From the NCBI RefSeq assembly GCF_009720525.1, contig NZ_CP043930.1, positions 1,240,001-1,304,000 on the forward strand: a stretch of DNA of 64,000 nt, written 5' to 3'. The DNA comes from Gimesia benthica (GTDB taxonomy: Bacteria; Planctomycetota; Planctomycetia; Planctomycetales; Planctomycetaceae). The notes beneath the pieces are model-generated. The model was not told the origin of the DNA. It saw only the letters and a list, made by a program, of their open reading frames with translations, and ran no database searches. Below, piece after piece: positions 1-64,000 of this stretch. Position numbers and translations under genes: made by a program. Every line of letters starts with the position of its first letter. Position 1 is the stretch's first letter.

Positions 1-286
1 TGAAATCCATGCGAGCTAATTCCACCCGGTCGTCAAGCAATTCCCGCAGTTGCTTCACCTCTGGTCGCATCTCATCACAGCGAAAACATCCGGTCATCAC
101 GCTGAACTCGATCAACACAGGCCTGTCAGCGTTTTGCAGTAAATCTGTCAACTCACTTTCGCTGACCACTGGTAGAGAAATCAAATCAACGCCCCTAGAT
201 TGAGAGGGAGTCGCGTTGCCACTACAGCCTGTTAAAAAAATCAAACCGCTGGTGATCAAAGACATTAAATGCACGTAATAGCTCAT
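1..286 (-). CDS. Thioredoxin-fold lipoprotein, C-terminus outside the window
   Basis: An open frame runs from ATG 286 off the left edge (95 codons visible). A second in-frame ATG at 265 gives the more typical short lipoprotein signal: a hydrophobic stretch ending in LTGC, a lipobox, so the mature protein should be lipid-anchored at Cys. After a short linker comes a thioredoxin-type strand (RPVLIEFSV) followed by a CFRC motif, which fits the CxxC redox centre of thioredoxin-like proteins. It may reduce or form disulfides, or simply use the fold. No Shine-Dalgarno site is visible before either ATG. The active-site spacing is seen directly; the exact role is inference because the rest of the domain is missing. 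Confidence 0.6.
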   Translation of the reverse strand, partial: MSYYVHLMSLITSGLIFLTGCSGNATPSQSRGVDLISLPVVSESELTDLLQNADRPVLIEFSVMTGCFRCDEMRPEVKQLRELLDDRVELARMDF

Positions 287-894
287 AGGAGAAGATCTCG
301 CCTTAACAACCAGTTCTGAATCAGCAGGATTCAGTTGTTTCTAAAAACCATTTTGGTCAGGTAAATAGATAGCAAACAGCCTGTAGGAATCGGGTACCTG
401 ATATCAGGATCCCCCTACCCTTGCGGCGATGTGATTATAGTGATAGCAGCCTCGGAAACAATTCCCGCAATTTCTGGCAATTAGATATGCAGTTCCATGT
501 GAATCAGTATCTGCCCCAGAACAACCAGGCAACAGAAGACTCAGCATACGAACACCTGGTCAACCGCATGCCGATGAGAAATACCCAGAAAAATCCTTTT
601 AGCGATAGTCTACTTTCCTCGTCTGTAAAAAACTCAAGACGTGGAAATTTATCAGCCTGATTCAACAGCCCTTTTAAATTAATGTTTCTTATAAATTTTC
701 TGAAAAACTCTTTGTCAGCCCTCTTGTGAGAGCCTGGGACAGGCCTAAAACAAAAATAAACCTGAGACCGAGTCTCAGTCCCATGTTCTTCTATAGGATT
801 ATTTGTTCATAACCTCTTTCCATGACTCATATTCAGCATCATGAGTCAGATGGAATGAAAATCCAGCAATTACAGTTTGACGTAGAGGCTCCCC
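287..894. other. Gene-free stretch with two small hairpins
   Basis: No convincing gene. Two perfect short inverted repeats are present: CTGAATC-AGCAG-GATTCAG at 316-334 and CTGAGAC-CGA-GTCTCAG at 762-778. Either may be a regulatory or terminator structure but neither is followed by a T run. The second lies about 115 bp upstream of the DUF1559 gene. Confidence 0.4.
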
Positions 895-1875
895 ATGCTC
901 CCCCAGTCTTCAGTTTCTCACCAGCGACGTGGCTTCACATTGATTGAACTCCTGGTTGTGATCGCAATCATTGCGATCCTGATCGCGCTACTTTTGCCTG
1001 CAGTCCAGCAGGCCCGCGAGGCGGCCCGACGGACACAATGTAAAAATAATCTAAAGCAAATCGGGTTGGCACTCCACAATTACGAGGAATCTCACAGTGT
1101 ATTTCCACCCGGCTTCGTGAGTATCCCGACAGGCCCCTGGCCAGGGGGAGGTAATGATCCTGTACCCGAAATCGGGCCCGGCTGGAGTTTTTTTACCATG
1201 CTCCTGCCGTTTATGGATCAGGCAAATCTCTCGGAACAGATCGATTTCAATCTTCCAATTACCGACAGCATTAACGCTCCAGCACGGAGTTCGACGGTAA
1301 CGGCTTATCTCTGCCCGAGTGACACCACCCCTCAACAAATCAGCGTTTATCCAGCATCATTGAACATCAATGATCTGGCAGCCTGCAGTTACATTGGCTC
1401 ACTTGGGGGTGCCGATCCCACTAATACTTCAGGTTACACTGCCATGTATGAGCAACAACCCTTCAATGGCATGTTCCATCGTAATTCCGCAGTTCGAATG
1501 CGAGACATTACTGATGGAAGCTCAAACACATTCGGAATTGGTGAAAGGCAAAGTGCATTCGTCCCTAACGGCTGGGCTGGGGTAATTCCCACAGCGCAGA
1601 CCGTATTTTCTCAACAAGTCGCCACACAGCGTGGGCAGGCGGTGGGTGACACGGCACGGCCCGCGATAACGATGGCACTCGTTCATGTTCGATCTGGCGG
1701 CCCCAATTCTCCCACCGGTAGTCCAGGCGGTTACAACAGTCCTCACACAGGCGGAGCACATTTTCTGCTAATGGATGGTAGCGTGAGAATGATTGGTGAA
1801 AACGTCGATATCAATGTCTTCCGCTGGCTGGCAGCCCGGAATGACGGCCAGGTGATCGGCGGCGATTCTTTCTAA
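895..1875 (+). CDS. DUF1559 protein with prepilin-type N-terminus
   Basis: 326 residues. Residues 13-40 form a type IV prepilin-like signal: RRGFTLIELLVVIAIIAIL, with Gly before Phe as the expected cleavage site and Glu at position 5 of the mature protein. Then comes the typical planctomycete stretch with PAVQQAREAARR and a CKNNLKQIGLALHNY motif. Near the C-terminus the HFLLMDGSVR segment matches the H-X9-DG region that marks the DUF1559 family. Members are exported, very numerous in Planctomycetes and thought to be pseudopilin-like surface proteins of unknown function. The gene stands alone, with a hairpin downstream at 1945-1981. Confidence 0.93.
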   Translation: MLPQSSVSHQRRGFTLIELLVVIAIIAILIALLLPAVQQAREAARRTQCKNNLKQIGLALHNYEESHSVFPPGFVSIPTGPWPGGGNDPVPEIGPGWSFFTMLLPFMDQANLSEQIDFNLPITDSINAPARSSTVTAYLCPSDTTPQQISVYPASLNINDLAACSYIGSLGGADPTNTSGYTAMYEQQPFNGMFHRNSAVRMRDITDGSSNTFGIGERQSAFVPNGWAGVIPTAQTVFSQQVATQRGQAVGDTARPAITMALVHVRSGGPNSPTGSPGGYNSPHTGGAHFLLMDGSVRMIGENVDINVFRWLAARNDGQVIGGDSF

Positions 1876-1944
1876 AAATTCCGAATCTGGAGCTGCTTCC
1901 AACAATATCTAGTGAGACGCAGGCGATGGGCAATAGCTTTTTAT

Positions 1945-1981
1945 GAGGAAGAGATACTGGCAAGATCAGCCAGTGTTCCTC
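1945..1981 (+). terminator. Hairpin downstream of the DUF1559 gene
   Basis: Inverted repeat with an inner ACTGGC/GCCAGT stem (1956-1961, 1969-1974) and an outer GAGGAA/TTCCTC stem (1945-1950, 1976-1981). There is no T run, so it may stop transcription or protect the 3' end. Position and symmetry are seen; function is inferred. Confidence 0.4.
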
Positions 1982-2195
1982 TCCATTGATAGAAGCCAGC
2001 TTTTATTCATCTGTTAAAAATAGCATTTGTCTTGGCAGTTTTGTTAGAAACAGATCCCAGCCACCAGCGCACCTGTCATTTTAATTGTTGAAATCAGAGC
2101 GTCAGCCAATACAAAGTTATTTGACGACTTAACGATTGAAAATCGATCTTAATTGCGTGTCGATAGCGTCATTGTATTCGCTTAGGAAAGAGAGC

Positions 2196-3103
2196 ATGGA
2201 CTGGCTGAATTACCATCACTTACAAAGCTTCTGGGTTGTGGCACGAGAGGGTAGCGTACGTGGTGCCAGTGAAATCCTGCATGTTTCTCCGTCCAGCGTC
2301 AGCACTCAGATCAGACAACTGGAGCAGGCCTTTGGAGTTTCTCTGGTCAAAAAGCAGGGCCGTGGGCTGGTGCTCACTGAAACGGGTGCTCAGGTAGCTG
2401 AGTATGCCGCAGAAATTTTCTCAACAGGTCGAGAGCTGATGGAGCTCGTCAAAGGGAAACCCATCGGAAACCCATCGGAAACCCCTTGGAACTCCGGGTG
2501 GGAATTCGCGACATGATGCCGAAACTAGTGGCATTCCAGCTTCTGCAGCCTGCCCTCATGCTTGATGAACCAATCCGTCTCGTTTGCACAGAAGCCGAAA
2601 TGCCGCGTCTGGTTGCAGATCTGGCCATTCACAAACTCGATGTCATCCTGACCGACACCGCACTCGATCCTGTTTACAAGGTAAAAGCGTTCTCTCACCG
2701 TTTGGGGGAGTCAGACGTTGTGATCATGGGTACGAAGGCACTTGCCCAGAAATATTCCCGGAATTTCCCTGCCTCGCTTGATGGTGCCCCTTTCCTGCTG
2801 CCCACAGACGAGAGTGTCCTACGCCACGCAATGGACCAGTGGTTTCGTGACCTGCACCTGACCCCGGTTATCAAAGGCGAATTTGCAGACAGTGCAATGT
2901 TGAAGATTGCAGGCCGAAATGGATTGGGGCTGTTCGCGATCCCCGTCCAGATCCAGGAAGATGTTTCTGATATTTATGGCCTACACACAGTTGGATTGGC
3001 AAACGGTGTCAAAGAACAATTTTACGCAGTCTCTGTAGAAAGAAAACTCAAGCATCCAGCCGTGATCGCGATCTGTGATAATCCCCTGCAAAACTGCCTG
3101 TGA
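2196..3103 (+). pseudogene. nhaR: NhaR-type LysR regulator, frame broken by an 11-bp tandem duplication
   Basis: The ATG at 2196 follows a good ribosome site (AGGAAAG). The first part encodes the winged-helix DNA-binding domain (LNYHHLQSFWVVAREGSVRGA, SSVSTQIRQLEQ), the pattern of NhaR, the Na+-responsive activator of nhaA. The frame then fails at 2460-2481, where CCCATCGGAAA occurs twice in tandem. Removing one copy joins the reading as GNPLELRVGIRDMMPK and gives 298 residues, close to the roughly 300 of E. coli NhaR. The substrate-binding part (from 2486) keeps family features such as HKLDVILTD, GEFADSAMLKI and HPAVIAIC near its end. As read, the product stops at 2516 after the DNA-binding domain. 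No nhaA-type gene is adjacent. The gene may be recently inactivated, or switchable by slippage between the two copies. Confidence 0.85.
2460..2481 (+). repeat. 11-bp tandem duplication inside nhaR
   Basis: Two back-to-back copies of CCCATCGGAAA (2460-2470, 2471-2481). An 11-bp gain shifts the frame by two, and loss of one copy restores a full-length NhaR-like protein. The preceding GGGAAA and following CCCC extend the similarity, which would favour replication slippage. Confidence 0.95.
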
Positions 3104-3140
3104 CTGGAAGCTTCATTGTCCCTTGATTCTTCCAGTCACA
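3099..3140 (+). terminator. Long hairpin at the 3' end of nhaR
   Basis: A perfect 12-bp stem, TGTGACTGGAAG (3099-3110) with CTTCCAGTCACA (3129-3140), around an 18-nt loop. It overlaps the nhaR stop codon at 3101-3103. No T run follows. It sits between nhaR and the oppositely oriented gene at 3192-3770, so it could work as a bidirectional terminator. Confidence 0.6.
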
Positions 3141-3191
3141 GAGCAGCCTGATTTCATGCTGTGCTTAAAGAAAGATCAGCCAGACAATATC

Positions 3192-3770
3192 TCATGTCTG
3201 ATCCAGTTGGAATGTTTGCTTGATTCGTTCCAACAACTCCTGCTCTTCGCGGCACACCGAACCCAATCCCCAAAAACCTCCTGAGGCCAGTGACACACGT
3301 TCTGCCATCTTGTAGATGGTACGTCCAATTTTCTGTGTATGTCGTAAGTCTATTTGCTGCATCCTTGCGCTGACAAAATCCTCCCATATCTGCCACAGAT
3401 CGGCGTCTGGTTTCTCCTCCAACCAGGAACGGAACAGGTTCACTGAAGCTGTATGACCAGAGAGCTCAAAGGGAAATACTGACTGCAGAGCCGCCTGAGC
3501 TTCCTGTGAACTGACCGAACCACTTGACCAGGCCGCCATGGCGATCGGAAACATCTGCAACGCAGGCACGTTTTCAGCTCGAATTCCCCGCTTCAACATG
3601 CGTTCAATCAAATCATCATCCTCAATTGAACAGGCGCGGGAAAGTCGCGTTTTCTCCTGCTTCCAGAATATATCTTTTTTAAAACGATCACGAATATACT
3701 GTTCGGTGGGACAACATCTTAAATCAATTAATTTCTGCAAATTACGACCGGTAGTTTTCGTTGCAACCAT
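3192..3770 (-). CDS. Hypothetical, mostly helical protein (192 aa)
   Basis: Not recognised. I chose ATG 3770 because GAGGTGGAG sits just before it; the frame is open back to 3872, which would add 34 residues. The product begins MVATKTTGRNLQKLIDLRCC and is rich in charged and amphipathic helical segments, with no signal peptide or membrane segment, so probably cytoplasmic. A CC pair at residues 18-19 and a WLEEKPDADLWQIWEDF segment stand out. It converges with nhaR. No function is proposed. Confidence 0.6.
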   Translation of the reverse strand: MVATKTTGRNLQKLIDLRCCPTEQYIRDRFKKDIFWKQEKTRLSRACSIEDDDLIERMLKRGIRAENVPALQMFPIAMAAWSSGSVSSQEAQAALQSVFPFELSGHTASVNLFRSWLEEKPDADLWQIWEDFVSARMQQIDLRHTQKIGRTIYKMAERVSLASGGFWGLGSVCREEQELLERIKQTFQLDQT

Positions 3771-4329
3771 TCTCCACCTCACTTTTTTTATTGTTAAAAG
3801 ATGGTAGTAAGAAGCCCTTTCCAAAAACGGCTCGGTCATCATACGGCAGAAATGGTTGACTGTTTGTTTCATAATCCCATATGAATTGTTCTGTTTTATT
3901 TAACAATCGATGACAAGCTGGATGAGCGCAGAAAACTCACAGCATTCGTAATTTTCAGAAAAGGTATATCTCTCTGGTTTGCTGGGGGTACGCCTCAAAC
4001 AAACAGAAACATTTGGGAAGTCTTTGAAACTTTTGCGTAATTGCGTATCGGATTCTGGAAGCGCGCTGACTCCTGGAAACTTTGATTTTATGGTATTTGA
4101 GTCAAAGCAGGAGATGCCCCTGTTTAAGGACAAGAAACTTCGCAGGCTAAAACCTGTGGAATGGAGCAATTAGCAGATGTGGATAGTCTGAAAATCATGA
4201 GAGGAGGATTTGCCTGCCTGCCCTTCTTCAAGTAACATCAATAATGACTTATTTGACTGTTGATTCATTCTTTAACAGGCTTTGATCAGTTTCCTTTAAT
4301 GTCGGCTTCGTCGTAGAAAGCAAGCAGAA
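3771..4329. other. Gene-free stretch
   Basis: About 560 bp between divergent genes, presumably holding both promoters. Short open frames occur but none has recognisable protein features or a ribosome site. No repeat or clear promoter was identified. Confidence 0.4.
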
Positions 4330-5883
4330 ATGTCTAAATTCGTTTCTCTGATGAGTCTGGTCCTGACTGCAGGACTTGTTTGTGGAACCGGACAGGTAAT
4401 CGCGGAATCTAAGACATCGGTCGACCGCATGGCGGGCCCGGTTAACGGCCCCTGGCGGCGTCTGTTCCTGGATGCGATGGTCGTCGAAGAATCGCAGGGA
4501 CTGGAGCGGGTTTTCCACGCTGCCAAAAAACATGAACAGAACCCGGTCCTCATCGCTGATCAGCCCTGGGAAAAAACGGGACGCTACCCGGGCCCCTACC
4601 TCTATGGATCGGTGATGTCGGATCAGGGCAAACTCCGGATGTGGTACCGTTGTTATACTCCCCAGGAAATTTTCTGCTATGCAGAATCGGAGGATGGATT
4701 TCATTGGACCAAACCGGAACTGGGACTTTACGAACACAATGGTTCCACCTCAAACAACATTTTCCTGGGGCCAAAATCTGACCTGAGTGTTCCCGCAGAC
4801 CTCAAAGATCCGCTGTCTCGCTTCCATACAGCCATGGTCTTTAAACAACCGGGAGACGTTCCCGCCGATCAGCGTTACCTGTTATTCGGGTATATGTTGC
4901 GGCCCTCCCGGCACAGGGTTGCATTTTCTGCCGATGGACTGCGCTGGAACTTTGCTACTGAGACGGCCCGCAAAGGCCTGATTCCAGGAGGTGATGCGAC
5001 CACTTACGGTTACGATCCCTATTCGCAGCGTTACATCGCCATGCGTAAGACAGGCAGTTCCGGACTGGCCGGTCACCGTGGAGGCCGCGGGCGGGCTGTG
5101 GGTATCTCCTGGTCGAAACCAGGTAATGTACTGGACTGGACAACCCCGGTCTCAGGTCCGGTGCTGGTCCCGGATGACCTGGATCCGGATGCAACCCAGT
5201 TCTATAACGGCCCTGTGTTTGCTTACCAGGGAATGTATATCAGTCAGCTCTGGGTTTTTCACGCGCGGTGGTTCAAAGAGGGTCCCTACACGGACCAGAA
5301 GATGGCGGAAGCCGAAAAAGGCAGCCCCGTGACGACAGATGTGCAGCTGGCCTGGAGCTGGGATCTCATCAACTGGACACGCACCCCGGAGCGAAAACCA
5401 TTCATCGCGCTGGGAGATCGTGAACAGAATGAATTTGATTGTGGCTCGATTCACACAGCCGTCGCTCCCGTTGTGGTGGGGGATGAACTGTTTTTTTACT
5501 ACGGTGCTGCACGCGGCCGATACTTAAATCCCCGCCATCATTCCATTGGTCTCGCGAAACTGCGGCTGGATGGCTTCTGCTCTCTGCAGGCAGATAACGA
5601 AGAAGGCTGGTTCATATCACGTCGGGAATCGCTGAAACAACCGGTCGTGACAATCAACGCCAGAACTGGCCACCGGGGTTCAGTCGTCGCGGAGATCCTG
5701 GACCGGCACAACGAGGTACTTCCCGGTTTTTCACGAGAGGAATGCATTCCCTTCTCGGGAGACGCCGTAGCACATGAATTGAAGTGGCAGACCAAATCCC
5801 TGCCCCCCGACCTGATGGAGGGGGACAAGAAAATTCGATTCTTTCTCAAAGATGCTGATCTCTATTCCTACTTACCCCATTAA
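4330..5883 (+). CDS. Secreted glycoside-hydrolase-like beta-propeller protein
   Basis: 517 residues. Residues 1-25 are a signal peptide (hydrophobic core LMSLVLTAGLV, cleavage near VIAES). The body reads like the five-bladed propeller proteins related to GH32/GH43/GH68, common in Planctomycetes: LFLDAMVVEE near the start, repeated strands such as LRMWYRCY, EIFCYAESEDGFHWTKPELG, VAFSADGLRWNF and YFYYGA-like segments, and an IGLAKLRLDGF motif before a C-terminal beta-sandwich. Tryptophan- and aspartate-rich strand ends fit a carbohydrate-active or carbohydrate-binding propeller. Substrate is unknown. The following gene (6004) is on the same strand 120 bp away and may be co-transcribed. Confidence 0.75.
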   Translation: MSKFVSLMSLVLTAGLVCGTGQVIAESKTSVDRMAGPVNGPWRRLFLDAMVVEESQGLERVFHAAKKHEQNPVLIADQPWEKTGRYPGPYLYGSVMSDQGKLRMWYRCYTPQEIFCYAESEDGFHWTKPELGLYEHNGSTSNNIFLGPKSDLSVPADLKDPLSRFHTAMVFKQPGDVPADQRYLLFGYMLRPSRHRVAFSADGLRWNFATETARKGLIPGGDATTYGYDPYSQRYIAMRKTGSSGLAGHRGGRGRAVGISWSKPGNVLDWTTPVSGPVLVPDDLDPDATQFYNGPVFAYQGMYISQLWVFHARWFKEGPYTDQKMAEAEKGSPVTTDVQLAWSWDLINWTRTPERKPFIALGDREQNEFDCGSIHTAVAPVVVGDELFFYYGAARGRYLNPRHHSIGLAKLRLDGFCSLQADNEEGWFISRRESLKQPVVTINARTGHRGSVVAEILDRHNEVLPGFSREECIPFSGDAVAHELKWQTKSLPPDLMEGDKKIRFFLKDADLYSYLPH

Positions 5884-6003
5884 TCCTGAAAAACGCAATG
5901 CACGCTTTAGAGAAACCCGATAAATGATGATTCATGGGACTCGCTGTTATCGATGGCGAACTTGAATAATCGATTGGTTCCCCTCCGGCATAAAGGCCTT
6001 CAA

Positions 6004-7488
6004 ATGATTTTCCGAGCCCTGCTCCTGTCACTGTTAATTCCTGTTATCGCTCATGCCGAAGCAGACCCGCAGAGAGTATTTCGTGCGGGCGCAGCTGTGA
6101 GTAATATCACTCCGTTTCTGGGGACAGATCTGATTGGAGGCTTTAGTCCCCGAGGTTCGATCCATATCCACGACGACCTCTTTGCACGCTGTCTCGTTCT
6201 GGACGACGGTTCGACTCGACTGGCAATCGTCATCATCGACAATGTCAAATTCCCTACGGAAATTCACTTACCAACCAAACAACGGATCCAGCAGACTTCC
6301 GGCCTGCCTCCGGAGAACATCCTGATTGCCGCAACGCACACCCACTCGGCCCCCAGTCTACGCGGGACCAGTTACCTTAAGCTCAATGAACCACTGGATG
6401 AATACCAGCAGTTTGTGATCCACCGGATTGCCGATGGTGTGCAACGCGCCATCAATAACCTGGAACCTGCACGCATCGGCTGGGGAACCGGCGCGTTGCC
6501 GCAACACGTTTTCAACCGTCGCTGGCTGTTGAAACAGGGGCAGAGTGTGACCAGTCCATTTGGTGAGGAAGAACGCGTTGCCACAAATCCGGGAGGACTG
6601 CTCTCCCAAATTGACAAACCCGCGGGACCGGTCAATCCAGGGGTATATGTATTATCTGTGCGTTCCCAGGCCGGTCATCCTATTGCATTATTAGCAAACT
6701 ATTGGCTGCACTATGTGGGCGGTGTAGGGACAGGACATATTTCCGCGGATTATTTCGGGGTATTTGCCAGGGAACTGAACCGGTTACATGCCGTACCCGG
6801 GCAGGATCCGCCCTTCGTGGGAATTCTGAGTAATGGCGCCAGTGGCGATGTGAATAATAATGATTATGCGCATTACAATCAGCCGGGACGGAAACGATAT
6901 GCACGCTATGAAAAAATGCAGGAAGTCGCCTCGGACCTGACGCGTGAGGTGATGCGCGTCGAAAAAAACATTTCGTATCGCGACTGGGTACCACTGGGTG
7001 CTGCAGCACAGACGATGACACTCAAGCGCCGCCGTCCGTCAATGGCCCAGGTCTGGCGCGCCAGAGACTTGATCCAAAACGCACCGCCGATCGCAGAACA
7101 GGATCGAGATCTGTCCCGTCGCATGGTGTTTGCACGCCGTGCACTCGAAGCAGAGCTCTGGCCCGAAACTGCGGAGGCTTACGTCCAGGCACTGCGAATT
7201 GGTGATCTGGGACTGGCAGCTTTGCCATTTGAAACTTTTGTTGAAATCGGTTTCGAGATTCAGGAACAGAGCCCTTTCAAGCAGACTTTCGTTTTCGGTC
7301 TGGCGAATGGTGATCTCGGCTATCTGCCGACTCCACGTCAACATGAACTGGGAGGTTACGAGACCTGGCTGACAGTCTCTCATGCCGAAGTCGGCGCCTC
7401 TCCCAAACTGGTCAAGAAGCTGACAGCACTGCTGGGCCGACTGCATAAGGAAACTCACATTCCCAACCCCACAGCGAATGGCCAATGA
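6004..7488 (+). CDS. Neutral/alkaline ceramidase-like hydrolase, N-terminal-domain only
   Basis: ATG 6004 (codon 18 of the longest frame) gives a clean signal peptide, MIFRALLLSLLIPVIAHA; about 494 residues. The protein matches the N-terminal domain of neutral/alkaline non-lysosomal ceramidase (pfam04734): FRAGAAVSNITPF at the start of the mature protein, DDLFARCLVLDDG, IAATHTHSAPS as likely zinc-binding motif, and NGASGDVNNND. Family enzymes hydrolyse the amide bond of ceramide, but planctomycete relatives are numerous and often short, so the true substrate may be another amide or ester. The usual C-terminal immunoglobulin-like domain is absent. It is exported, and converges with the DUF1501 gene at 7560. 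Confidence 0.8.
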   Translation: MIFRALLLSLLIPVIAHAEADPQRVFRAGAAVSNITPFLGTDLIGGFSPRGSIHIHDDLFARCLVLDDGSTRLAIVIIDNVKFPTEIHLPTKQRIQQTSGLPPENILIAATHTHSAPSLRGTSYLKLNEPLDEYQQFVIHRIADGVQRAINNLEPARIGWGTGALPQHVFNRRWLLKQGQSVTSPFGEEERVATNPGGLLSQIDKPAGPVNPGVYVLSVRSQAGHPIALLANYWLHYVGGVGTGHISADYFGVFARELNRLHAVPGQDPPFVGILSNGASGDVNNNDYAHYNQPGRKRYARYEKMQEVASDLTREVMRVEKNISYRDWVPLGAAAQTMTLKRRRPSMAQVWRARDLIQNAPPIAEQDRDLSRRMVFARRALEAELWPETAEAYVQALRIGDLGLAALPFETFVEIGFEIQEQSPFKQTFVFGLANGDLGYLPTPRQHELGGYETWLTVSHAEVGASPKLVKKLTALLGRLHKETHIPNPTANGQ

Positions 7489-7559
7489 TCCCATTCCCCG
7501 GTACAGGCCCCCTCACTGAATTCAGACCAGGCTGTTGACGATACGCAGTCAAAGGCAAC

Positions 7560-8915
7560 TTAAACCAACTCTTGAATCGGCTGAGCGGGATCGACCAGAT
7601 AGGTTGGACGTCCTGATAGATCCGTGACGGTAGCGGTATTCACGTCAATCCCCAGATTATGATACAACGTGGCAAATACTTCGTTAAAACCAACGGGACG
7701 ATCTTCGACATGTTCTGCGAAACGATTCGTCGAACCGATTACCTGGCCGGTTTTCATCCCTCCGCCTGCCAGCATGGCACATGAAACTTTCGGCCAATGG
7801 TCACGTCCGACCTTGGGACTGATTCGGGGGGTACGGCCAAATTCTCCCCAGACGACCACAGATACATCTTTATCCATCCCCCGGTTGCGGAGATCCTCCA
7901 GTAACGCGGTCAATCCCTGGTCGAGCATCGGAAAATGTTCTTCCTCATGCTCGAAAATGGTTCCATGAGGTTTACCGTGCCAGTCCCAGCGTCCATAAGC
8001 CAGAGTGACGCAACGCACTCCTACTTCGACCAGACGTCGCGCCATGAGAAAATAATCATTTAATAAGGGCCCGGCATCCCCATAGCCGGCAGGTTTGGTA
8101 GAACCTCTCCCATAACGATCGCGTAACCTGGGATCTTCTTGAGAAAGGTCCAGTGCCTGCGCCAGTTTGCTGGATGTGAGAATTCCAAATGCCTGTTTAG
8201 TATAGGCATCAATCCCCTGCATCTCTTCGATCACTTCCGCCTGGCGACGCATGCGATCGAGTGAAGCTAACAATGATTTTCGGTCATCCAGACGTTCCGC
8301 ATTCACACCATTGAGCACCATGTCAGCCTTTCCCTCCGCGGTTGGCTTGAATGGGGCATGCGCAACTCCCAGAAAACCGGGCTGCCCTGCATCCGACCAG
8401 GGTGAATGACGCATTTTCGGTGAGAGACCGATAAAGGCCGGCACGGCGGGATCAGCCGGTCCCTGCAATTTAGAAATCGTCGATCCCAGAGAGGGCCAGC
8501 CTCCCTGTGGCTGGCGATTCGACTTTCTGCCAGTCATACACTGGAATGCAGCATGTCGCCCTTCGGCACCTACAATTGATCTTATGAATGCAAACTGATC
8601 AGCCATGCGTGACAAACGAGGCATTAATTCACAAACCTCGATGCCGGGCACGTTGGTCGCAATGGGCTCCCGAGGCCCCCGGATTTCTGCCGGGGCTTCC
8701 GGTTTTAGATCAAACCAATCCTGATGGGGTGGGCCTCCTGACAGGAAAACCATGATAACTGATTTGTGAGAATCCTGTTTTCCGGAAAGGTCCTGTGCCC
8801 TCAAGATTTGTGGCAGAGACAGGCCCCCCATTCCCAGAGCACCAATCTGCAGAAAATTCCGCCGCGAAACGCCATCACAAAAACGATGCTGATTACCACT
8901 GGCAATAGTTAACAT
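7560..8915 (-). CDS. DUF1501 family protein with Tat signal
   Basis: 451 residues. N-terminal [15 protein letters not shown] is a twin-arginine-type signal, so export of a folded protein is expected. DUF1501 proteins have the alkaline phosphatase/sulfatase fold; visible family features are [48 protein letters not shown] and [13 protein letters not shown]. In most planctomycete loci such a gene follows a PSD1-type cytochrome. Here it stands alone, reading away from the PSD1 gene at 9221, which has its own DUF1501 partner downstream. Biochemical function is not established for the family. Confidence 0.92.
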
Positions 8916-9220
8916 AGAGTCTTCTCGCAGTAAGTAAAGAAAGCCGGGGCGATACTTTAACGAAATAATCTCAGCTGGTTTGGGTTGATGTTAATCGAGA
9001 CCTGCGAACATTTCAACATATTTTGATATATCGAACAGGCAGGCGTCATGTGTGGCTTATGTTCTGAAGTGATCAGAGTGTTTGAAATCCAGACGCTTAA
9101 GAGAAGCAATTAACTTTCTCTACCATCTGCAGCATACCCCTGATATATTGCATAAAGGAAATTTTATTTCTCTATATATCGCCAGCTGTGTTTTTGAGTA
9201 TCGCTCAAAGGATCTTTCTC

Positions 9221-12200
9221 GTGAACGCAATCAAGATGGTTCTGATCTTCTTTTCGGCATCCTTATTGACTTGCGTTGCCCAGGCGGAAGAATCTGTCAA
9301 GTTTAACCGTGACGTCCTCCCGATTCTCTCGAACCATTGCTTCACCTGCCATGGCCCTGATTCGGCAACACGGGCAGCAGGTCTGCGTCTGGATCGGCGA
9401 GAGTCAGCCATCGGCAGCGCAGACTCCGGCCGCAACGCGATCATCCCCGGCAAAGCGGATGCCAGCGAACTCATTCAGCGGATCACTGCAGAGAACGAAA
9501 GTGACCGCATGCCACCAGTGGATGGTCCGAAACCGCTGAGTACAAAACAGATCGCAATCCTCAAAACCTGGATTGACCAGGGAGCTCAATACGAAGCTCA
9601 CTGGACCTTCAAAGCACCATTACAACCAAAGATTCCCCAGACCCGTAATACCGCCTGGCCGAAAAACAAGATCGATTCTTTTGTACTGGCCCGCCTGGAA
9701 CGGGAAGGATTACAACCGGCCCGGACGGCCAGTCGCGAAACATTAATTCGACGCGTGGCCTTTGATCTGACCGGCCTGCCACCCACGCTGCAGGAAATCG
9801 ACGCGTTCCTTGCCGATCGTTCTCCTGACGCCTATGCGAAAATGGTAGATCGCTATCTCGCCTCCCCTGCCTACGGCGAACACATGGCAAGGCACTGGCT
9901 CGATCTGGCCCGTTATGCCGACAGCAACGGCTACCAGTATGATACGGAACGCGAACAATGGGTCTGGCGCGACTGGGTCATCAATGCCTATAACGAAAAT
10001 AAACCGTTTGATGAATTTACGATTGAACAACTCGCGGGTGACTTATTGCCCGACGCTACGGATCAGCAACGCCTGGCAACCGGTTTTAATCGAAACCATT
10101 CAATTACCATCGAAGGTGGCATCATTGATGAAGAATATCGCACCGAATACGTGATGGACCGGCTGGTGACCACCGGTGAAGTCTGGCTGGCACTGACCAT
10201 TGGCTGCGCCCGGTGTCATGACCATAAATTTGACCCCATCTCACAGAAAGAGTTCTATCAGCTATACGCTTTCTTTAATCAGGTCCCTGAACGCGGCATG
10301 CGTGGCTTCGAACCCAAACAACGCATCCCTTCTCCACTGGCGAGAGAGGAACAGCAGAAGTTCGCAACTCAGCTGGCACACCTGCAGGCAGAGTTGGAGA
10401 AACCACTCGACATCGATCAGCACCTCAAACGATGGACGCAACAGATCTCAGCGCAGCCTGAACATGGCTGGACCGTGCTGGAGCCTCTGACTATGGAATC
10501 GTCCGGTGGTACCACACTCACTCGTCTTCCCGATAAATCGATTCTGGCCAGTGGCGCGAATCCCCGACACGATGTCTATGAAATCACTGCTCAAACCAAC
10601 TCAACCAATCTCACTGCAGTTCGGCTGCAAGCACTCACGCATGAGTCACTGCCCGGCGGAGGACCGGGACGACACAGCAATTCCAACTTTGTCCTGAGCG
10701 AACTGGAACTGACAGCGGTTTCCATCAAGGATCCCTCACAACAACGAGTCGTTAAATTCAGCCAGGCCATTGCCGACTATTCGCAGAATCAATACGAAAT
10801 TGCACATGTCATTGACGGCAGTGTCTCCGGCAACAACGGCTGGGCTGTAGACGGGCCGTCCCGCAAACTACCAGCAACGGCCATGCTGATCGCGGAGTCA
10901 CCATTCGGATTTGCAGGAGGAACCAAGTTACAGTTCCGTCTGCGGCACGAAGCTAACTTTGCCACACATGGAGTAGGACGCCCCCGCTTATCCATCACTA
11001 GTGATGTCCCCGGGAACCTGCAGTTACACGGGATTCCCGCTGACGTTCGTCAGATCGCAGCCAAACCACAACAGAACCGTACAGACAGCGAGTATAAAAA
11101 ACTGCGGGAGTATTTCCTGTCCCATCACAATCCCAGACAGAAATGGGAACAACGAATCGCCGATCTGAAAAAACAACAGCAGGCAGCGATCCCGGAAACA
11201 ATGATCATGCAGGACCTGGCTCAGCCGCGGGCAACTTACCTGCTCAATCGGGGACAGTATAATGAGCCCCGCGAGCAGGTCAGCCCTGATGTTCCCGCAA
11301 TCTTCCCCTCCCTGCCCGCAACTGCCCCCCGCAATCGCCTGGGTTTCGCCAGGTGGCTTGTAAACCCGGACCATCCCCTGACCGCGCGTGTTGCCGTGAA
11401 TCGTTACTGGCAGCGAGTCTTTGGACTGGGCCTGGTCAAAACGGCGGAAGATTTTGGCGTGCAGGGGGAATTTCCCAGTCACCCCGCGTTGCTGGACTGG
11501 CTGGCCCTGGAGTTCATTCGCAGCGGCTGGGATATCAAACAGATGCAGCGGTTGATTTTGAATTCAGCGACCTATCAGCAAACGTCACACGTCGGCCCCG
11601 ATTTGTATATCCAGGATCCAGAAAATCGACTGCTGGCCCGCGGCCCACGCATGCGGCTTGCTGCCGAGGAGATTCGAGATGCCACGTTACAGGCCAGCGG
11701 CTTACTCGTTGAACAGGTGGGTGGAAAAAGCGTCTATCCCTATCAACCCGCGGGGCTCTGGCTGGAATTAAATAACCGCCCGAATTATTCCAAAGAATAT
11801 CCACAGGGAACAGGCGAAGACCTTTACCGACGCAGCCTTTATACGTTCTGGAAACGCACCGTCCCGTCTCCCATGCTCAAAACACTCGATGCCCCGGGAC
11901 GGGAATTCTGCACCATTCGCCGCTCTCGAACCAATACGCCACTACAGGCATTACTCCTGTTAAACGGTCCCCAGTTCGTCGAAGCGGCCCGAAAACTGGC
12001 TGAGCGGATGTTGTCTGAGGGGGACAGACCGTTGACAAGCAGATTCAATATGGTTTCCGCCTTGTCACTTCGCGCCCCCCCACTGCTGCTGAACTGGCCG
12101 TCTTCCGCTCAGCATATGAAGCCGACCTGAAGTTCTACGCCAGCAATCAGCCAGCGAGACAACGTTTACTAAAGGTTGGTGATTCCCCCTCGAACTCCAA

Positions 12201-12282
12201 TTTACCACAGACTGAACTGGCAGCCTGCACCAATCTGGCCCGCTTGCTCCTGAATCTGGATGAAACGATTACGAAAGAATAA
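9221..12282 (+). pseudogene. PSD1/DUF1549/DUF1553 cytochrome, C-terminus shifted by a frameshift
   Basis: I chose GTG 9221 because AAAGGA lies 8 nt upstream; a GTG at 9188 is also in frame. A signal peptide (MVLIFFSASLLTCVAQA) precedes a c-type haem motif CFTCH (residues 40-44), then PSD1, DUF1549 (LIRRVAFDLTGLPPT, HWLDLARYADSNGYQ) and DUF1553 (NRYWQRVFGLGLVKTAEDFG, RTNTPLQALLLLN). Near 12025-12030 the frame slips: as read it ends at 12130 with an unrelated tail. The other frame from 12031 (VDKQIQYGFRLVTSRPP...) continues the family C-terminus to a TAA at 12280-12282, four bases before the next gene. One missing base would explain it, perhaps in CCGGTT reduced to CCGTT. The protein lost only about 80 residues, so this may be a real mutation or a sequence error. 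Confidence 0.85.
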
Positions 12283-12286
12283 CACG

Positions 12287-13747
12287 ATGCGCTCACCCTT
12301 GACTGAGTTCCAACTGCAGGAGAACCGGCGGCAGTTTTTCGGACGCGCCAGTACCGGCATCGGCGTGGCTGCCCTTTCGTCATTACTCAATCGGGACCTG
12401 CATTCCAGCGAGGCAACCAGCGGTTCTGCACGGGTTGGCGGCCTCCCGGGGATCCCTCACTTCGCTCCTAAAGCCAAGCGAGTGATCTATCTGCTCCAGT
12501 CAGGAGCACCTTCGCAAGTCGACTTGCTCGATCATAAACCGTCCCTCGATAAACTGCATATGACCGAACTACCTGACAGTGTTCGCAAAGGACAGCGACT
12601 GACAGGCATGACAGCCGGCCAGAAAAAGTTCCCTGTCGTCAAATCGCCCTGGAAATTCCAGCAGCACGGTGAGTCCGGTACATGGATCAGTGAGCTGTTA
12701 CCGCATATGGGAAAAGTCGCCGATGATATCTGCGTGATTAACTCCATGCACACAGAGGCAATCAACCATGATCCTGCCATCACGTTCTTTCAGTCAGGAC
12801 ATCAGCAACCGGGACGACCGAGTATCGGCGCCTGGCTCAGTTATGGACTGGGAAGCGAAACAGAAAACCTGCCCTCATTTGTCGTGCTGCTCAGCAAAAA
12901 CTCGTTTCACCAGGCCCAACCGCTTTATGACCGCCTGTGGGGCAGCGGCTTTTTATCCTCGAAATACCAGGGAGTCAAATTTCGTAGCCAGGGTGACCCG
13001 GTACTTTACCTGAATGACCCGGCCGGCAGCAGTGACTCACAAAGACGCGTGTTACTGGATCGACTGGCAAAACTCAATCAGTTCCGCGCTGAGGAAATTG
13101 GTGACCCGGAGATTAATACACGCATTGCACAATATGAAATGGCTTATCGCATGCAGACCTCGGTTCCTGAACTGGCCGATATCTCGGATGAGTCCTCCAG
13201 TACCCTCGAACTCTATGGTGACGATGTCAAGGAACCGGGAACGCATGCGGCTAACTGTCTTCTCGCACGGAGACTGGCTGAACGCGGCGTTCGCTTCATT
13301 CAGGTGTTTCACCGTGGCTGGGACCACCATAGTAATGTCCAGAAGCACTTACCGACCCTGACCAGGCAGACCGACCAGGGGTCAGCAGCGTTGATTGCGG
13401 ATTTAAAACAGCGCGGGATGCTGGACGAAACACTGGTAATCTGGGGTGGCGAATTTGGTCGGACAGTCTATTCGCAAGGGAATCCCCAATCGTTTGGCCG
13501 GGATCATCACCCGCGCTGCTTTTCGATCTGGATGGCCGGCGGAGGGATTAAACCTGGAATCACTTACGGGCAAACCGACGATTACGGCTATAACATCACC
13601 GAAAACCCGGTGCATGTACATGACTTCCACGCCACAATCCTGCATTGCCTGGGCATCCACCACGAACAGCTGACCTATCGCTTCCAGGGACGAGATTATC
13701 GTCTGACGGACGTGCACGGAAATGTCATCCATGACATCCTTACATGA
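12287..13747 (+). CDS. DUF1501 family protein, partner of the PSD1 gene
   Basis: 486 residues from ATG 12287, four bases after the repaired PSD1 stop; an upstream in-frame ATG at 12260 would overlap that gene. The N-terminus carries a twin-arginine-like RRQFFGRASTGIG signal. Family features: LLQSGAPSQVDLLDHKP, WISELLPHMGKVADD, NHDPAITFFQSGHQQPGRPS, FIQVFHRGWDHHS and WGGEFGRTVYSQG. The tight spacing marks an operon with the cytochrome, the standard PSD1-DUF1501 arrangement of Planctomycetes. The pair is thought to act in the periplasm on polymer-derived compounds, but the substrate is unknown. Confidence 0.93.
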   Translation: MRSPLTEFQLQENRRQFFGRASTGIGVAALSSLLNRDLHSSEATSGSARVGGLPGIPHFAPKAKRVIYLLQSGAPSQVDLLDHKPSLDKLHMTELPDSVRKGQRLTGMTAGQKKFPVVKSPWKFQQHGESGTWISELLPHMGKVADDICVINSMHTEAINHDPAITFFQSGHQQPGRPSIGAWLSYGLGSETENLPSFVVLLSKNSFHQAQPLYDRLWGSGFLSSKYQGVKFRSQGDPVLYLNDPAGSSDSQRRVLLDRLAKLNQFRAEEIGDPEINTRIAQYEMAYRMQTSVPELADISDESSSTLELYGDDVKEPGTHAANCLLARRLAERGVRFIQVFHRGWDHHSNVQKHLPTLTRQTDQGSAALIADLKQRGMLDETLVIWGGEFGRTVYSQGNPQSFGRDHHPRCFSIWMAGGGIKPGITYGQTDDYGYNITENPVHVHDFHATILHCLGIHHEQLTYRFQGRDYRLTDVHGNVIHDILT

Positions 13748-13807
13748 CAACCAGAGTCCCCCCCAGCTCACTTCTATCCGACAGATTCTCCACGCGCACA
13801 CCAGACT

Positions 13808-15619
13808 CTACTGTTGATCCCAACCAGGAACCACCTGTTTCACATATCGCTGCTCGTGTGCCATTTGTTCGTGCACACTGCAGGCAGGTGCAAATGGATC
13901 TGTGACAGTTACTTCGACTTGTTCCACCAGTAAACCCTCTAAGTCGGTTTGCTCCGCGGTCGACCTGAAGCGAACATATGACAAACCGTTCAATGTAGGA
14001 TGACGCAGCGGCAGTTCGATGGGCTTTCTGTCATCAACTTTCAAGGAGCAGGTCCGGGCGGAAAGATCCCACTCAAAACTTAGAGTAATCCACTCATCTG
14101 CCGTCAAATCCAGGTCACTCAGCTCGACTCGAAACACGGCCAGTTCTTCACCGAGGTCATTTGACGGATCAAACATACGATCATTCAAAGTAATCATTGA
14201 TCCCTGGGAACCGGAGCGTAGTTTGATACGTGTCTGCAATGTGCCTTTCCAGCCGTTTGGAAAGTTCCAGGTCGCACCATCCGCAGGGAGATCAGGCTGT
14301 TTACGAACATGCAGGCAGTTTCTGGTTTTACTATCCGGGTGCTCAATCAGTACTGCCCCGGGGTCGCGTGCCCGCCACCAGCGTTTAGCAGGACCATGCT
14401 GAGTATAGGCCGACCACTGTTTTAAGCCTTCTGAAAAATCGGTACGCGCCCGGGTATCTACGATCCAGGCGGGGTCGATCAGAATGGGATTGCGTCCCCC
14501 TTTTCCCTGACCTGCTAAAACCACGAGCCGACCATCATTCGTATAGGCGGCAAGTGGATAAGCCGTACCACGATCCCCATTTTTTGCAGGATTATCATTC
14601 CGCCGATGATCCAGATAAATCTCCCGAAATCCGCGCCAGGTCTTGCCTTCATCCTCGGACACCGCGATGTGCAGCGCATCACGACCTCCATACACGCCTG
14701 CTCCATCAGCCCGCGGTGGCATCTCGCAGTTATTCCAGCAGACCACCAGCCATCCGTTCCGATGACGCATGATATTTGGTGGTCCTGTGGAGGTATTGAA
14801 TCGGCTTGCCCGGGCTGGTCTCCAGGTGGTGCCGCTGTCGGAAGAAAACGATTCGTAAAGAAAGCCCGCCGTCGTGCGCATCAGCATCCAGATTCTTCCG
14901 TCAGAGAGTTCTTCCAAAGCCGGTTCGCAAGCCCCTTCGTTCGATCCGTTAAACCCCGCATAACAGGGCGAAGTCAGCTTACTCTTGCTCAACTTCCAGC
15001 TGTCACCCCCATCATCAGAATACTGAATCACCGTCTCGTGCCGTCCTGTTGGAGGCACTGCCTTTGCATGAGGAATCAGACTCCCATGTGGAACAACCAA
15101 TCGGCCATTCCCGAGTTCCTGATACTCCATCAGAGACCCGTTGTAACCTCGCCAGGTCAAAAGTGGTTGCTTTACATATACAGGCCCGGCGCGATGGATC
15201 CAGGTATTCAGGTAACGCGGGAGTCCCACTTTTTTCGCGGTTTCCCTGTCCAGTCCCTCTTGCTGGACGCGAATACTTTTCACCTGACCATCCTGCGACA
15301 GAACGACCTGCGTGTTATCGAGCACACCGCTGTTGATGATTGTCTCACTCGACAGGACTTCCTGGGGCAAGTGAGGTAAAAGTATGTGCTGTTTTCCCTC
15401 GGTATCAGGTAGTGAAAGCGGTCCTTCTTCCGGAGAGTAACGATCATAAAATGCGAAACTACCGTCTGGCAGACGCATGATGGCAAATGCCGTTCTCGCT
15501 CCTCCGGCCGCTCCGGAATCGTGTACACTTTCTTCCTGGAGGAGCATGACCGGCGGTTCTGCAGCTGGAGTCTGATCAACCAGAGCAAGCAGCAGCAGTA
15601 AACAAACACGGAAAGTCAT
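13808..15619 (-). CDS. Secreted sialidase-like (BNR repeat) propeller protein
   Basis: 603 residues with a clear signal peptide (MTFRVCLLLLLALVDQTPAA). The central part has sialidase/BNR-type strands with Asp-box-like elements: YSDDGGDSWKL, SFSSDSGTTWRPAR and VSEDEGKTWRGF. The last 200 residues (from about 400) look like a separate beta-sandwich, with GTLQTRIKLRSGSQGSMITLNDR and strands typical of a concanavalin-like domain. Such proteins cleave or bind terminal sialic acids or other sugars; catalytic residues cannot be assigned by eye. It lies 206 bp downstream of the large dehydrogenase on the same strand and may belong to the LacI-led group. Confidence 0.78.
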   Translation of the reverse strand: MTFRVCLLLLLALVDQTPAAEPPVMLLQEESVHDSGAAGGARTAFAIMRLPDGSFAFYDRYSPEEGPLSLPDTEGKQHILLPHLPQEVLSSETIINSGVLDNTQVVLSQDGQVKSIRVQQEGLDRETAKKVGLPRYLNTWIHRAGPVYVKQPLLTWRGYNGSLMEYQELGNGRLVVPHGSLIPHAKAVPPTGRHETVIQYSDDGGDSWKLSKSKLTSPCYAGFNGSNEGACEPALEELSDGRIWMLMRTTAGFLYESFSSDSGTTWRPARASRFNTSTGPPNIMRHRNGWLVVCWNNCEMPPRADGAGVYGGRDALHIAVSEDEGKTWRGFREIYLDHRRNDNPAKNGDRGTAYPLAAYTNDGRLVVLAGQGKGGRNPILIDPAWIVDTRARTDFSEGLKQWSAYTQHGPAKRWWRARDPGAVLIEHPDSKTRNCLHVRKQPDLPADGATWNFPNGWKGTLQTRIKLRSGSQGSMITLNDRMFDPSNDLGEELAVFRVELSDLDLTADEWITLSFEWDLSARTCSLKVDDRKPIELPLRHPTLNGLSYVRFRSTAEQTDLEGLLVEQVEVTVTDPFAPACSVHEQMAHEQRYVKQVVPGWDQQ

Positions 15620-15824
15620 CTGGAATTCTCCTTCAGTAAAGAGGATCAGTTCGATGAATCAGCTCTCGTCTACATCAATCTGTCTCAGAGTCCTGGTCAA
15701 AGAGTCATAACGACTGTTCAGGAATTTGACCAGCATCTAAAAGATAAGATTAAGTGTGCTGATTTGACATCCCACGGTTTTAATTTCTGAAGTCCGGTAT
15801 GTGCCTTAATGTTGTATTTCTGTT

Positions 15825-18800
15825 TTACTTGAAGGATTGCAGTAGCAGTTTTGCTGCCTGACCATGGTCAAGAGGCTGCCCCGCAGGTCGATCGTGAATC
15901 AGGATCGCGTAGGACAGATGAAATGTTTCTCCTCGTTTAATCGGGGTCTTCACATAAGGTTCGCGGCGTTCCCGGGGCTGCTTCGGAAAGGGATTGAAGA
16001 CAACCACACCGTAGTCGCGGGCGTGCAGCCACGATGGCCGGGGGTTACCAGGGTCGGGTAGTACCATCACTCCGACCTCGCGTCCCTGCACCGTCCCCAT
16101 ATAATCAAACCACCGAGCCTCCTTTCCCCAGACCTGTGCCCCATTCCTTTCACCCCGATCATTAAGAATTGTGCCACTCCCGCCCTGCACCCGTAAGGGA
16201 GAGGCGATGCGAACAGCCAGCCCTGATTCTTCCTGGTCACCAAAATAGAAATCATGCTTATCAGATTGATACTCGGCATCAATCCTCAGGATCAATCCGT
16301 CAGGAGTTCGTTCAAAACGGTAACGTGTGATCTCGTTACATACGACATCCAGTTTGTCCTCGCTCAGAAACAGATTACTCACTGCAAAGCTGCCGGTGCC
16401 CCGGCTTCCAGCGGGAGGTTCGACATACCCATTAAATTGAACCTGAGCCTGCAGGCGCCAGTAATCATTGCCATTCACATCACCGAAACCAATCCACAGT
16501 CCCGGGTGCATGACCGGATGAATGATTCCATCTTCCGCCTGGTAACCGGGGTCGATGTCTTCAGGCCTGCGCGGTGGAAAATTGCGCGTAACCTGAATTC
16601 CCCCAGGCGTCCTAAGGTTTACAAGTGCCCGACGCGTCAACCGCGGATGCTGCTTGAGGTAGGTCGCGATCTGCTGTGATTTGAAAAATATTTCAAGCCG
16701 GTCGTTGTGCTCTCGAAATGAAAATCCCTCACGATCGCCAACCTTTCTCTGCGTCAACAGCCAGGCCACAATGTCAGCGATCTGCTGAGCATTCAACATC
16801 TTACCGAACCCATTCGGCATCGGTGAAACCCTGGTTCCGATCCGTTCTTCAATTTCAGCAACAGCAATCGTTTGAATGACACCATCCGTGCCAACCAGTT
16901 TCAGAGACTGTTGGGTTTCCTCCAGGACGGCCCCCGAAATCACCCTGCCCTCTACGGTCACAATCTGTTGCAGGGCGAATCCTTCAGTAATGACCTTGCT
17001 CGGTTCGAGGATGGATTCAATCAGCACGCCTGGTTCCCGGGCGCGGCTACCGATGTCGGACAGATCGGGGGCGAGCACACCGCCGACCCCCTCCATCCGG
17101 TGACATTTGAAACATCCGGCCCCCTGGGGATGCAGGAACAGCTCCCGTCCCCGTTCTGGATCTGCGGTTTGCATCTGGGAGAGCACCTGGTCGCTCGTTG
17201 CTGTCTGCGAGTTATCCGCTGGCGATAAAATCTGACGCTGAAAAATGACGAGATAGTTCCCGCGACCAGAATCGGTCTTCGGTTGATTCGTATTTCCGCC
17301 GAGCACAACCCGACCTGCCGGAAAATGTTTGCGATACAATCGAAAAACAGGATCCGTCGTTGTCAGTTTCAGGCCCGTATCTTCAAATCCTCCCGGCTGT
17401 CCGACCTTCATCCATTCCAGCTCATCGGGGTTTCGCAGATCGGTTCCCACGATGAGATCGCAGTCTTCGGTTGTGACCAGCGACAGCCATTCTGCTCCCG
17501 TTGAGCGATCGTCTCCATTGGCAGTTCTCAGAAACGGTAATCCGTCCAGTTCATCGGGGACCTGAGTGATATAGTAATTCCGATCCGTATAATGCCGCTT
17601 ACCGACATCGAGTCCAGTCCAGTCCAGTTCATAATAACGACCGCTGGGAGTCTGAACCTCAGAGACGAATTCACGGTGCCGATAGGCGGGTACGTGTCGA
17701 ATCTCATATTCAGCAGTCACAATCTGACTGCTGCCATTATTTCCCCGATTGACGGCCACGCGCAGCCGGCTCGTGTGGTCAATTGGTATCGGCCCCTCAA
17801 CGCGTCGCGATGTGTGAGTTGGCAGAGATCCATCGAGGGTGTAGGTAAGGAATGCCCCTGCAATCGTGGATTGGACTTTCACGTTGACGGTTCGGGAATA
17901 CTCTCCGGGAGGTGGATCGAATTGCACCAGCGGAGTCGCCTGCCCCGTCTTTTCCAGCCAGTCGTTAACCAGTTTGACAATACGAGAATCCTCATCATTT
18001 CGGAACGCGAGTGCTGCAGCGCCGTTGATGGAGCCGTCATGAAACAATCCCAACAATGTTGCGAGTCGAACCCCCGCGCGAGGATCCTCCAGCCACTTTG
18101 TTCGCTCCTGCAGGGACGCCAGCCCGCGGAGTGTATTCCAGGTTGAGAAAAAGACGACCCGATCTGTTTCATCAGCAGCCACCTGCAGTAAATCATGGAT
18201 CCACTCTTTTTGTTCGGCCTGCCAGATCGCCTGTACTGCTGCATGTCGCAGCCCTGCATCTTCGCTGGTCAAGAAGGGAAGTACCGCATCAGGCAGAGTC
18301 CTACATTGTTCAAACTGTCGAATGCGATGGGCCAGGATACGCAAGGCCTGAATTCGGGCATTGCGGGTCGCTTCCGAATCAGCAAGAATTCCTGACAGAT
18401 ATTGATCGATACTGACTTCAGGTGTACTTGCTCCGAGAGTCCACAGTGCCCAGGTCTCACTGGCAGTGCTCAGCTCTCCCTGGTTCAACCTGGAGAATAA
18501 ATATTTCTGAGCAGGCTCACCTCGTCTGAGCAGTTCACTTTGTGCATTCACGCGCCAGGCGGGAACGTCACTGGCCAGGTCCTGAAACAATTGATCGAGC
18601 GTCCATTGTCCCTGTGGTTTACGGCGCAGGTCGTGTTGCCAGTCTTTGAGAGGATTATCGGCATAGCGGATGCGATAGACACGCCCTGCATCCACCTGTT
18701 TACCATCTTTAATCGTAGCTCCGTAAGCATGTCCCCAGCTCAGAATGTATATCGTTCCACCAGGGCCGACTTCTATATCAGTCGGCTCAAATATCCGACC

Positions 18801-19925
18801 GGAACTCGCTGGTAAAGACCGGCCTCCCTCTGCATGCGCAAATACCGGCGGAAAGTCTCCCTCGCACTTCATCAGTGCTCCATCCCACCGCGGGCGGAAC
18901 GTATACACTTCCCGACGCATCCAGTCATTGATGAAGAAGACCCCCTGATACTCTTCGGGAAACTGGTCCGCATGATAATGAATCACACCGGCCCCTGATC
19001 CTTCAAACAGCGGAGCACTGGCAGGGACCGTAGGTAGATGCCCTGCTCCCGTCCAGTGGAAACTCCAGGGGTGCCCCCACCCCAGGTGCGCTCCATAGAA
19101 CGGCGCAAAGATCTTATCTCCCTGCGTCTGATCATTGTCGGTTCCCAGCCAGTGAAAACCATCATCAAAGGTAATATCCCAGGGGTTGCGGAATCCCCGG
19201 GAAACGATTTCCAGGCCTTTGCCGGACGGTTTCCCATCCTGGTAGGGATCACAACGCAGAATTCCCCCCTGCTGCCCCCAGTCATCCTGAGGTGTGTGAT
19301 ATTGGCGTCGATAGGTCTGTTTTGTGAAATATTCGACTGGTGTGTAGTCTGGAGCCCCCTCTGGAGAAGGTAGTCCCCAGAGTTCCCGAAACACTTTAGG
19401 AGCGAGCTGATCCAACCGGTTATAACCTTTCGAATTCCCCTTCGACATATACAATTTACGATCAGGACCGAAGTTCAATCCATGCAGTGAGTGTTCCAGA
19501 TTTCCCAGACCTGTATAGACGCGAATATATAAGTCAGCTTCATCGTCGTTATCAGTATCACGAACAACAGTCAGGTCAGGCGCATTGGCCACCCAGAGAT
19601 CATCACCGTGCCAGGCCAGCCCCTGGATGGAATTAAACCCTTCAGCAAACGTCTTGCGCTGGTCACTGATCCCATCGCCGTTAGTATCAGTGAGAATATC
19701 GACGCGATCACCGGGAGTGTCAGGTGTGGGACCGCGCCACTGAGGTCCCTGGGCGACACAGATTCTCCCCCAGCGGTCAAATGCCAGCACACACGGATTA
19801 CTGACCAGCGGCTCTCGGGCTACAACATCGACCACGAAGCCTTCAGGAACAATCGGTAAATCATCGCCGGCCAGCAACTCGATTCTTATGGATAACAGCA
19901 ATAACAGAATCAGGCGAAAGTTCAT
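15825..19925 (-). CDS. Giant membrane-bound-dehydrogenase-type protein with HEAT region and c-type haem
   Basis: 1366 residues with a signal peptide (FRLILLLLLSIRIELLAG). Residues about 25-430 form a six-bladed propeller of the planctomycete putative membrane-bound dehydrogenase family (VPEGFVVDVVAREPLVSNP, DTNGDGISDQRKTFAEGF, LHGLNFGPDRKLYMSKGN, GGILRCDP). A HEAT-like helical region follows (about 450-670), then a chitobiase-type strand segment (FLTYTLDGSLPTHTS). A single haem motif CFKCH occurs at residues 938-942, inside the haem-binding domain with APDLSDIGSRAREPGVLIESI. The C-terminal 250 residues are an additional beta domain. It likely oxidises a sugar or polyol in the periplasm, passing electrons through the haem. 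Its ATG overlaps the LacI stop as TAATG, so translation is probably coupled. Confidence 0.85.
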   Translation of the reverse strand: MNFRLILLLLLSIRIELLAGDDLPIVPEGFVVDVVAREPLVSNPCVLAFDRWGRICVAQGPQWRGPTPDTPGDRVDILTDTNGDGISDQRKTFAEGFNSIQGLAWHGDDLWVANAPDLTVVRDTDNDDEADLYIRVYTGLGNLEHSLHGLNFGPDRKLYMSKGNSKGYNRLDQLAPKVFRELWGLPSPEGAPDYTPVEYFTKQTYRRQYHTPQDDWGQQGGILRCDPYQDGKPSGKGLEIVSRGFRNPWDITFDDGFHWLGTDNDQTQGDKIFAPFYGAHLGWGHPWSFHWTGAGHLPTVPASAPLFEGSGAGVIHYHADQFPEEYQGVFFINDWMRREVYTFRPRWDGALMKCEGDFPPVFAHAEGGRSLPASSGRIFEPTDIEVGPGGTIYILSWGHAYGATIKDGKQVDAGRVYRIRYADNPLKDWQHDLRRKPQGQWTLDQLFQDLASDVPAWRVNAQSELLRRGEPAQKYLFSRLNQGELSTASETWALWTLGASTPEVSIDQYLSGILADSEATRNARIQALRILAHRIRQFEQCRTLPDAVLPFLTSEDAGLRHAAVQAIWQAEQKEWIHDLLQVAADETDRVVFFSTWNTLRGLASLQERTKWLEDPRAGVRLATLLGLFHDGSINGAAALAFRNDEDSRIVKLVNDWLEKTGQATPLVQFDPPPGEYSRTVNVKVQSTIAGAFLTYTLDGSLPTHTSRRVEGPIPIDHTSRLRVAVNRGNNGSSQIVTAEYEIRHVPAYRHREFVSEVQTPSGRYYELDWTGLDVGKRHYTDRNYYITQVPDELDGLPFLRTANGDDRSTGAEWLSLVTTEDCDLIVGTDLRNPDELEWMKVGQPGGFEDTGLKLTTTDPVFRLYRKHFPAGRVVLGGNTNQPKTDSGRGNYLVIFQRQILSPADNSQTATSDQVLSQMQTADPERGRELFLHPQGAGCFKCHRMEGVGGVLAPDLSDIGSRAREPGVLIESILEPSKVITEGFALQQIVTVEGRVISGAVLEETQQSLKLVGTDGVIQTIAVAEIEERIGTRVSPMPNGFGKMLNAQQIADIVAWLLTQRKVGDREGFSFREHNDRLEIFFKSQQIATYLKQHPRLTRRALVNLRTPGGIQVTRNFPPRRPEDIDPGYQAEDGIIHPVMHPGLWIGFGDVNGNDYWRLQAQVQFNGYVEPPAGSRGTGSFAVSNLFLSEDKLDVVCNEITRYRFERTPDGLILRIDAEYQSDKHDFYFGDQEESGLAVRIASPLRVQGGSGTILNDRGERNGAQVWGKEARWFDYMGTVQGREVGVMVLPDPGNPRPSWLHARDYGVVVFNPFPKQPRERREPYVKTPIKRGETFHLSYAILIHDRPAGQPLDHGQAAKLLLQSFK

Positions 19926-20995
19926 TATTTTTTCCTCATCAAGTCAGCAACTGACATCCCCTCCACCAAGCGTGGTTGTACAGACACCGTGATGCAGGGA
20001 GAGCTGGGATGTTGAAGTCTCCAGATCAATTGCTCAACTGCCTGTTGGCCGATTTGCTCGGCACAAATATCAACAGTGGTGACTTCCGGATATAGTCCCT
20101 GCAGCAAAGGCAATTCGTTATTACAAGAAATCAAGCTGAGATCTTTACCGATCTGAAGACCGCGCCGGCTACAGCAACGGTATACCAGTGCCGCAATACT
20201 GTCTGCCGGGCAGAAGAGAGCCGTCGGTTTACTCCTTAGTTTCAATACTTTATCTAACAGGTGTTCGACCTGATTGGTGTCATTAACAGTCTGCAGTGGC
20301 AGTGACCAATGCGATTTCTTCCCTGCGACTCTCTCGACTTTGCCACCGTGTTGAGCGATATGCCATGTGAAACTGGCGCTGCGTTGACCCAGTGTGACGT
20401 GATCCGGTTTGGGGTCTAAAAGAGCAACACGTCTATGGCCCCTGGAAATGAGATACTCGGCAGCCAGACGGCCTACTTCGACATCGTTCGATTCCACAAC
20501 ATCCCCCCAGTCAATGCCACGGGGACGACCAAGAAACCAGACCGTAGGAAGCTGTCTTAAGCGATCGATGAGAGTTTCATCCGCCTTTTCAAGTATATTT
20601 CCCTGCAGCGCAGCTTTGACCAGCAGGCCATGCAGTTTTTGTGAGGCGAGGGTATCAGGCAACTTGTCCAGATAAGGCAAGTCCCATAAAAGCACATTAG
20701 CGCCAGCCCGGGAAAGCGACGACTCAACACCATGTATGCCACTGGCCACCGAAGGGAGATTTGCCAGCGACCGATCCATTCCCAGCAGAAGAACAGCGAT
20801 TTGCTGTCGCAATAACTCCCGTCCTTCCGCCACCGATTTTCGCTTGCGTAAAGGTGAGTACCCCAGTTCTTCTACAGCGTCTCTAACTCGTTGTGCTGTC
20901 TCGGCAGATACATTGGGCACACCGCTGAGCACTCGACTGACCGTGCCCACGGAAACAGCTGCTAACCTCGCGACATCCTTGACTGTTGCTGACAT
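19925..20995 (-). CDS. LacI-family transcriptional regulator
   Basis: From ATG 20995 the protein is about 356 residues (the open frame extends to 21031). The N-terminal helix-turn-helix is canonical: ATVKDVARLAAVSVGTVSRVL followed by the hinge-helix region SAETAQRVRDAVEELGYSP. The rest is a periplasmic-binding-protein-like effector domain (ISRGHRRVALLDPK, PTALFCPADSIAALVYRCC). The 3' end overlaps the large dehydrogenase start (TAATG), so it very probably controls that gene and perhaps the sialidase-like gene beyond. The effector is unknown; the target set suggests a sugar. Two palindromes just upstream (21034-21067) may be autoregulatory operators. Confidence 0.92.
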   Translation of the reverse strand: MSATVKDVARLAAVSVGTVSRVLSGVPNVSAETAQRVRDAVEELGYSPLRKRKSVAEGRELLRQQIAVLLLGMDRSLANLPSVASGIHGVESSLSRAGANVLLWDLPYLDKLPDTLASQKLHGLLVKAALQGNILEKADETLIDRLRQLPTVWFLGRPRGIDWGDVVESNDVEVGRLAAEYLISRGHRRVALLDPKPDHVTLGQRSASFTWHIAQHGGKVERVAGKKSHWSLPLQTVNDTNQVEHLLDKVLKLRSKPTALFCPADSIAALVYRCCSRRGLQIGKDLSLISCNNELPLLQGLYPEVTTVDICAEQIGQQAVEQLIWRLQHPSSPCITVSVQPRLVEGMSVADLMRKK

Positions 20996-21033
20996 CGATA
21001 AATCCAGATTCAAAAAAATCATTTCAAACAAAT

Positions 21034-21067
21034 TTATTTCATTGAAATAAGACTATATTCATATGAA
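21034..21067. promoter_or_regulatory. Operator-like palindromes upstream of the LacI gene
   Basis: TTATTTCA-T-TGAAATAA (21034-21050) is a perfect inverted repeat with one central base. TTCATATGAA (21058-21067) is a perfect 10-bp palindrome sharing the TTCA...TGAA core. They lie 39-72 bp upstream of the chosen LacI start. Tandem palindromes with a shared core at this position fit binding sites of the neighbouring LacI protein. Confidence 0.55.
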
Positions 21068-21596
21068 ACATATTGCAAGCGAAGCAGTGAGCCGGGGGGT
21101 TATTTCAAGACCTGAAGCACTTGAATGTTATTCAGCCCTGATGATAGTTCCAGGAGACCCCCAAAGAATTAGACGAATCAGATGGATAAAGCAGGCGGTG
21201 ATCTCTGATTCATTTTACGATGATTTCTTCATGCATCAGCCTCCATGCGCGGTACCTCTCGATCAATCGATGCCATCCCATCGCGTAAAATCCGTATCAG
21301 CGAGAGAAAATTCTCTTGGAGAAATCGGACAGTACAATCCTCCTGACAACGCACACAGTTTCAGATGGTCCACAAACATATCCATCTATACTGATGAGAA
21401 ATCTGTAAAATAAATTGACTTCCATTAGTAAATAATATTGGGCTGCCTACAACTATTATTGAGTGTGGTTTTATAGAAATGGAATCACCCGAGAGGGTTC
21501 AAATGCAAATCACCTACAGTATCCCAGTTGGTGATTGAAAAAGTTTTTGCGTTTCATTTATCCAAATTGACTGAACTCATTTTGAAACTCTTAGTC
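21068..21596. other. Gene-free stretch between LacI and haem oxygenase genes
   Basis: About 530 bp upstream of the haem oxygenase. A 116-codon open frame (21063-21413, plus) begins inside the putative operator and shows no family features, so I do not call it. No clear sigma-70 promoter could be chosen. Confidence 0.35.
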
Positions 21597-22202
21597 ATGC
21601 AAGATTTCGCAACGGAGATCCGGGAAGCGGTTCATGAATTGCACCAGCAGATCGAATCTACTTATCTCGCATTTCGAATGATGCATGGAATCATTTCGAA
21701 GCCAGAATATTCCTGGATTCTAGCACAGCTATACTACTTGCATCGTTTCCTGGAGCCGACCTGGCAAGCAGACAGTACCCTGGCTGGACTCTTCGACTTA
21801 AATAAATATTCTCGACTGCAAACCATTCAGGCTGATTTGAACCTGCTTGTGAATGGCGACATGCCTGCCATTGATCCCACAACCCAAAAGCTACTCCAGC
21901 AAACCTCAGCCATGTATCAGGAAAATAAATACTCGCTGATTGGTGTATTGTATGTCCTGGAAGGATCGAGGCTGGGCTCAGTGTATTTAACCGAGCCTCT
22001 GATGAATGCTTTATCGCTTCAGGACACAACAGGGGCCGGTTTTTTTCTCTGTACCCCAGAGCCATGGTACAAAGACTGGTACCGCTTCAAAGAGAGCATC
22101 AATCAGATTGATGATCTGCCCCAGCAGTTTGAAGGCATTAAGTATGCCGCAGTCAAAACATTTGAAGGAATGATTGAGCTGTACCAGACAAAACCAGCTT
22201 GA
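21597..22202 (+). CDS. Biliverdin-producing haem oxygenase, copy 1
   Basis: 201 residues from ATG 21597. I chose this over the upstream in-frame 21528 because the paralogue at 28185 begins at the equivalent residue (MQDFATEI versus MRDFSSEL). Haem oxygenases open haem to biliverdin IX, CO and iron, using a reductant. Visible family features: an N-terminal helix with LHQQIES, whose His is the expected haem ligand, and the distal helix motif YVLEGSRLGS. Length fits the bacterial BphO/HemO type. It lies 170 bp before a receiver gene and 3.7 kb upstream of the bacteriophytochrome, so a role in making its biliverdin chromophore is likely. The second copy flanks the phytochrome on the other side. 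Confidence 0.82.
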   Translation: MQDFATEIREAVHELHQQIESTYLAFRMMHGIISKPEYSWILAQLYYLHRFLEPTWQADSTLAGLFDLNKYSRLQTIQADLNLLVNGDMPAIDPTTQKLLQQTSAMYQENKYSLIGVLYVLEGSRLGSVYLTEPLMNALSLQDTTGAGFFLCTPEPWYKDWYRFKESINQIDDLPQQFEGIKYAAVKTFEGMIELYQTKPA

Positions 22203-22370
22203 AACGATCTATATCATCCTACTCTGCTGTTAAAAAAATGATTCTATCTCGAGATTCACCCAGTCAGTTCATGCCACCCAGCGTTCCGCGGTATGACATG
22301 TTTTGTGCACCACTTTCAGCCTGTGAAAAGAAAGTCTCGCCAGCTGGAATTTATTGCTGATCGCTGACCT

Positions 22371-22769
22371 ATGAATTTTTCAAGAAAAAACAAAGTTTAC
22401 ATCATCGATGACGACAAAGATGTAGCTCAGTCTACTGTCATTCTGCTTCAGGCTCATGGCCTGCAAACCGAGTTATTTCACTCAGTGGAGGACTTTCTCA
22501 CAGAAACTGATCCCACGATATCAGGCTGTGTGGTCTCTGATTATGCGCTGGAAGGGAACTGGAATGGCATTGACCTGCTGCGGAAGATACAGGATCTGGG
22601 ATACAGGATCCCATTCATTCTCGCATCTGGCTCTTTGAACCACAGTTCCCGGTTAACTGCGGAAAAGTCCGGTGCCTTTGCGATTCTTGAAAAACCTTAC
22701 CCTTCAGATATTTTATGTGAAACGATCTATGCCGCACTGAAACATAATGATGGCCGATTCCCGAATTGA
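22371..22769 (+). CDS. Stand-alone receiver-domain response regulator
   Basis: 132 residues, a single receiver domain without an output domain. The acidic pocket is IIDDD (D13-D15), the phosphorylation site is D57 in VVSDYAL, and the switch lysine is in ILEKPY. The sequence GNWNGIDLLRKIQDLG resembles FixJ-type receivers. Such proteins can relay phosphate to an HPt protein, act as a phosphate sink or regulate by binding a partner. Its position between haem oxygenase and the hybrid phytochrome suggests it accepts phosphate from one of the hybrid kinases in this island, by inference. A decayed copy lies at 23912-24175. Confidence 0.88.
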   Translation: MNFSRKNKVYIIDDDKDVAQSTVILLQAHGLQTELFHSVEDFLTETDPTISGCVVSDYALEGNWNGIDLLRKIQDLGYRIPFILASGSLNHSSRLTAEKSGAFAILEKPYPSDILCETIYAALKHNDGRFPN

Positions 22770-22791
22770 TTATCGCTTGCGGGTTTTATGC

Positions 22792-22808
22792 ATTCACAAT
22801 TTGTGAAT
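22792..22808. promoter_or_regulatory. Perfect 17-bp palindrome downstream of the receiver gene
   Basis: ATTCACAA-T-TTGTGAAT. The central base leaves no loop, so it looks more like a protein-binding site than a terminator. It lies 20 bp after the receiver stop codon. The decayed receiver copy keeps a degraded version at about 24141-24158. Confidence 0.4.
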
Positions 22809-23091
22809 CAGACTTAACCTGAATCGAATATTTAGAGGCTGTCTTCTTAAGCTGCGATCAGATTATCAGCTTACGATTCGCCTTTAAAAACACTCGCAGA
22901 TGCAGTTCATTTTCACATATGCAGACTTGCATGTCATGTTGCCGCGACTTGCACTTTGAGAGAATGAAACCAAGCCACTCCCGGAGTCCACAGAGACCGA
23001 TACCCAAACACTGGCAAATCTCTACATGGATAAAGCCTACATGAGTCGGTAACATTTTTTGTCACAAAATCAATTACCCGAAGGGCAATCT

Positions 23092-23586
23092 ATGGATTTC
23101 TTAGAAATGGCTTTGGTCGCAGCGACTTTGCTGTGCTCTTTAGTCGCTGGTTTTCTCTTCGCATTTGCCGTAGTCGTTATGCCGGGCATCAGCAGTCTGA
23201 GCGACCAGCATTTCATATCTACCTTTAGAGTCATGGATCGTGTGATTCAGAACAACCAACCACTTTTTATGCTGGTCTGGATAGGTTCGATAATCACGCT
23301 GATTACGTTTACGGTTTTAGGCATTTCAGAATTACCCCGGGTTGAGCAGGCAATCCTGGCAATTGCCACGTCACTGTATCTTCTGGCTGTGCAATTACCA
23401 ACTCTGACAATGAATATTCCACTGAACAATAAACTGCAATCACTCAGTGTAGAGAAGATGGGAGTAGATGAATTCCGCGCTGCTCGCGATGAATTTGAAA
23501 CGCGATGGAAGTATTGGAATGCGATCCGGACAGTTTCCGCTATCGTGACATCGTTGATGCTTATAATCCTGTTATTTCTGCAGTGA
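23092..23586 (+). CDS. DUF1772 integral membrane protein
   Basis: 164 residues from ATG 23092, preceded by AAGGG; an earlier in-frame start at 23059 adds 11 residues. Four hydrophobic segments are visible (about residues 5-30, 55-78, 85-105, 140-162). The loop containing MNIPLNNKLQ and the later RWKYWNAIRT are the signature of DUF1772, the family that includes anthrone-oxygenase-like proteins. Most bacterial members have no known activity. It is on the same strand as the receiver gene, separated by about 320 bp, so co-transcription is uncertain. Confidence 0.8.
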   Translation: MDFLEMALVAATLLCSLVAGFLFAFAVVVMPGISSLSDQHFISTFRVMDRVIQNNQPLFMLVWIGSIITLITFTVLGISELPRVEQAILAIATSLYLLAVQLPTLTMNIPLNNKLQSLSVEKMGVDEFRAARDEFETRWKYWNAIRTVSAIVTSLMLIILLFLQ

Positions 23587-23911
23587 TTACAAATCCGTAT
23601 GTCTTAACTGATCCAGCCACATTTCTCTGAATTTTAGTGACCACTTATAGTGAGTTCAGGCTGATTTTCTCAGTCCACACCCGGCATGACTGCCTAAAGT
23701 GAATTAGATGCCCTGGTGAAAAGCCCGATAGACTCCTCTCAAATATGGTTAAGAGCCTCATTAAACTATCCATATGGTGTTAGAGTACCGCTATCCGAGT
23801 GGGCCGTAGAAAGTCCCGCCTAAAATAACGCGTAATCACACATACCCCTGATCCATGGATTCTCAGCATTTATTTCTGTATAGCAGGTGGAAGCAACCTG
23901 TTTGACCGTAA
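23587..23911. other. Gene-free stretch after the DUF1772 gene
   Basis: About 325 bp in which I see no coding frame, repeat or promoter of note. It ends where similarity to the receiver gene begins. Confidence 0.35.
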
Positions 23912-24175
23912 GCGAAGTCATTCTGCTGAGAAGGTACAGAATCTGTGTTTCAGAGTTACAGAATTTCTATCATTATCGTCGCCAGTTCTCTTAACCAGAG
24001 TTCCCAGTTGACTCCAGAAAATCAGATGCCATTGCCATTCTTGATAAACGTTATAATTCATAAATTTTGTGTCAAAAGATCTGCGTTCAACCTGAACAAT
24101 CGTCGGTTCCCAGAAGTGATTCTCGCACGTGTAGAAAGTGTATTCACATTTTTGAATCAGACTCATCCAGCCTCA
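23912..24175 (+). pseudogene. Decayed copy of the receiver gene (3' part)
   Basis: The stretch aligns by eye with the last third of the receiver gene at 22371-22769. CTGCTG..GAAGGTACAGAATCTG corresponds to its CTGCTGCGGAAGATACAGGATCTG; the translated YRISIIIVASSLNQSSQLTPEN matches YRIPFILASGSLNHSSRLTAEK; and CGTCGGTTCCCAGAAG matches its GGCCGATTCCCGAAT end. The similarity continues past the stop into the downstream palindrome region (ATTCACA...TGAATCAGACT). The frame is interrupted and the 5' two thirds are absent. It is a duplicated and decayed segment. Confidence 0.75.
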
Positions 24176-24192
24176 AAGCGGAATTACTAAAT

Positions 24193-24205
24193 TCACACAG
24201 TGTGA
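24193..24205. promoter_or_regulatory. 13-bp palindrome TCACACAGTGTGA
   Basis: Perfect inverted repeat around a single A. It lies 400 bp upstream of the gene at 24604 and close to the decayed receiver copy. It may be a remnant regulatory site; nothing else supports a function. Confidence 0.25.
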
Positions 24206-24603
24206 GACCAGTTGATCAACTCATAAATCGCTTGGAAAAAAATTCAGACGCTGCTGAATTTCACCGCTGCAGAGCACACCGGCCACCTGTTCAACATCCG
24301 CACAAACCAGCTCTCACCATACGAACTAAACGAGGCACCGGATAAACCGGCCATACTCAAATGCCAACCGCCGTGATTCAGAACCGGAGATCTCTTGAAA
24401 CCAAGGGTACGGGAGTACCGTAAACCAAACAGAGAAGCAGACAACTTAATCTGAAGTGGTGCTTGCTAAGTTGAATGACTTGCCCTAGTATCTCTGCAGC
24501 GCTTCCTATGCTAGACTCAGGAAATAATCATGAATTTATAATCATAATTTCTCCGCCAGCGATTGATCGTCGTTCAAGCTGAATACGAACAAGCACTGCG
24601 TTC
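24206..24603. other. Gene-free stretch upstream of the unknown gene at 24604
   Basis: About 400 bp without a convincing frame. It presumably carries the promoter of the unknown gene and phytochrome, but no clear -35/-10 pair with standard spacing was found. Confidence 0.3.
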
Positions 24604-25269
24604 ATGAATTATCCTACCCCAGTTTACCGCCAAACTATTAATCGGGGTTTAAAGATGCGCTCTTGCTACATTCATTCTGCCACCTGGCACCGACTAAAGA
24701 AACAGGGAACGATTTCCTATGATGGAAATTGCATCATGGGCACCGCAGTTCCTCCGGATGATTGTGTGCTTAAGGATCAACTTCAGCCCCTTTCGAATAA
24801 AAACACACTACTATATTCTTTCAAACTCACGGGTGATCTGCAGCATGCATCCTGCTCCGTGTTGCGGATAGCAAATTCTCTACAGATCAAAGGACTTAAA
24901 AAGTCTGATCCCCCTGCTCCATTGCTGAATCTCCATGTTCAATCCGGACACCTCTGTCTGGCAATTCGGGAATTCAAGTATCCAGCAAGATGGTGTCGAG
25001 AGACACAGTCCTACTCTTTAAAGCCAGCTTATCAACAGGGACATGAGCTGTTTCCTGTCAAATCTGATCACTGGGTTGACCTTGAGATCGAGATGAAGTG
25101 GAGTCACTCAAACCTCGGCTTCATCAGGTGTAATGATTTGATCTTTCCAAATCTACATACCAAATTCAATCACTACCCCTGCGAACTTAGTCTGGGAATC
25201 ATGTCCGGTTCCATTCCTCTTCATAATACGATCAGAGAATATGATATCTGCCACGAATTAGTTTCATAA
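24604..25269 (+). CDS. Unknown protein with possible heparin-lyase-type jelly-roll fold
   Basis: 221 residues (an alternative start, ATG 24655, gives 204). I do not recognise the protein at sequence level. The C-terminal pattern WVDLEIEMKWSHSNLGFIR with a following strand LSLGIMSG and a closing EYDICHELV resembles the W-D..vkwS...G....NG / yfkiGlYr / yyDe order of the polysaccharide-lyase family that includes heparin lyase I (concanavalin-like sandwich). No signal peptide is visible, odd for a lyase. It lies 38 bp upstream of the phytochrome gene on the same strand and is probably co-transcribed with it. Confidence 0.55.
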   Translation: MNYPTPVYRQTINRGLKMRSCYIHSATWHRLKKQGTISYDGNCIMGTAVPPDDCVLKDQLQPLSNKNTLLYSFKLTGDLQHASCSVLRIANSLQIKGLKKSDPPAPLLNLHVQSGHLCLAIREFKYPARWCRETQSYSLKPAYQQGHELFPVKSDHWVDLEIEMKWSHSNLGFIRCNDLIFPNLHTKFNHYPCELSLGIMSGSIPLHNTIREYDICHELVS

Positions 25270-25307
25270 AATCATCCAGGCATTAAACCTAACCGGGAGA
25301 TTGAGAC

Positions 25308-28037
25308 ATGGACGAATCGATCAATATGATTCCTGCTGCAGACCTCCCCAGTGAAGCCAGCGAAAACTGTGACCATATTGCATATCAATATTCTGGAGTC
25401 ATCCAACCTCACGGGGTGTTGGTCATCGTCAATCCAGATGACTTTCGGATCTTACAAATCAGTGAGAATGCATCACTGTTTTTCGGCATGCAAACTGAGG
25501 GACTCCTGGGGCAACGCTTGTTTAATGGGCGGATTTTGAGTTCTACGCCCGAGGTCATCAATGAGTTTAATCAATGCATCTCTAATTCTCCTCGACTGAT
25601 CAGCGGCCTGACAACTCCCGGAGGTCTGGCGTTATTGGGTAGATTGACCCGCACTGATGGCCGTTTTCATCTCGAACTTGAGTTTGCCAGCAGCCCGTAT
25701 GACGTCGAGCGCTGTTCTCCAATCGAAATGATTTCGGAGATCACCGAGGTCCTGTCTCGAACCGAATCTATAAAAGATATCGCGGAATCATTTCCCCAGG
25801 TGTTTCGAAAATTCATTGGCTATGATCGCTGCATGATTTACCGTTTCGATCCCGAGTTTAATGGAGAAGTCATTGGAGAATCTCGTTCAGAAAATGCACA
25901 GGATACATTTCTGGGGTTGCGTTTTCCGATGTCCGATATTCCGAAAAGTGCCCGCAAGATGTTCGCGGACTCCCCTGTCAGGGTTACTGTTGACCAGACC
26001 GTAGAATGTGTGCCGATCACACCACGGCGCGACCCGGAAACGCAACAGGATGTCGATCTAACAGCGGTTAGAATTCGTGGAGCTGCCGGATCCTGTCAGA
26101 CATATTACAACAACATGGGGGTCCGCTCGACTCTTGTGATGCCAATCTTTTATGAGCATGAACTCTGGGGCCTTGTATCCTGTCACCATGGTCAGCCAAG
26201 AAGGCCCTCTCCCGAGCTGGATTCTGCCCTGAAAGTGGTAGTCAAACTGATTTCGAATGCTCTGGAACACGCAGCAGCGGCCGAACACAGGTTGGCAGAA
26301 AGGAAAGCACGGTCGATCAATGAATTACTGGCGAAGATAGACCCTTTCGACTCTAATTGTCTGGTCCAGATTCAACAGCAGGTCGAAAACCTGAAGGAAA
26401 TGATTGACTGCACTGGTTTTTTACTGCGAATTGACGAACAGGATTACGCACACGGTGAAATCCCGGATGATGAAGAACTGCAGACATTTATTGAGTCTCT
26501 GTTGCCAATGGCAGGCGATGAAGCCTTTGCCATCAATAACATTCCGGAACACTTTCCTGCTTTGGCGGAATTAAGAGATGTCGCCGCCGGAGGGTTACTG
26601 GTTCCCCTCAGAAGTAATCCGGATGAATTTGCAGTCTGGTTCCGGGCTGAGCAACCTCTTACCGTCAACTGGGCAGGAGATCCCCAATCAGGTCTTAAAT
26701 GGAATCAGCAGGGACGCCCCGAGCTAACTCCTCGCAACAGCTTTGAACTCTGGAAATCCAAAACCGCAAACACCTGTTATCCCTGGAGCACCGCGGAAAT
26801 TGCTTTTGCCAACAGTGTTTCCACCCAGATTGGTCTGATTTCTTTGAGTTGGCATGCCTTGAGAGCAGATCGTGCCAAGAGCGAATTCCTGACGAATATG
26901 AGTCATGAAATCCGGACCCCGATGACCTCGATCCTGGGCTATCTGGATATTCTGGAGTCAGAGGATTTTGAGCCCGAGGATCCCATGCGGCTGGAAGCGT
27001 TTTCTGTAATCAAGCGCAGCGGAAATCATCTGATGCAGCTTATCAATGATATTCTCGACCTTTCAAGCATCGAGTCCGGGCGAATCAGTATAAATAAAAC
27101 AGACGTTGAACTGGGATCCCTGGTTGAAGAGGCATTGACCATGGTCCGGGAACAGGCTGAACACAAACAACTGGAATTGTCACTTAAGTATGAATCAATG
27201 CCTCCTCATAAAGTTCTGACAGATCCAACGAGGGTCAAACAGATTCTTTTGAATCTGTTGGAAAATGCAATCAAATTCACGGAACGAGGTTGCGTTTCCC
27301 TCAAACTCTTTCATACGAGTGATGACCAAAATACAAAACAGGTTTATCTGCAAATCATCGATTCAGGCATTGGAATGGATCAGGATCAACTGGAAATTGT
27401 CAGAACATTCAAGACGTTTAATCAGCTGGATAACTCTCTGACACGAAAGTATGGAGGAACCGGCCTGGGCTTGCGAATCTGTCATGGCCTGGCTCAAAAA
27501 CTGGGAGGTAAAATTGAAGTTGAATCTCAAAAAGAAATGGGAAGCATCTTCACCCTCTCCCTCCCTGCTGAAGACTCAGAAAAAACGATTTTAAAAAAGT
27601 CTCGCTTTAATGAAAGTGCAAACCAGGCAGATACAGGGGACGTGGCTTCTACCAGAGAAGCATTAATCGGAACACGTATTCTTCTCGCTGAGGATGACCC
27701 GATCAATCAAAAAGTCATTGACAACTTTCTGACAACCTCTGGAGCAGAGGTCACCCTGGTCGGTAACGGAAAACTGGCAGTGGAAGCTGCTCTTAAGGCT
27801 GCACCAGACTTTTTTGACCTGATTCTAATGGACATGCAGATGCCGGTACTTGATGGATATTCGGCGACCAGTCAACTCAGAAACCAGGGATATGAACATC
27901 CAGTGATTGCCTTGACGGCACATGCCATGGAGGGTAGTCGGGAGAAATGTATCGCCTCTGGTTGTGATGATTTCATTACAAAGCCGATTAACAGAAAATC
28001 GCTCATTAGCATTTGCATAAAATGGATCGAGGACTAG
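25308..28037 (+). CDS. Hybrid bacteriophytochrome: PAS-GAF-PHY-HisKA-HATPase-REC
   Basis: 909 residues, start preceded by GGGAG. PAS (about 20-130) has the chromophore-binding Cys at C21, 11 residues before IQPHG exactly as in classical bacteriophytochromes. GAF (about 140-320) has DRCMIYRF, the SDIP motif with D210, and the Arg of the VRIRGAAG segment. The near-invariant chromophore-pocket His is replaced by Cys: C263 in GSCQTYYNNMGV. PHY (about 335-510) has the tongue motif PRNSFELW and VWFRAEQPLTVNW. HisKA has H533 in NMSHEIRTPM, then a HATPase (DSGIGM, GGTGLGL), and a C-terminal receiver with D842 in LMDMQMP. It should bind biliverdin and pass light signals through phosphorelay. No HPt or DNA-binding partner is adjacent. 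Confidence 0.93.
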   Translation: MDESINMIPAADLPSEASENCDHIAYQYSGVIQPHGVLVIVNPDDFRILQISENASLFFGMQTEGLLGQRLFNGRILSSTPEVINEFNQCISNSPRLISGLTTPGGLALLGRLTRTDGRFHLELEFASSPYDVERCSPIEMISEITEVLSRTESIKDIAESFPQVFRKFIGYDRCMIYRFDPEFNGEVIGESRSENAQDTFLGLRFPMSDIPKSARKMFADSPVRVTVDQTVECVPITPRRDPETQQDVDLTAVRIRGAAGSCQTYYNNMGVRSTLVMPIFYEHELWGLVSCHHGQPRRPSPELDSALKVVVKLISNALEHAAAAEHRLAERKARSINELLAKIDPFDSNCLVQIQQQVENLKEMIDCTGFLLRIDEQDYAHGEIPDDEELQTFIESLLPMAGDEAFAINNIPEHFPALAELRDVAAGGLLVPLRSNPDEFAVWFRAEQPLTVNWAGDPQSGLKWNQQGRPELTPRNSFELWKSKTANTCYPWSTAEIAFANSVSTQIGLISLSWHALRADRAKSEFLTNMSHEIRTPMTSILGYLDILESEDFEPEDPMRLEAFSVIKRSGNHLMQLINDILDLSSIESGRISINKTDVELGSLVEEALTMVREQAEHKQLELSLKYESMPPHKVLTDPTRVKQILLNLLENAIKFTERGCVSLKLFHTSDDQNTKQVYLQIIDSGIGMDQDQLEIVRTFKTFNQLDNSLTRKYGGTGLGLRICHGLAQKLGGKIEVESQKEMGSIFTLSLPAEDSEKTILKKSRFNESANQADTGDVASTREALIGTRILLAEDDPINQKVIDNFLTTSGAEVTLVGNGKLAVEAALKAAPDFFDLILMDMQMPVLDGYSATSQLRNQGYEHPVIALTAHAMEGSREKCIASGCDDFITKPINRKSLISICIKWIED

Positions 28038-28184
28038 AAAGAATGTAGCCAGCTACGAATTTGTCTGGTGAGAAGATTCAATATGCTTGCCGCTATTGTA
28101 GATGTGTTGGTCTTCTATCAAGATTTGTGTTTGCTTTTTAAGTAAACTGTCTCATCTTCATAGCGATCAGCCAGGAATATATCG

Positions 28185-28793
28185 GTGAGAGATTTTTCTT
28201 CAGAGCTCCGAGTGTCGATCCAGAAATATCACGACGAAATCGAGTCAAGCTATCTAGCTAAACGAATCATCAGGACGAAAATTACCCGTAGTGAATACTG
28301 CTGGCTGCTTTCACAACTCTACTACCTGCACTGTGCTCTCGAAAGCAGTTGGCAGAACAATCTGGGCTTTTCATCCCTCTACGACACATCGATTCACTCC
28401 CGTATACCGGCGCTCAAAGCAGATTTAGAATTACTGAATGAGGGCAACTATTATGCGTTGCATGATTCCACTGTCAGATTGCTTGCAAAATTTGAAGAAT
28501 GGAATGTCACCAACCATTACTCTCTGATCGGTGCTCTCTATGTGATTGAAGGATCAAGGCTGGGAGGTGTTTTGTTAAAAGATCTGCTTTACGATGCCTT
28601 GAAACTCACAAATAAGGAAGGAGCAGCTTATTTCCTGGGTACTTCTGAGTTCTGGCACAAGTCATGGCGCGAGTTCAAACGGCGTATCAGTGAATCTCCT
28701 GAAATGGAATCGCATCAAGAATTGATTTCGAATGCCTCGATCGAAACCTTTCAGGGCCTGACCGACCTCTATAATACAAGACCATTTATTTAG
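28185..28793 (+). CDS. Biliverdin-producing haem oxygenase, copy 2
   Basis: 202 residues from GTG 28185 with AGGAA upstream. It aligns end to end with the copy at 21597 but is clearly diverged. Shared motifs: YHDEIESSYLA (haem-ligand His), SQLYYLH, NHYSLIGALYVIEGSRLGG and the end ETFQGLTDLYNTRP. It keeps the GSRLGG glycine motif of haem oxygenases better than copy 1, which has GSRLGS. It starts 147 bp after the phytochrome stop and is likely part of the same transcription unit, supplying its biliverdin. Confidence 0.85.
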   Translation: MRDFSSELRVSIQKYHDEIESSYLAKRIIRTKITRSEYCWLLSQLYYLHCALESSWQNNLGFSSLYDTSIHSRIPALKADLELLNEGNYYALHDSTVRLLAKFEEWNVTNHYSLIGALYVIEGSRLGGVLLKDLLYDALKLTNKEGAAYFLGTSEFWHKSWREFKRRISESPEMESHQELISNASIETFQGLTDLYNTRPFI

Positions 28794-29504
28794 GCTCCCC
28801 ACCAACCTGATCGCATAAACGATGCTACCTCATTTTTCTTTGCAGGTTTCATGTTGATTGTATGAGTTGTTATCTGCTGCAGATCATTGATCCTTACCAG
28901 ATCTTCTTCGAGCTTTCCGAAACGCAATCCCTGCTGTGGGGTAACTCCGGTTCCCCCAAAATTCGATACTGCAAACAAAACAGTGAAAACTACATACCAT
29001 GCTCACAGGAATTAGTGCTACGCGTGACTAAGACCAGCAGGGCATGTTCTAGCCTGAGTTTCAGCAATCATAAAAACCGTCAGACTCAATAGAGCTTTTG
29101 GGGATACCATCAAGCATTAGAACTAATCTCCATACTTAGAAACTGAGCCACTGATAGCCAGTTTTCCTCCCACACAATCTATCATTCAGTCCACTTACCT
29201 GATCATAAAACCTAATCAACAAACATCGCCTCACTTTGACTTTGATAAAGTCATTTTTAGTTCGAATCCCTGAAACACAGTTTATTAAAAAAATATGATG
29301 AATGCATAAAGCAGGTCTTTCCCTCACCGCTCAATTCATGGCTTCCAATCTTTATTTAAGAAGTTTCTTAACAGATAATTTTATCTTGATTGAATCGTGG
29401 CAGACGCGCCGAATTAGAGAAGACACATGAATGACCTTTGATTGATGAGGAGCTGCGCTCACACTCCTTAGCAATCTGCGCTCAAGGGAATCAAATCCAG
29501 CATT
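28794..29504. other. Gene-free stretch upstream of the multi-PAS kinase
   Basis: About 710 bp. Small open frames (for example 28862-29092) show no protein features. No repeat or strong promoter was recognised. Confidence 0.35.
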
Positions 29505-32500
29505 ATGCCCGATAATGAATTCACTGCAAAATTAATAGGAACGGTACGCACAGCGGCAACCCCCTTAAAGTCATCCTATGTCCAGTCGTTCGTCATCAGC
29601 ATTTTTCTCTTCGGAACACTGTTTTACTTCAACTGGAGTGTCCACTCCAAAGACATGCAACGGACTACCTTTCTGGGTCGGCAGATCAATATTGCCGGTC
29701 GGCAGAGGATGCTCAGTCAACGTTTACCCAAAAATCTTCTGTTACTGACTCAGGGCCAAAACGAAACAGAAATCTATCCCGCACTGGACGCGGACCAGCG
29801 GCTCCTGGCACGCATGCACCAGGAACTTTTAGCAGCCACAAAAGAGTTCGAAAAGACTGCAAGCGAGCAGCAACTCAGCCAGCTTTTGGACAAAATCACT
29901 CCTCTGGTTACGGGAATTTCGCATGATGTCCTGCTGGTACTTTCCGGGGAGCGAACGGCATCCGAAGTATTGCCTGCAGTCTTAGCGAATGAAAATCAAC
30001 TTATCCCCCTCATCGACCAGTACAATCAGCAGTTGGCAAACCAGAAATCCATTCTGCAGAGTGAACAGTATCGTAACCAGTTTCTGCTGGAATCCATCAT
30101 TACGGGTATCATCAGTCTCGCGATTTTTGCCGGCCTGTCGTATACCCTCTCTCGGTTTTCCCGCCAAAAATCAATTTTCCAGGCTGAAAAACAGAGCCTG
30201 ACTGATCAGGCTGATCAAATATCCAAACAGAAAAAGATGCTGGCAACAGCAATCTCAGCTTCCCGAAATGAAACCTGGTACTGGCACGAGACGTCGGGGG
30301 ATTTCTGGTGCTCTGACGCCTTCTGGAAGATTTTTGGGTATCAGCAGGAGACTGATTATCCAGAATCAGATTTGGCATCCTTCTTATCCCACATCGATCC
30401 GCAGGCGTCTGGTTTCCTGGAGCCCTTGATCTATCAGACAGATGATGCTGACAGCAGCTTTGACTTTGAAATCGAGGCCAGCAATCGACGGGGAGAACAG
30501 CGCTGGGTACGGATTCGTGGGGAACGCAACTGCAATATTAATGAATCCGGCTTCACGCTTATTGGAACGGTTGAGGATATCCATGAATATATGCTGGCCA
30601 AGCTGGAACTGGTTCGAAATGAGAACCTGCTGACAAGTGTGGGGACTATGGCCAAGGTCGGAGGCTGGTCGTATGAATTGGCGAGCAAGTACCTGTACTG
30701 GTCTGAGCAGACATTTCTGATCCATGAAGTCGAAGCAGATTATAAACCGACCCTTGAGCGTGCCTTCACCTTTTATGCTCCCGAAGCTCAGCCTGTAATC
30801 CAGACCGCCTTTGAAAATGCCATCGAAACCGGAGAAGGCTGGGATCTGGAATTGCCCCTGATCACCGCCCGTGGTCGAAAAATCTGGGTCCGCGCGCGAG
30901 GAGAAATACAATACGAAAACAACAAACCGGTTCGTATGATGGGAGCTTTACAGGATATCACTGAAGAAAAAACTTACCAGGATGAGAACTTAAGACTGCA
31001 GCATCGCGAACATGAATCTCGTGCCCGATTCGAGGGAGTCATCAATGCTGCAACGGAATTCTCAATTATCGCTGCAGACCCAAATGGAATTATCACGCTG
31101 TTCAGTCCTGGAGCGGAACGGATTTTAGGCTACTCAGCAGAAGAGATGGTCGGGCTACGGACTCCGGAATGTTTTCATCTGAAAGAGGAAGTCGAAAAAA
31201 GAGGACAGGAGTTAACCGCAGCCCTCGGAAGTCCCGTCGAAAACTTTGATGTCTTTATTACACCCGCAAAACTTGGCACATACGATAAACGTGAATGGAC
31301 CTATGTCTGTAAAGATGGATCGCACCGAATCGTTGACCTGACAGTTACTGCAATTCGCGACCAACAGGATCATATTCTGGGTTACCTTGGAATCGCTTTT
31401 GATGTAACTGAAAGAAAAAACATTGAATCCCAGCTCGAACGCCTGGCGACTGCTGTCAGCAAATCAACAAACGGTATGGTGATTACTGATGCAGAGGGGA
31501 AAACCGAATGGGTCAATGATGGTTTCAGTAGAATCAGTGGTTATCAGATTGAAGATCTGAGAGGCAAAAAACCTGGTTCCGTTTTGCAGGGCGAGAAAAG
31601 CGATCCTGCCACGATCGACTATATGCGGAACAAAATTCAAGCTGGTGAAAGTTTTGAAGCAGAACTGATTAATTACCACAAATCGGGGACTGAGTACTGG
31701 ATCAGCATCAAAGCGGACCCCATCTTTGACCAGGAAGGTGAATTCACAGGATTCATTGCGATAGAAAATGATATCACCAATCAGAAACATGCTGAACTGG
31801 AACTTATTGAAAGTCGTGAAAGGGTCCACCAGTTACTGAATGCACTTCCCACAGCCGCTTACACCTGTGATCAGGAGGGCCTGATCACCTATTATAATCA
31901 GGCAGCCATCGATCTCTGGGGACAGGAACCAGAGTTGCTCAGCCCAGTCAATAAATTTTGTGGCTCCTTCCGGTTGTTTGATAAAGAAGGTAACCAGGTA
32001 GATCATGCAGAGTGCTGGGTGGCCATTGCAATTCAAGAGTCAAAAGTGATCTACGGTGAGGAAGTTGTGATCGAGTGTCCTGATGGGACCCGTAAAAGTG
32101 TCCTGGCACACGTCAACCCTATCCTGGATAGCTCTTCGAAAATTACCGGAGCCATCAATGTTCTGGTCGATATTTCAGACCGGATTCTACTGGAAAGGTC
32201 ACTGCGTGAAACAACAGCGCGTCTGGAAATCTGCCAGCGGGTACTGGATCAGCATGCGATTGTTGCAGAAACCGATCTGAATGGTACGATTCGTGATGTC
32301 AATGATATGTTTTGTAAAGTCAGTGGATTTGATCGTGAGGAGACAATTGGTCAAACCCATAAGATAGTGAATTCTGGTTATCATTCAAAAGAATTCTGGA
32401 AGAATGTCTTCAAAATAATCGCAGAGTCAGGACTCTGGAAGGGAACGATCTGTAACAAAAATAAAAATGGTGATTATTACTGGGTAGACACTACAATCGC

Positions 32501-33806
32501 AGCCATGCTCGACGGTGAGGGTAATAATACTGGATACCTGGCAATACGAAATGACATTACCGAATTGATTGAGGCGCAGGAGGCCGCTCTGGATGCCTCA
32601 CGCAGTAAAAGTGAATTTCTGGCGAACATGAGCCATGAGATCCGTACGCCTTTGACCGCCATCCTTGGTTATGCTGATCTGCTCCATGATGATCCCGAAA
32701 TAGCCGAAGTTCCCGAGAAGCGGTCTGAGGCAATTTCTACGATCCAGGATGCAGGCAAACACCTGCTGACGATCATCAATGACATCCTGGACCTCTCCAA
32801 GATTGAAGCAGGAAAACTGGAGCTGGAAGAAACGGTAACACAGGTTTTCCAGATACTTGATCATATTGAAAGTCTTCTGAGGCCCCCTGCCAGTGAAAAA
32901 GGAGTAAAACTGCTCACGCAGATTGAAACGCCGATTCCAGACCTCATTTTGAGCGATCCGACCAGGTTAAGACAAATTCTGATGAATCTTGTCGGAAATG
33001 CGGTCAAGTTTACAGAAAAGGGGCGGATTCGAATTCTGGTTCGAAAATCAGATCTGGGTGGAAAAGAGTTTCTTCAGTTTGAAATAGAAGATTCCGGCCC
33101 GGGCATGTCCCAGCAGCAGGCCGAGAAAATGTTTAAGGCTTTTTCCCAGGCAGATACCTCTGTCACAAGGCAGCATGGTGGCACCGGTTTAGGGTTGGTG
33201 ATCTCGCGTAAACTCGCTCGTATGATGGACGGAGAGGTTTCACTGGCATGGACCCAGAAAGGAAAAGGAACCTGCTTTCAATTCGTTCTACCCATTAAAA
33301 CCCTCTCGCAAACCAGGTATCGTGTCAGTCGACTGGAAAAAGATGCAGATCATATAAAAAAGGTCGGGAAATCCAACACCTCAGAGGATCAATTGTTAGC
33401 TGGTACCCGAATTCTCCTGGCGGAGGATGGTCCTGACAATCAGAAATTGATTTCATATATTTTGATCAAGGCCGGTGCACTTGTCGAAATCGCGGAGAAC
33501 GGTGCCATAGCGTATCAAAAATATCAGGAAGCCGAAGCGAAAAGTGAGCCTTTCGACATCCTGCTGACCGATATGCAGATGCCGGAAATGGATGGTTATT
33601 CCCTGACGCGAAAGCTGAGAGGTGAGAACGCAATACTTCCGATCATCGCCTTGACGGCACATGCCATGGCAGAAGATCGCCAGAAATGCCTGGATGTGGG
33701 TTGTGATGACTACCTGAGTAAGCCAGTGAATCGAAAAATCCTGATTCAGACAGTCGTGCAATGGAAAACGAACTCGTCTGAAAAGTCCAAAGATCCAGTC
33801 AGATAG
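29505..33806 (+). CDS. Membrane hybrid histidine kinase with PilJ-type sensor and several PAS domains
   Basis: 1433 residues. One membrane segment lies near residues 28-46 and a second near 195-216. Between them is a periplasmic domain with the type IV pili chemotaxis N-terminal (PilJ/NarX-like) motif GRQINIAGRQRMLSQRL. After it come about six PAS/PAC units (about 235-1015), with PAC ends such as TLIGTVEDIHEY, GAINVLVDISDR and GYLAIRNDITEL. HisKA has H1044 in NMSHEIRTPL, followed by a HATPase (DSGPGM, GGTGLGL) and a receiver with D1356 in LTDMQMPEMDGY. It resembles the phytochrome kinase in its HisKA-HATPase-REC part. The ligand is unknown; the PilJ-type domain resembles nitrate/nitrite and surface sensors. 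No output regulator is encoded nearby. Confidence 0.9.
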   Translation: MPDNEFTAKLIGTVRTAATPLKSSYVQSFVISIFLFGTLFYFNWSVHSKDMQRTTFLGRQINIAGRQRMLSQRLPKNLLLLTQGQNETEIYPALDADQRLLARMHQELLAATKEFEKTASEQQLSQLLDKITPLVTGISHDVLLVLSGERTASEVLPAVLANENQLIPLIDQYNQQLANQKSILQSEQYRNQFLLESIITGIISLAIFAGLSYTLSRFSRQKSIFQAEKQSLTDQADQISKQKKMLATAISASRNETWYWHETSGDFWCSDAFWKIFGYQQETDYPESDLASFLSHIDPQASGFLEPLIYQTDDADSSFDFEIEASNRRGEQRWVRIRGERNCNINESGFTLIGTVEDIHEYMLAKLELVRNENLLTSVGTMAKVGGWSYELASKYLYWSEQTFLIHEVEADYKPTLERAFTFYAPEAQPVIQTAFENAIETGEGWDLELPLITARGRKIWVRARGEIQYENNKPVRMMGALQDITEEKTYQDENLRLQHREHESRARFEGVINAATEFSIIAADPNGIITLFSPGAERILGYSAEEMVGLRTPECFHLKEEVEKRGQELTAALGSPVENFDVFITPAKLGTYDKREWTYVCKDGSHRIVDLTVTAIRDQQDHILGYLGIAFDVTERKNIESQLERLATAVSKSTNGMVITDAEGKTEWVNDGFSRISGYQIEDLRGKKPGSVLQGEKSDPATIDYMRNKIQAGESFEAELINYHKSGTEYWISIKADPIFDQEGEFTGFIAIENDITNQKHAELELIESRERVHQLLNALPTAAYTCDQEGLITYYNQAAIDLWGQEPELLSPVNKFCGSFRLFDKEGNQVDHAECWVAIAIQESKVIYGEEVVIECPDGTRKSVLAHVNPILDSSSKITGAINVLVDISDRILLERSLRETTARLEICQRVLDQHAIVAETDLNGTIRDVNDMFCKVSGFDREETIGQTHKIVNSGYHSKEFWKNVFKIIAESGLWKGTICNKNKNGDYYWVDTTIAAMLDGEGNNTGYLAIRNDITELIEAQEAALDASRSKSEFLANMSHEIRTPLTAILGYADLLHDDPEIAEVPEKRSEAISTIQDAGKHLLTIINDILDLSKIEAGKLELEETVTQVFQILDHIESLLRPPASEKGVKLLTQIETPIPDLILSDPTRLRQILMNLVGNAVKFTEKGRIRILVRKSDLGGKEFLQFEIEDSGPGMSQQQAEKMFKAFSQADTSVTRQHGGTGLGLVISRKLARMMDGEVSLAWTQKGKGTCFQFVLPIKTLSQTRYRVSRLEKDADHIKKVGKSNTSEDQLLAGTRILLAEDGPDNQKLISYILIKAGALVEIAENGAIAYQKYQEAEAKSEPFDILLTDMQMPEMDGYSLTRKLRGENAILPIIALTAHAMAEDRQKCLDVGCDDYLSKPVNRKILIQTVVQWKTNSSEKSKDPVR

Positions 33807-34241
33807 TATGAGCTGACTCACGGGATGAAGCCATTCTCCCCTGAAGCTACCTCGAAAAAACTGCTGAGCATGTCGCACCAGGATAAGTCCGTGTATTATG
33901 TTAGAAATTCCCCTGAACATGATCAGGTTGGGGAACGCCGGGACTGTCGCTTCTTGAAAAATACCATTCCCTACAACGGAGGCTGCCTGATGTCCCCTCA
34001 ACTGAACCCTGGCTGGTTACCTAAATAAAATCGTCCTGATTTCCACCGGGGTTAGTGGTAAGCTGTTATAAGATAAATGTCGAAAACTCACATGGATTAA
34101 GCAGTATCAACATTAACGCTCTCACAATCAGCCCGCTTTCGAATCATAATCTGGGAGCCTTATACGGAAAGAGTGTTGTCACGTTGAAATAAAGAAAAGT
34201 CACCCAACCATAAGATTTTCTGGACAATGAATTGCTTTTAG
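33807..34241. other. Gene-free stretch between convergent genes
   Basis: About 435 bp between the kinase and the oppositely oriented oxidoreductase. I see no gene, repeat or clear terminator. Confidence 0.35.
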
Positions 34242-35246
34242 TCAATAGCGTTTTCTGACTTCTTCGGCCAGCGCAAGCCCACTAAGATATGCACTCTCAA
34301 TGCGTGGTCCGACACACCAGTCTCCGCAAGCTCCCACTCCTAAATCTTCATTAAACAGGTACTGTTGTTCCAGCAGTTCGCTGGGCAACGCAAATCGCCA
34401 ACGATGGACATCAGCGAGTCTATGGGGCCGTGGCACTAAGCCGATGGCTTCCCAAAAGCAGGAAATCAGTTGGGCCATCACAATTTCTTTTACGTCTTCC
34501 AAGTGTGTGTTAGACCAGTCAGGATTTCCTTGCAGCAACCAGCAATCCGGCCTCGTCGGGCGTCCCGGCTTACTGCTGTTGCGAGCGATCCAGGAAAGTG
34601 GCGAATCATGAACAGTCGCAGCATCCCAGGGGACATCCAACGGCTGATCGAAAGCTAACATGACCGACCAGCAGGGCGCGAACTTAGCGGCGTCAATCTG
34701 CTGTGCGAATTCCGGAAAATTCTTCAGCAGGCTGGCTGACTGGGGAGCCGGGGCGTTGAGAATCAAAACATCATAAATGCCGAGATCCCATTCTTCATCA
34801 CCGAGTAATTGCCAGCCATGTTCGTGTCGGGCGACTGACGTCACTCGAGTCTGCAAAATCAGCTCCAGGTCACGAGCCAGATGCTTCGCAATCGCCGTCA
34901 TATCTGGTACACCGACAAAGTGCCTCGTCTCTGAATTCGTTGGCTTCCAGACTCCCGTATCGAGCGACCCCATGCGACACTGCCAGGGAGCGACAACTCC
35001 GGCCGCAAGCCAGCTTTCGACTTGCTGAGCCATTTCCGTATCCTCGACAGTGAAGTATTGGGCCCCATGATCGAACGCGATATCCGTCTGGTGACGTCGC
35101 ACGGAAACCCGTCCACCAACTCCACGACTTTTATCAAAGATTCGGACGCTGAATCCGGCAGCACTAAGCTGGCGAGCGCAGCACAGTCCACCAATCCCGG
35201 CACCAATTACAGCAACATTTTGTTTGCGAGTTGCCACTTTCATCAT
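34242..35246 (-). CDS. Renalase-like NAD(P)/FAD-dependent oxidoreductase
   Basis: About 334 residues from ATG 35246, preceded by AGGAAG; the frame is open to 35336. Near the N-terminus VAVIGAGIGGLCCARQL is the FAD-binding dinucleotide motif, followed by IFDKSRGVGGRVSVRR and FDHGAQYFTV, the pattern of the renalase-like/amine-oxidase-type family. Near the C-terminus, GACGDWCVGPRIESAYLSGLALAEEV matches the closing FAD contact. Bacterial renalase-like enzymes oxidise unusual dihydro-NAD(P) forms, but many homologues are uncharacterised. Soluble and probably cytoplasmic. Confidence 0.82.
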   Translation of the reverse strand: MMKVATRKQNVAVIGAGIGGLCCARQLSAAGFSVRIFDKSRGVGGRVSVRRHQTDIAFDHGAQYFTVEDTEMAQQVESWLAAGVVAPWQCRMGSLDTGVWKPTNSETRHFVGVPDMTAIAKHLARDLELILQTRVTSVARHEHGWQLLGDEEWDLGIYDVLILNAPAPQSASLLKNFPEFAQQIDAAKFAPCWSVMLAFDQPLDVPWDAATVHDSPLSWIARNSSKPGRPTRPDCWLLQGNPDWSNTHLEDVKEIVMAQLISCFWEAIGLVPRPHRLADVHRWRFALPSELLEQQYLFNEDLGVGACGDWCVGPRIESAYLSGLALAEEVRKRY

Positions 35247-35425
35247 TAAGCTTCCTGGATATTGCGAAAGGTAGCGATTGTGCTTTTCCCGGTCATACCA
35301 TGCATTGAGGATTCGACTGCTGAGTCGATTGATCATTGATGGCCCGGAGGCAAGTAAAGGACGCTACATACTTCCTTTTGGTAAAAGCCGTCCAGATCGT
35401 GGTTGATGAGCGATTGATCTGGGGT

Positions 35426-36502
35426 TCAACTCTCCGGTGCATCCCTAATCATCCTCTGCCATTCACCATCTTCTGATTCCACGGACTTTCCCGTCAGCCG
35501 GGTCATAATACGATCCACATGCTGATGACAGTTTTCGAGAAACAGTCTGTATTGACTGGACTGGGTACCTGCCAGAGCCGTTCCCGCTATGTAAATCCCC
35601 GGGATGTTGGTTTCCATCGACTCTTCATTTACCTGTGGCTGCTGATTATCACCCACCAGTTCGATGCCTGCCCGGTGAAACAATGATTTCTCCTGTTCAT
35701 AACCGATCAGTGTCAGTACATCGTCAGCATAATGCCGCTGTGGTTCCCCCTGCTTCTGCACGTCCTCAAGTTCAACATACGTTGAAGTAATCCGAACTGG
35801 CTGGGTCTTAAAGTATGCCTGAATCTTCCCTGAACGAATGAGTCCTGAGATTTCCGGATAGAGCCAGTATTTGATGTTTTCCTCGGGCAAATTTCTCCCT
35901 CGATAGCTGAGACTTACATGGGCACCGACGTGGTATAATCGTAAAGCCGCCTCGACAGCGCTGTTCCGTCCTCCGACAATCAGCACCCGGCGACCATAAT
36001 AGCGGTGTGGCTCACGCAGGTAACCGTCGACATGGGGTAAGTCCTCGCCTTCGATACCAAGTCGGCGTGCATGGTCCAGCCCTCCCACCGCCAAAACTAC
36101 AGTCTCACAATCGATCCCGGTTTGTCCCTGTGTGGACTCGGATATGACGGTAAAACCTGAGTCCCGCTGCTGTATATCAACGACACATTGATAGCATTGC
36201 ACGTGAATCTGGTACTGTTCTGCAACACTACGAAGATAAGTGAGATACTGTTCCCGGTTGGCTTTGTTCTGATCATTGGTCTGCAAGGGAACACCCGCTA
36301 TGGAAATACGATCGTTGCTGCTGAACCATCGCGTCTGAGGCGCCCACCAGGAAATCGTCTGACCAATCGCACCGGCATCGAGAATCTGGAATGGAATCTG
36401 ATTTCGGGTCAACGCGACTGCCAGCTCCAGCCCGATTGGACCAGCTCCCACGATCACCACGCGCGTCTCATTAAGCCCACCTGTTTTTGAATTGGATTGC
36501 AT
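35426..36502 (-). CDS. ypdA: YpdA-family FAD/NADPH oxidoreductase (putative bacillithiol-disulfide reductase type)
   Basis: 358 residues. Two Rossmann motifs are visible: VVIVGAGPIGLELAVAL at residues 15-31 for FAD, and VLIVGGRNSAVEAALRL in the middle for NAD(P)H. The QTRWFSSNDRISIAG segment and EENIKYWLYPEI fit the YpdA family of thioredoxin-reductase-like flavoproteins. It lacks a CxxC redox pair, as YpdA does. In Firmicutes YpdA reduces bacillithiol disulfide. In a planctomycete the thiol partner is not established, so the symbol denotes family, not proven substrate. Confidence 0.75.
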   Translation of the reverse strand: MQSNSKTGGLNETRVVIVGAGPIGLELAVALTRNQIPFQILDAGAIGQTISWWAPQTRWFSSNDRISIAGVPLQTNDQNKANREQYLTYLRSVAEQYQIHVQCYQCVVDIQQRDSGFTVISESTQGQTGIDCETVVLAVGGLDHARRLGIEGEDLPHVDGYLREPHRYYGRRVLIVGGRNSAVEAALRLYHVGAHVSLSYRGRNLPEENIKYWLYPEISGLIRSGKIQAYFKTQPVRITSTYVELEDVQKQGEPQRHYADDVLTLIGYEQEKSLFHRAGIELVGDNQQPQVNEESMETNIPGIYIAGTALAGTQSSQYRLFLENCHQHVDRIMTRLTGKSVESEDGEWQRMIRDAPES

Positions 36503-36594
36503 ATAGATATTTTACCGGCTGGAAATTCAATGAGATAAGGTGTACTAAATTACGCATCGTTAATACACAATGTTAGCAGTTGCCGAATGTGTCT

Positions 36595-37758
36595 TCAGAC
36601 GGGGACGCTTTCTCGAATCAGATGATCTCGCATTCTTTCAACTCTCGCACAACCGACCTGCTCCATCACCTGTTTCAGTTGCTTTTTGAGCATTTCAAAC
36701 GTGTGGTGACCACCGTACTTGCCGAGAGCACACACGCCAAACATGGGAGTGCGGCCCATGAAGGCAAAGTCCGCCCCACAGGCCAGAGACGCTGCGATAT
36801 CAGCTCCGGAGTACATTCCACCATCAATCATCATTTTCAGCTTGCTGCCAAACTCCGGTATGAGTTTATATAAAGGAACGATGGTAGACTCTCCTCGGTC
36901 AAGCTGTCGACCACCGTGATTGGAAACGATCAATCCATCCAAACCATGCTTGACTGCTATTTCTGCGTCTTCTGGATTGACGATTCCTTTAACAACCAGG
37001 TTGCCCTGCCACTTCTCTCGGATTGCTGCGATCTTATCTTCTGTCAGACGTCCTGAAAAAGTCTTATTCATGAAGAGGCCTAGGTGTTTCATGTTGAGTC
37101 CTTTCGGAATATATGGTTTCATCGTCTGAAACTCAGGTTTGCCAGCCAGAAGTTGTCCCATTGCCCAGTATGGGCTCAAAAACATCTGGACGATGTTCCG
37201 CGGAGTCATTCTCGGAGGAATTGACAGGCCATTCCGGATCTCTTTTGGGCGATAAGCGAATGTTGGTGTGTCTGCCAGAATTACCAGTGTACGGCAACCC
37301 GCATCCCACGCTCTTTCCAGCAGCTTATCACGCAGATCATCCTCTGCCGGATGGTAAAGCTGAAACCAGAACTTGCCACTCGTGATCTTTCCGATTTCTT
37401 CAATGCTGGCGGTACTGACGGTGGATAATGTAAATGGGATATTGTGATCGACAGCAGCCTGTGCCAGATACTCGCACGCCTTGGGCCACATCAAACCCTG
37501 TAAACCTACGGGCGCAACCCCAAATGGTGCTGCATAAGTTTCACCGAACAGTTTAGTGCTTTGATCGGCACCATCGAATTCGCGGAGATACCAGGGTCTG
37601 AGCTGTACTTTGCGTATGTCGTCATTGTTCCTCGCCAGGTTGATTTCCGTAAAACACCCGGCCGTAAGATAATCATAGGCGAAACCCGGCATCCGCGATT
37701 TGGCTTTAGCTCTCAGATGGTCAACTGACGGATATTCGGAATTGAAGTGAGTCTGCAT
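36595..37758 (-). CDS. FMN-dependent alpha-hydroxy-acid oxidase / L-lactate dehydrogenase family
   Basis: 387 residues. TIM-barrel FMN enzymes of this family oxidise L-2-hydroxy acids such as lactate or glycolate to 2-oxo acids. The catalytic motif SNHGGRQLD is present with His at residue 281, and the phosphate-binding region follows in MIDGGMYSGADIAASLACGADFAFMGR. The N-terminus has FAYDYLTAGC where the family usually has a Y.SG motif. APFGVAPVG and FQLYHP are also typical. No membrane segment. The substrate cannot be assigned. It follows two small minus-strand genes and may form an operon with them. Confidence 0.9.
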   Translation of the reverse strand: MQTHFNSEYPSVDHLRAKAKSRMPGFAYDYLTAGCFTEINLARNNDDIRKVQLRPWYLREFDGADQSTKLFGETYAAPFGVAPVGLQGLMWPKACEYLAQAAVDHNIPFTLSTVSTASIEEIGKITSGKFWFQLYHPAEDDLRDKLLERAWDAGCRTLVILADTPTFAYRPKEIRNGLSIPPRMTPRNIVQMFLSPYWAMGQLLAGKPEFQTMKPYIPKGLNMKHLGLFMNKTFSGRLTEDKIAAIREKWQGNLVVKGIVNPEDAEIAVKHGLDGLIVSNHGGRQLDRGESTIVPLYKLIPEFGSKLKMMIDGGMYSGADIAASLACGADFAFMGRTPMFGVCALGKYGGHHTFEMLKKQLKQVMEQVGCARVERMRDHLIRESVPV

Positions 37759-37865
37759 ATAGTTGTTGCCACTTAATTAAATCTACCAGGAAAGTAAAAT
37801 CCACAGTATATAGAAAAGATCCAAGAAGCTAACGAGGGATGAGTTGTCCCCAGAGAGGACAACTC

Positions 37866-38066
37866 TCAGGTTGAGTTTACCGGAAAATTGAAATCATCGC
37901 TCCTGCTCTCGATTGCTTTCCGGCATTCAGGACAAGTGTGGAATCGCGTTCCTGTGCAACACACCAGATGCTCATAACATAGTCTTTTCTCACCACACTC
38001 CCAGCACCTGGCCATAACCATTTCCGGTTGTTCCTCAGCCAACGTGCCATTTTCAAACGTATCCAT
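37866..38066 (-). CDS. Small zinc-ribbon-like protein
   Basis: 66 residues. Eight cysteines include two CxxC pairs: CWECGEKRLC near residue 21 and CPECRK near residue 45, with a CC pair between. This fits a zinc-binding ribbon or treble-clef fold of unknown role. The gene lies 107 bp upstream of the FMN oxidase on the same strand. Calling it real rests on the cysteine pattern only. Confidence 0.5.
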   Translation of the reverse strand: MDTFENGTLAEEQPEMVMARCWECGEKRLCYEHLVCCTGTRFHTCPECRKAIESRSDDFNFPVNST

Positions 38067-38107
38067 AATCTGTCCTAAGATATCTTAATTGGTTCAATTT
38101 GCAGTCT

Positions 38108-38356
38108 TCAATCCCGGGCGTCTGACGACCAGCCATCACCCCACAACAGGCACATCTGCTGGCAATATCGTAGTGCTGACTTGAAGATCAATTCACCAGA
38201 AACTGACTCAAGACGAGCGTGATCCACAATGTTCCCAAAAGGCGATAAAGACAGAGTGGCTCCATCATCCGGGTAGGTGTAATCTGATCCAGCCTGTGCC
38301 GGCACAAACTGGTAAATTTTTTCTGTATTCGGTTTTTGCAGGAACATGGTTCGCAT
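38108..38356 (-). CDS. Possible small hypothetical protein
   Basis: 82 residues from ATG 38356, directly preceded by an in-frame stop. No family recognised. It lies 41 bp upstream of the zinc-ribbon gene on the same strand, which is the main reason to list it. It has no signal peptide or membrane segment. It could be a chance frame. Confidence 0.35.
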   Translation of the reverse strand: MRTMFLQKPNTEKIYQFVPAQAGSDYTYPDDGATLSLSPFGNIVDHARLESVSGELIFKSALRYCQQMCLLWGDGWSSDARD

Positions 38357-38669
38357 CAGGATTCAGTTTACCAGCGGGTATGTCTTTGGGTGAAACAGAC
38401 AACTATCCGCTTGTTACTATAGTCTGGGTCGCACAACGTACTACTGTCCAGATGGGAGTTAAACCTGAAATCTTGCCAGCTACGGAGGCTTGACAACTCC
38501 GAAGTCAATATTTCACAAAGGACTCTGCTTACAGGACCAGGTGGTCGTTTTCTGCTTTCATCTGATAGCGATCTCAAGATGAGCCATTTAAAATTACAAG
38601 AGTCCCATAGAAAATGATGCCCTGTGATTTTTCTGATGCCCTCTTGAGTCCAATGGAAAGGTTACCGTC
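38357..38669. other. Gene-free stretch before the relic gene
   Basis: About 310 bp with no supported gene, repeat or promoter. Confidence 0.3.
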
Positions 38670-39371
38670 GTTCTGATACAGAAACGTATTCGTATCTCTG
38701 TTGTCATTTTTTCAGTGATATTTCTGTGCTTTGCTCACAACCTGCAAAGTGCAGAACGGGCTTCGGATGATCGCTCACGCACACCTGCGGATGTAATTAT
38801 CAATGAGGACAGTAAAACATACGACTCGCATCCGTCCGCTGTGACCATGCAGAATGGTTCAACGTGGGTTGCCTGGATTGCATTCAAGGACAGCCGTGAT
38901 CAAATCCTGTTGCGCATCGTCGCGCACCAGGACTGAGTGGTGCCTTAACGGGCATCTGTGCGGAAGAACTCACAGCGGATGCGATTTTTGATGCGCTGAA
39001 AAAACGGCGTTGCTTTGCCACCAACGGCTCCCGGTTCTTCGTCGATGCCCGCGCCAATGGTCTTTTGATGGGCGAGGTCTTCACATCGCAGGATGGTAAC
39101 GTTGAATTATCATGGCAGGCAGTTGGTACGCGCCCAGTTGTTTCCGCCACGCTAGTTCTTAATGGTAAAGAGATCACACAAATCAAAGGCAGCGGTACTA
39201 AAGGGTTCCATACCACGTATTGAATGAAACAATTACCCCCCGGCAGACACTGGTTTTACTGGCGAATTGAGCAATCAAAGGATGCCCCATCCTGCCTGGA
39301 AACCTGATGGTAGCCCACGGTCACCTGGCATGGTCTACCCCGCATTACGTTAATGTCTCGGGAAAGTAGAA
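38670..39371 (+). pseudogene. Relic of a secreted DUF3604-type protein, internally deleted and frameshifted
   Basis: The 5' end reads a signal peptide (IRISVVIFSVIFLCFAHNL) and the start of a propeller-type domain (DSHPSAVTMQNGSTWVAWIAF), then stops at 38936. From about 38925 another frame reads a typical DUF3604/PHP-like C-terminus: GLSGALTGICAEELTADAIF, DALKKRRCFATNGSRFFVDA, NGLLMGEVF. It ends at about 39223. Beyond that, broken pieces (HWFYWRIEQSKDA, AHGHLAWSTPHYV) continue to about 39371. The middle of the original large gene is missing. Both ends are recognisable, so this is an internally deleted relic, not two genes. Confidence 0.75.
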
Positions 39372-39605
39372 CTGATTTTTGTAAGAATGACTTTATTATT
39401 CCTCATTCGGCAAGTCACCTCTAACATCGGAAGACTTGATATCACCTTGCAGTCTGTCTCAATATTCCAGACGTTTTTATGTGCGTTGGCGCATCTCGGT
39501 CAATCAACGCGTTCCGGCAATGGTTGAACGATGACACCACATTCTATCGACATATTCTTCCCTTGTTATTTGGTTTTTGTCAGATGCAAGACCGCTCTCA
39601 TTTCC
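39372..39605. other. Gene-free stretch after the relic
   Basis: Noncoding, no recognised element. It is the first part of a nearly 1.9-kb gene-free region reaching 41243, which also carries the two dispersed repeats and the promoter listed separately. Confidence 0.35.
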
Positions 39606-39797
39606 AGTCCGACAAGCTGTCCGATTGAGACCGTTTCAGCAGATGAGAACAATTGGCATCACAGCAACCGACTTAACCCAAGTGTCTAACTCAACGAGAC
39701 TTACCGAAATCATTTTCTGAGTAAAAATCCGCCTCAGGAGCGACACCCGCCTCCTCCACTCCAACGGCTGCTCACCAAAGTGGGCAGCCGTTTTTTT
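39606..39797 (+). repeat. Dispersed hairpin element, copy A
   Basis: One of three related copies in the window (others at 43233-43410 and 52989-53168). Common order: AGTCCGAC...TGTCCGATT, then GACTTACCGAAATCATTTTC (here at 39698), TCAGGAGCGACACCCGCC, then a hairpin. This copy's hairpin is different in sequence from copy C but in the same place. No protein is encoded. Confidence 0.7.
39763..39797 (+). terminator. Rho-independent-type terminator ending hairpin element A
   Basis: Stem AACGGCTGC/GCAGCCGTT (39763-39771, 39784-39792) with an inner CAC/GTG pair, followed by a T run to 39797. There is no complete gene directly upstream, only the relic at 38670-39371. Confidence 0.75.
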
Positions 39798-39954
39798 CCC
39801 CTTCACAACCCCCGCACTCCTCTCACAACAACCTTCCCGCTTTTTACTCTCTTTGATCAGCGTTTGCATGCAACCCCTTTCCGATTTCCAGTGCAGTTCT
39901 GTCTCTGGAACGGAACAAATTGCACTTGATCGTCACTTTCCGAATCGTATTCTT

Positions 39955-40219
39955 TTGTAATTCTGCTTCGCGCGCGAGGCGGATGATGCGTCCACTGGAA
40001 CCTGGTCCACTTGTGACTCAGAAGCACCTGAATCGCCATCGATTTTTCCCGCTTTTCACCGGAACAAAATGAACCGGCTCTCAATATCTCGTACATTTTC
40101 AAATCATTTCGGAGCAAACTCAGAGCAATTCACAGCAGACTCCCCCCACTTCACTGCACATTCGGAGCAGGTCAACACACATCATCCACTTGACTCCCCC
40201 ACGCCGATTCACAAAATAC
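39955..40219 (+). repeat. 265-bp dispersed repeat, copy 1
   Basis: Closely similar to 58706-58970 in the same orientation, beginning TTGTAATTCTGCTTCGCGCG and ending near CCCACGCCGATTCACAAAAT. A further matching tail of about 55 bp follows after unrelated spacer (40456-40508, matching 59064-59120), so the mobile or duplicated unit may be longer. Open frames through it on the minus strand are not conserved between copies, which argues against coding. Confidence 0.85.
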
Positions 40220-40955
40220 AAAACCAACGTGACAAACCTTCGAATACCCAACCAGAAAACGGTTCGCCTGCATGCAATTCGGGGCAAGCGCAGCAAGCCG
40301 GAAACTGACATAGAAACAGACCAGGCCCAATGCAGAAACCGTCCCCGGCGAAACTCAGGACGCCCCGCCTGGCAAAGTTGCCTGCGATTCAGACTCCCGC
40401 AGGAACCATTTTCATCCAATACGATCATCCATTTAGCAGCAGCAACCAGACGCGCCATTTTATAAATAAGCAACGCAATGCCGTAGGTAAAAATCGTTAA
40501 CCTGAACAGGAAGCAGTTCCAGGGCAGAAGACAAGATACACACCTGGTAACCTGGAGATGAGCAATAATAAGCCGGCGTCGTCACTACTGACAGCGGTAT
40601 GACGGAGGGGAGGCCAACTTCGCAATCTCAGACTCTAATCATCTGATCCACTCCTGCTTCCTGGGAGCAAAAACGATTGAAGAGGAAGCAGTGGAATCTT
40701 GCTTAATTTCAAGTGACGTCAGACATCCAGACGATTCATCAGCCGCCTCCCCCAACCCCATACTGATCAAAAACATGAACGATTTACGTCAAAAACGTCC
40801 GGGCCCAGACCAGTTCTTTCGATACATTTCCCTCAACGCTCTGTTACCGCCTGACAGTCAGGAACTTCATTTTCTAAGTTCTTGATGAACAGAAGTTTTC
40901 TCAGTTCATCTCGGAAAAATCTCTCAAGATCATCCAAACATATGACGAACTATTA

Positions 40956-40984
40956 TTGACGAATATATTTTCGTGCTTTATAAT
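40956..40984 (+). promoter_or_regulatory. Strong sigma-70-like promoter
   Basis: TTGACG (40956-40961), 17-bp spacer, TATAAT (40979-40984). It points towards the DabA-like gene at 41244, about 260 bp downstream, so a long leader would result. The leader contains several T-rich segments but no riboswitch I can name. Confidence 0.65.
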
Positions 40985-41243
40985 ACGTGTATTCTAATTC
41001 GATTTTTGCTTCAGAAGAAACCACAATGTCTGCTGTAATTGATTTGATCCTGCTCTCCCCCTGACCCACAGACCGGTTTCCAGAAAAAATGTGAACTCAA
41101 CCACTTGGATTAAACAGTCTTCAAGTCCATTTTTTGATGAGGTGATGCTCGGACAACGTTTAGAAAATCTTGCCTGCCAATAATCCTGCCAGATCATTTT
41201 TTGCAGTCGGATATCAATCAAAGCTACTAGAAAGCGTGCCACA

Positions 41244-42965
41244 ATGTCACAAAAGAAATCTGAATCAACATATTTTCCTTTGCCCACATTGCTGAATAGA
41301 TACTCTCCTGCACAGGTACACCTGATAGAGCACGTTACCGAAGCACTTCATGTTGTTTCTCGAGTGATTTCATCTGTCACGTCTATCAAAGACCAGGTAG
41401 CTGTAAATCCATATCATGGAATCTGTGAGCGATCATTCTTGAATGCTCGAAAGTATTTACGAATTTTTTCAGACTATGACACCCTGATGCCTCTGGAATT
41501 CTATGCCGAAGAGTTTCATTCCGGACGATTCGGAATTGAACAGATCCAGTCTGCAATCGAGGAACTCGAGAATACTCCAGTCGGTGCGCATCAAATTCCC
41601 ACCGCGAAGAAAATAGCCGAACGATTACAAAGCCTGGCTGACAACGTGGACCACCTGAACCGTGCTCCTGACCAATTGAGACAGCAACACAACAGACCGG
41701 TTCGCACACTGTCTGAGCTGCTGGATCAAAACAAGAATTCCAACTGGTCAGAATTGATCTATGACGAAATCTCAAAGTATTGTGCAATGCATTATGATCA
41801 GGGAAATGCAATCTGGCCGAGCCCCTGGCAGGAGCTGACTTTATATCAATCCTGGCGATCGGCAGCGGTCTATGATCGAAACCTCGAATTCCGTGGGCTG
41901 TCCGGTTTGCGTAGATACATTTCCCAGCTTCCACATACGCCTGAGATCTCGATCATCTCTTCATTGAAAAGCCTGAATGTTCCACCAGTTCTCTGGGAAA
42001 CGTACTTACTGTGTCAGGCATTTTCGATTCACAGCTGGTCTGCCTGGATAAAATACCAGGCAAGTGAATCAGAGATTGACGATCTCACAGGGTTACTGGC
42101 GATAAGACTCGCGTACGATGCAGCACTTTCAAGAGCTCAGAAATTCGAGATTGACTGGAGTGAATATCCCAGCAAACACCCGATTTCATTTAAGTCATCA
42201 ACCTCTGCGCAAGATGATGAGATTCTGCGATATACGCTGTTACGCGCTTCAGAAATTGCTTTTCGCGATCAGCTGCTGCGTGGACTCACAGCTCAGACAG
42301 ACAATACGAAAGTCGTATCAGAGTCGACAGGTAAGTCATCAGCGATAGAATCAGATCGCACCGAGCAAATGCCTGTGTCGAATTCTCCCACAACGATTGA
42401 TTTATCGCCAGCAGCTGGTGCATGGTCAAAAGCAGGTCCGGAGTGGGAACTGGCAGGGAAACCGGCCTTCGTCATTGCCTCACAAAAATACATCCGGGAA
42501 AACGATCTCGAAGCCCATAGCGTTCTGTGCAGTTATGACCACAGTCACGATCCAGAAGGGATCGTGCTTGAGAATATCATGACAGCTCCGATGATTTTCG
42601 CCCACTGCAAGAACATGCAATCTTACGCTTCAGCAGTCGATAATCATCAGTCTGGGAGCAGCTTGAATAGCTTACAGAACGTTCTGGTTGACATAGGAAT
42701 TCTATCTGGTAAGAACGGCGCGATAACGACAGACTCGCCTTGGCAATCGTTGCAGACAGGATCAAGATTCGACCACAAACCAATACGGTTACATGTAGTA
42801 ATTGCAGCTCCCAGATGCCTGATCGAAAAAATTATTTCCAAACATCAAAATATTATGAATCTACTAAGCGGCAACTGGATGCAACTCGTCTCACTGGATG
42901 AGGAACAGGCGTTTGAGTACTCCACTGATGGGATATGGAAAAAGATCGTGCTGCCAGAGAACTGA
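41244..42965 (+). CDS. DabA-like (DUF2309) protein lacking the zinc-binding core
   Basis: 573 residues. DabA is the beta-carbonic-anhydrase-like subunit of the DAB inorganic-carbon accumulation system and is usually 800-1000 residues. Residues 1-348 match its N-terminal part: VAVNPYHGICERSF, DQGNAIWPSPWQE, DDLTGLLAIRLAYDAAL. Residues about 398-573 match its C-terminus: AGPEWELAGKPAFVIAS, CSYDHSHDPEGIVLENI, TAPMIFAHCKNMQSYASAVDN, NVLVDIGILSG. Between them is a 50-residue Ser/Thr/Glu-rich linker. The central part with CIDVRSE and the His/Cys zinc ligands (the GACGG region) is absent. The join is in frame and the frame is intact. It cannot hydrate CO2 by the known mechanism. No dabB-type membrane gene is adjacent. 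Confidence 0.8.
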   Translation: MSQKKSESTYFPLPTLLNRYSPAQVHLIEHVTEALHVVSRVISSVTSIKDQVAVNPYHGICERSFLNARKYLRIFSDYDTLMPLEFYAEEFHSGRFGIEQIQSAIEELENTPVGAHQIPTAKKIAERLQSLADNVDHLNRAPDQLRQQHNRPVRTLSELLDQNKNSNWSELIYDEISKYCAMHYDQGNAIWPSPWQELTLYQSWRSAAVYDRNLEFRGLSGLRRYISQLPHTPEISIISSLKSLNVPPVLWETYLLCQAFSIHSWSAWIKYQASESEIDDLTGLLAIRLAYDAALSRAQKFEIDWSEYPSKHPISFKSSTSAQDDEILRYTLLRASEIAFRDQLLRGLTAQTDNTKVVSESTGKSSAIESDRTEQMPVSNSPTTIDLSPAAGAWSKAGPEWELAGKPAFVIASQKYIRENDLEAHSVLCSYDHSHDPEGIVLENIMTAPMIFAHCKNMQSYASAVDNHQSGSSLNSLQNVLVDIGILSGKNGAITTDSPWQSLQTGSRFDHKPIRLHVVIAAPRCLIEKIISKHQNIMNLLSGNWMQLVSLDEEQAFEYSTDGIWKKIVLPEN

Positions 42966-43232
42966 GCTTCTCCAGGCCCGGTGCGGACTTTCACTCTTCA
43001 GTTTCTTTCGAAAGTCATCCTGTTTACGAGCCGGTCCTCTCTCCTGCGAATAGACTGATGTTTCTTAAACGAAAAGCAGGCCATCGCCTGCCGCGTATCT
43101 CCTTTCTACGGAGGATCTGGCTTTATATTGACTACGGAAGCACAGACAATAATACTGCCTCCGGGACTAGTCTGATTCTTTTAGCAGGAAAATGCTGAGA
43201 ATCATCAATCGTCCGATATCATGTCCTATTCA
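42966..43232. other. Gene-free stretch after the DabA-like gene
   Basis: Contains a small GCAGGC-CATC-GCCTGC hairpin near 43077-43092 but no T run. An 87-codon frame overlapping the DabA-like stop shows no protein features. Confidence 0.35.
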
Positions 43233-43410
43233 TCGTCCGACGATGCCCGATTCATCAAGTCTCCAAAGCATCCAGCCCGCCACCTTGATCAAACCAAATG
43301 ACGCATTTAAGGGGACTTACTAAGATCATTTTCAACTTAAAAGTCCAGCTCAGGAGAAACACCGCCCCCAACTTTGCCAACTTGCGATCTCCTTGATTTT
43401 TGAGGCTCTT
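43233..43410 (+). repeat. Dispersed hairpin element, copy B (decayed)
   Basis: Shares CGTCCGACGATGCCCGATT and GGGGACTTACTAAGATCATTTTC (near 43311) with the other copies. Its hairpin, GCCAACTTGCGATC...GAGGCTCTT, is a degraded form of the copy C stem and no longer pairs. Confidence 0.65.
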
Positions 43411-43691
43411 AAGCGTTAAATAGGTCCAATTCGAGAACTAGAGCTTTCGTAAATGACTAGTTTCCAGGTGTTTACCACTCCCATTCTGGAAACGCTTCGC
43501 CTCCAGTTTTCATATTGTAACCATTTGTTATAAAAGAGTTTGCTGGTTTTATGGACGCGGGATTAGATCCCCCGTCTCATACTTATTATGATAAGCAGCA
43601 TTGCGACGGAAACTCTTTTTCGCATTATTATCACTCCAGAACTTTCTTTGGGACCAGCCCGCTTCTCAAGACTTAACAAGGTGTATTACCC
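43411..43691. other. Gene-free stretch upstream of the cupin gene
   Basis: 280 bp without recognised elements; it presumably holds the cupin gene's promoter. Confidence 0.3.
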
Positions 43692-45011
<1,320 letters not shown>

Positions 45012-45033
45012 CAGCACTCGATGAGAGAATTCG

Positions 45034-45078
45034 CGATCGAGGCTGCCTCATGGTCATATTGACCGAGGCAGCCCGATC
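45034..45078 (+). terminator. Long hairpin between convergent genes
   Basis: Perfect GGCTGCCTC/GAGGCAGCC stem (45041-45049, 45065-45073), extended by GATCG/CGATC with one bulged A, and an inner GGTC/GACC. No T run. Placed between the cupin gene and the converging sialidase-like gene, it probably ends transcription from one or both sides. Confidence 0.65.
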
Positions 45079-45239
45079 TCTCGCTCACACGTCGCGTCAC
45101 CAGTCTGCTCTGACTCATGGACTCATCAAGAACATCAACACACCTTCGTCTCACTACTGACTGCGTTGCGCTTTACTGTGCTGGAGCAGTCGTGATGACC
45201 ATATAAGCAACAGGACTCTAAATTGTGTGATCGGCTTCA

Positions 45240-46511
45240 TTACTGCGAACGGGCCCCTTCCACACCGATTGTATAAATGACCGGAGTGCGGCTTTTGTAA
45301 CCCTTACTCGCCCGGGACGTCGTGATGACGATGTTGCCCGTCTGGCGGTCTTCAATAGAGTGCCAGTGCGACAGGTTCACGTCCTCTTCGTCAGGTTGTT
45401 TCGTGTCAATCACAACCAGATTATCGCGAATAATTCCATAGGTTTTCGGATCGACCTCACCAATGACCAGGGGCCAGCGGGGATGATTGGCCTGGCAGTT
45501 TTTCTCACTGATGTTGCCAATCCAGTAAGTACGACCGTTGGAGTGTTTGATCAGTTCTGACATCGAAGAGGGAGAAAAGAAAGGTTCTCCATCAGAGTAG
45601 GTCCAGGGCTCTGGCTTGCTCCACTTGTGGCCGCCGTCTTGAGAGATACTGATCCATTTGCGACTGGGCAGCTTATTCGAGGGGTCACTCTTGCCTCCAT
45701 TACTGCCGCGCATAATGCAGATGAGATTCCCATCCGGCATTTGAGCCAGGGTCGGTTCATACAACCCGCGGACGGTGCGTTTCCCATCGCCTTCGATCGG
45801 TTCTGACGACTCCCATTCAAGATCGTTGTTTTCCGTCCAGCGTCCGATGAGGATTCTGGTTTGCAGCCAGTACCAGCCACCGCCGGGATTGTGAAGACTT
45901 TTTCCGTCATCTGCCAGCGGGGGCATTTGCATGGGAACCAGGATCGTGCCCTCGCGGGTGCGAATCGGATCACAGCCAAGATCACCGAGGAAGAAGCAGT
46001 TCTGACTGATGTGCACACCGTCGACCGGGTACTCGGGGGAATACTCTTTTCCTTTTTGGACGATGGGTTTGTCGTACAGGTAGCTGCGTCCTCCATCAGT
46101 CGAGACCCGGTAGCGAAGGTAGTACCAGTGCCATTGCCAGCGCGGCTCATGTGCTTTGGGATCTTTATCAGGTGTGTCCATACAATTGAAAAGCGACAGA
46201 ATGTTGCCATTGACCGGATCTCGCCAGAGGCCGTAATGGCTGCGTCGGTAGCCGTAGGGAAGGTCTTTGTCAAAATCGGGAGTGGGTTTCACAGGCTCCC
46301 ATGTGAGACCGTTATCAGTTGAAACGCCATTCAGTTTAATCATTGCCTGACCAGAATGATTCTGATAGATGGCTTTAAACAATGGTGACGTCGCTTTAAG
46401 CATTTGCTTCTGCTTTAGCGAAAGCGTTCCCGGATCTGCTGCGCTGGCGGTTTGCATCAGCAGAAACATTATGATGATGGATGATAAGCTCAGATTCTGG
46501 AACAGTTTCAT
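45240..46511 (-). CDS. Secreted sialidase-like (BNR-repeat) protein
   Basis: 423 residues from ATG 46511 (open to 46538), with signal peptide KLFQNLSLSSIIIMFLLMQTASA. Asp-box-like elements mark a neuraminidase-type propeller: STDNGLTWEP, VSTDGGRSYLYD and ISQDGGHKWSKP. A GLYEPTLAQMPDG segment and later PVDGVHISQN are typical of planctomycete sialidase-like proteins. The substrate is unknown. It converges with the cupin gene and reads in the same direction as the hxlR-type gene upstream, but 180 bp apart. Confidence 0.75.
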   Translation of the reverse strand: MKLFQNLSLSSIIIMFLLMQTASAADPGTLSLKQKQMLKATSPLFKAIYQNHSGQAMIKLNGVSTDNGLTWEPVKPTPDFDKDLPYGYRRSHYGLWRDPVNGNILSLFNCMDTPDKDPKAHEPRWQWHWYYLRYRVSTDGGRSYLYDKPIVQKGKEYSPEYPVDGVHISQNCFFLGDLGCDPIRTREGTILVPMQMPPLADDGKSLHNPGGGWYWLQTRILIGRWTENNDLEWESSEPIEGDGKRTVRGLYEPTLAQMPDGNLICIMRGSNGGKSDPSNKLPSRKWISISQDGGHKWSKPEPWTYSDGEPFFSPSSMSELIKHSNGRTYWIGNISEKNCQANHPRWPLVIGEVDPKTYGIIRDNLVVIDTKQPDEEDVNLSHWHSIEDRQTGNIVITTSRASKGYKSRTPVIYTIGVEGARSQ

Positions 46512-46691
46512 GCGTGTCTCTCTGCTTCGAGATTCCATTGACTTTTGGAATTGAGTCTGAAATTACTTCTTGACGATTGATTTCACCACGCTAACTTTCC
46601 CGCGCTCTCCACTTCAAGCTGGTATTGTCTTTTTCTTTTTATACGACCATCTGATGCTGGAGTCGTAAGGCGGGAACCCACGGGCGGTTTG

Positions 46692-47000
46692 TCATTTCTT
46701 CAACCGAGCCTCCTGATGCAGAATATCAACTTCGTCGATGATTTCCAGCAAACGTTGACCAAATGTAGACAAAGTGTATTCGACTCGTGGAGGAATTTCG
46801 GGGTAACTCGTCTTTTCAACGACGCCATATTCGACGAGTCGCTTGAGTCGCTCCGAAAGGACTTTCGCAGTCATCCCATCGACTGACTTCTCCAATTGCC
46901 CCGGTCGTTGAATTCCCTGCTCAATGCGTCGGAGCAGTGTCACCATGTAGCGACAACCCAGACATTTTTCGAAGACTTCGGTTACATCAATCTCACTCAT
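46692..47000 (-). CDS. HxlR-family transcriptional regulator
   Basis: 102 residues. Winged-helix protein of the HxlR/MarR-like group: KCLGCRYMVTLLRRI (the cysteine position used for electrophile or redox sensing in several HxlR members), MTAKVLSERLKRLVEYGVVE and the wing VEYTLSTFGQRLLEI. It is divergent from the azoreductase gene 136 bp away. The arrangement is the usual one for regulator plus quinone/azo-compound reductase, so it probably represses azoR until exposed to electrophiles. Palindromes in the intergenic region are likely sites. Confidence 0.9.
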   Translation of the reverse strand: MSEIDVTEVFEKCLGCRYMVTLLRRIEQGIQRPGQLEKSVDGMTAKVLSERLKRLVEYGVVEKTSYPEIPPRVEYTLSTFGQRLLEIIDEVDILHQEARLKK

Positions 47001-47013
47001 TTTTCCCGCACCC

Positions 47014-47044
47014 TACTTAAAAGAAAGTACCCCACAAATTTGTG
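47014..47044. promoter_or_regulatory. Operator-like palindromes between hxlR and azoR
   Basis: TACTT-AAAAGA-AAGTA (47014-47029) is an inverted repeat with the GTAC-type half-sites seen near HxlR genes. CACAAATTTGTG (47033-47044) is a perfect 12-bp palindrome. Both lie in the shared control region. Confidence 0.5.
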
Positions 47045-47135
47045 CCCGGTTGAACCTGCCTCGTGAATGGCAATTATACCAGCATAGTTGCTGTAATTCA
47101 GATGCCAATACTTTTTGTTGAAAAGGAAAATCGAA

Positions 47136-47816
47136 ATGCCTCACCTGCTCCACATTGATTCAAGCCCCCGCAGCGACCGTTCTCACACACGTGGTCTCAC
47201 AGCCGACTTTGTGCAAAGATGGCAGGTCAACCACCCCAACAGCACCGTGACGTATCGTGACATTGGACAAAGCCCATTGCCACACGTGACGGAAGAGTGG
47301 ATCGCAGCGGCATTCACGCCACCGAATGAACGCAGTCAAGCAATGCAGGATGCTCTGCGATTGAGCAACGAACTGATAGACGAGCTATTGCAGGCTGATG
47401 TGATTGTTGCCGGGATTCCATTTTACAATTTCGGAATGCCAAGCGGCTTCAAAGCTTACATAGATCAGATTGTGCGTATAGGTCGTACGTTCTTATTTAA
47501 TCCCGATAACGACGAATCACCGTATACATCGCTCGTTCACGGTAAACGGATGATTGCGGTGATCTCCCGTGGTGATGGTGGGTATGGTCCCGGCGGTCGA
47601 AACGAGAAAAACAACCATCTTGATCCACATTTACGGACTGTGTTTCGCTTCATCGGCGTGAACGATTTAGAGATTGTCGCCGCCGAAAATGACGAACATG
47701 GTGGTGCGGCTTTGGTCGACTCCTTAGAGACTGCTCGCAGGGAACTTCTGAGGCTTGCGACCGAAGATCAACCGCCAAGGGGTGAACTCGCGCCCTTAAC
47801 CGCAACCAGAACTTGA
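47136..47816 (+). CDS. azoR: FMN-dependent NADH-azoreductase
   Basis: 226 residues from ATG 47136, with AGGAAA upstream. Flavodoxin-like fold: the FMN-phosphate loop IDSSPRSDRSHT at the N-terminus, PFYNFGMPSGFKAYIDQI with the family's PMYNF..P pattern, and ISRGDGGYGPGG near residue 145. AzoR reduces azo compounds and quinones with NADH. Divergent to the HxlR regulator. Confidence 0.92.
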   Translation: MPHLLHIDSSPRSDRSHTRGLTADFVQRWQVNHPNSTVTYRDIGQSPLPHVTEEWIAAAFTPPNERSQAMQDALRLSNELIDELLQADVIVAGIPFYNFGMPSGFKAYIDQIVRIGRTFLFNPDNDESPYTSLVHGKRMIAVISRGDGGYGPGGRNEKNNHLDPHLRTVFRFIGVNDLEIVAAENDEHGGAALVDSLETARRELLRLATEDQPPRGELAPLTATRT

Positions 47817-47995
47817 TGATATACCAATCATGATTCTGGACCGATTGATGAGGAGGCGATCATACCCACCAAGCGTTATACATCCGAATAAATAATTTCA
47901 AAACTCCACGAAACCGACACACAAAAGAGTGATTTCAATAGGCACAATAGAAGCGATAATCGACCCGGAATTAAGAACTGAATAATTGGATCGAC

Positions 47996-50701
47996 TTAAC
48001 CCGTTGTTCTCAAACCCGCAGCAATGCCCTGAATCGACATTCGAATCAGGTGAACCAGATCGTCATCATCTGCTACTTCAGTTTCTGCAGAGCGTTTCCG
48101 TTCCAGCAGAATGACCTGCGCGAGGTTGAGTGGGTCAACATAAGGGTTACGGCTTCGTACCGACTTCTTCAACCAGTCAACATCGGCCAGCAATTCAGAA
48201 TTATCCTTGATCATCAGAATCGAACCGCGACTCAATTCAAACTCCGTAGAGATCATTTCCCAGAGCTCGGATGCATTCTCATCGTGGGCCAGGACAGCAT
48301 ACTCTTGCGCGATCTCCATGTCAGCCTTCGCCAGGGCGAGTTCCGCATTGTCGATCAATGCTCGGAACATGGGCCATTGGCGGTACATCGTGCGAAGCGT
48401 CGCCCAGGTCGAGCCATCCTGATCGACAAACTTTCGAATCGAGGTTCCCATTCCATACCAGGCCGGTAAGAGATGACGGGATTGCGTCCAGGCGAACGTC
48501 CAGGGAATGGCACGAAGATCATCCAGGGTTCGACGTTCCGCTTTTCTGCGGGAGGGTCGGGAACCGATCGGCAAGGTTTCAATTTCGCTGATGGGTGTCG
48601 CTCGATCAAAATAATGCAGGAAACCGGGATGCTCAATCAACTCCCGATACTTCTGCAGAGAAGCCGTGGAGAGTTTCTCCATCGTACCTGCCCACGCAGG
48701 ATCCAGATCTTGCCGCGGGCCCGCACTCACCATCAGTGTGGCATTGAAGACCTGTTCGAGATGGCGATGCGCGATCACGGGATCATCATATCGTTCCGAA
48801 AGAACTTCCCCCTGTTCCGTTACCCGCAATCGCCCCGCCACGGATTTGTGGGGCAGGGATTGAATTGCTCGTGCGGCAGGCCCGCCACCTCGGCCCAGCG
48901 CTCCGCCGCGTCCGTGAAAAACCGTCAGTCCGATATGATACTTCTCCGCAGTCTCCGCGAGTTGCTTCTGGGCCTGATGCAATTCCCAGCAAGCCGTCAA
49001 ATACCCGCCATCCTTGGTACTGTCGGAGTATCCGACCATTACAATTTGAACCCGCTGGTCCGTCTCTGTGAGGTACTGCTGGTAAATGTCATCTGTGAGA
49101 AGTTCCTCGAGAATTGACGCAGCATTCCGCAGATCGTCAATCGTTTCAAACAGAGGAATGATCGGCAAAGCCGGAACATCGCGACCCTCGCCTTGTTGCT
49201 GGAGCCAGGCGGTTCGCCACAGCCAGAGGACTGTCATCACGTCCTGAGCGGAATGCGTCATGCTGATGATGTAACCGCCAATCGATTCCGGGCCCCACTG
49301 ATCGTAGGCTTCCGCCAATAAAGTAAACGTCTCAAAAACTTCACGGGACTCGTCGCTCAGTTGAGAGACATCGATGCTGCATGGTGTGCCTGTTGAAATA
49401 AAATCCAGGGCATCGACCTGGTTGCCCGGTTTCTGCAAAGAGACGACCTCATCCAGGCAGCGGCGATGAACAACCGAATTTTGTCGCACGTCGAGGCAAG
49501 CAAAGTGAAGTCCGAAGGTACGCGCCAGGTCGATCCAGGGCTGCAAATACTGCTCGGCAATTCTTCTTCCCCGATTTTTCTGAACGCTCTCATGTAACTT
49601 ATCCAGATCATCGCGGAATTCTTCAACAGATTGATAGCTACCGGCCGCAGGCTGATCCTGGGAAAGCGAATCGAGAGTTCGTTCCAATCTAAACTCCAGC
49701 ATCTTCATAAACTGCCGGGGCGTTTCCAATTCTGAGATAGAGGCCAGTTTATCCTTGAGTTCGGGTGCGTTCTCACAACAACGTGTAATCCGCTCGCGCA
49801 GGATTGGTTCGGAAGAGATCTGTTGATCGGACATCACGATCTGCTTCCGCAGTTTTCGACACATCCGCAAGTGGCCTTCAATAGCGGCCCGTCGTAGCTT
49901 TGCAAATGTTTCGCGTGTCACTTCTGCGGTCACAAAGGGATGACCATCTCGGTCACCACCAATCCAGGTTCCAAATGACAACACTCGCGGAATTTCGAAA
50001 TGGTGGTTTGGATAAGTCTGGCCTAGTGCCTGCTTCAGTTCGCTGTAAATACGGGGAACAACGTCCCAGAGGGTCGAGGCAAAGTACAACCCCCGACTGA
50101 CCTCACTCATCACCGGAGGACGTTCTGGACGGATGAAGTCTGTTTGCCACAGAACTGTCAAATCTGCCACGAGCTCCTGTTCTAGATCCGTCTTGCCGCT
50201 GGCCTCGATATCGGGGAGCACTTGCCGAATTCCCCGCAGTAACTGGCGCGTCGTTCGTCGTTTTGCCTCGGAAGGATGAGCGGTGAACACGGGCTCAATC
50301 TTCAACTGATCGAGCCAGCGTTGCATTTCGGCAGCCGGAAGTCCCTGTTGGTGCAATTCGGAGATGGCAGCAGCGATCGATTCGCTCCGTGGGTCTCCAT
50401 GGTTTCTGGATTTCCGATCGCGTTCATTGAGAATTTCAATACGAACGCGTTCCTCTGCGGCGTTTGCCAGATCAAAGAAGAGACTGAGCCAGCGGATCAC
50501 ATCACGCAATTCAGACGGTTCGAGATCTTGCAGGGTGGCAACGAGGCGTTTCTCAGCATCGGGAAGCCCGGATCGACGTTCAATCGCCAATCGACGGATC
50601 TTCTGCATCACGTTAGCAAGGGATTCTCCAACCTGTTCCCGAACAACAAGATCGAGCAGGTCAACAAGATAATTGAGTCTTTGATCACTTCGGTTTAACA
50701 T
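47996..50701 (-). CDS. ppc: Phosphoenolpyruvate carboxylase
   Basis: 901 residues, the normal length. It makes oxaloacetate from PEP and bicarbonate, replenishing the TCA cycle. Motifs: VFTAHPSEAKRRT (catalytic His; the family usually has TAHPTE), GGDRDGHPFVT, GYSDSTKDGGY, FHGRGGALGRGGGP with the catalytic Arg/His, and QGEVLSERYD. The usual C-terminal glycine is retained (AAGLRTTG). It stands alone and converges with azoR. Confidence 0.97.
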   Translation of the reverse strand: MLNRSDQRLNYLVDLLDLVVREQVGESLANVMQKIRRLAIERRSGLPDAEKRLVATLQDLEPSELRDVIRWLSLFFDLANAAEERVRIEILNERDRKSRNHGDPRSESIAAAISELHQQGLPAAEMQRWLDQLKIEPVFTAHPSEAKRRTTRQLLRGIRQVLPDIEASGKTDLEQELVADLTVLWQTDFIRPERPPVMSEVSRGLYFASTLWDVVPRIYSELKQALGQTYPNHHFEIPRVLSFGTWIGGDRDGHPFVTAEVTRETFAKLRRAAIEGHLRMCRKLRKQIVMSDQQISSEPILRERITRCCENAPELKDKLASISELETPRQFMKMLEFRLERTLDSLSQDQPAAGSYQSVEEFRDDLDKLHESVQKNRGRRIAEQYLQPWIDLARTFGLHFACLDVRQNSVVHRRCLDEVVSLQKPGNQVDALDFISTGTPCSIDVSQLSDESREVFETFTLLAEAYDQWGPESIGGYIISMTHSAQDVMTVLWLWRTAWLQQQGEGRDVPALPIIPLFETIDDLRNAASILEELLTDDIYQQYLTETDQRVQIVMVGYSDSTKDGGYLTACWELHQAQKQLAETAEKYHIGLTVFHGRGGALGRGGGPAARAIQSLPHKSVAGRLRVTEQGEVLSERYDDPVIAHRHLEQVFNATLMVSAGPRQDLDPAWAGTMEKLSTASLQKYRELIEHPGFLHYFDRATPISEIETLPIGSRPSRRKAERRTLDDLRAIPWTFAWTQSRHLLPAWYGMGTSIRKFVDQDGSTWATLRTMYRQWPMFRALIDNAELALAKADMEIAQEYAVLAHDENASELWEMISTEFELSRGSILMIKDNSELLADVDWLKKSVRSRNPYVDPLNLAQVILLERKRSAETEVADDDDLVHLIRMSIQGIAAGLRTTG

Positions 50702-50920
50702 TATTCTCTTGAACTATTTATTGCGGTTCTAATATGAGCGTTTCATTATGAGCACATATGTTATCAACTTTGACGTGGAAAGGAAAAGCAAGAAAGCAAG
50801 CGGATTTATCGTGAGCATGAACGACTAACGCAACAGCACAGTGGATGCCTGTCTCGACCGATCAAAATCTAACAGTGTCTGCCGTTCCTATTCCGCTATC
50901 CCAGCATCGTCATCGTTTTG

Positions 50921-51379
50921 CTAACGCACCAACCCGGTCAAAGTGACGTAGTGCTCGATAAAGACTCGCATCTGACTGGCTGTCCAGCCCTGCTGCTGCT
51001 GAATCAGGGTCAGGAATTCAATGAATTGCTCCGCTTCACGACAGGCTTTTAGACGAGCCGAGTGGCAGATCACCGTTTTCTCCTCCGGTGTTTAATCGAA
51101 GATGAACAGCCCCTGTTGGTCGGCCTGTTGCAACGCCTTCCCCGATTTATCGACCATCTGCCAGGGAACCAGACCGGTCACACCATATCGTCAGGCATCC
51201 ACTGCCCGGGCCTGCAGTTGACGATTACTCTCGTGAACCGGGTTCGAAATACCAGAAACCCAACCCAGACCCGCAAGCCATCCCGCTGCATGCGGTCGGT
51301 GACAAGCCTGCGATCGTTCTGAAACGCCGAGGCCGAAACAACCTACAGGTCTCCCCGCCCGGCGAGTTCTCCCCGTCAA
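50921..51379 (-). pseudogene. Relic of a large secreted protein's C-terminus
   Basis: The minus strand reads GVTGLVPWQMVDKSGKALQQ, a stop, then TPEEKTVICHSARLKACREA and GWTASQMRVFIEHYVTLTGLVR to TAG at 50921-50923. Further upstream, HESNRQLQARAVDA is cut by another stop. The text is consistent and protein-like across the stops, so I read it as a broken gene. The family is not identified; planctomycete glycoside-hydrolase-like proteins are the best guess. Confidence 0.55.
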
Positions 51380-51639
51380 TTCTCCGGACGAAAGATATTA
51401 ATCCGATAGTCAATCGGAATTTCGTCGGCGCGTCTCCGCCCTTGGGTCAGGACGTATTTTGCCTGGAACAGGTCCACGCGCCAATTCTGCAAATCGAGCT
51501 GACATTGGACGGAAACCGCTTCGTCACCACGCAGGTGTATCGAGAAGTCCATCACTTCACCCGGAGAGAATAGAAATTTGTCAGGAAACGTAGCGCCTGG
51601 ACGAGTGCCAGCCGGGTTTATTATAACGCACGCCTTCAC
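51376..51639 (-). CDS. Short beta-rich ORF, possibly part of the same relic
   Basis: 87 residues starting at GTG 51639, which overlaps the P450 stop (GTGA). It reads TRPGATFPDKFLFSPGEVMD and further strand-like text, resembling an N-terminal beta-sandwich domain. It may be a fragment of the large protein whose tail is at 50921-51379. It is not recognised as an intact small protein. Confidence 0.35.
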   Translation of the reverse strand: MKACVIINPAGTRPGATFPDKFLFSPGEVMDFSIHLRGDEAVSVQCQLDLQNWRVDLFQAKYVLTQGRRRADEIPIDYRINIFRPEN

Positions 51640-52806
51640 TCGCTTCCCTCAGGTAATAAACCTTCTGAATCGAATCGAACGGGGAGTTGATCTAAACCGC
51701 GCATCGTCAATCCGGGAAGCCACCGAGGTTCTGGTTGCTCCGGATTCAAACGCATCTCGGGAAATGTTCTGAGGAGTGATGAGATAGCAACTTCACTTTC
51801 GAGTCGCGCTAAACCTGCCCCCAGACAGTAATGCATGCCGAAGCCAAACGACATGTGAGCCGTTGCATGCCTGCATTGAAATTGAAGCTGTTCTCCTGCC
51901 ATAAAATATTGAGGGTCGCGGTTTGCCGCATAGAAACAGAAAAGCACTTTTTCACCCGGCTCAATACTGACACCTTGAAGTTCGATCTTCCTGATCGCCA
52001 CGCGTAGAGTACTGAACTCCAACGGGCACTCCCAACGGAACAGTTCCTCCACTACAGTTGCCAGCTCATGTTGACCACTTTGAATCTCATTCCAGAGCCC
52101 ACGATTCGTTAACAGTGTCAAGGCACTGTTTCCAATCAGATTCATAGCCGTCTCGTATCCTGCAGATAAAAGCAGAAAACTGCTGGAAATCAAATCTTTC
52201 TCCGAGAGATCACCATCAGCATGACGCGTTACCAGACGCCTGAATAAGGTGTCAGAATTTGAATCACACTCCCTGACAGCAAGATCCAACAGGTAATTCT
52301 GAAAATTCGCAGCGATCTCACGTGCAACTGCGGTCCCCTCCAGATCAGCCTGATTCAACCTCTGTAACCATAGTCCAATCAGCTCTATGTCGCGTTCCGG
52401 CACCCCCGGGAACTGGCAGATGACATGCAATGAAAAAGGTGAGCAAACACCTGTAGCAGGTTTGCCTCCCTCATTGCAGTCATATCAGCAATCAGTCGAT
52501 CTGCGATTTCCTGAATTTGAGGGCGCATTTGTAAGACTCGACTGCGAGTGAATTCCGTAGCAAGCAGCGAGCGTAGGGAAGTGTGTTCGGGGGGATCGGT
52601 GGTATGCAGATGTTGATAAACAGGATGCAAATCTGAAGCTGATGCTTCCGAACTATCATTGGATGCTCCCACTACACACTTTTTGAAATCCTTCGACAGA
52701 TCCGGAGAATTGATCAGGCGCCGCGTCAGGTCGTAGTCCAGCACCAGCCAGGGCTCCTGACCACCGGGTAAGCTGACTCCGCGTATTCAAGTCCAGACCG
52801 GTCCAG
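51636..52806 (-). pseudogene. Cytochrome P450, frameshifted and truncated at the N-terminus
   Basis: The C-terminal frame carries all main P450 marks: AGYETAMN (I-helix), EELFRWECP (ExxR), and the haem loop FGFGMHYCLGAG with the Cys ligand. The N-terminal frame (LDYDLTRRLINSPDLSKDF, HTTDPPEHTSLRSLL) ends out of frame near 52430. Restoring one T in the TTTTT run there gives HLFSLHVICQFPGVPERDI, a normal P450 transition. The protein also lacks its first 30 or so residues. At about 52800 the text changes to an N-terminus resembling a phytanoyl-CoA dioxygenase. Confidence 0.8.
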
Positions 52807-52878
52807 CAGGCCGCGACAGCACACCACACCGTCTGCAGCAAAGCGAGTGGCATAGCTCAACTCCTCGGTTCGCGTCAT
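52760..52878 (-). pseudogene. N-terminal fragment of a phytanoyl-CoA-dioxygenase-like gene
   Basis: From ATG 52878 about 35 residues (FAADGVVCCRGLLDRSGLEY) resemble the start of PhyH-type dioxygenases, then run out of frame into the P450 remnant. It is only a fragment, and the identification is weak because it is short. Confidence 0.4.
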
Positions 52879-52988
52879 GCGGTTGATTCCTCACACGATC
52901 CCAATCAATCGGGTGGGTGTTATCACACCTGATGTAGAACTTCTTATGAGAGTAATGGGATTCAGATGTGTATACTCAGTCCGAAAAT

Positions 52989-53168
52989 AGTCCGACTGTG
53001 TCCGATTCAGGGAATTTCCAATGCGAAAGTCTCTCGGACCGGCTCTTCCCAAATATCGTATTCAATGGGACTTATCGAAATCATTTTCAACTTGATATCC
53101 AGCTCAAAAGTGACACCCGCCACTATAAAAAGAGCCACTTGCGATTCGCCGCAAGTGGCTCTTTTTTT
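52989..53168 (+). repeat. Dispersed hairpin element, copy C
   Basis: Best-preserved of the three copies: AGTCCGACTGTGTCCGATT (from 52989), GGGACTTATCGAAATCATTTTC near 53067, CAAAAGTGACACCCGCC, then the hairpin 53131-53168. Confidence 0.75.
53131..53168 (+). terminator. Strong terminator ending hairpin element C
   Basis: Perfect 13-bp stem AGAGCCACTTGCG/CGCAAGTGGCTCT (53131-53143, 53150-53162), 6-nt loop, then a run of T to 53168; A's precede the stem, so it may act in both directions. It is 93 bp past the end of the sulfatase gene on the opposite strand. Confidence 0.85.
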
Positions 53169-53260
53169 ACGTGACATACGGTATATAGCTTTGCCAGCGA
53201 TCAGCCTGACTGAAATCAGATAATTAGTCACAGATCAAGCTTCATAGCTGATAATCAGTG

Positions 53261-54700
53261 TTACCGATACTCTTCCCAGAGGTCAGAGTTTTCATAACTG
53301 TCGCGAATACGCCACTCGCGGAGGATGGCGAGCAGCTCTTTCTTCTTTTCGGCATGTTCCGGCGCATCCCAGAGGTTGTCTACCTCCAGGGGATCGGGTG
53401 TGAGATCAAACAACTGTCCCCACGGTTCGTCCAGAAAGTGAACCAGTTTCCAATCCTGCGTCCGCACCATGGTCATAAACTTGCTGGTTGTCAGAATACC
53501 GTCTTTGGCCTGTTCAGCGAAAACGACGTCACGTAAACATGACGCCGCTTCAGGACCTGATTCCAGCAACGGCAACAGGCTGCGTGCTGCCATTGGTTCC
53601 GGGATGGGGATATCAGCAAGCTCCATCAATGTGGGACCCAGATCCATCTGCTGAACCAGACCATCAATCGCCCGCGGTTCGCCAAAGCGACCCGGCGCCC
53701 AGATAATCATCGGCACACGTGTAATAACGTCATACATGGTCCATTTCTGACTGTGTCCATGGTCTGTCAGGCAATCGCCATGATCGGAACTGAAGATCAC
53801 AATTGAGTTGTCGAGCAGTCCCTTCTCTTCCAGAGCAGTCATAATCTCCCCCACCTTTTCGTCAATCATCGTGACGTTCGCCAGATAATAGGCGCGCTGT
53901 CGGTGCCGCTGTTCTTCCGTGGGTTCGAGGAGATGCACGACTGAGTCATGATCAACCTCGTTGTTATGAATTCGCATCGCCTTCAACGGGTCCGGCTGGT
54001 GTGTCAGATCACTTTCCAGAACAGGTGCGATGTTGAGATCTTTCTTCAGATAAGACTCGGTGTACCGCGGAATCGGATCATAGGGAGGATGCGGGCCGGG
54101 AAACCCAATTTCCAGAAACAGCGGTTCACTCACGGGGTAATTGCGGATCCAGTCGACCGCCATGTTCCCCACGAACATGTCAGGGTGCATATCCTCATCC
54201 AGCAGCCAGTCAAAGGCGCCCAGGCTTTCTCTGTAATCAGGTAACTGGCGGTAGAGTTCCCGTTGCTGTTTCACCAGACCGCGGGCTCGTAAGGCTTTGT
54301 CCCACTCATCGTAGAAGTAACGACCTTCCAGGTAGCGATCTTTGTTCTCCACAACATACCGTTGATCGAATCCCAGAGGAGTCGTGTAGGGCCAGCTGTG
54401 CATCTTGCCGATATTGACCGTCTGATAACCACCCTCTTGCAGGTTTTCGATCCAGCCATGCTTCCAGGTATCTGCATTTTTCAGAATCCCCGTCGTGTGT
54501 GGATAATGACCTGTAAAGAGCGATGCTCTCGCAGGAGCACAGGAAGCAGCGGTGATAAAACAGTTGTTAAATACAATTCCCTCGCGATGCAGACGATCCA
54601 GGTGGGGCGTTTCCATAAAATCATAGCCGGCAGCATGAATCGTATCGAAGCGCTGCTGATCGGTAATGATGAATATGATGTTTGGTCGTTGATCTGTCAT
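53261..54700 (-). CDS. Sulfatase
   Basis: 479 residues. The N-terminus NIIFIITDQQRFDT holds the metal-binding Asp residues of the sulfatase/alkaline phosphatase fold. C54 in SCAPARASLFTGHYPHTTG is the CxPxR cysteine turned into formylglycine, the catalytic nucleophile. FSSDHGDCLTDHG supplies the second metal site. There is no signal peptide, unlike many planctomycete sulfatases, so a cytoplasmic location is suggested, unless the start lies elsewhere. It hydrolyses a sulfate ester of unknown type, probably of an algal polysaccharide or a small molecule. Confidence 0.93.
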   Translation of the reverse strand: MTDQRPNIIFIITDQQRFDTIHAAGYDFMETPHLDRLHREGIVFNNCFITAASCAPARASLFTGHYPHTTGILKNADTWKHGWIENLQEGGYQTVNIGKMHSWPYTTPLGFDQRYVVENKDRYLEGRYFYDEWDKALRARGLVKQQRELYRQLPDYRESLGAFDWLLDEDMHPDMFVGNMAVDWIRNYPVSEPLFLEIGFPGPHPPYDPIPRYTESYLKKDLNIAPVLESDLTHQPDPLKAMRIHNNEVDHDSVVHLLEPTEEQRHRQRAYYLANVTMIDEKVGEIMTALEEKGLLDNSIVIFSSDHGDCLTDHGHSQKWTMYDVITRVPMIIWAPGRFGEPRAIDGLVQQMDLGPTLMELADIPIPEPMAARSLLPLLESGPEAASCLRDVVFAEQAKDGILTTSKFMTMVRTQDWKLVHFLDEPWGQLFDLTPDPLEVDNLWDAPEHAEKKKELLAILREWRIRDSYENSDLWEEYR

Positions 54701-55007
54701 TGGAATGCCCTGCGCCTCGGCTCTGGTATGATAACTTTAAGCAGTTGAGATCTTTGATTGTATCAGAACGGTTTGGTTTATCTACCAGACACGAACAGAC
54801 AGGCACAAGTACCGCAGCGGGATATGGCTAAGCTGAAACAGAAAATCAAGAGCAGTTTGTTGCCTGCACTCTGCCTTCAACCCAAGGCTGTATATTGAGC
54901 ACTCCCACAAAATCAGGAGATATCCACTCCGTAATAGACATCGTGGGGGAGCTGAGCTAATATATAAACGGCAAGTTATACATAGAACGAGCTTAGTCAT
55001 ATCCTCA
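54701..55007. other. Gene-free stretch between divergent genes
   Basis: About 307 bp, likely holding both the sulfatase and DUF1592 promoters. No pair of -35/-10 boxes with standard spacing was found. Confidence 0.3.
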
Positions 55008-57155
55008 TTGGTGAATCCCGGATCAGAGGCGACCTTGATATCACGATTTTCGTTTAACAGTGTTTTTGTGGCGATCTGGCTTTCGCCCCTGTTTAGCCAG
55101 GGAGCTGAGCCTGCGTCTGATCCACAGACTGACACTTTCTCTACCATCATACAGCCGGCCTTTCAGCAGTTCTGTGTTAAATGTCACGGCAAGAATGGAA
55201 AAGTTGAAGGCGAAGTCAATCTGCTCAGACTGGAAAATTCCGATCAGCTGATAAGCACTCCGGAAACGTTGCAGGATTTAATTGACGCGATCGACTCCGG
55301 ATACATGCCACCTGAAAGTGAACAGCCTCTTTCTGAAATGACGCGTACGCAACTGGTAGCCAGTCTGAAAACATACCTGAAGCAATCGATTGAATCAGCG
55401 GAGAACGTGCCGGGCACACCGATTCGGCGAATGAACCGGTTTCAGTACAACAATGCCGTTCAGGATCTGTTCCAGCTGAAAGTGGAAGTCTTCTCACTCC
55501 CAGAACGGATGATGCGGGAGTACGACAATTACTTTCAGCCACAAACCGGAAAAATGCCTCAGCAGGTGCGAGTCGGCAGTCGTCCGCTGGGCAAGTCGCA
55601 GTTGATCGAAAAACGCCTGGGCGGAGTAGCTGCATTTCCACAGGACCTGCGGGCCGAAAACGGGTTTGATAATCGAGCCGATCACCTTTCGCTTTCCCCA
55701 CTACTGCTGGAATCATTTCTGAGACTGAGCCGTTCCATTGTCTTCAGTACCGACTTCAACTCCAAAACCTGTGGTATCTGGAAGGAGTTCTTTGCACCTC
55801 CGGCAGAAGGGACAGCGGAAGAAACACAGGCGATCGTGGAAGCACGCTTGAGGAAATTTCTGACACGCGCTTTTCGACGTCCTGCCAGCGACAAACTTGT
55901 GGAGCGTTATACCTCGTATGTTATAAGTCAGATACAACAACAAAAGTCTTTTACGGAAAGTATGCAGGAAGCGGCAGCAGCGGTACTGGCTTCGCCCCAG
56001 TTTTTCTATCTGTATGATCAGCCAGCCGAGGGAGCCACTCCGAATCAGACAGACATTGATGATTTCAGTCTGGCTTCGCGTCTCTCGTTTTTCCTCTGGG
56101 GAAGTATTCCTGACCAGCCCCTGCTCGACCTGGCTGCGGCTGGAAAACTTCATGAGCCTGATGTGCTAACCGAGCAGGTTGACCGCATGCTGCATGACGA
56201 ACGCCTGAAGCGATTCTGCGACAGCTTTCCCACCCAATGGCTGCAACTGGAACGCATTATCTCTTCCACTCCTGATCGTCAGCGGTACCCGCAGTTCTAC
56301 TTTTCCAAGTACCGCGCCAGTATGCATATGATGCTGGAGCCATTACTCTTGTTTGAAACCTTACTGATTGAAGATCAGTCCGTCCTCAAGTTAATCGATT
56401 CCGACTTCAGTTATCGTAGTGATTTGCTGGATGCCTGGTACCGCAATGGGACGCGCGGAAATCCAGGCTCACCGGTGACAGTGCAATTTCGACGTGTGCC
56501 TGTCAAAAACCGGCGGCAGGGCGGAGTCATCACCAACGCAGCCGTCATGACGATGACATCGAATGCCACGCGAACTCAGCCGATTACCCGCGGTGCCTGG
56601 ATTGCGGGCGTCATTCTGAACGATCCCCCCAAACCTCCGCCCGCTGATGTCCCCTTACTGGAAGACAAGCCGAAGTCTGGCGAAGAAAACCTCACATTGC
56701 GTGAGCGATTCGCTGCCCATAGAGAACATGCCAGTTGTGCTGGCTGTCACCAGCGGATCGATCCACTAGGTTTTGCGTTAGAAAATTATGATGCAGCCGG
56801 CCTCTGGCGTAAAACATACCCCAACGGGCGAATGGTCGACGCCAGTGGCAAGTTGCTCAGCAAACATGAATTCGCAAATATCATCGAGTTCAAAGATGCT
56901 TTGCTGACCGAAAAGGATCGCTTTACCCGCGCGTTTGCAGCACATCTGCTTGCATTTGCCCTGGGACGCGAAATGGGAACTGCTGATTCATTCGCTCTGG
57001 AAAAGATTGTGACGGAAACAGCAGCCGCAGATTACCGCTTCCAGTCTCTCATCAAACAAATCGTATTAAGTCGCCCTTTCTCACAGGGTACAGTCAGGCA
57101 GGGAAACCAGGCTGTGTCATTAAATCAGCAAACTCATCCTGAAAATATTCCGTAA
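55008..57155 (+). CDS. DUF1592-family cytochrome-containing protein (DUF1587/1592/1588/1585)
   Basis: 715 residues; the start is TTG 55008 or GTG 55011, neither with a ribosome site. A hydrophobic signal (VFVAIWLSPLFSQGA) precedes the haem motif FCVKCH (C56, C59, H60). Then comes DUF1587 (IRRMNRFQYNNAVQDLF), DUF1592 (FLTRAFRRPASDKLVERY, LASPQFFYLYD), DUF1588 with a second CxxCH (HASCAGCHQRIDPLGFALEN) and the DUF1585 C-terminus. It is a periplasmic protein thought to act with the following DUF1552 protein on complex substrates. The next gene begins 22 bp later. Confidence 0.93.
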   Translation: MVNPGSEATLISRFSFNSVFVAIWLSPLFSQGAEPASDPQTDTFSTIIQPAFQQFCVKCHGKNGKVEGEVNLLRLENSDQLISTPETLQDLIDAIDSGYMPPESEQPLSEMTRTQLVASLKTYLKQSIESAENVPGTPIRRMNRFQYNNAVQDLFQLKVEVFSLPERMMREYDNYFQPQTGKMPQQVRVGSRPLGKSQLIEKRLGGVAAFPQDLRAENGFDNRADHLSLSPLLLESFLRLSRSIVFSTDFNSKTCGIWKEFFAPPAEGTAEETQAIVEARLRKFLTRAFRRPASDKLVERYTSYVISQIQQQKSFTESMQEAAAAVLASPQFFYLYDQPAEGATPNQTDIDDFSLASRLSFFLWGSIPDQPLLDLAAAGKLHEPDVLTEQVDRMLHDERLKRFCDSFPTQWLQLERIISSTPDRQRYPQFYFSKYRASMHMMLEPLLLFETLLIEDQSVLKLIDSDFSYRSDLLDAWYRNGTRGNPGSPVTVQFRRVPVKNRRQGGVITNAAVMTMTSNATRTQPITRGAWIAGVILNDPPKPPPADVPLLEDKPKSGEENLTLRERFAAHREHASCAGCHQRIDPLGFALENYDAAGLWRKTYPNGRMVDASGKLLSKHEFANIIEFKDALLTEKDRFTRAFAAHLLAFALGREMGTADSFALEKIVTETAAADYRFQSLIKQIVLSRPFSQGTVRQGNQAVSLNQQTHPENIP

Positions 57156-57177
57156 CATGTTAGCGTAGAATGGCAGA

Positions 57178-58527
57178 ATGATGATGAAAACCAGTCGGCG
57201 ATCATTTCTCCGCGGAGCAGCAGGTGCGACACTGGCATTGCCCTGGCTGGAAAGTCTCGCACACTCTGAAGATCCTCCGAAACCGGCTCAACGCCTGGCG
57301 GTCTTCTATGTGCCCATTGGTGTGGTGCGTCGCGGTTTCTTTCCGGGCGAACAGAATGCGGCGATTCCCAAATTCACAAGCAGTCAGGAAGAGATTACCC
57401 GGGAAACCGGCCTGAAAGTGGGGCTGCGTACTCTGCAAGAACTGACGCCCACTCAGCAACCACTCGAAAAAGTAAAGCAGAAAATCACGCTCATCACTGG
57501 CATGGATCGCTTCTACAAGCATGGAAGCGATGTGCACGCCCAATGCGCCTCCTGTTTTTTAAGCAGCGCCACTGCCCATGCGGTCAAGTCGTCAGTGTAC
57601 CCCCTGGCGCGTACGCTCGATCATATCATTGCGGACTACGTCGGGGAGCAGACTCCCTTCCGCACCCTGGAGCTGAGTTGCAACAGCCATCGGGACAACA
57701 AAGAGTCAATCTATTTTGACAATATCTCCTGGTATGGCACGGGACATGTCGCGCCTTCGATGCGCGATCCACGGAAAGTCTACCGCCGCTTGTTCGGCAC
57801 ACAGGAGAATCAGGCGTTTCGCGACATCACGGGACTGGTTCTCGAAGATGCCCGTTCACTAAACAGAAGACTCGGCCGGGCAGACCGTGAGAAATTTGAG
57901 GAGTACTTCGATGGCATCAGGACGATCGAAGAGCAGATGGACAAACTCGATCAGATCAAACATGAAATAGGCAAAGCTTCTGTCAAAGAACCAGATAACT
58001 CACAACTCCCCCGTGGCCAGTATATTCGTCTGATGGGAGACCTGATGGTGTCAGCACTACAGGTTGGTTTAACCAATGTGGCCACGCTGATGATTGGCCC
58101 CGAACGCTGGGATACCCCCATGCGCTACGAATCGCTGTTCGACAAACCGATGAGCCATCATCAGATGTCGCATAATCAAAACAAGTACATGAAAGAACTG
58201 CTGCAGGTAGATCGATTCCATATGGAACAGTTTGTTTATCTCGTTGAGAAGATGGACGCCATTCGCGAGGCGAATGGAACGTCATTGCTGGATAATACCA
58301 TCTTCACGTATGGCTCAGGTCTGGGAGACGGTGCGACACATCAATATACCGACCTGCCCATCGTCGTCGCCGGTTCGGGTGGAGGACAATTAAAAACCGG
58401 ACAGCACCTGCACTGCTCAGATGGCACGGCCCTGGCCAACCTCTGGCTCACCCACGCACAAGTCATGGGCCTCAAGCTCGACCGCTTCGCCGACAGCACC
58501 GGCCCCGTCCAGCAATTACTGACCTGA
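57178..58527 (+). CDS. DUF1552 family protein with Tat signal
   Basis: 449 residues. SRRSFLRGAAGATLALPWLE is a twin-arginine signal. The rest has DUF1552 features: RLAVFYVPIGVVRRGFFP, the segment SCNSHRDNKESIYFDNISW and YGSGLGDGATH close to the end. The DUF1592-DUF1552 pair is a recurring planctomycete module. No enzymatic activity has been proven. Confidence 0.93.
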   Translation: MMMKTSRRSFLRGAAGATLALPWLESLAHSEDPPKPAQRLAVFYVPIGVVRRGFFPGEQNAAIPKFTSSQEEITRETGLKVGLRTLQELTPTQQPLEKVKQKITLITGMDRFYKHGSDVHAQCASCFLSSATAHAVKSSVYPLARTLDHIIADYVGEQTPFRTLELSCNSHRDNKESIYFDNISWYGTGHVAPSMRDPRKVYRRLFGTQENQAFRDITGLVLEDARSLNRRLGRADREKFEEYFDGIRTIEEQMDKLDQIKHEIGKASVKEPDNSQLPRGQYIRLMGDLMVSALQVGLTNVATLMIGPERWDTPMRYESLFDKPMSHHQMSHNQNKYMKELLQVDRFHMEQFVYLVEKMDAIREANGTSLLDNTIFTYGSGLGDGATHQYTDLPIVVAGSGGGQLKTGQHLHCSDGTALANLWLTHAQVMGLKLDRFADSTGPVQQLLT

Positions 58528-58705
58528 TACACTCGCGGTTCTCTGTTCAACTCTTGATATACGAGACTGCATTCTAAACACAGTCAGAACGAGAGCAGTT
58601 CGGTATCGTCTTCCAGGGACGCAAAAAAGTTATCGGTCCCTTCAGACCAGTCTGCTAACTTTCGTTCGCCAGAATCCAGCACTGCTTCCATCAATCCGTC
58701 GTCTG
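58528..58705. other. Noncoding lead-in to the second 265-bp repeat
   Basis: Nothing recognised. Together with the repeat and the DNA up to 59235 it forms a gene-free stretch of about 710 bp. Confidence 0.3.
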
Positions 58706-58970
58706 TTGTAATTCTGCTTCGCGCGCGAGGCGGATGATGCGTGCACCGGAACCTGTCTCACTTGTGACTCAGATCCACCTGAATCGACGTCGATTTTTCC
58801 CGCTTTTCACCGGAACAGAATGAACCGGTTCCCGCTGTCTCGTACAATCTCAAATCATTTCGCAGCACATTCAGAGCATTTCACAGCAGACTCCCCCCCA
58901 CTTCACTGCACACTCGGAGCCAGTCAACACACCCGTTCCACTTGACGCCCCCACGCCGTTTCACAAAATG
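58706..58970 (+). repeat. 265-bp dispersed repeat, copy 2
   Basis: Aligned over its length with 39955-40219 in the same orientation. A matching tail follows at 59064-59120. It lies just upstream of the GC-rich antiporter gene. Confidence 0.85.
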
Positions 58971-59235
58971 CCAGATCGTCAGCCCCATCGATGCAGAATC
59001 AAAAATAATTGAAGGACAGACTCTGCTTCAGAACCGGCACCGTACTCAGGAAACTAGGCACGTATTTTACCAGAGCGCAACGCAGCCCCAGAGATGAAAA
59101 TTGTTAAGTAGAACCTGAACGGCTTTCCTGAGCCGGGAACAGATCAGCCTGGCCAACCGAAGCCTGTTGTTTTTTCTCTACCGCGAAACCACCAGACTCC
59201 TTTTCTTCCCGGCTCAAGTCCCTATAATATCGCTC

Positions 59236-60642
<1,407 letters not shown>

Positions 60643-61037
60643 CTATTGATAAAAACAAAGAGTCTTGACCCCTTATTCTGTCTGGAAAACACTCGCCGTT
60701 CAACGCGCTATTTGCAGCGAAACCGTACAGCGGGATGACTGCGACAAACGTCCAAGCAGCCCCGGAATAGATAGCAGAAATGAATAGCGTGCTTATCGAA
60801 AGTGGCGTATTATACAACCATTGCAGTTGCTGCTCAGGCATCACCTTTTCGAGGAGATCGTCATTCGATGATTCAGAGTTATTGTTCATCTTTCAAACTC
60901 GCTGAATGACTGGACGCGGAGCTGCCTGGCACGTCAAGAGAAATTTTTTAGGCCCGAAACGAAATTGAATCTCTATAATCACGAATATATAGTGATTGAA
61001 TTGTGACACTATAAGCTACTTCAAAGGACGCAGATTC

Positions 61038-61238
61038 TTGAAGAAGTATATCCCGATATTGTTATTGATGCCCTTTGTTTTTGGTCTTAAATTCACTCTG
61101 GAAAGCGTCTTTCCGAGACTGCAGAAAAAGTTCGGTGACCACAATACGGAATCAGGAGTAATCTCTCTGTTTTCTTTTGTGATTCTGACAATGATCTACT
61201 CTCGCTGGATGAGACGAAAAAGCAGAGATGACGGATGA
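61038..61238 (+). CDS. Small membrane protein
   Basis: 66 residues from TTG 61038, chosen because AAAGGA sits 9 nt upstream; the open frame begins at TTG 60996. It has two hydrophobic segments (YIPILLLMPFVFGLKFTL and ISLFSFVILTMIYS) separated by a charged loop and ends with RRKSRDDG. No family recognised. Confidence 0.5.
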   Translation: MKKYIPILLLMPFVFGLKFTLESVFPRLQKKFGDHNTESGVISLFSFVILTMIYSRWMRRKSRDDG

Positions 61239-61381
61239 ATTCCGCCTAACCGACTCAAGAACTTGATATACTGATCCGGAAAGTGGACCAATTGATGATG
61301 AATTCAAGAGAATGGATATATGATGGCGAAACGCACTCTTCATAATAATTAGTCATCTTTTCGCTTTTCAGAAAATAGTGT

Positions 61382-61978
61382 TCATCGTTCAATCTGGCAA
61401 TCGGGCACCGCTTCCCGAAAAGCCGCGATGCCTTTGTCCGTCACACCTGTTTTGCCGAGAAACAACATCTTCAAGCTCTTCAAACTCTGAAGTTGTTTGA
61501 GACCGGCGTCTGTTATCTGAGTGTCGCCAAGTCCAAGCCTTTCAAGCTCAGACAGTGAAACAAGGTGGATTAAACCGGCGTCCGTAACCGGAGTACTACC
61601 TAAAAGAAGCACTTTCAGATTCTTCAGCTTGCCAATTCCATCCAGATCTGAGTCTTTAATCGAAACTCCACTCAGGGACAGAATTTCCAGCTCGGGAATC
61701 TGTGTAACCAGGGTGATTGCTCCTTCATTCAGGTTCGATCCTTCGAAGATAACACTTTTGATTCCACCATTGGGATTAGGTACAACCACTGCCCCCATGC
61801 CTTCCAGCGCGGACTGCGTTGTCGTATCGGGTTCGTTTTTTTGGCTGGAAAACGACAAAGAATCTTCACCAGTCTCTGCCGCAGGGTTATTATCGGAGAT
61901 TGCCTCCGGGGAACCGTTTTGTTCCCCCTGACATCCGATCAACAGCATGGCCAAAAGAAAAGTAGAGATGCGTTTCAT
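61382..61978 (-). CDS. Leucine-rich-repeat lipoprotein
   Basis: 198 residues from ATG 61978, preceded by AGGGAG. The signal ends in a lipobox (LLAMLLIGC), so it is probably lipid-anchored. After an acidic linker it has short leucine-rich repeats of the cysteine-less planctomycete type (LEILSLSGVSIKDSDLDGIG, LKVLLLGSTPVTDAGL, LERLGLGDTQITDAGLKQL, LKMLFLGKTGVTDKGI). Probably a protein-binding surface protein. The target is unknown. Confidence 0.85.
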   Translation of the reverse strand: MKRISTFLLAMLLIGCQGEQNGSPEAISDNNPAAETGEDSLSFSSQKNEPDTTTQSALEGMGAVVVPNPNGGIKSVIFEGSNLNEGAITLVTQIPELEILSLSGVSIKDSDLDGIGKLKNLKVLLLGSTPVTDAGLIHLVSLSELERLGLGDTQITDAGLKQLQSLKSLKMLFLGKTGVTDKGIAAFREAVPDCQIER

Positions 61979-62144
61979 ATGTTTCAACTCCCTGATATTA
62001 CATTCTGAGTCCCAAAACAAATATTTTAGATCAACATCACGTTACAATCTTTTTCAAAAGTGAGTAGCCGGTTGAGCCTGTAAAAACGCCTGAGTGAGCC
62101 TCATACTTCAGTCCAGATCTTGATACCTTTAAGGGATGGGCACA

Positions 62145-64000
62145 TCACAGTTGTGAGTTTTGGGCTGGCAATGTGACAATAGTGATATTTCCTTCTACGT
62201 CACCTACATAAAGCTTTTTTCCATCCGTAGAGAGTTCGAGACTTGAAGGAGACGCCGACGTGATCTCGGCTGTAAAGAGCTTAATCCCGGTCTCGACGTC
62301 GAAAATGCTTACCAGACCATCCCTTCCAGCAACGATGATCCTGTCGTTGTCGGTTGAAAAACATAAGTCCTTGACGACAGTAGTCATCGGGATTTTGCCA
62401 CGCAGTCGACCGTTGTAGCCATCTCTGACCGAGATCAGATTATCCTCTTCGTTATCAGCATTTTGCGTCTGTTTATAATGCATTGATTTGCTGAGATCCT
62501 TTAAAAAGATGCTCATCGCTACCAGAGAACCATCTTGGCTGATGGCCACACAAGGAGTATACATGAGCACCCCCTGCTCGTTATGTGAGACAGACCAGAG
62601 AATATTCCGTGATTTGAGATCGTAGTATCGTGCCTTATACTGAAATTCTGGAAACGGGTTTTGTGTAATCTGGCTCTTCAATTGGGGCGTGAATGGTAAT
62701 TCAAGTGTCGTGAGATGACCATTTCGATCCTGTTGCCAGCTATGAATGATATCCACCCCGGAAATCGTTTTCTGCTCACCAGTGCCCCAGTTGGCGACAA
62801 CCAGATTTGATTCGATACCTTCTCCAGTGTATGAGAAATAGATGAAAGCAATCAGATCCGCATTTGTAAATCCCAGGCATTTGACATTTTTAAACGGACC
62901 GTACTCTTTTTGCTTCTGAGCCGTATCGCTATCGACAATCTGCAACAGTTCCCTGTCTTCAGTCTTAACAACGTACGCCAGGCTGTCACCGTCGCTGCTG
63001 ATCGAACTCGATTTCCTGGAAAGCCCTTTGAATTGATTTATCAATTGTCCATTCGTGGTATTCCAGACAAAATGTGTGCCAGACACATCCGAGGAGAGCA
63101 GCCGGCGCCCATCCCGGGAAAGCTGCAGCTCTGTTATTGTCTCTCCTTTTCGAAGACCGATAGCCGCCGGATGTCTCAAAATCTGTTGTTGTTCTTCCTG
63201 CAAGGACAGTTCGAAATAACGGTCCCCCGATTGCGTGATGATCGAACTCTGATCTGGAGAAAACTGGATCGCAGAAAATCCGGAATAAAATGTTGCCGGA
63301 TTCGAAGCCTTCCAATCAAAGACGCAGGCCCCCTGCTTAGATGTTGTGAAAGCCAGTTGCTCTCCATCTTGCGAGAAGAAAATAAAGTGATTCATGGTCG
63401 CGAGTTCGATTCCGTCCAACTCCCCCAATAGAATGTCGTTATCCGTACTCTTTATTTTGATGTTCTCTCTGCGCGCGGACGCAAATTTGGTTCCATCATT
63501 ACTAATCGCGATTCTGCTCCCATTACCACCTGAAAGGAATACTGATTCACCAGTTTTCAGATTGACGATTTCGACATTCGATTCATCAGTTGAATGAACC
63601 AGCCCGAGATAGTCACCATTCTGGCTTAGTGCAATTCTCTGCCCCCCCGTGCCTGGTGTGTAGTCATTTCGCTCGAAGAGTATTTCTCCACTCCGCACAT
63701 CCCAAACAACCAGCCCTTTGCCAGATTCTGGTATTCCACCAGCAATAGTTCCATCTGAGGTCATCAAAACATCTTTGTCGAAGCGCAGTCTCCCCAGAGT
63801 TCGATTGACCGGAGGGTTCGCACCTCTAGTCGGTGTATAAACAACAAGCCGGTTCCACGGCTTCTCATTTCTTACGATTGGAAGTGGAGGATGTTCTTTT
63901 ACGCTGATCAGCAGTTCGCCAGTCGGGAGCAACCTGGCTGCACGAAAAAAGGGCGTATTCTCTTTCCTGGTATCCACATCAGAGATACTCACTTCCGTTT
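62145..64000 (-). CDS. WD40-type repeat protein, N-terminus outside the window
   Basis: The frame is open at the right edge; at least 618 residues are visible. Repeated strands such as LVVWDVRSGEILFE, VEIVNLKTGESVFLSGG, GTHFVWNTTNGQLINQFKG and GLVSIFDVETGIKLFTAEI mark WD40/YVTN-like beta-propellers. In Planctomycetes such domains often follow a protein kinase or sigma-factor-like part; whether this one does cannot be seen. It ends at 62145, 167 bp before the leucine-rich lipoprotein gene on the same strand. Confidence 0.8.
   Translation of the reverse strand, partial: TEVSISDVDTRKENTPFFRAARLLPTGELLISVKEHPPLPIVRNEKPWNRLVVYTPTRGANPPVNRTLGRLRFDKDVLMTSDGTIAGGIPESGKGLVVWDVRSGEILFERNDYTPGTGGQRIALSQNGDYLGLVHSTDESNVEIVNLKTGESVFLSGGNGSRIAISNDGTKFASARRENIKIKSTDNDILLGELDGIELATMNHFIFFSQDGEQLAFTTSKQGACVFDWKASNPATFYSGFSAIQFSPDQSSIITQSGDRYFELSLQEEQQQILRHPAAIGLRKGETITELQLSRDGRRLLSSDVSGTHFVWNTTNGQLINQFKGLSRKSSSISSDGDSLAYVVKTEDRELLQIVDSDTAQKQKEYGPFKNVKCLGFTNADLIAFIYFSYTGEGIESNLVVANWGTGEQKTISGVDIIHSWQQDRNGHLTTLELPFTPQLKSQITQNPFPEFQYKARYYDLKSRNILWSVSHNEQGVLMYTPCVAISQDGSLVAMSIFLKDLSKSMHYKQTQNADNEEDNLISVRDGYNGRLRGKIPMTTVVKDLCFSTDNDRIIVAGRDGLVSIFDVETGIKLFTAEITSASPSSLELSTDGKKLYVGDVEGNITIVTLPAQNSQL

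Follow-up and report, generated by a model that had tools for sequence, protein, structure and literature searches.

The stretch between HO1 and HO2, two haem oxygenase genes of Gimesia benthica, is probably not one light-sensing unit. We consider it quite likely that it holds two modules side by side: a phytochrome-independent cassette (module A), in which HO1 is followed by a lone receiver and a DUF1772 membrane protein, and the hybrid bacteriophytochrome BphP with its own enzyme, HO2 (module B). Comparison with congeners shows separate fates for the two putative modules, the cassette being kept separately and BphP-HO2 deleted in the congener G146. We take the cassette to be independent and BphP-HO2 to be separate because congeners without a PHY match keep the cassette and because the deletion in G146 spared it. 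"The window" is the whole stretch of DNA analysed, 64,000 nucleotides (C1:1240001-1304000) from a genome of 8.03 Mb in a single contig, which we call G000; G119, G131 and G146 are congeners. In the preliminary description of this DNA, the stretch was read as a single phytochrome system bracketed by two haem oxygenases. Its parts list is accurate, with every named gene present at the place given (Table 1). The single system is not supported by the comparison, since the cassette is kept in three genomes without PHY, in four of four copies.

Table 1. Features of the locus, in positions of the window.
Feature	Position	Strand	Remarks
HO1, first gene of the HO-receiver-DUF1772 cassette, haem oxygenase	21597..22202	+	ATG start; 201 aa; PF01126
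Lone receiver, single-domain response regulator	22371..22769	+	PF00072, 53 bits, 4e-14
DUF1772/Anthrone_oxy multi-helix membrane protein	23092..23586	+	PF08592, 50.2 bits, 3e-13
Receiver pseudogene, decayed copy of 22575-22925	23923..24273	+	66% DNA identity, E 5e-31
7-bp microhomology TTCTTGA, left copy, inside pseudogene	24038..24044		G146 deletion junction
221-aa ORF, weak polysaccharide-lyase signal	24604..25269	+	PF14099 below cut-off
BphP, hybrid phytochrome	25308..28037	+	PAS_2-GAF-PHY-HisKA-HATPase_c-REC
HO2, haem oxygenase	28185..28793	+	GTG start; 202 aa; PF01126
Hybrid histidine kinase rich in PAS domains, at the end of the block absent from G146	29505..33806	+	3' of HO2
7-bp microhomology TTCTTGA, right copy	33951..33957		G146 deletion junction

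From HO1 to HO2 every gene runs in the same direction, over a span of 7.2 kb. HO2 lies downstream of bphP across a gap of 147 bp, and HO1 lies 3.1 kb upstream of it, with the receiver, the DUF1772 gene, the pseudogene and the 221-aa ORF intervening. The haem oxygenase gene adjacent to bphP, as in a BphO-BphP operon, is thus HO2. The best NCBIfam match of the lone receiver is to the receiver part of FixJ, at 75.8 bits far under the cut-off of 255. For the DUF1772 protein, the ATG at 23092 is a likelier start than the TTG at 23059, as in relatives, and its AlphaFold model has a mean pLDDT of 66. This protein resembles NF050162, the chryseobasin maturation helper ChrI (E 1e-22); we reject its assignment to that named maturation factor, as the score of 80.8 bits is well under the cut-off of 275. 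The decayed receiver copy described earlier is real, the alignment of the two receiver regions extending over 367 columns. The 221-aa ORF is also present, and the label "lyase-like" that it had been given is weak (PF14099, 22.8 bits, where the cut-off is 29.9); it has no NCBIfam match and no homologue among the compared neighbourhood ORFs. A paralogue of the PAS-rich kinase, 67% identical in DNA, lies at C1:4768376, and most congeners have stretches similar to this kinase; of the kinase paralogues in G000, the one in the window seems to be the additional copy. Further along, window positions 39445-40000 contain stretches, chiefly 39869-40000, with matches at dozens of sites throughout the genus, as a dispersed repeat or a segment of a common gene. 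Scans found 7 promoter-like sites, where shuffled sequence gives an expectation of 14.5, and 10 terminator-like sites, where the expectation is 7.1. They found neither tandem repeats nor tRNA genes; a search with HO2 gave no match in a plasmid collection.

Both enzymes score well on PF01126 (HO1 64.3 bits, HO2 66 bits, cut-off 23), they are the only two matches to it in G000, and they share 43% identity across 200 aa without a gap. The proximal His and the distal Gly motif are kept in both (His16 and EGSRLGS in HO1, EGSRLGG in HO2). The possibility that one haem oxygenase is dead, which had been raised before, is rejected with the catalytic residues intact in HO1 and HO2, and from family knowledge we predict both to be catalytic haem oxygenases.

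Across 17 genomes of the genus, 15 of them with a completeness of 90% or more and a contamination of 5% or less, a haem oxygenase occurs in four (G000, G119, G131 and G146, the last with two copies), and a PHY domain in G000 only, as a single match. All four other haem oxygenase copies, in genomes without PHY, have the order HO1-receiver-DUF1772 in one direction; with G000 included, the lone receiver adjoins HO1 in five of five copies, and the four other cassettes encode DUF1772 orthologues of 164 aa. The HO1 orthologues are 87-99% identical to HO1 of G000 and fall into two types: type a (G131 and the copy on C18 of G146) is 96-99% identical, and type b (G119 and the copy on C4 of G146) is 87% identical and sits at another chromosomal place. 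A search with the photosensory core of BphP (PAS-GAF-PHY) at E<=0.01 found nothing in G119 and G131 and a single partial match (E 0.009) in G146. Linkage of HO1 to a phytochrome in relatives, whose complete absence was named in the preliminary description as refuting its reading, is missing from all four further HO1 copies and their three host genomes, and the full gene set of the G000 locus occurs in none of the other 16 genomes. The cassette therefore looks phytochrome-independent. The side suggestion of the preliminary description, that one of the haem oxygenases serves something else, is strengthened by these phytochrome-less copies. Against our preferred explanation we count the cassette's intergenic gaps of 124-326 bp and its patchy presence (4/17).

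The cassette also appears to be under constraint. Its reading frames are intact in all five copies, and pairwise dN/dS among these copies (NG86) is 0.135-0.303 for HO1 (the nine pairs that differ), 0.108-0.299 for the lone receiver (nine pairs) and 0.213-0.335 for the DUF1772 gene (ten pairs), where a number of the higher values belong to the most closely related pairs, which differ by few changes. For the phytochrome-less pair of G119 and G131, HO1 has a dN/dS of 0.149. The type b copies of G119 and G146 (L037, L040) are DNA-identical over HO1 and the receiver, within a tract of ~4.3 kb whose flanks are 83-100% identical, which suggests a recent exchange or conversion between species. Between G000 and G146, identity is 97.7% in the receiver, ~96% in the non-coding gap after it, 92% in the DUF1772 gene and 75.7% over 23587-24044, which holds the left part of the pseudogene. 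Since exchange may have touched the type a copies too, we do not use this gradient as proof of selection.

The fate of module B is recorded in G146. Contig C18 of this genome is collinear with window positions 21345-24044 and resumes at 33948, so that the gap removes the phytochrome, HO2 and the PAS kinase, and the cassette stays. The left edge of the gap falls inside the receiver pseudogene. The heptamer TTCTTGA is found twice in G000 (24038 and 33951) and once at the junction in G146. In G000 the pseudogene runs through the breakpoint: the left stretch matches the receiver region at 62.5 bits, and the right stretch, which follows on from it, aligns to the receiver gene and its downstream DNA at 71.1 bits, against 25.4 bits for the best of 100 mononucleotide shuffles (E-values of 4e-14 on the left and 1e-16 to the right of 24045, with the search space set by hand). 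We read the difference as a deletion in G146 because the pseudogene is continuous in G000 and G146 has one copy of the heptamer; insertion of an island in G000 with a target-site duplication is rejected, as it would have split the pseudogene. A deletion at short homology leaves such a junction, so BphP, HO2 and the PAS kinase were probably present, as a block of 9.9 kb, in the common ancestor of G000 and G146 and were then lost from G146. The match to G131 ends at 23716 and restarts at 39445, a different and longer gap than that of G146. Around the right edge of the block, ~200 bp (33820-34018) have several copies of 73-76% identity elsewhere in G000 and one in G146.

To place the two enzymes we searched 397 genomes of the class for haem oxygenases and found matches in 80. 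Strong hits (E<=1e-20 to A1) occur in 19 genomes outside the genus, and part of the weaker hits was inspected. Several of these 19 genomes are incomplete, down to 86%; 11 are without a PHY match and 8 have one somewhere (one of them weak). We analysed 20 loci from 18 of them and kept G022 apart, where the contig ends at the haem oxygenase gene. Locus contexts were labelled with local profiles, and three of the 18 globins counted had served to build the globin profile. A phycobilisome-type globin is present in 18 of the 20 loci (18/18 confirmed by Pfam PF00502), a V4R-type protein in 18 by local profiles (Pfam-confirmed in one protein, in L168), and a ferredoxin-dependent bilin reductase (FDBR) in at least 8 (8/8 confirmed by Pfam PF05996); Pfam also shows Fer2 in L167. 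A guess from protein sizes that these neighbours were ExbB/ExbD/TonB haem uptake proteins is rejected, Pfam having returned FDBR, V4R, Fer2 and globins. By their predicted gene content the 20 loci resemble the pre-PcyA/BBAG bilin clusters of Rockwell et al. 2023 (PMC10151467), and HO1 and HO2 fall in a clade with the haem oxygenases of planctomycete clusters of this type. Rockwell et al. report pre-1 sequences from Planctomycetes among others, state that the haem oxygenases of these clusters are not one dedicated lineage, and propose that cyanobacterial bilin synthesis descends from kin of such clusters (PMC10151467). Those clusters hold a globin and an FDBR, whereas the genus of G000 is without either (no match to PF00502 or to PF05996 in any of the 17 genomes) and has HO1 with a receiver and a DUF1772 protein instead.

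We built two haem oxygenase trees. The quick tree takes in the 119 of 135 unique sequences that are at least 175 aa long. The careful tree has 72 of these 119: 24 from the clade, 11 chosen others, and 15 planctomycete and 22 random rows of other phytochrome-linked haem oxygenases; it omits 17 rows without either kind of context, the remaining phytochrome-linked rows and the long-branch L008 and L117. HO2 is sister to the HO1 group with support of 100/98 in the careful tree and 99 in the quick tree, and both lie inside a clade of 27 rows, with 98/92 (bootstrap not fully settled) and 98, respectively. Other phytochrome-linked haem oxygenases, those of the same family included, fall outside this clade. 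HO2 as an ordinary BphO by descent is rejected, since both trees pair it with HO1. Of the 22 clade rows that come from other genera, 19 belong to loci with a globin, and three (L003, L134 and L145) have neither globin nor PHY. A PHY protein is found in the locus of three rows, all among the 19 with globins. In three of the 20 loci, those of G276, G279 and G282, a PHY-domain protein of large size is encoded no more than ~6 kb from the haem oxygenase. At L166, L167 and L174, in globin-bearing loci of three planctomycete genomes, PHY-domain proteins have open frames of ~1260-1280 aa, no more than ~6 kb from a clade haem oxygenase. Contact between this haem oxygenase lineage and phytochromes therefore extends beyond G000, because three other loci carry PHY proteins, and judged by gene content (3/22 rows, 8/19 genomes) the lineage is not foreign to phytochromes. 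The residues of the distal motif fit the trees in part. The 19 rows from globin loci have EGSR.GS, with Arg in 19/19 and Ser in 19/19, and the 68 phytochrome-linked rows have Thr in 42 and Arg in 5 at the Arg position and Gly in 60 at the Ser position. HO2, with EGSRLGG, has the Gly typical of phytochrome-linked enzymes, and HO1 has the Ser.

BphP itself follows the bacteriophytochrome pattern of PAS-GAF-PHY, N-terminal Cys, DIP and PRxSF, with Cys21, Tyr178, Asp210-Ile211-Pro212, Arg225, Arg257, Tyr266, His293, Arg476 and Ser478 conserved. The exception is the pocket position that we take to be His260 in DrBphP/Cph1 reference numbering, which is Cys263 in BphP. The phytochrome alignment comprises 94 of 123 hits after removal of near-duplicates, and in the 93 photosensory cores other than BphP this position is His in 82, Tyr in 8 (planctomycete phytochromes L009, L025, L026, L182, L183, L184, L196 and L201) and Cys in 3 (from G161, G279 and G369). 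Given a shift of one residue, Cys263 could instead correspond to the chromophore Cys of Cph1, but the alignment, being free of gaps, makes the His260 position likelier. The photochemistry of BphP could be normal or altered. In the phytochrome tree BphP groups with phytochromes of G161 and G175, genomes that also carry a clade haem oxygenase, with SH-aLRT values of 91 and 84 and a long-branch warning, and no conclusion rests on this grouping. In the bphO-bphP operons of Deinococcus and Pseudomonas, a haem oxygenase gene lies directly beside the phytochrome gene. The G000 locus has in common with them a haem oxygenase gene beside a PAS-GAF-PHY-histidine kinase and the Cys, DIP and PRxSF motifs. 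It differs in that HO2 stands outside the phytochrome-linked haem oxygenase groups, BphP is a hybrid kinase with its own receiver, its pocket His is replaced by Cys, and the other haem oxygenase in the vicinity is part of a different cassette.

Under the two-module reading, HO1 and HO2 would both come from a planctomycete haem oxygenase clade whose other members are mostly in pre-PcyA/BBAG-type clusters, with HO2 occupying the place held elsewhere by BphO. In module A, HO1 would cleave haem, the biliverdin, CO and iron released would serve something other than BphP, and the lone receiver would be phosphorylated by an unlinked kinase. In module B, HO2 would make biliverdin, which would attach to Cys21 of BphP, and the light-dependent kinase would pass phosphate to its own receiver; we infer chromophore attachment and phosphotransfer from what is known of these families. 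To judge from the comparison of loci, HO1 most likely does a job separate from the phytochrome. It may still feed BphP in G000, since synteny is silent on the diffusion of biliverdin. More specifically, the cassette might be a bilin or CO signalling module without phytochrome, its haem oxygenase stemming from the globin-cluster lineage minus reductase and globin, with the duplicate HO2 recruited for a phytochrome with a Cys pocket; this proposal we hold only tentatively, as possible rather than probable.

Three other explanations have to be weighed against the two modules. The co-directional arrangement within 7.2 kb and the short distance from bphP to HO2 would suit one integrated light-sensing locus, in which both enzymes supply BphP, perhaps differing in their biliverdin isomers or in their regulation, and the lone receiver acts as the output; lone receivers of the Rcp1/BphR type do accompany phytochromes elsewhere. 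However, the cassette genes persist in three genomes without PHY and in more than one chromosomal setting, BphP already has its own receiver, and the other 16 genomes of the genus are without the full set, and we regard such a locus as improbable. We give even less credence to the idea that the cassette is the remnant of a larger phytochrome locus, disappearing now that the phytochrome is lost. The deletion of BphP-HO2 from G146 and the receiver pseudogene, a sign of decay at this very spot, agree with it. Against it stand the intact frames in five of five copies, the low dN/dS of HO1 (that between G119 and G131 included), and the type b copies elsewhere on the chromosome, with their long identical tract in two species. 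The contrast between the 75.7% identity of 23587-24044 and the 97.7% of the receiver, which would also speak against a remnant, is unclean, given the ~96% of the adjoining non-coding gap.

Finally, HO1 could be an iron-scavenging haem oxygenase with a duty like that of HemO or HmuO, and as such it could be unlinked to uptake genes. Release of iron from haem is the common duty of such enzymes in pathogens (PMC6018153). HO1 and HO2 share a fold family with HemO/PigA and HmuO (matches to 1sk7, 1j77 and 1iw0), and the similarity of HO1 alone is low (1sk7 at E 0.007, 1j77 at E 0.06, and 1iw0 absent from its matches up to E 1). HO1 differs from these iron-release enzymes in that no haem-uptake genes are seen nearby: among 16 flanking proteins, five of them without a family match, there is no haem receptor, TonB/ExbB or haem transporter, so iron scavenging is weakly disfavoured. 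The kin of HO1 sit in bilin clusters, which also argues against it, and we find this duty unlikely, if less so than either the integrated locus or the remnant.

Searches of open-licence papers, over titles and the openings of abstracts, gave no account of this locus, in line with the earlier claim that such a locus is not described in planctomycetes. The two-module reading implies that a haem oxygenase next to a phytochrome need not share its job. It ties a planctomycete phytochrome to the haem oxygenase lineage of pre-PcyA/BBAG-type clusters. A constrained set of haem oxygenase, receiver and membrane protein, in genomes without a detectable phytochrome, globin or reductase, makes other uses of biliverdin or CO testable, and the natural Cys and Tyr residues at the pocket His position are ready-made variants for the study of phytochrome photochemistry.
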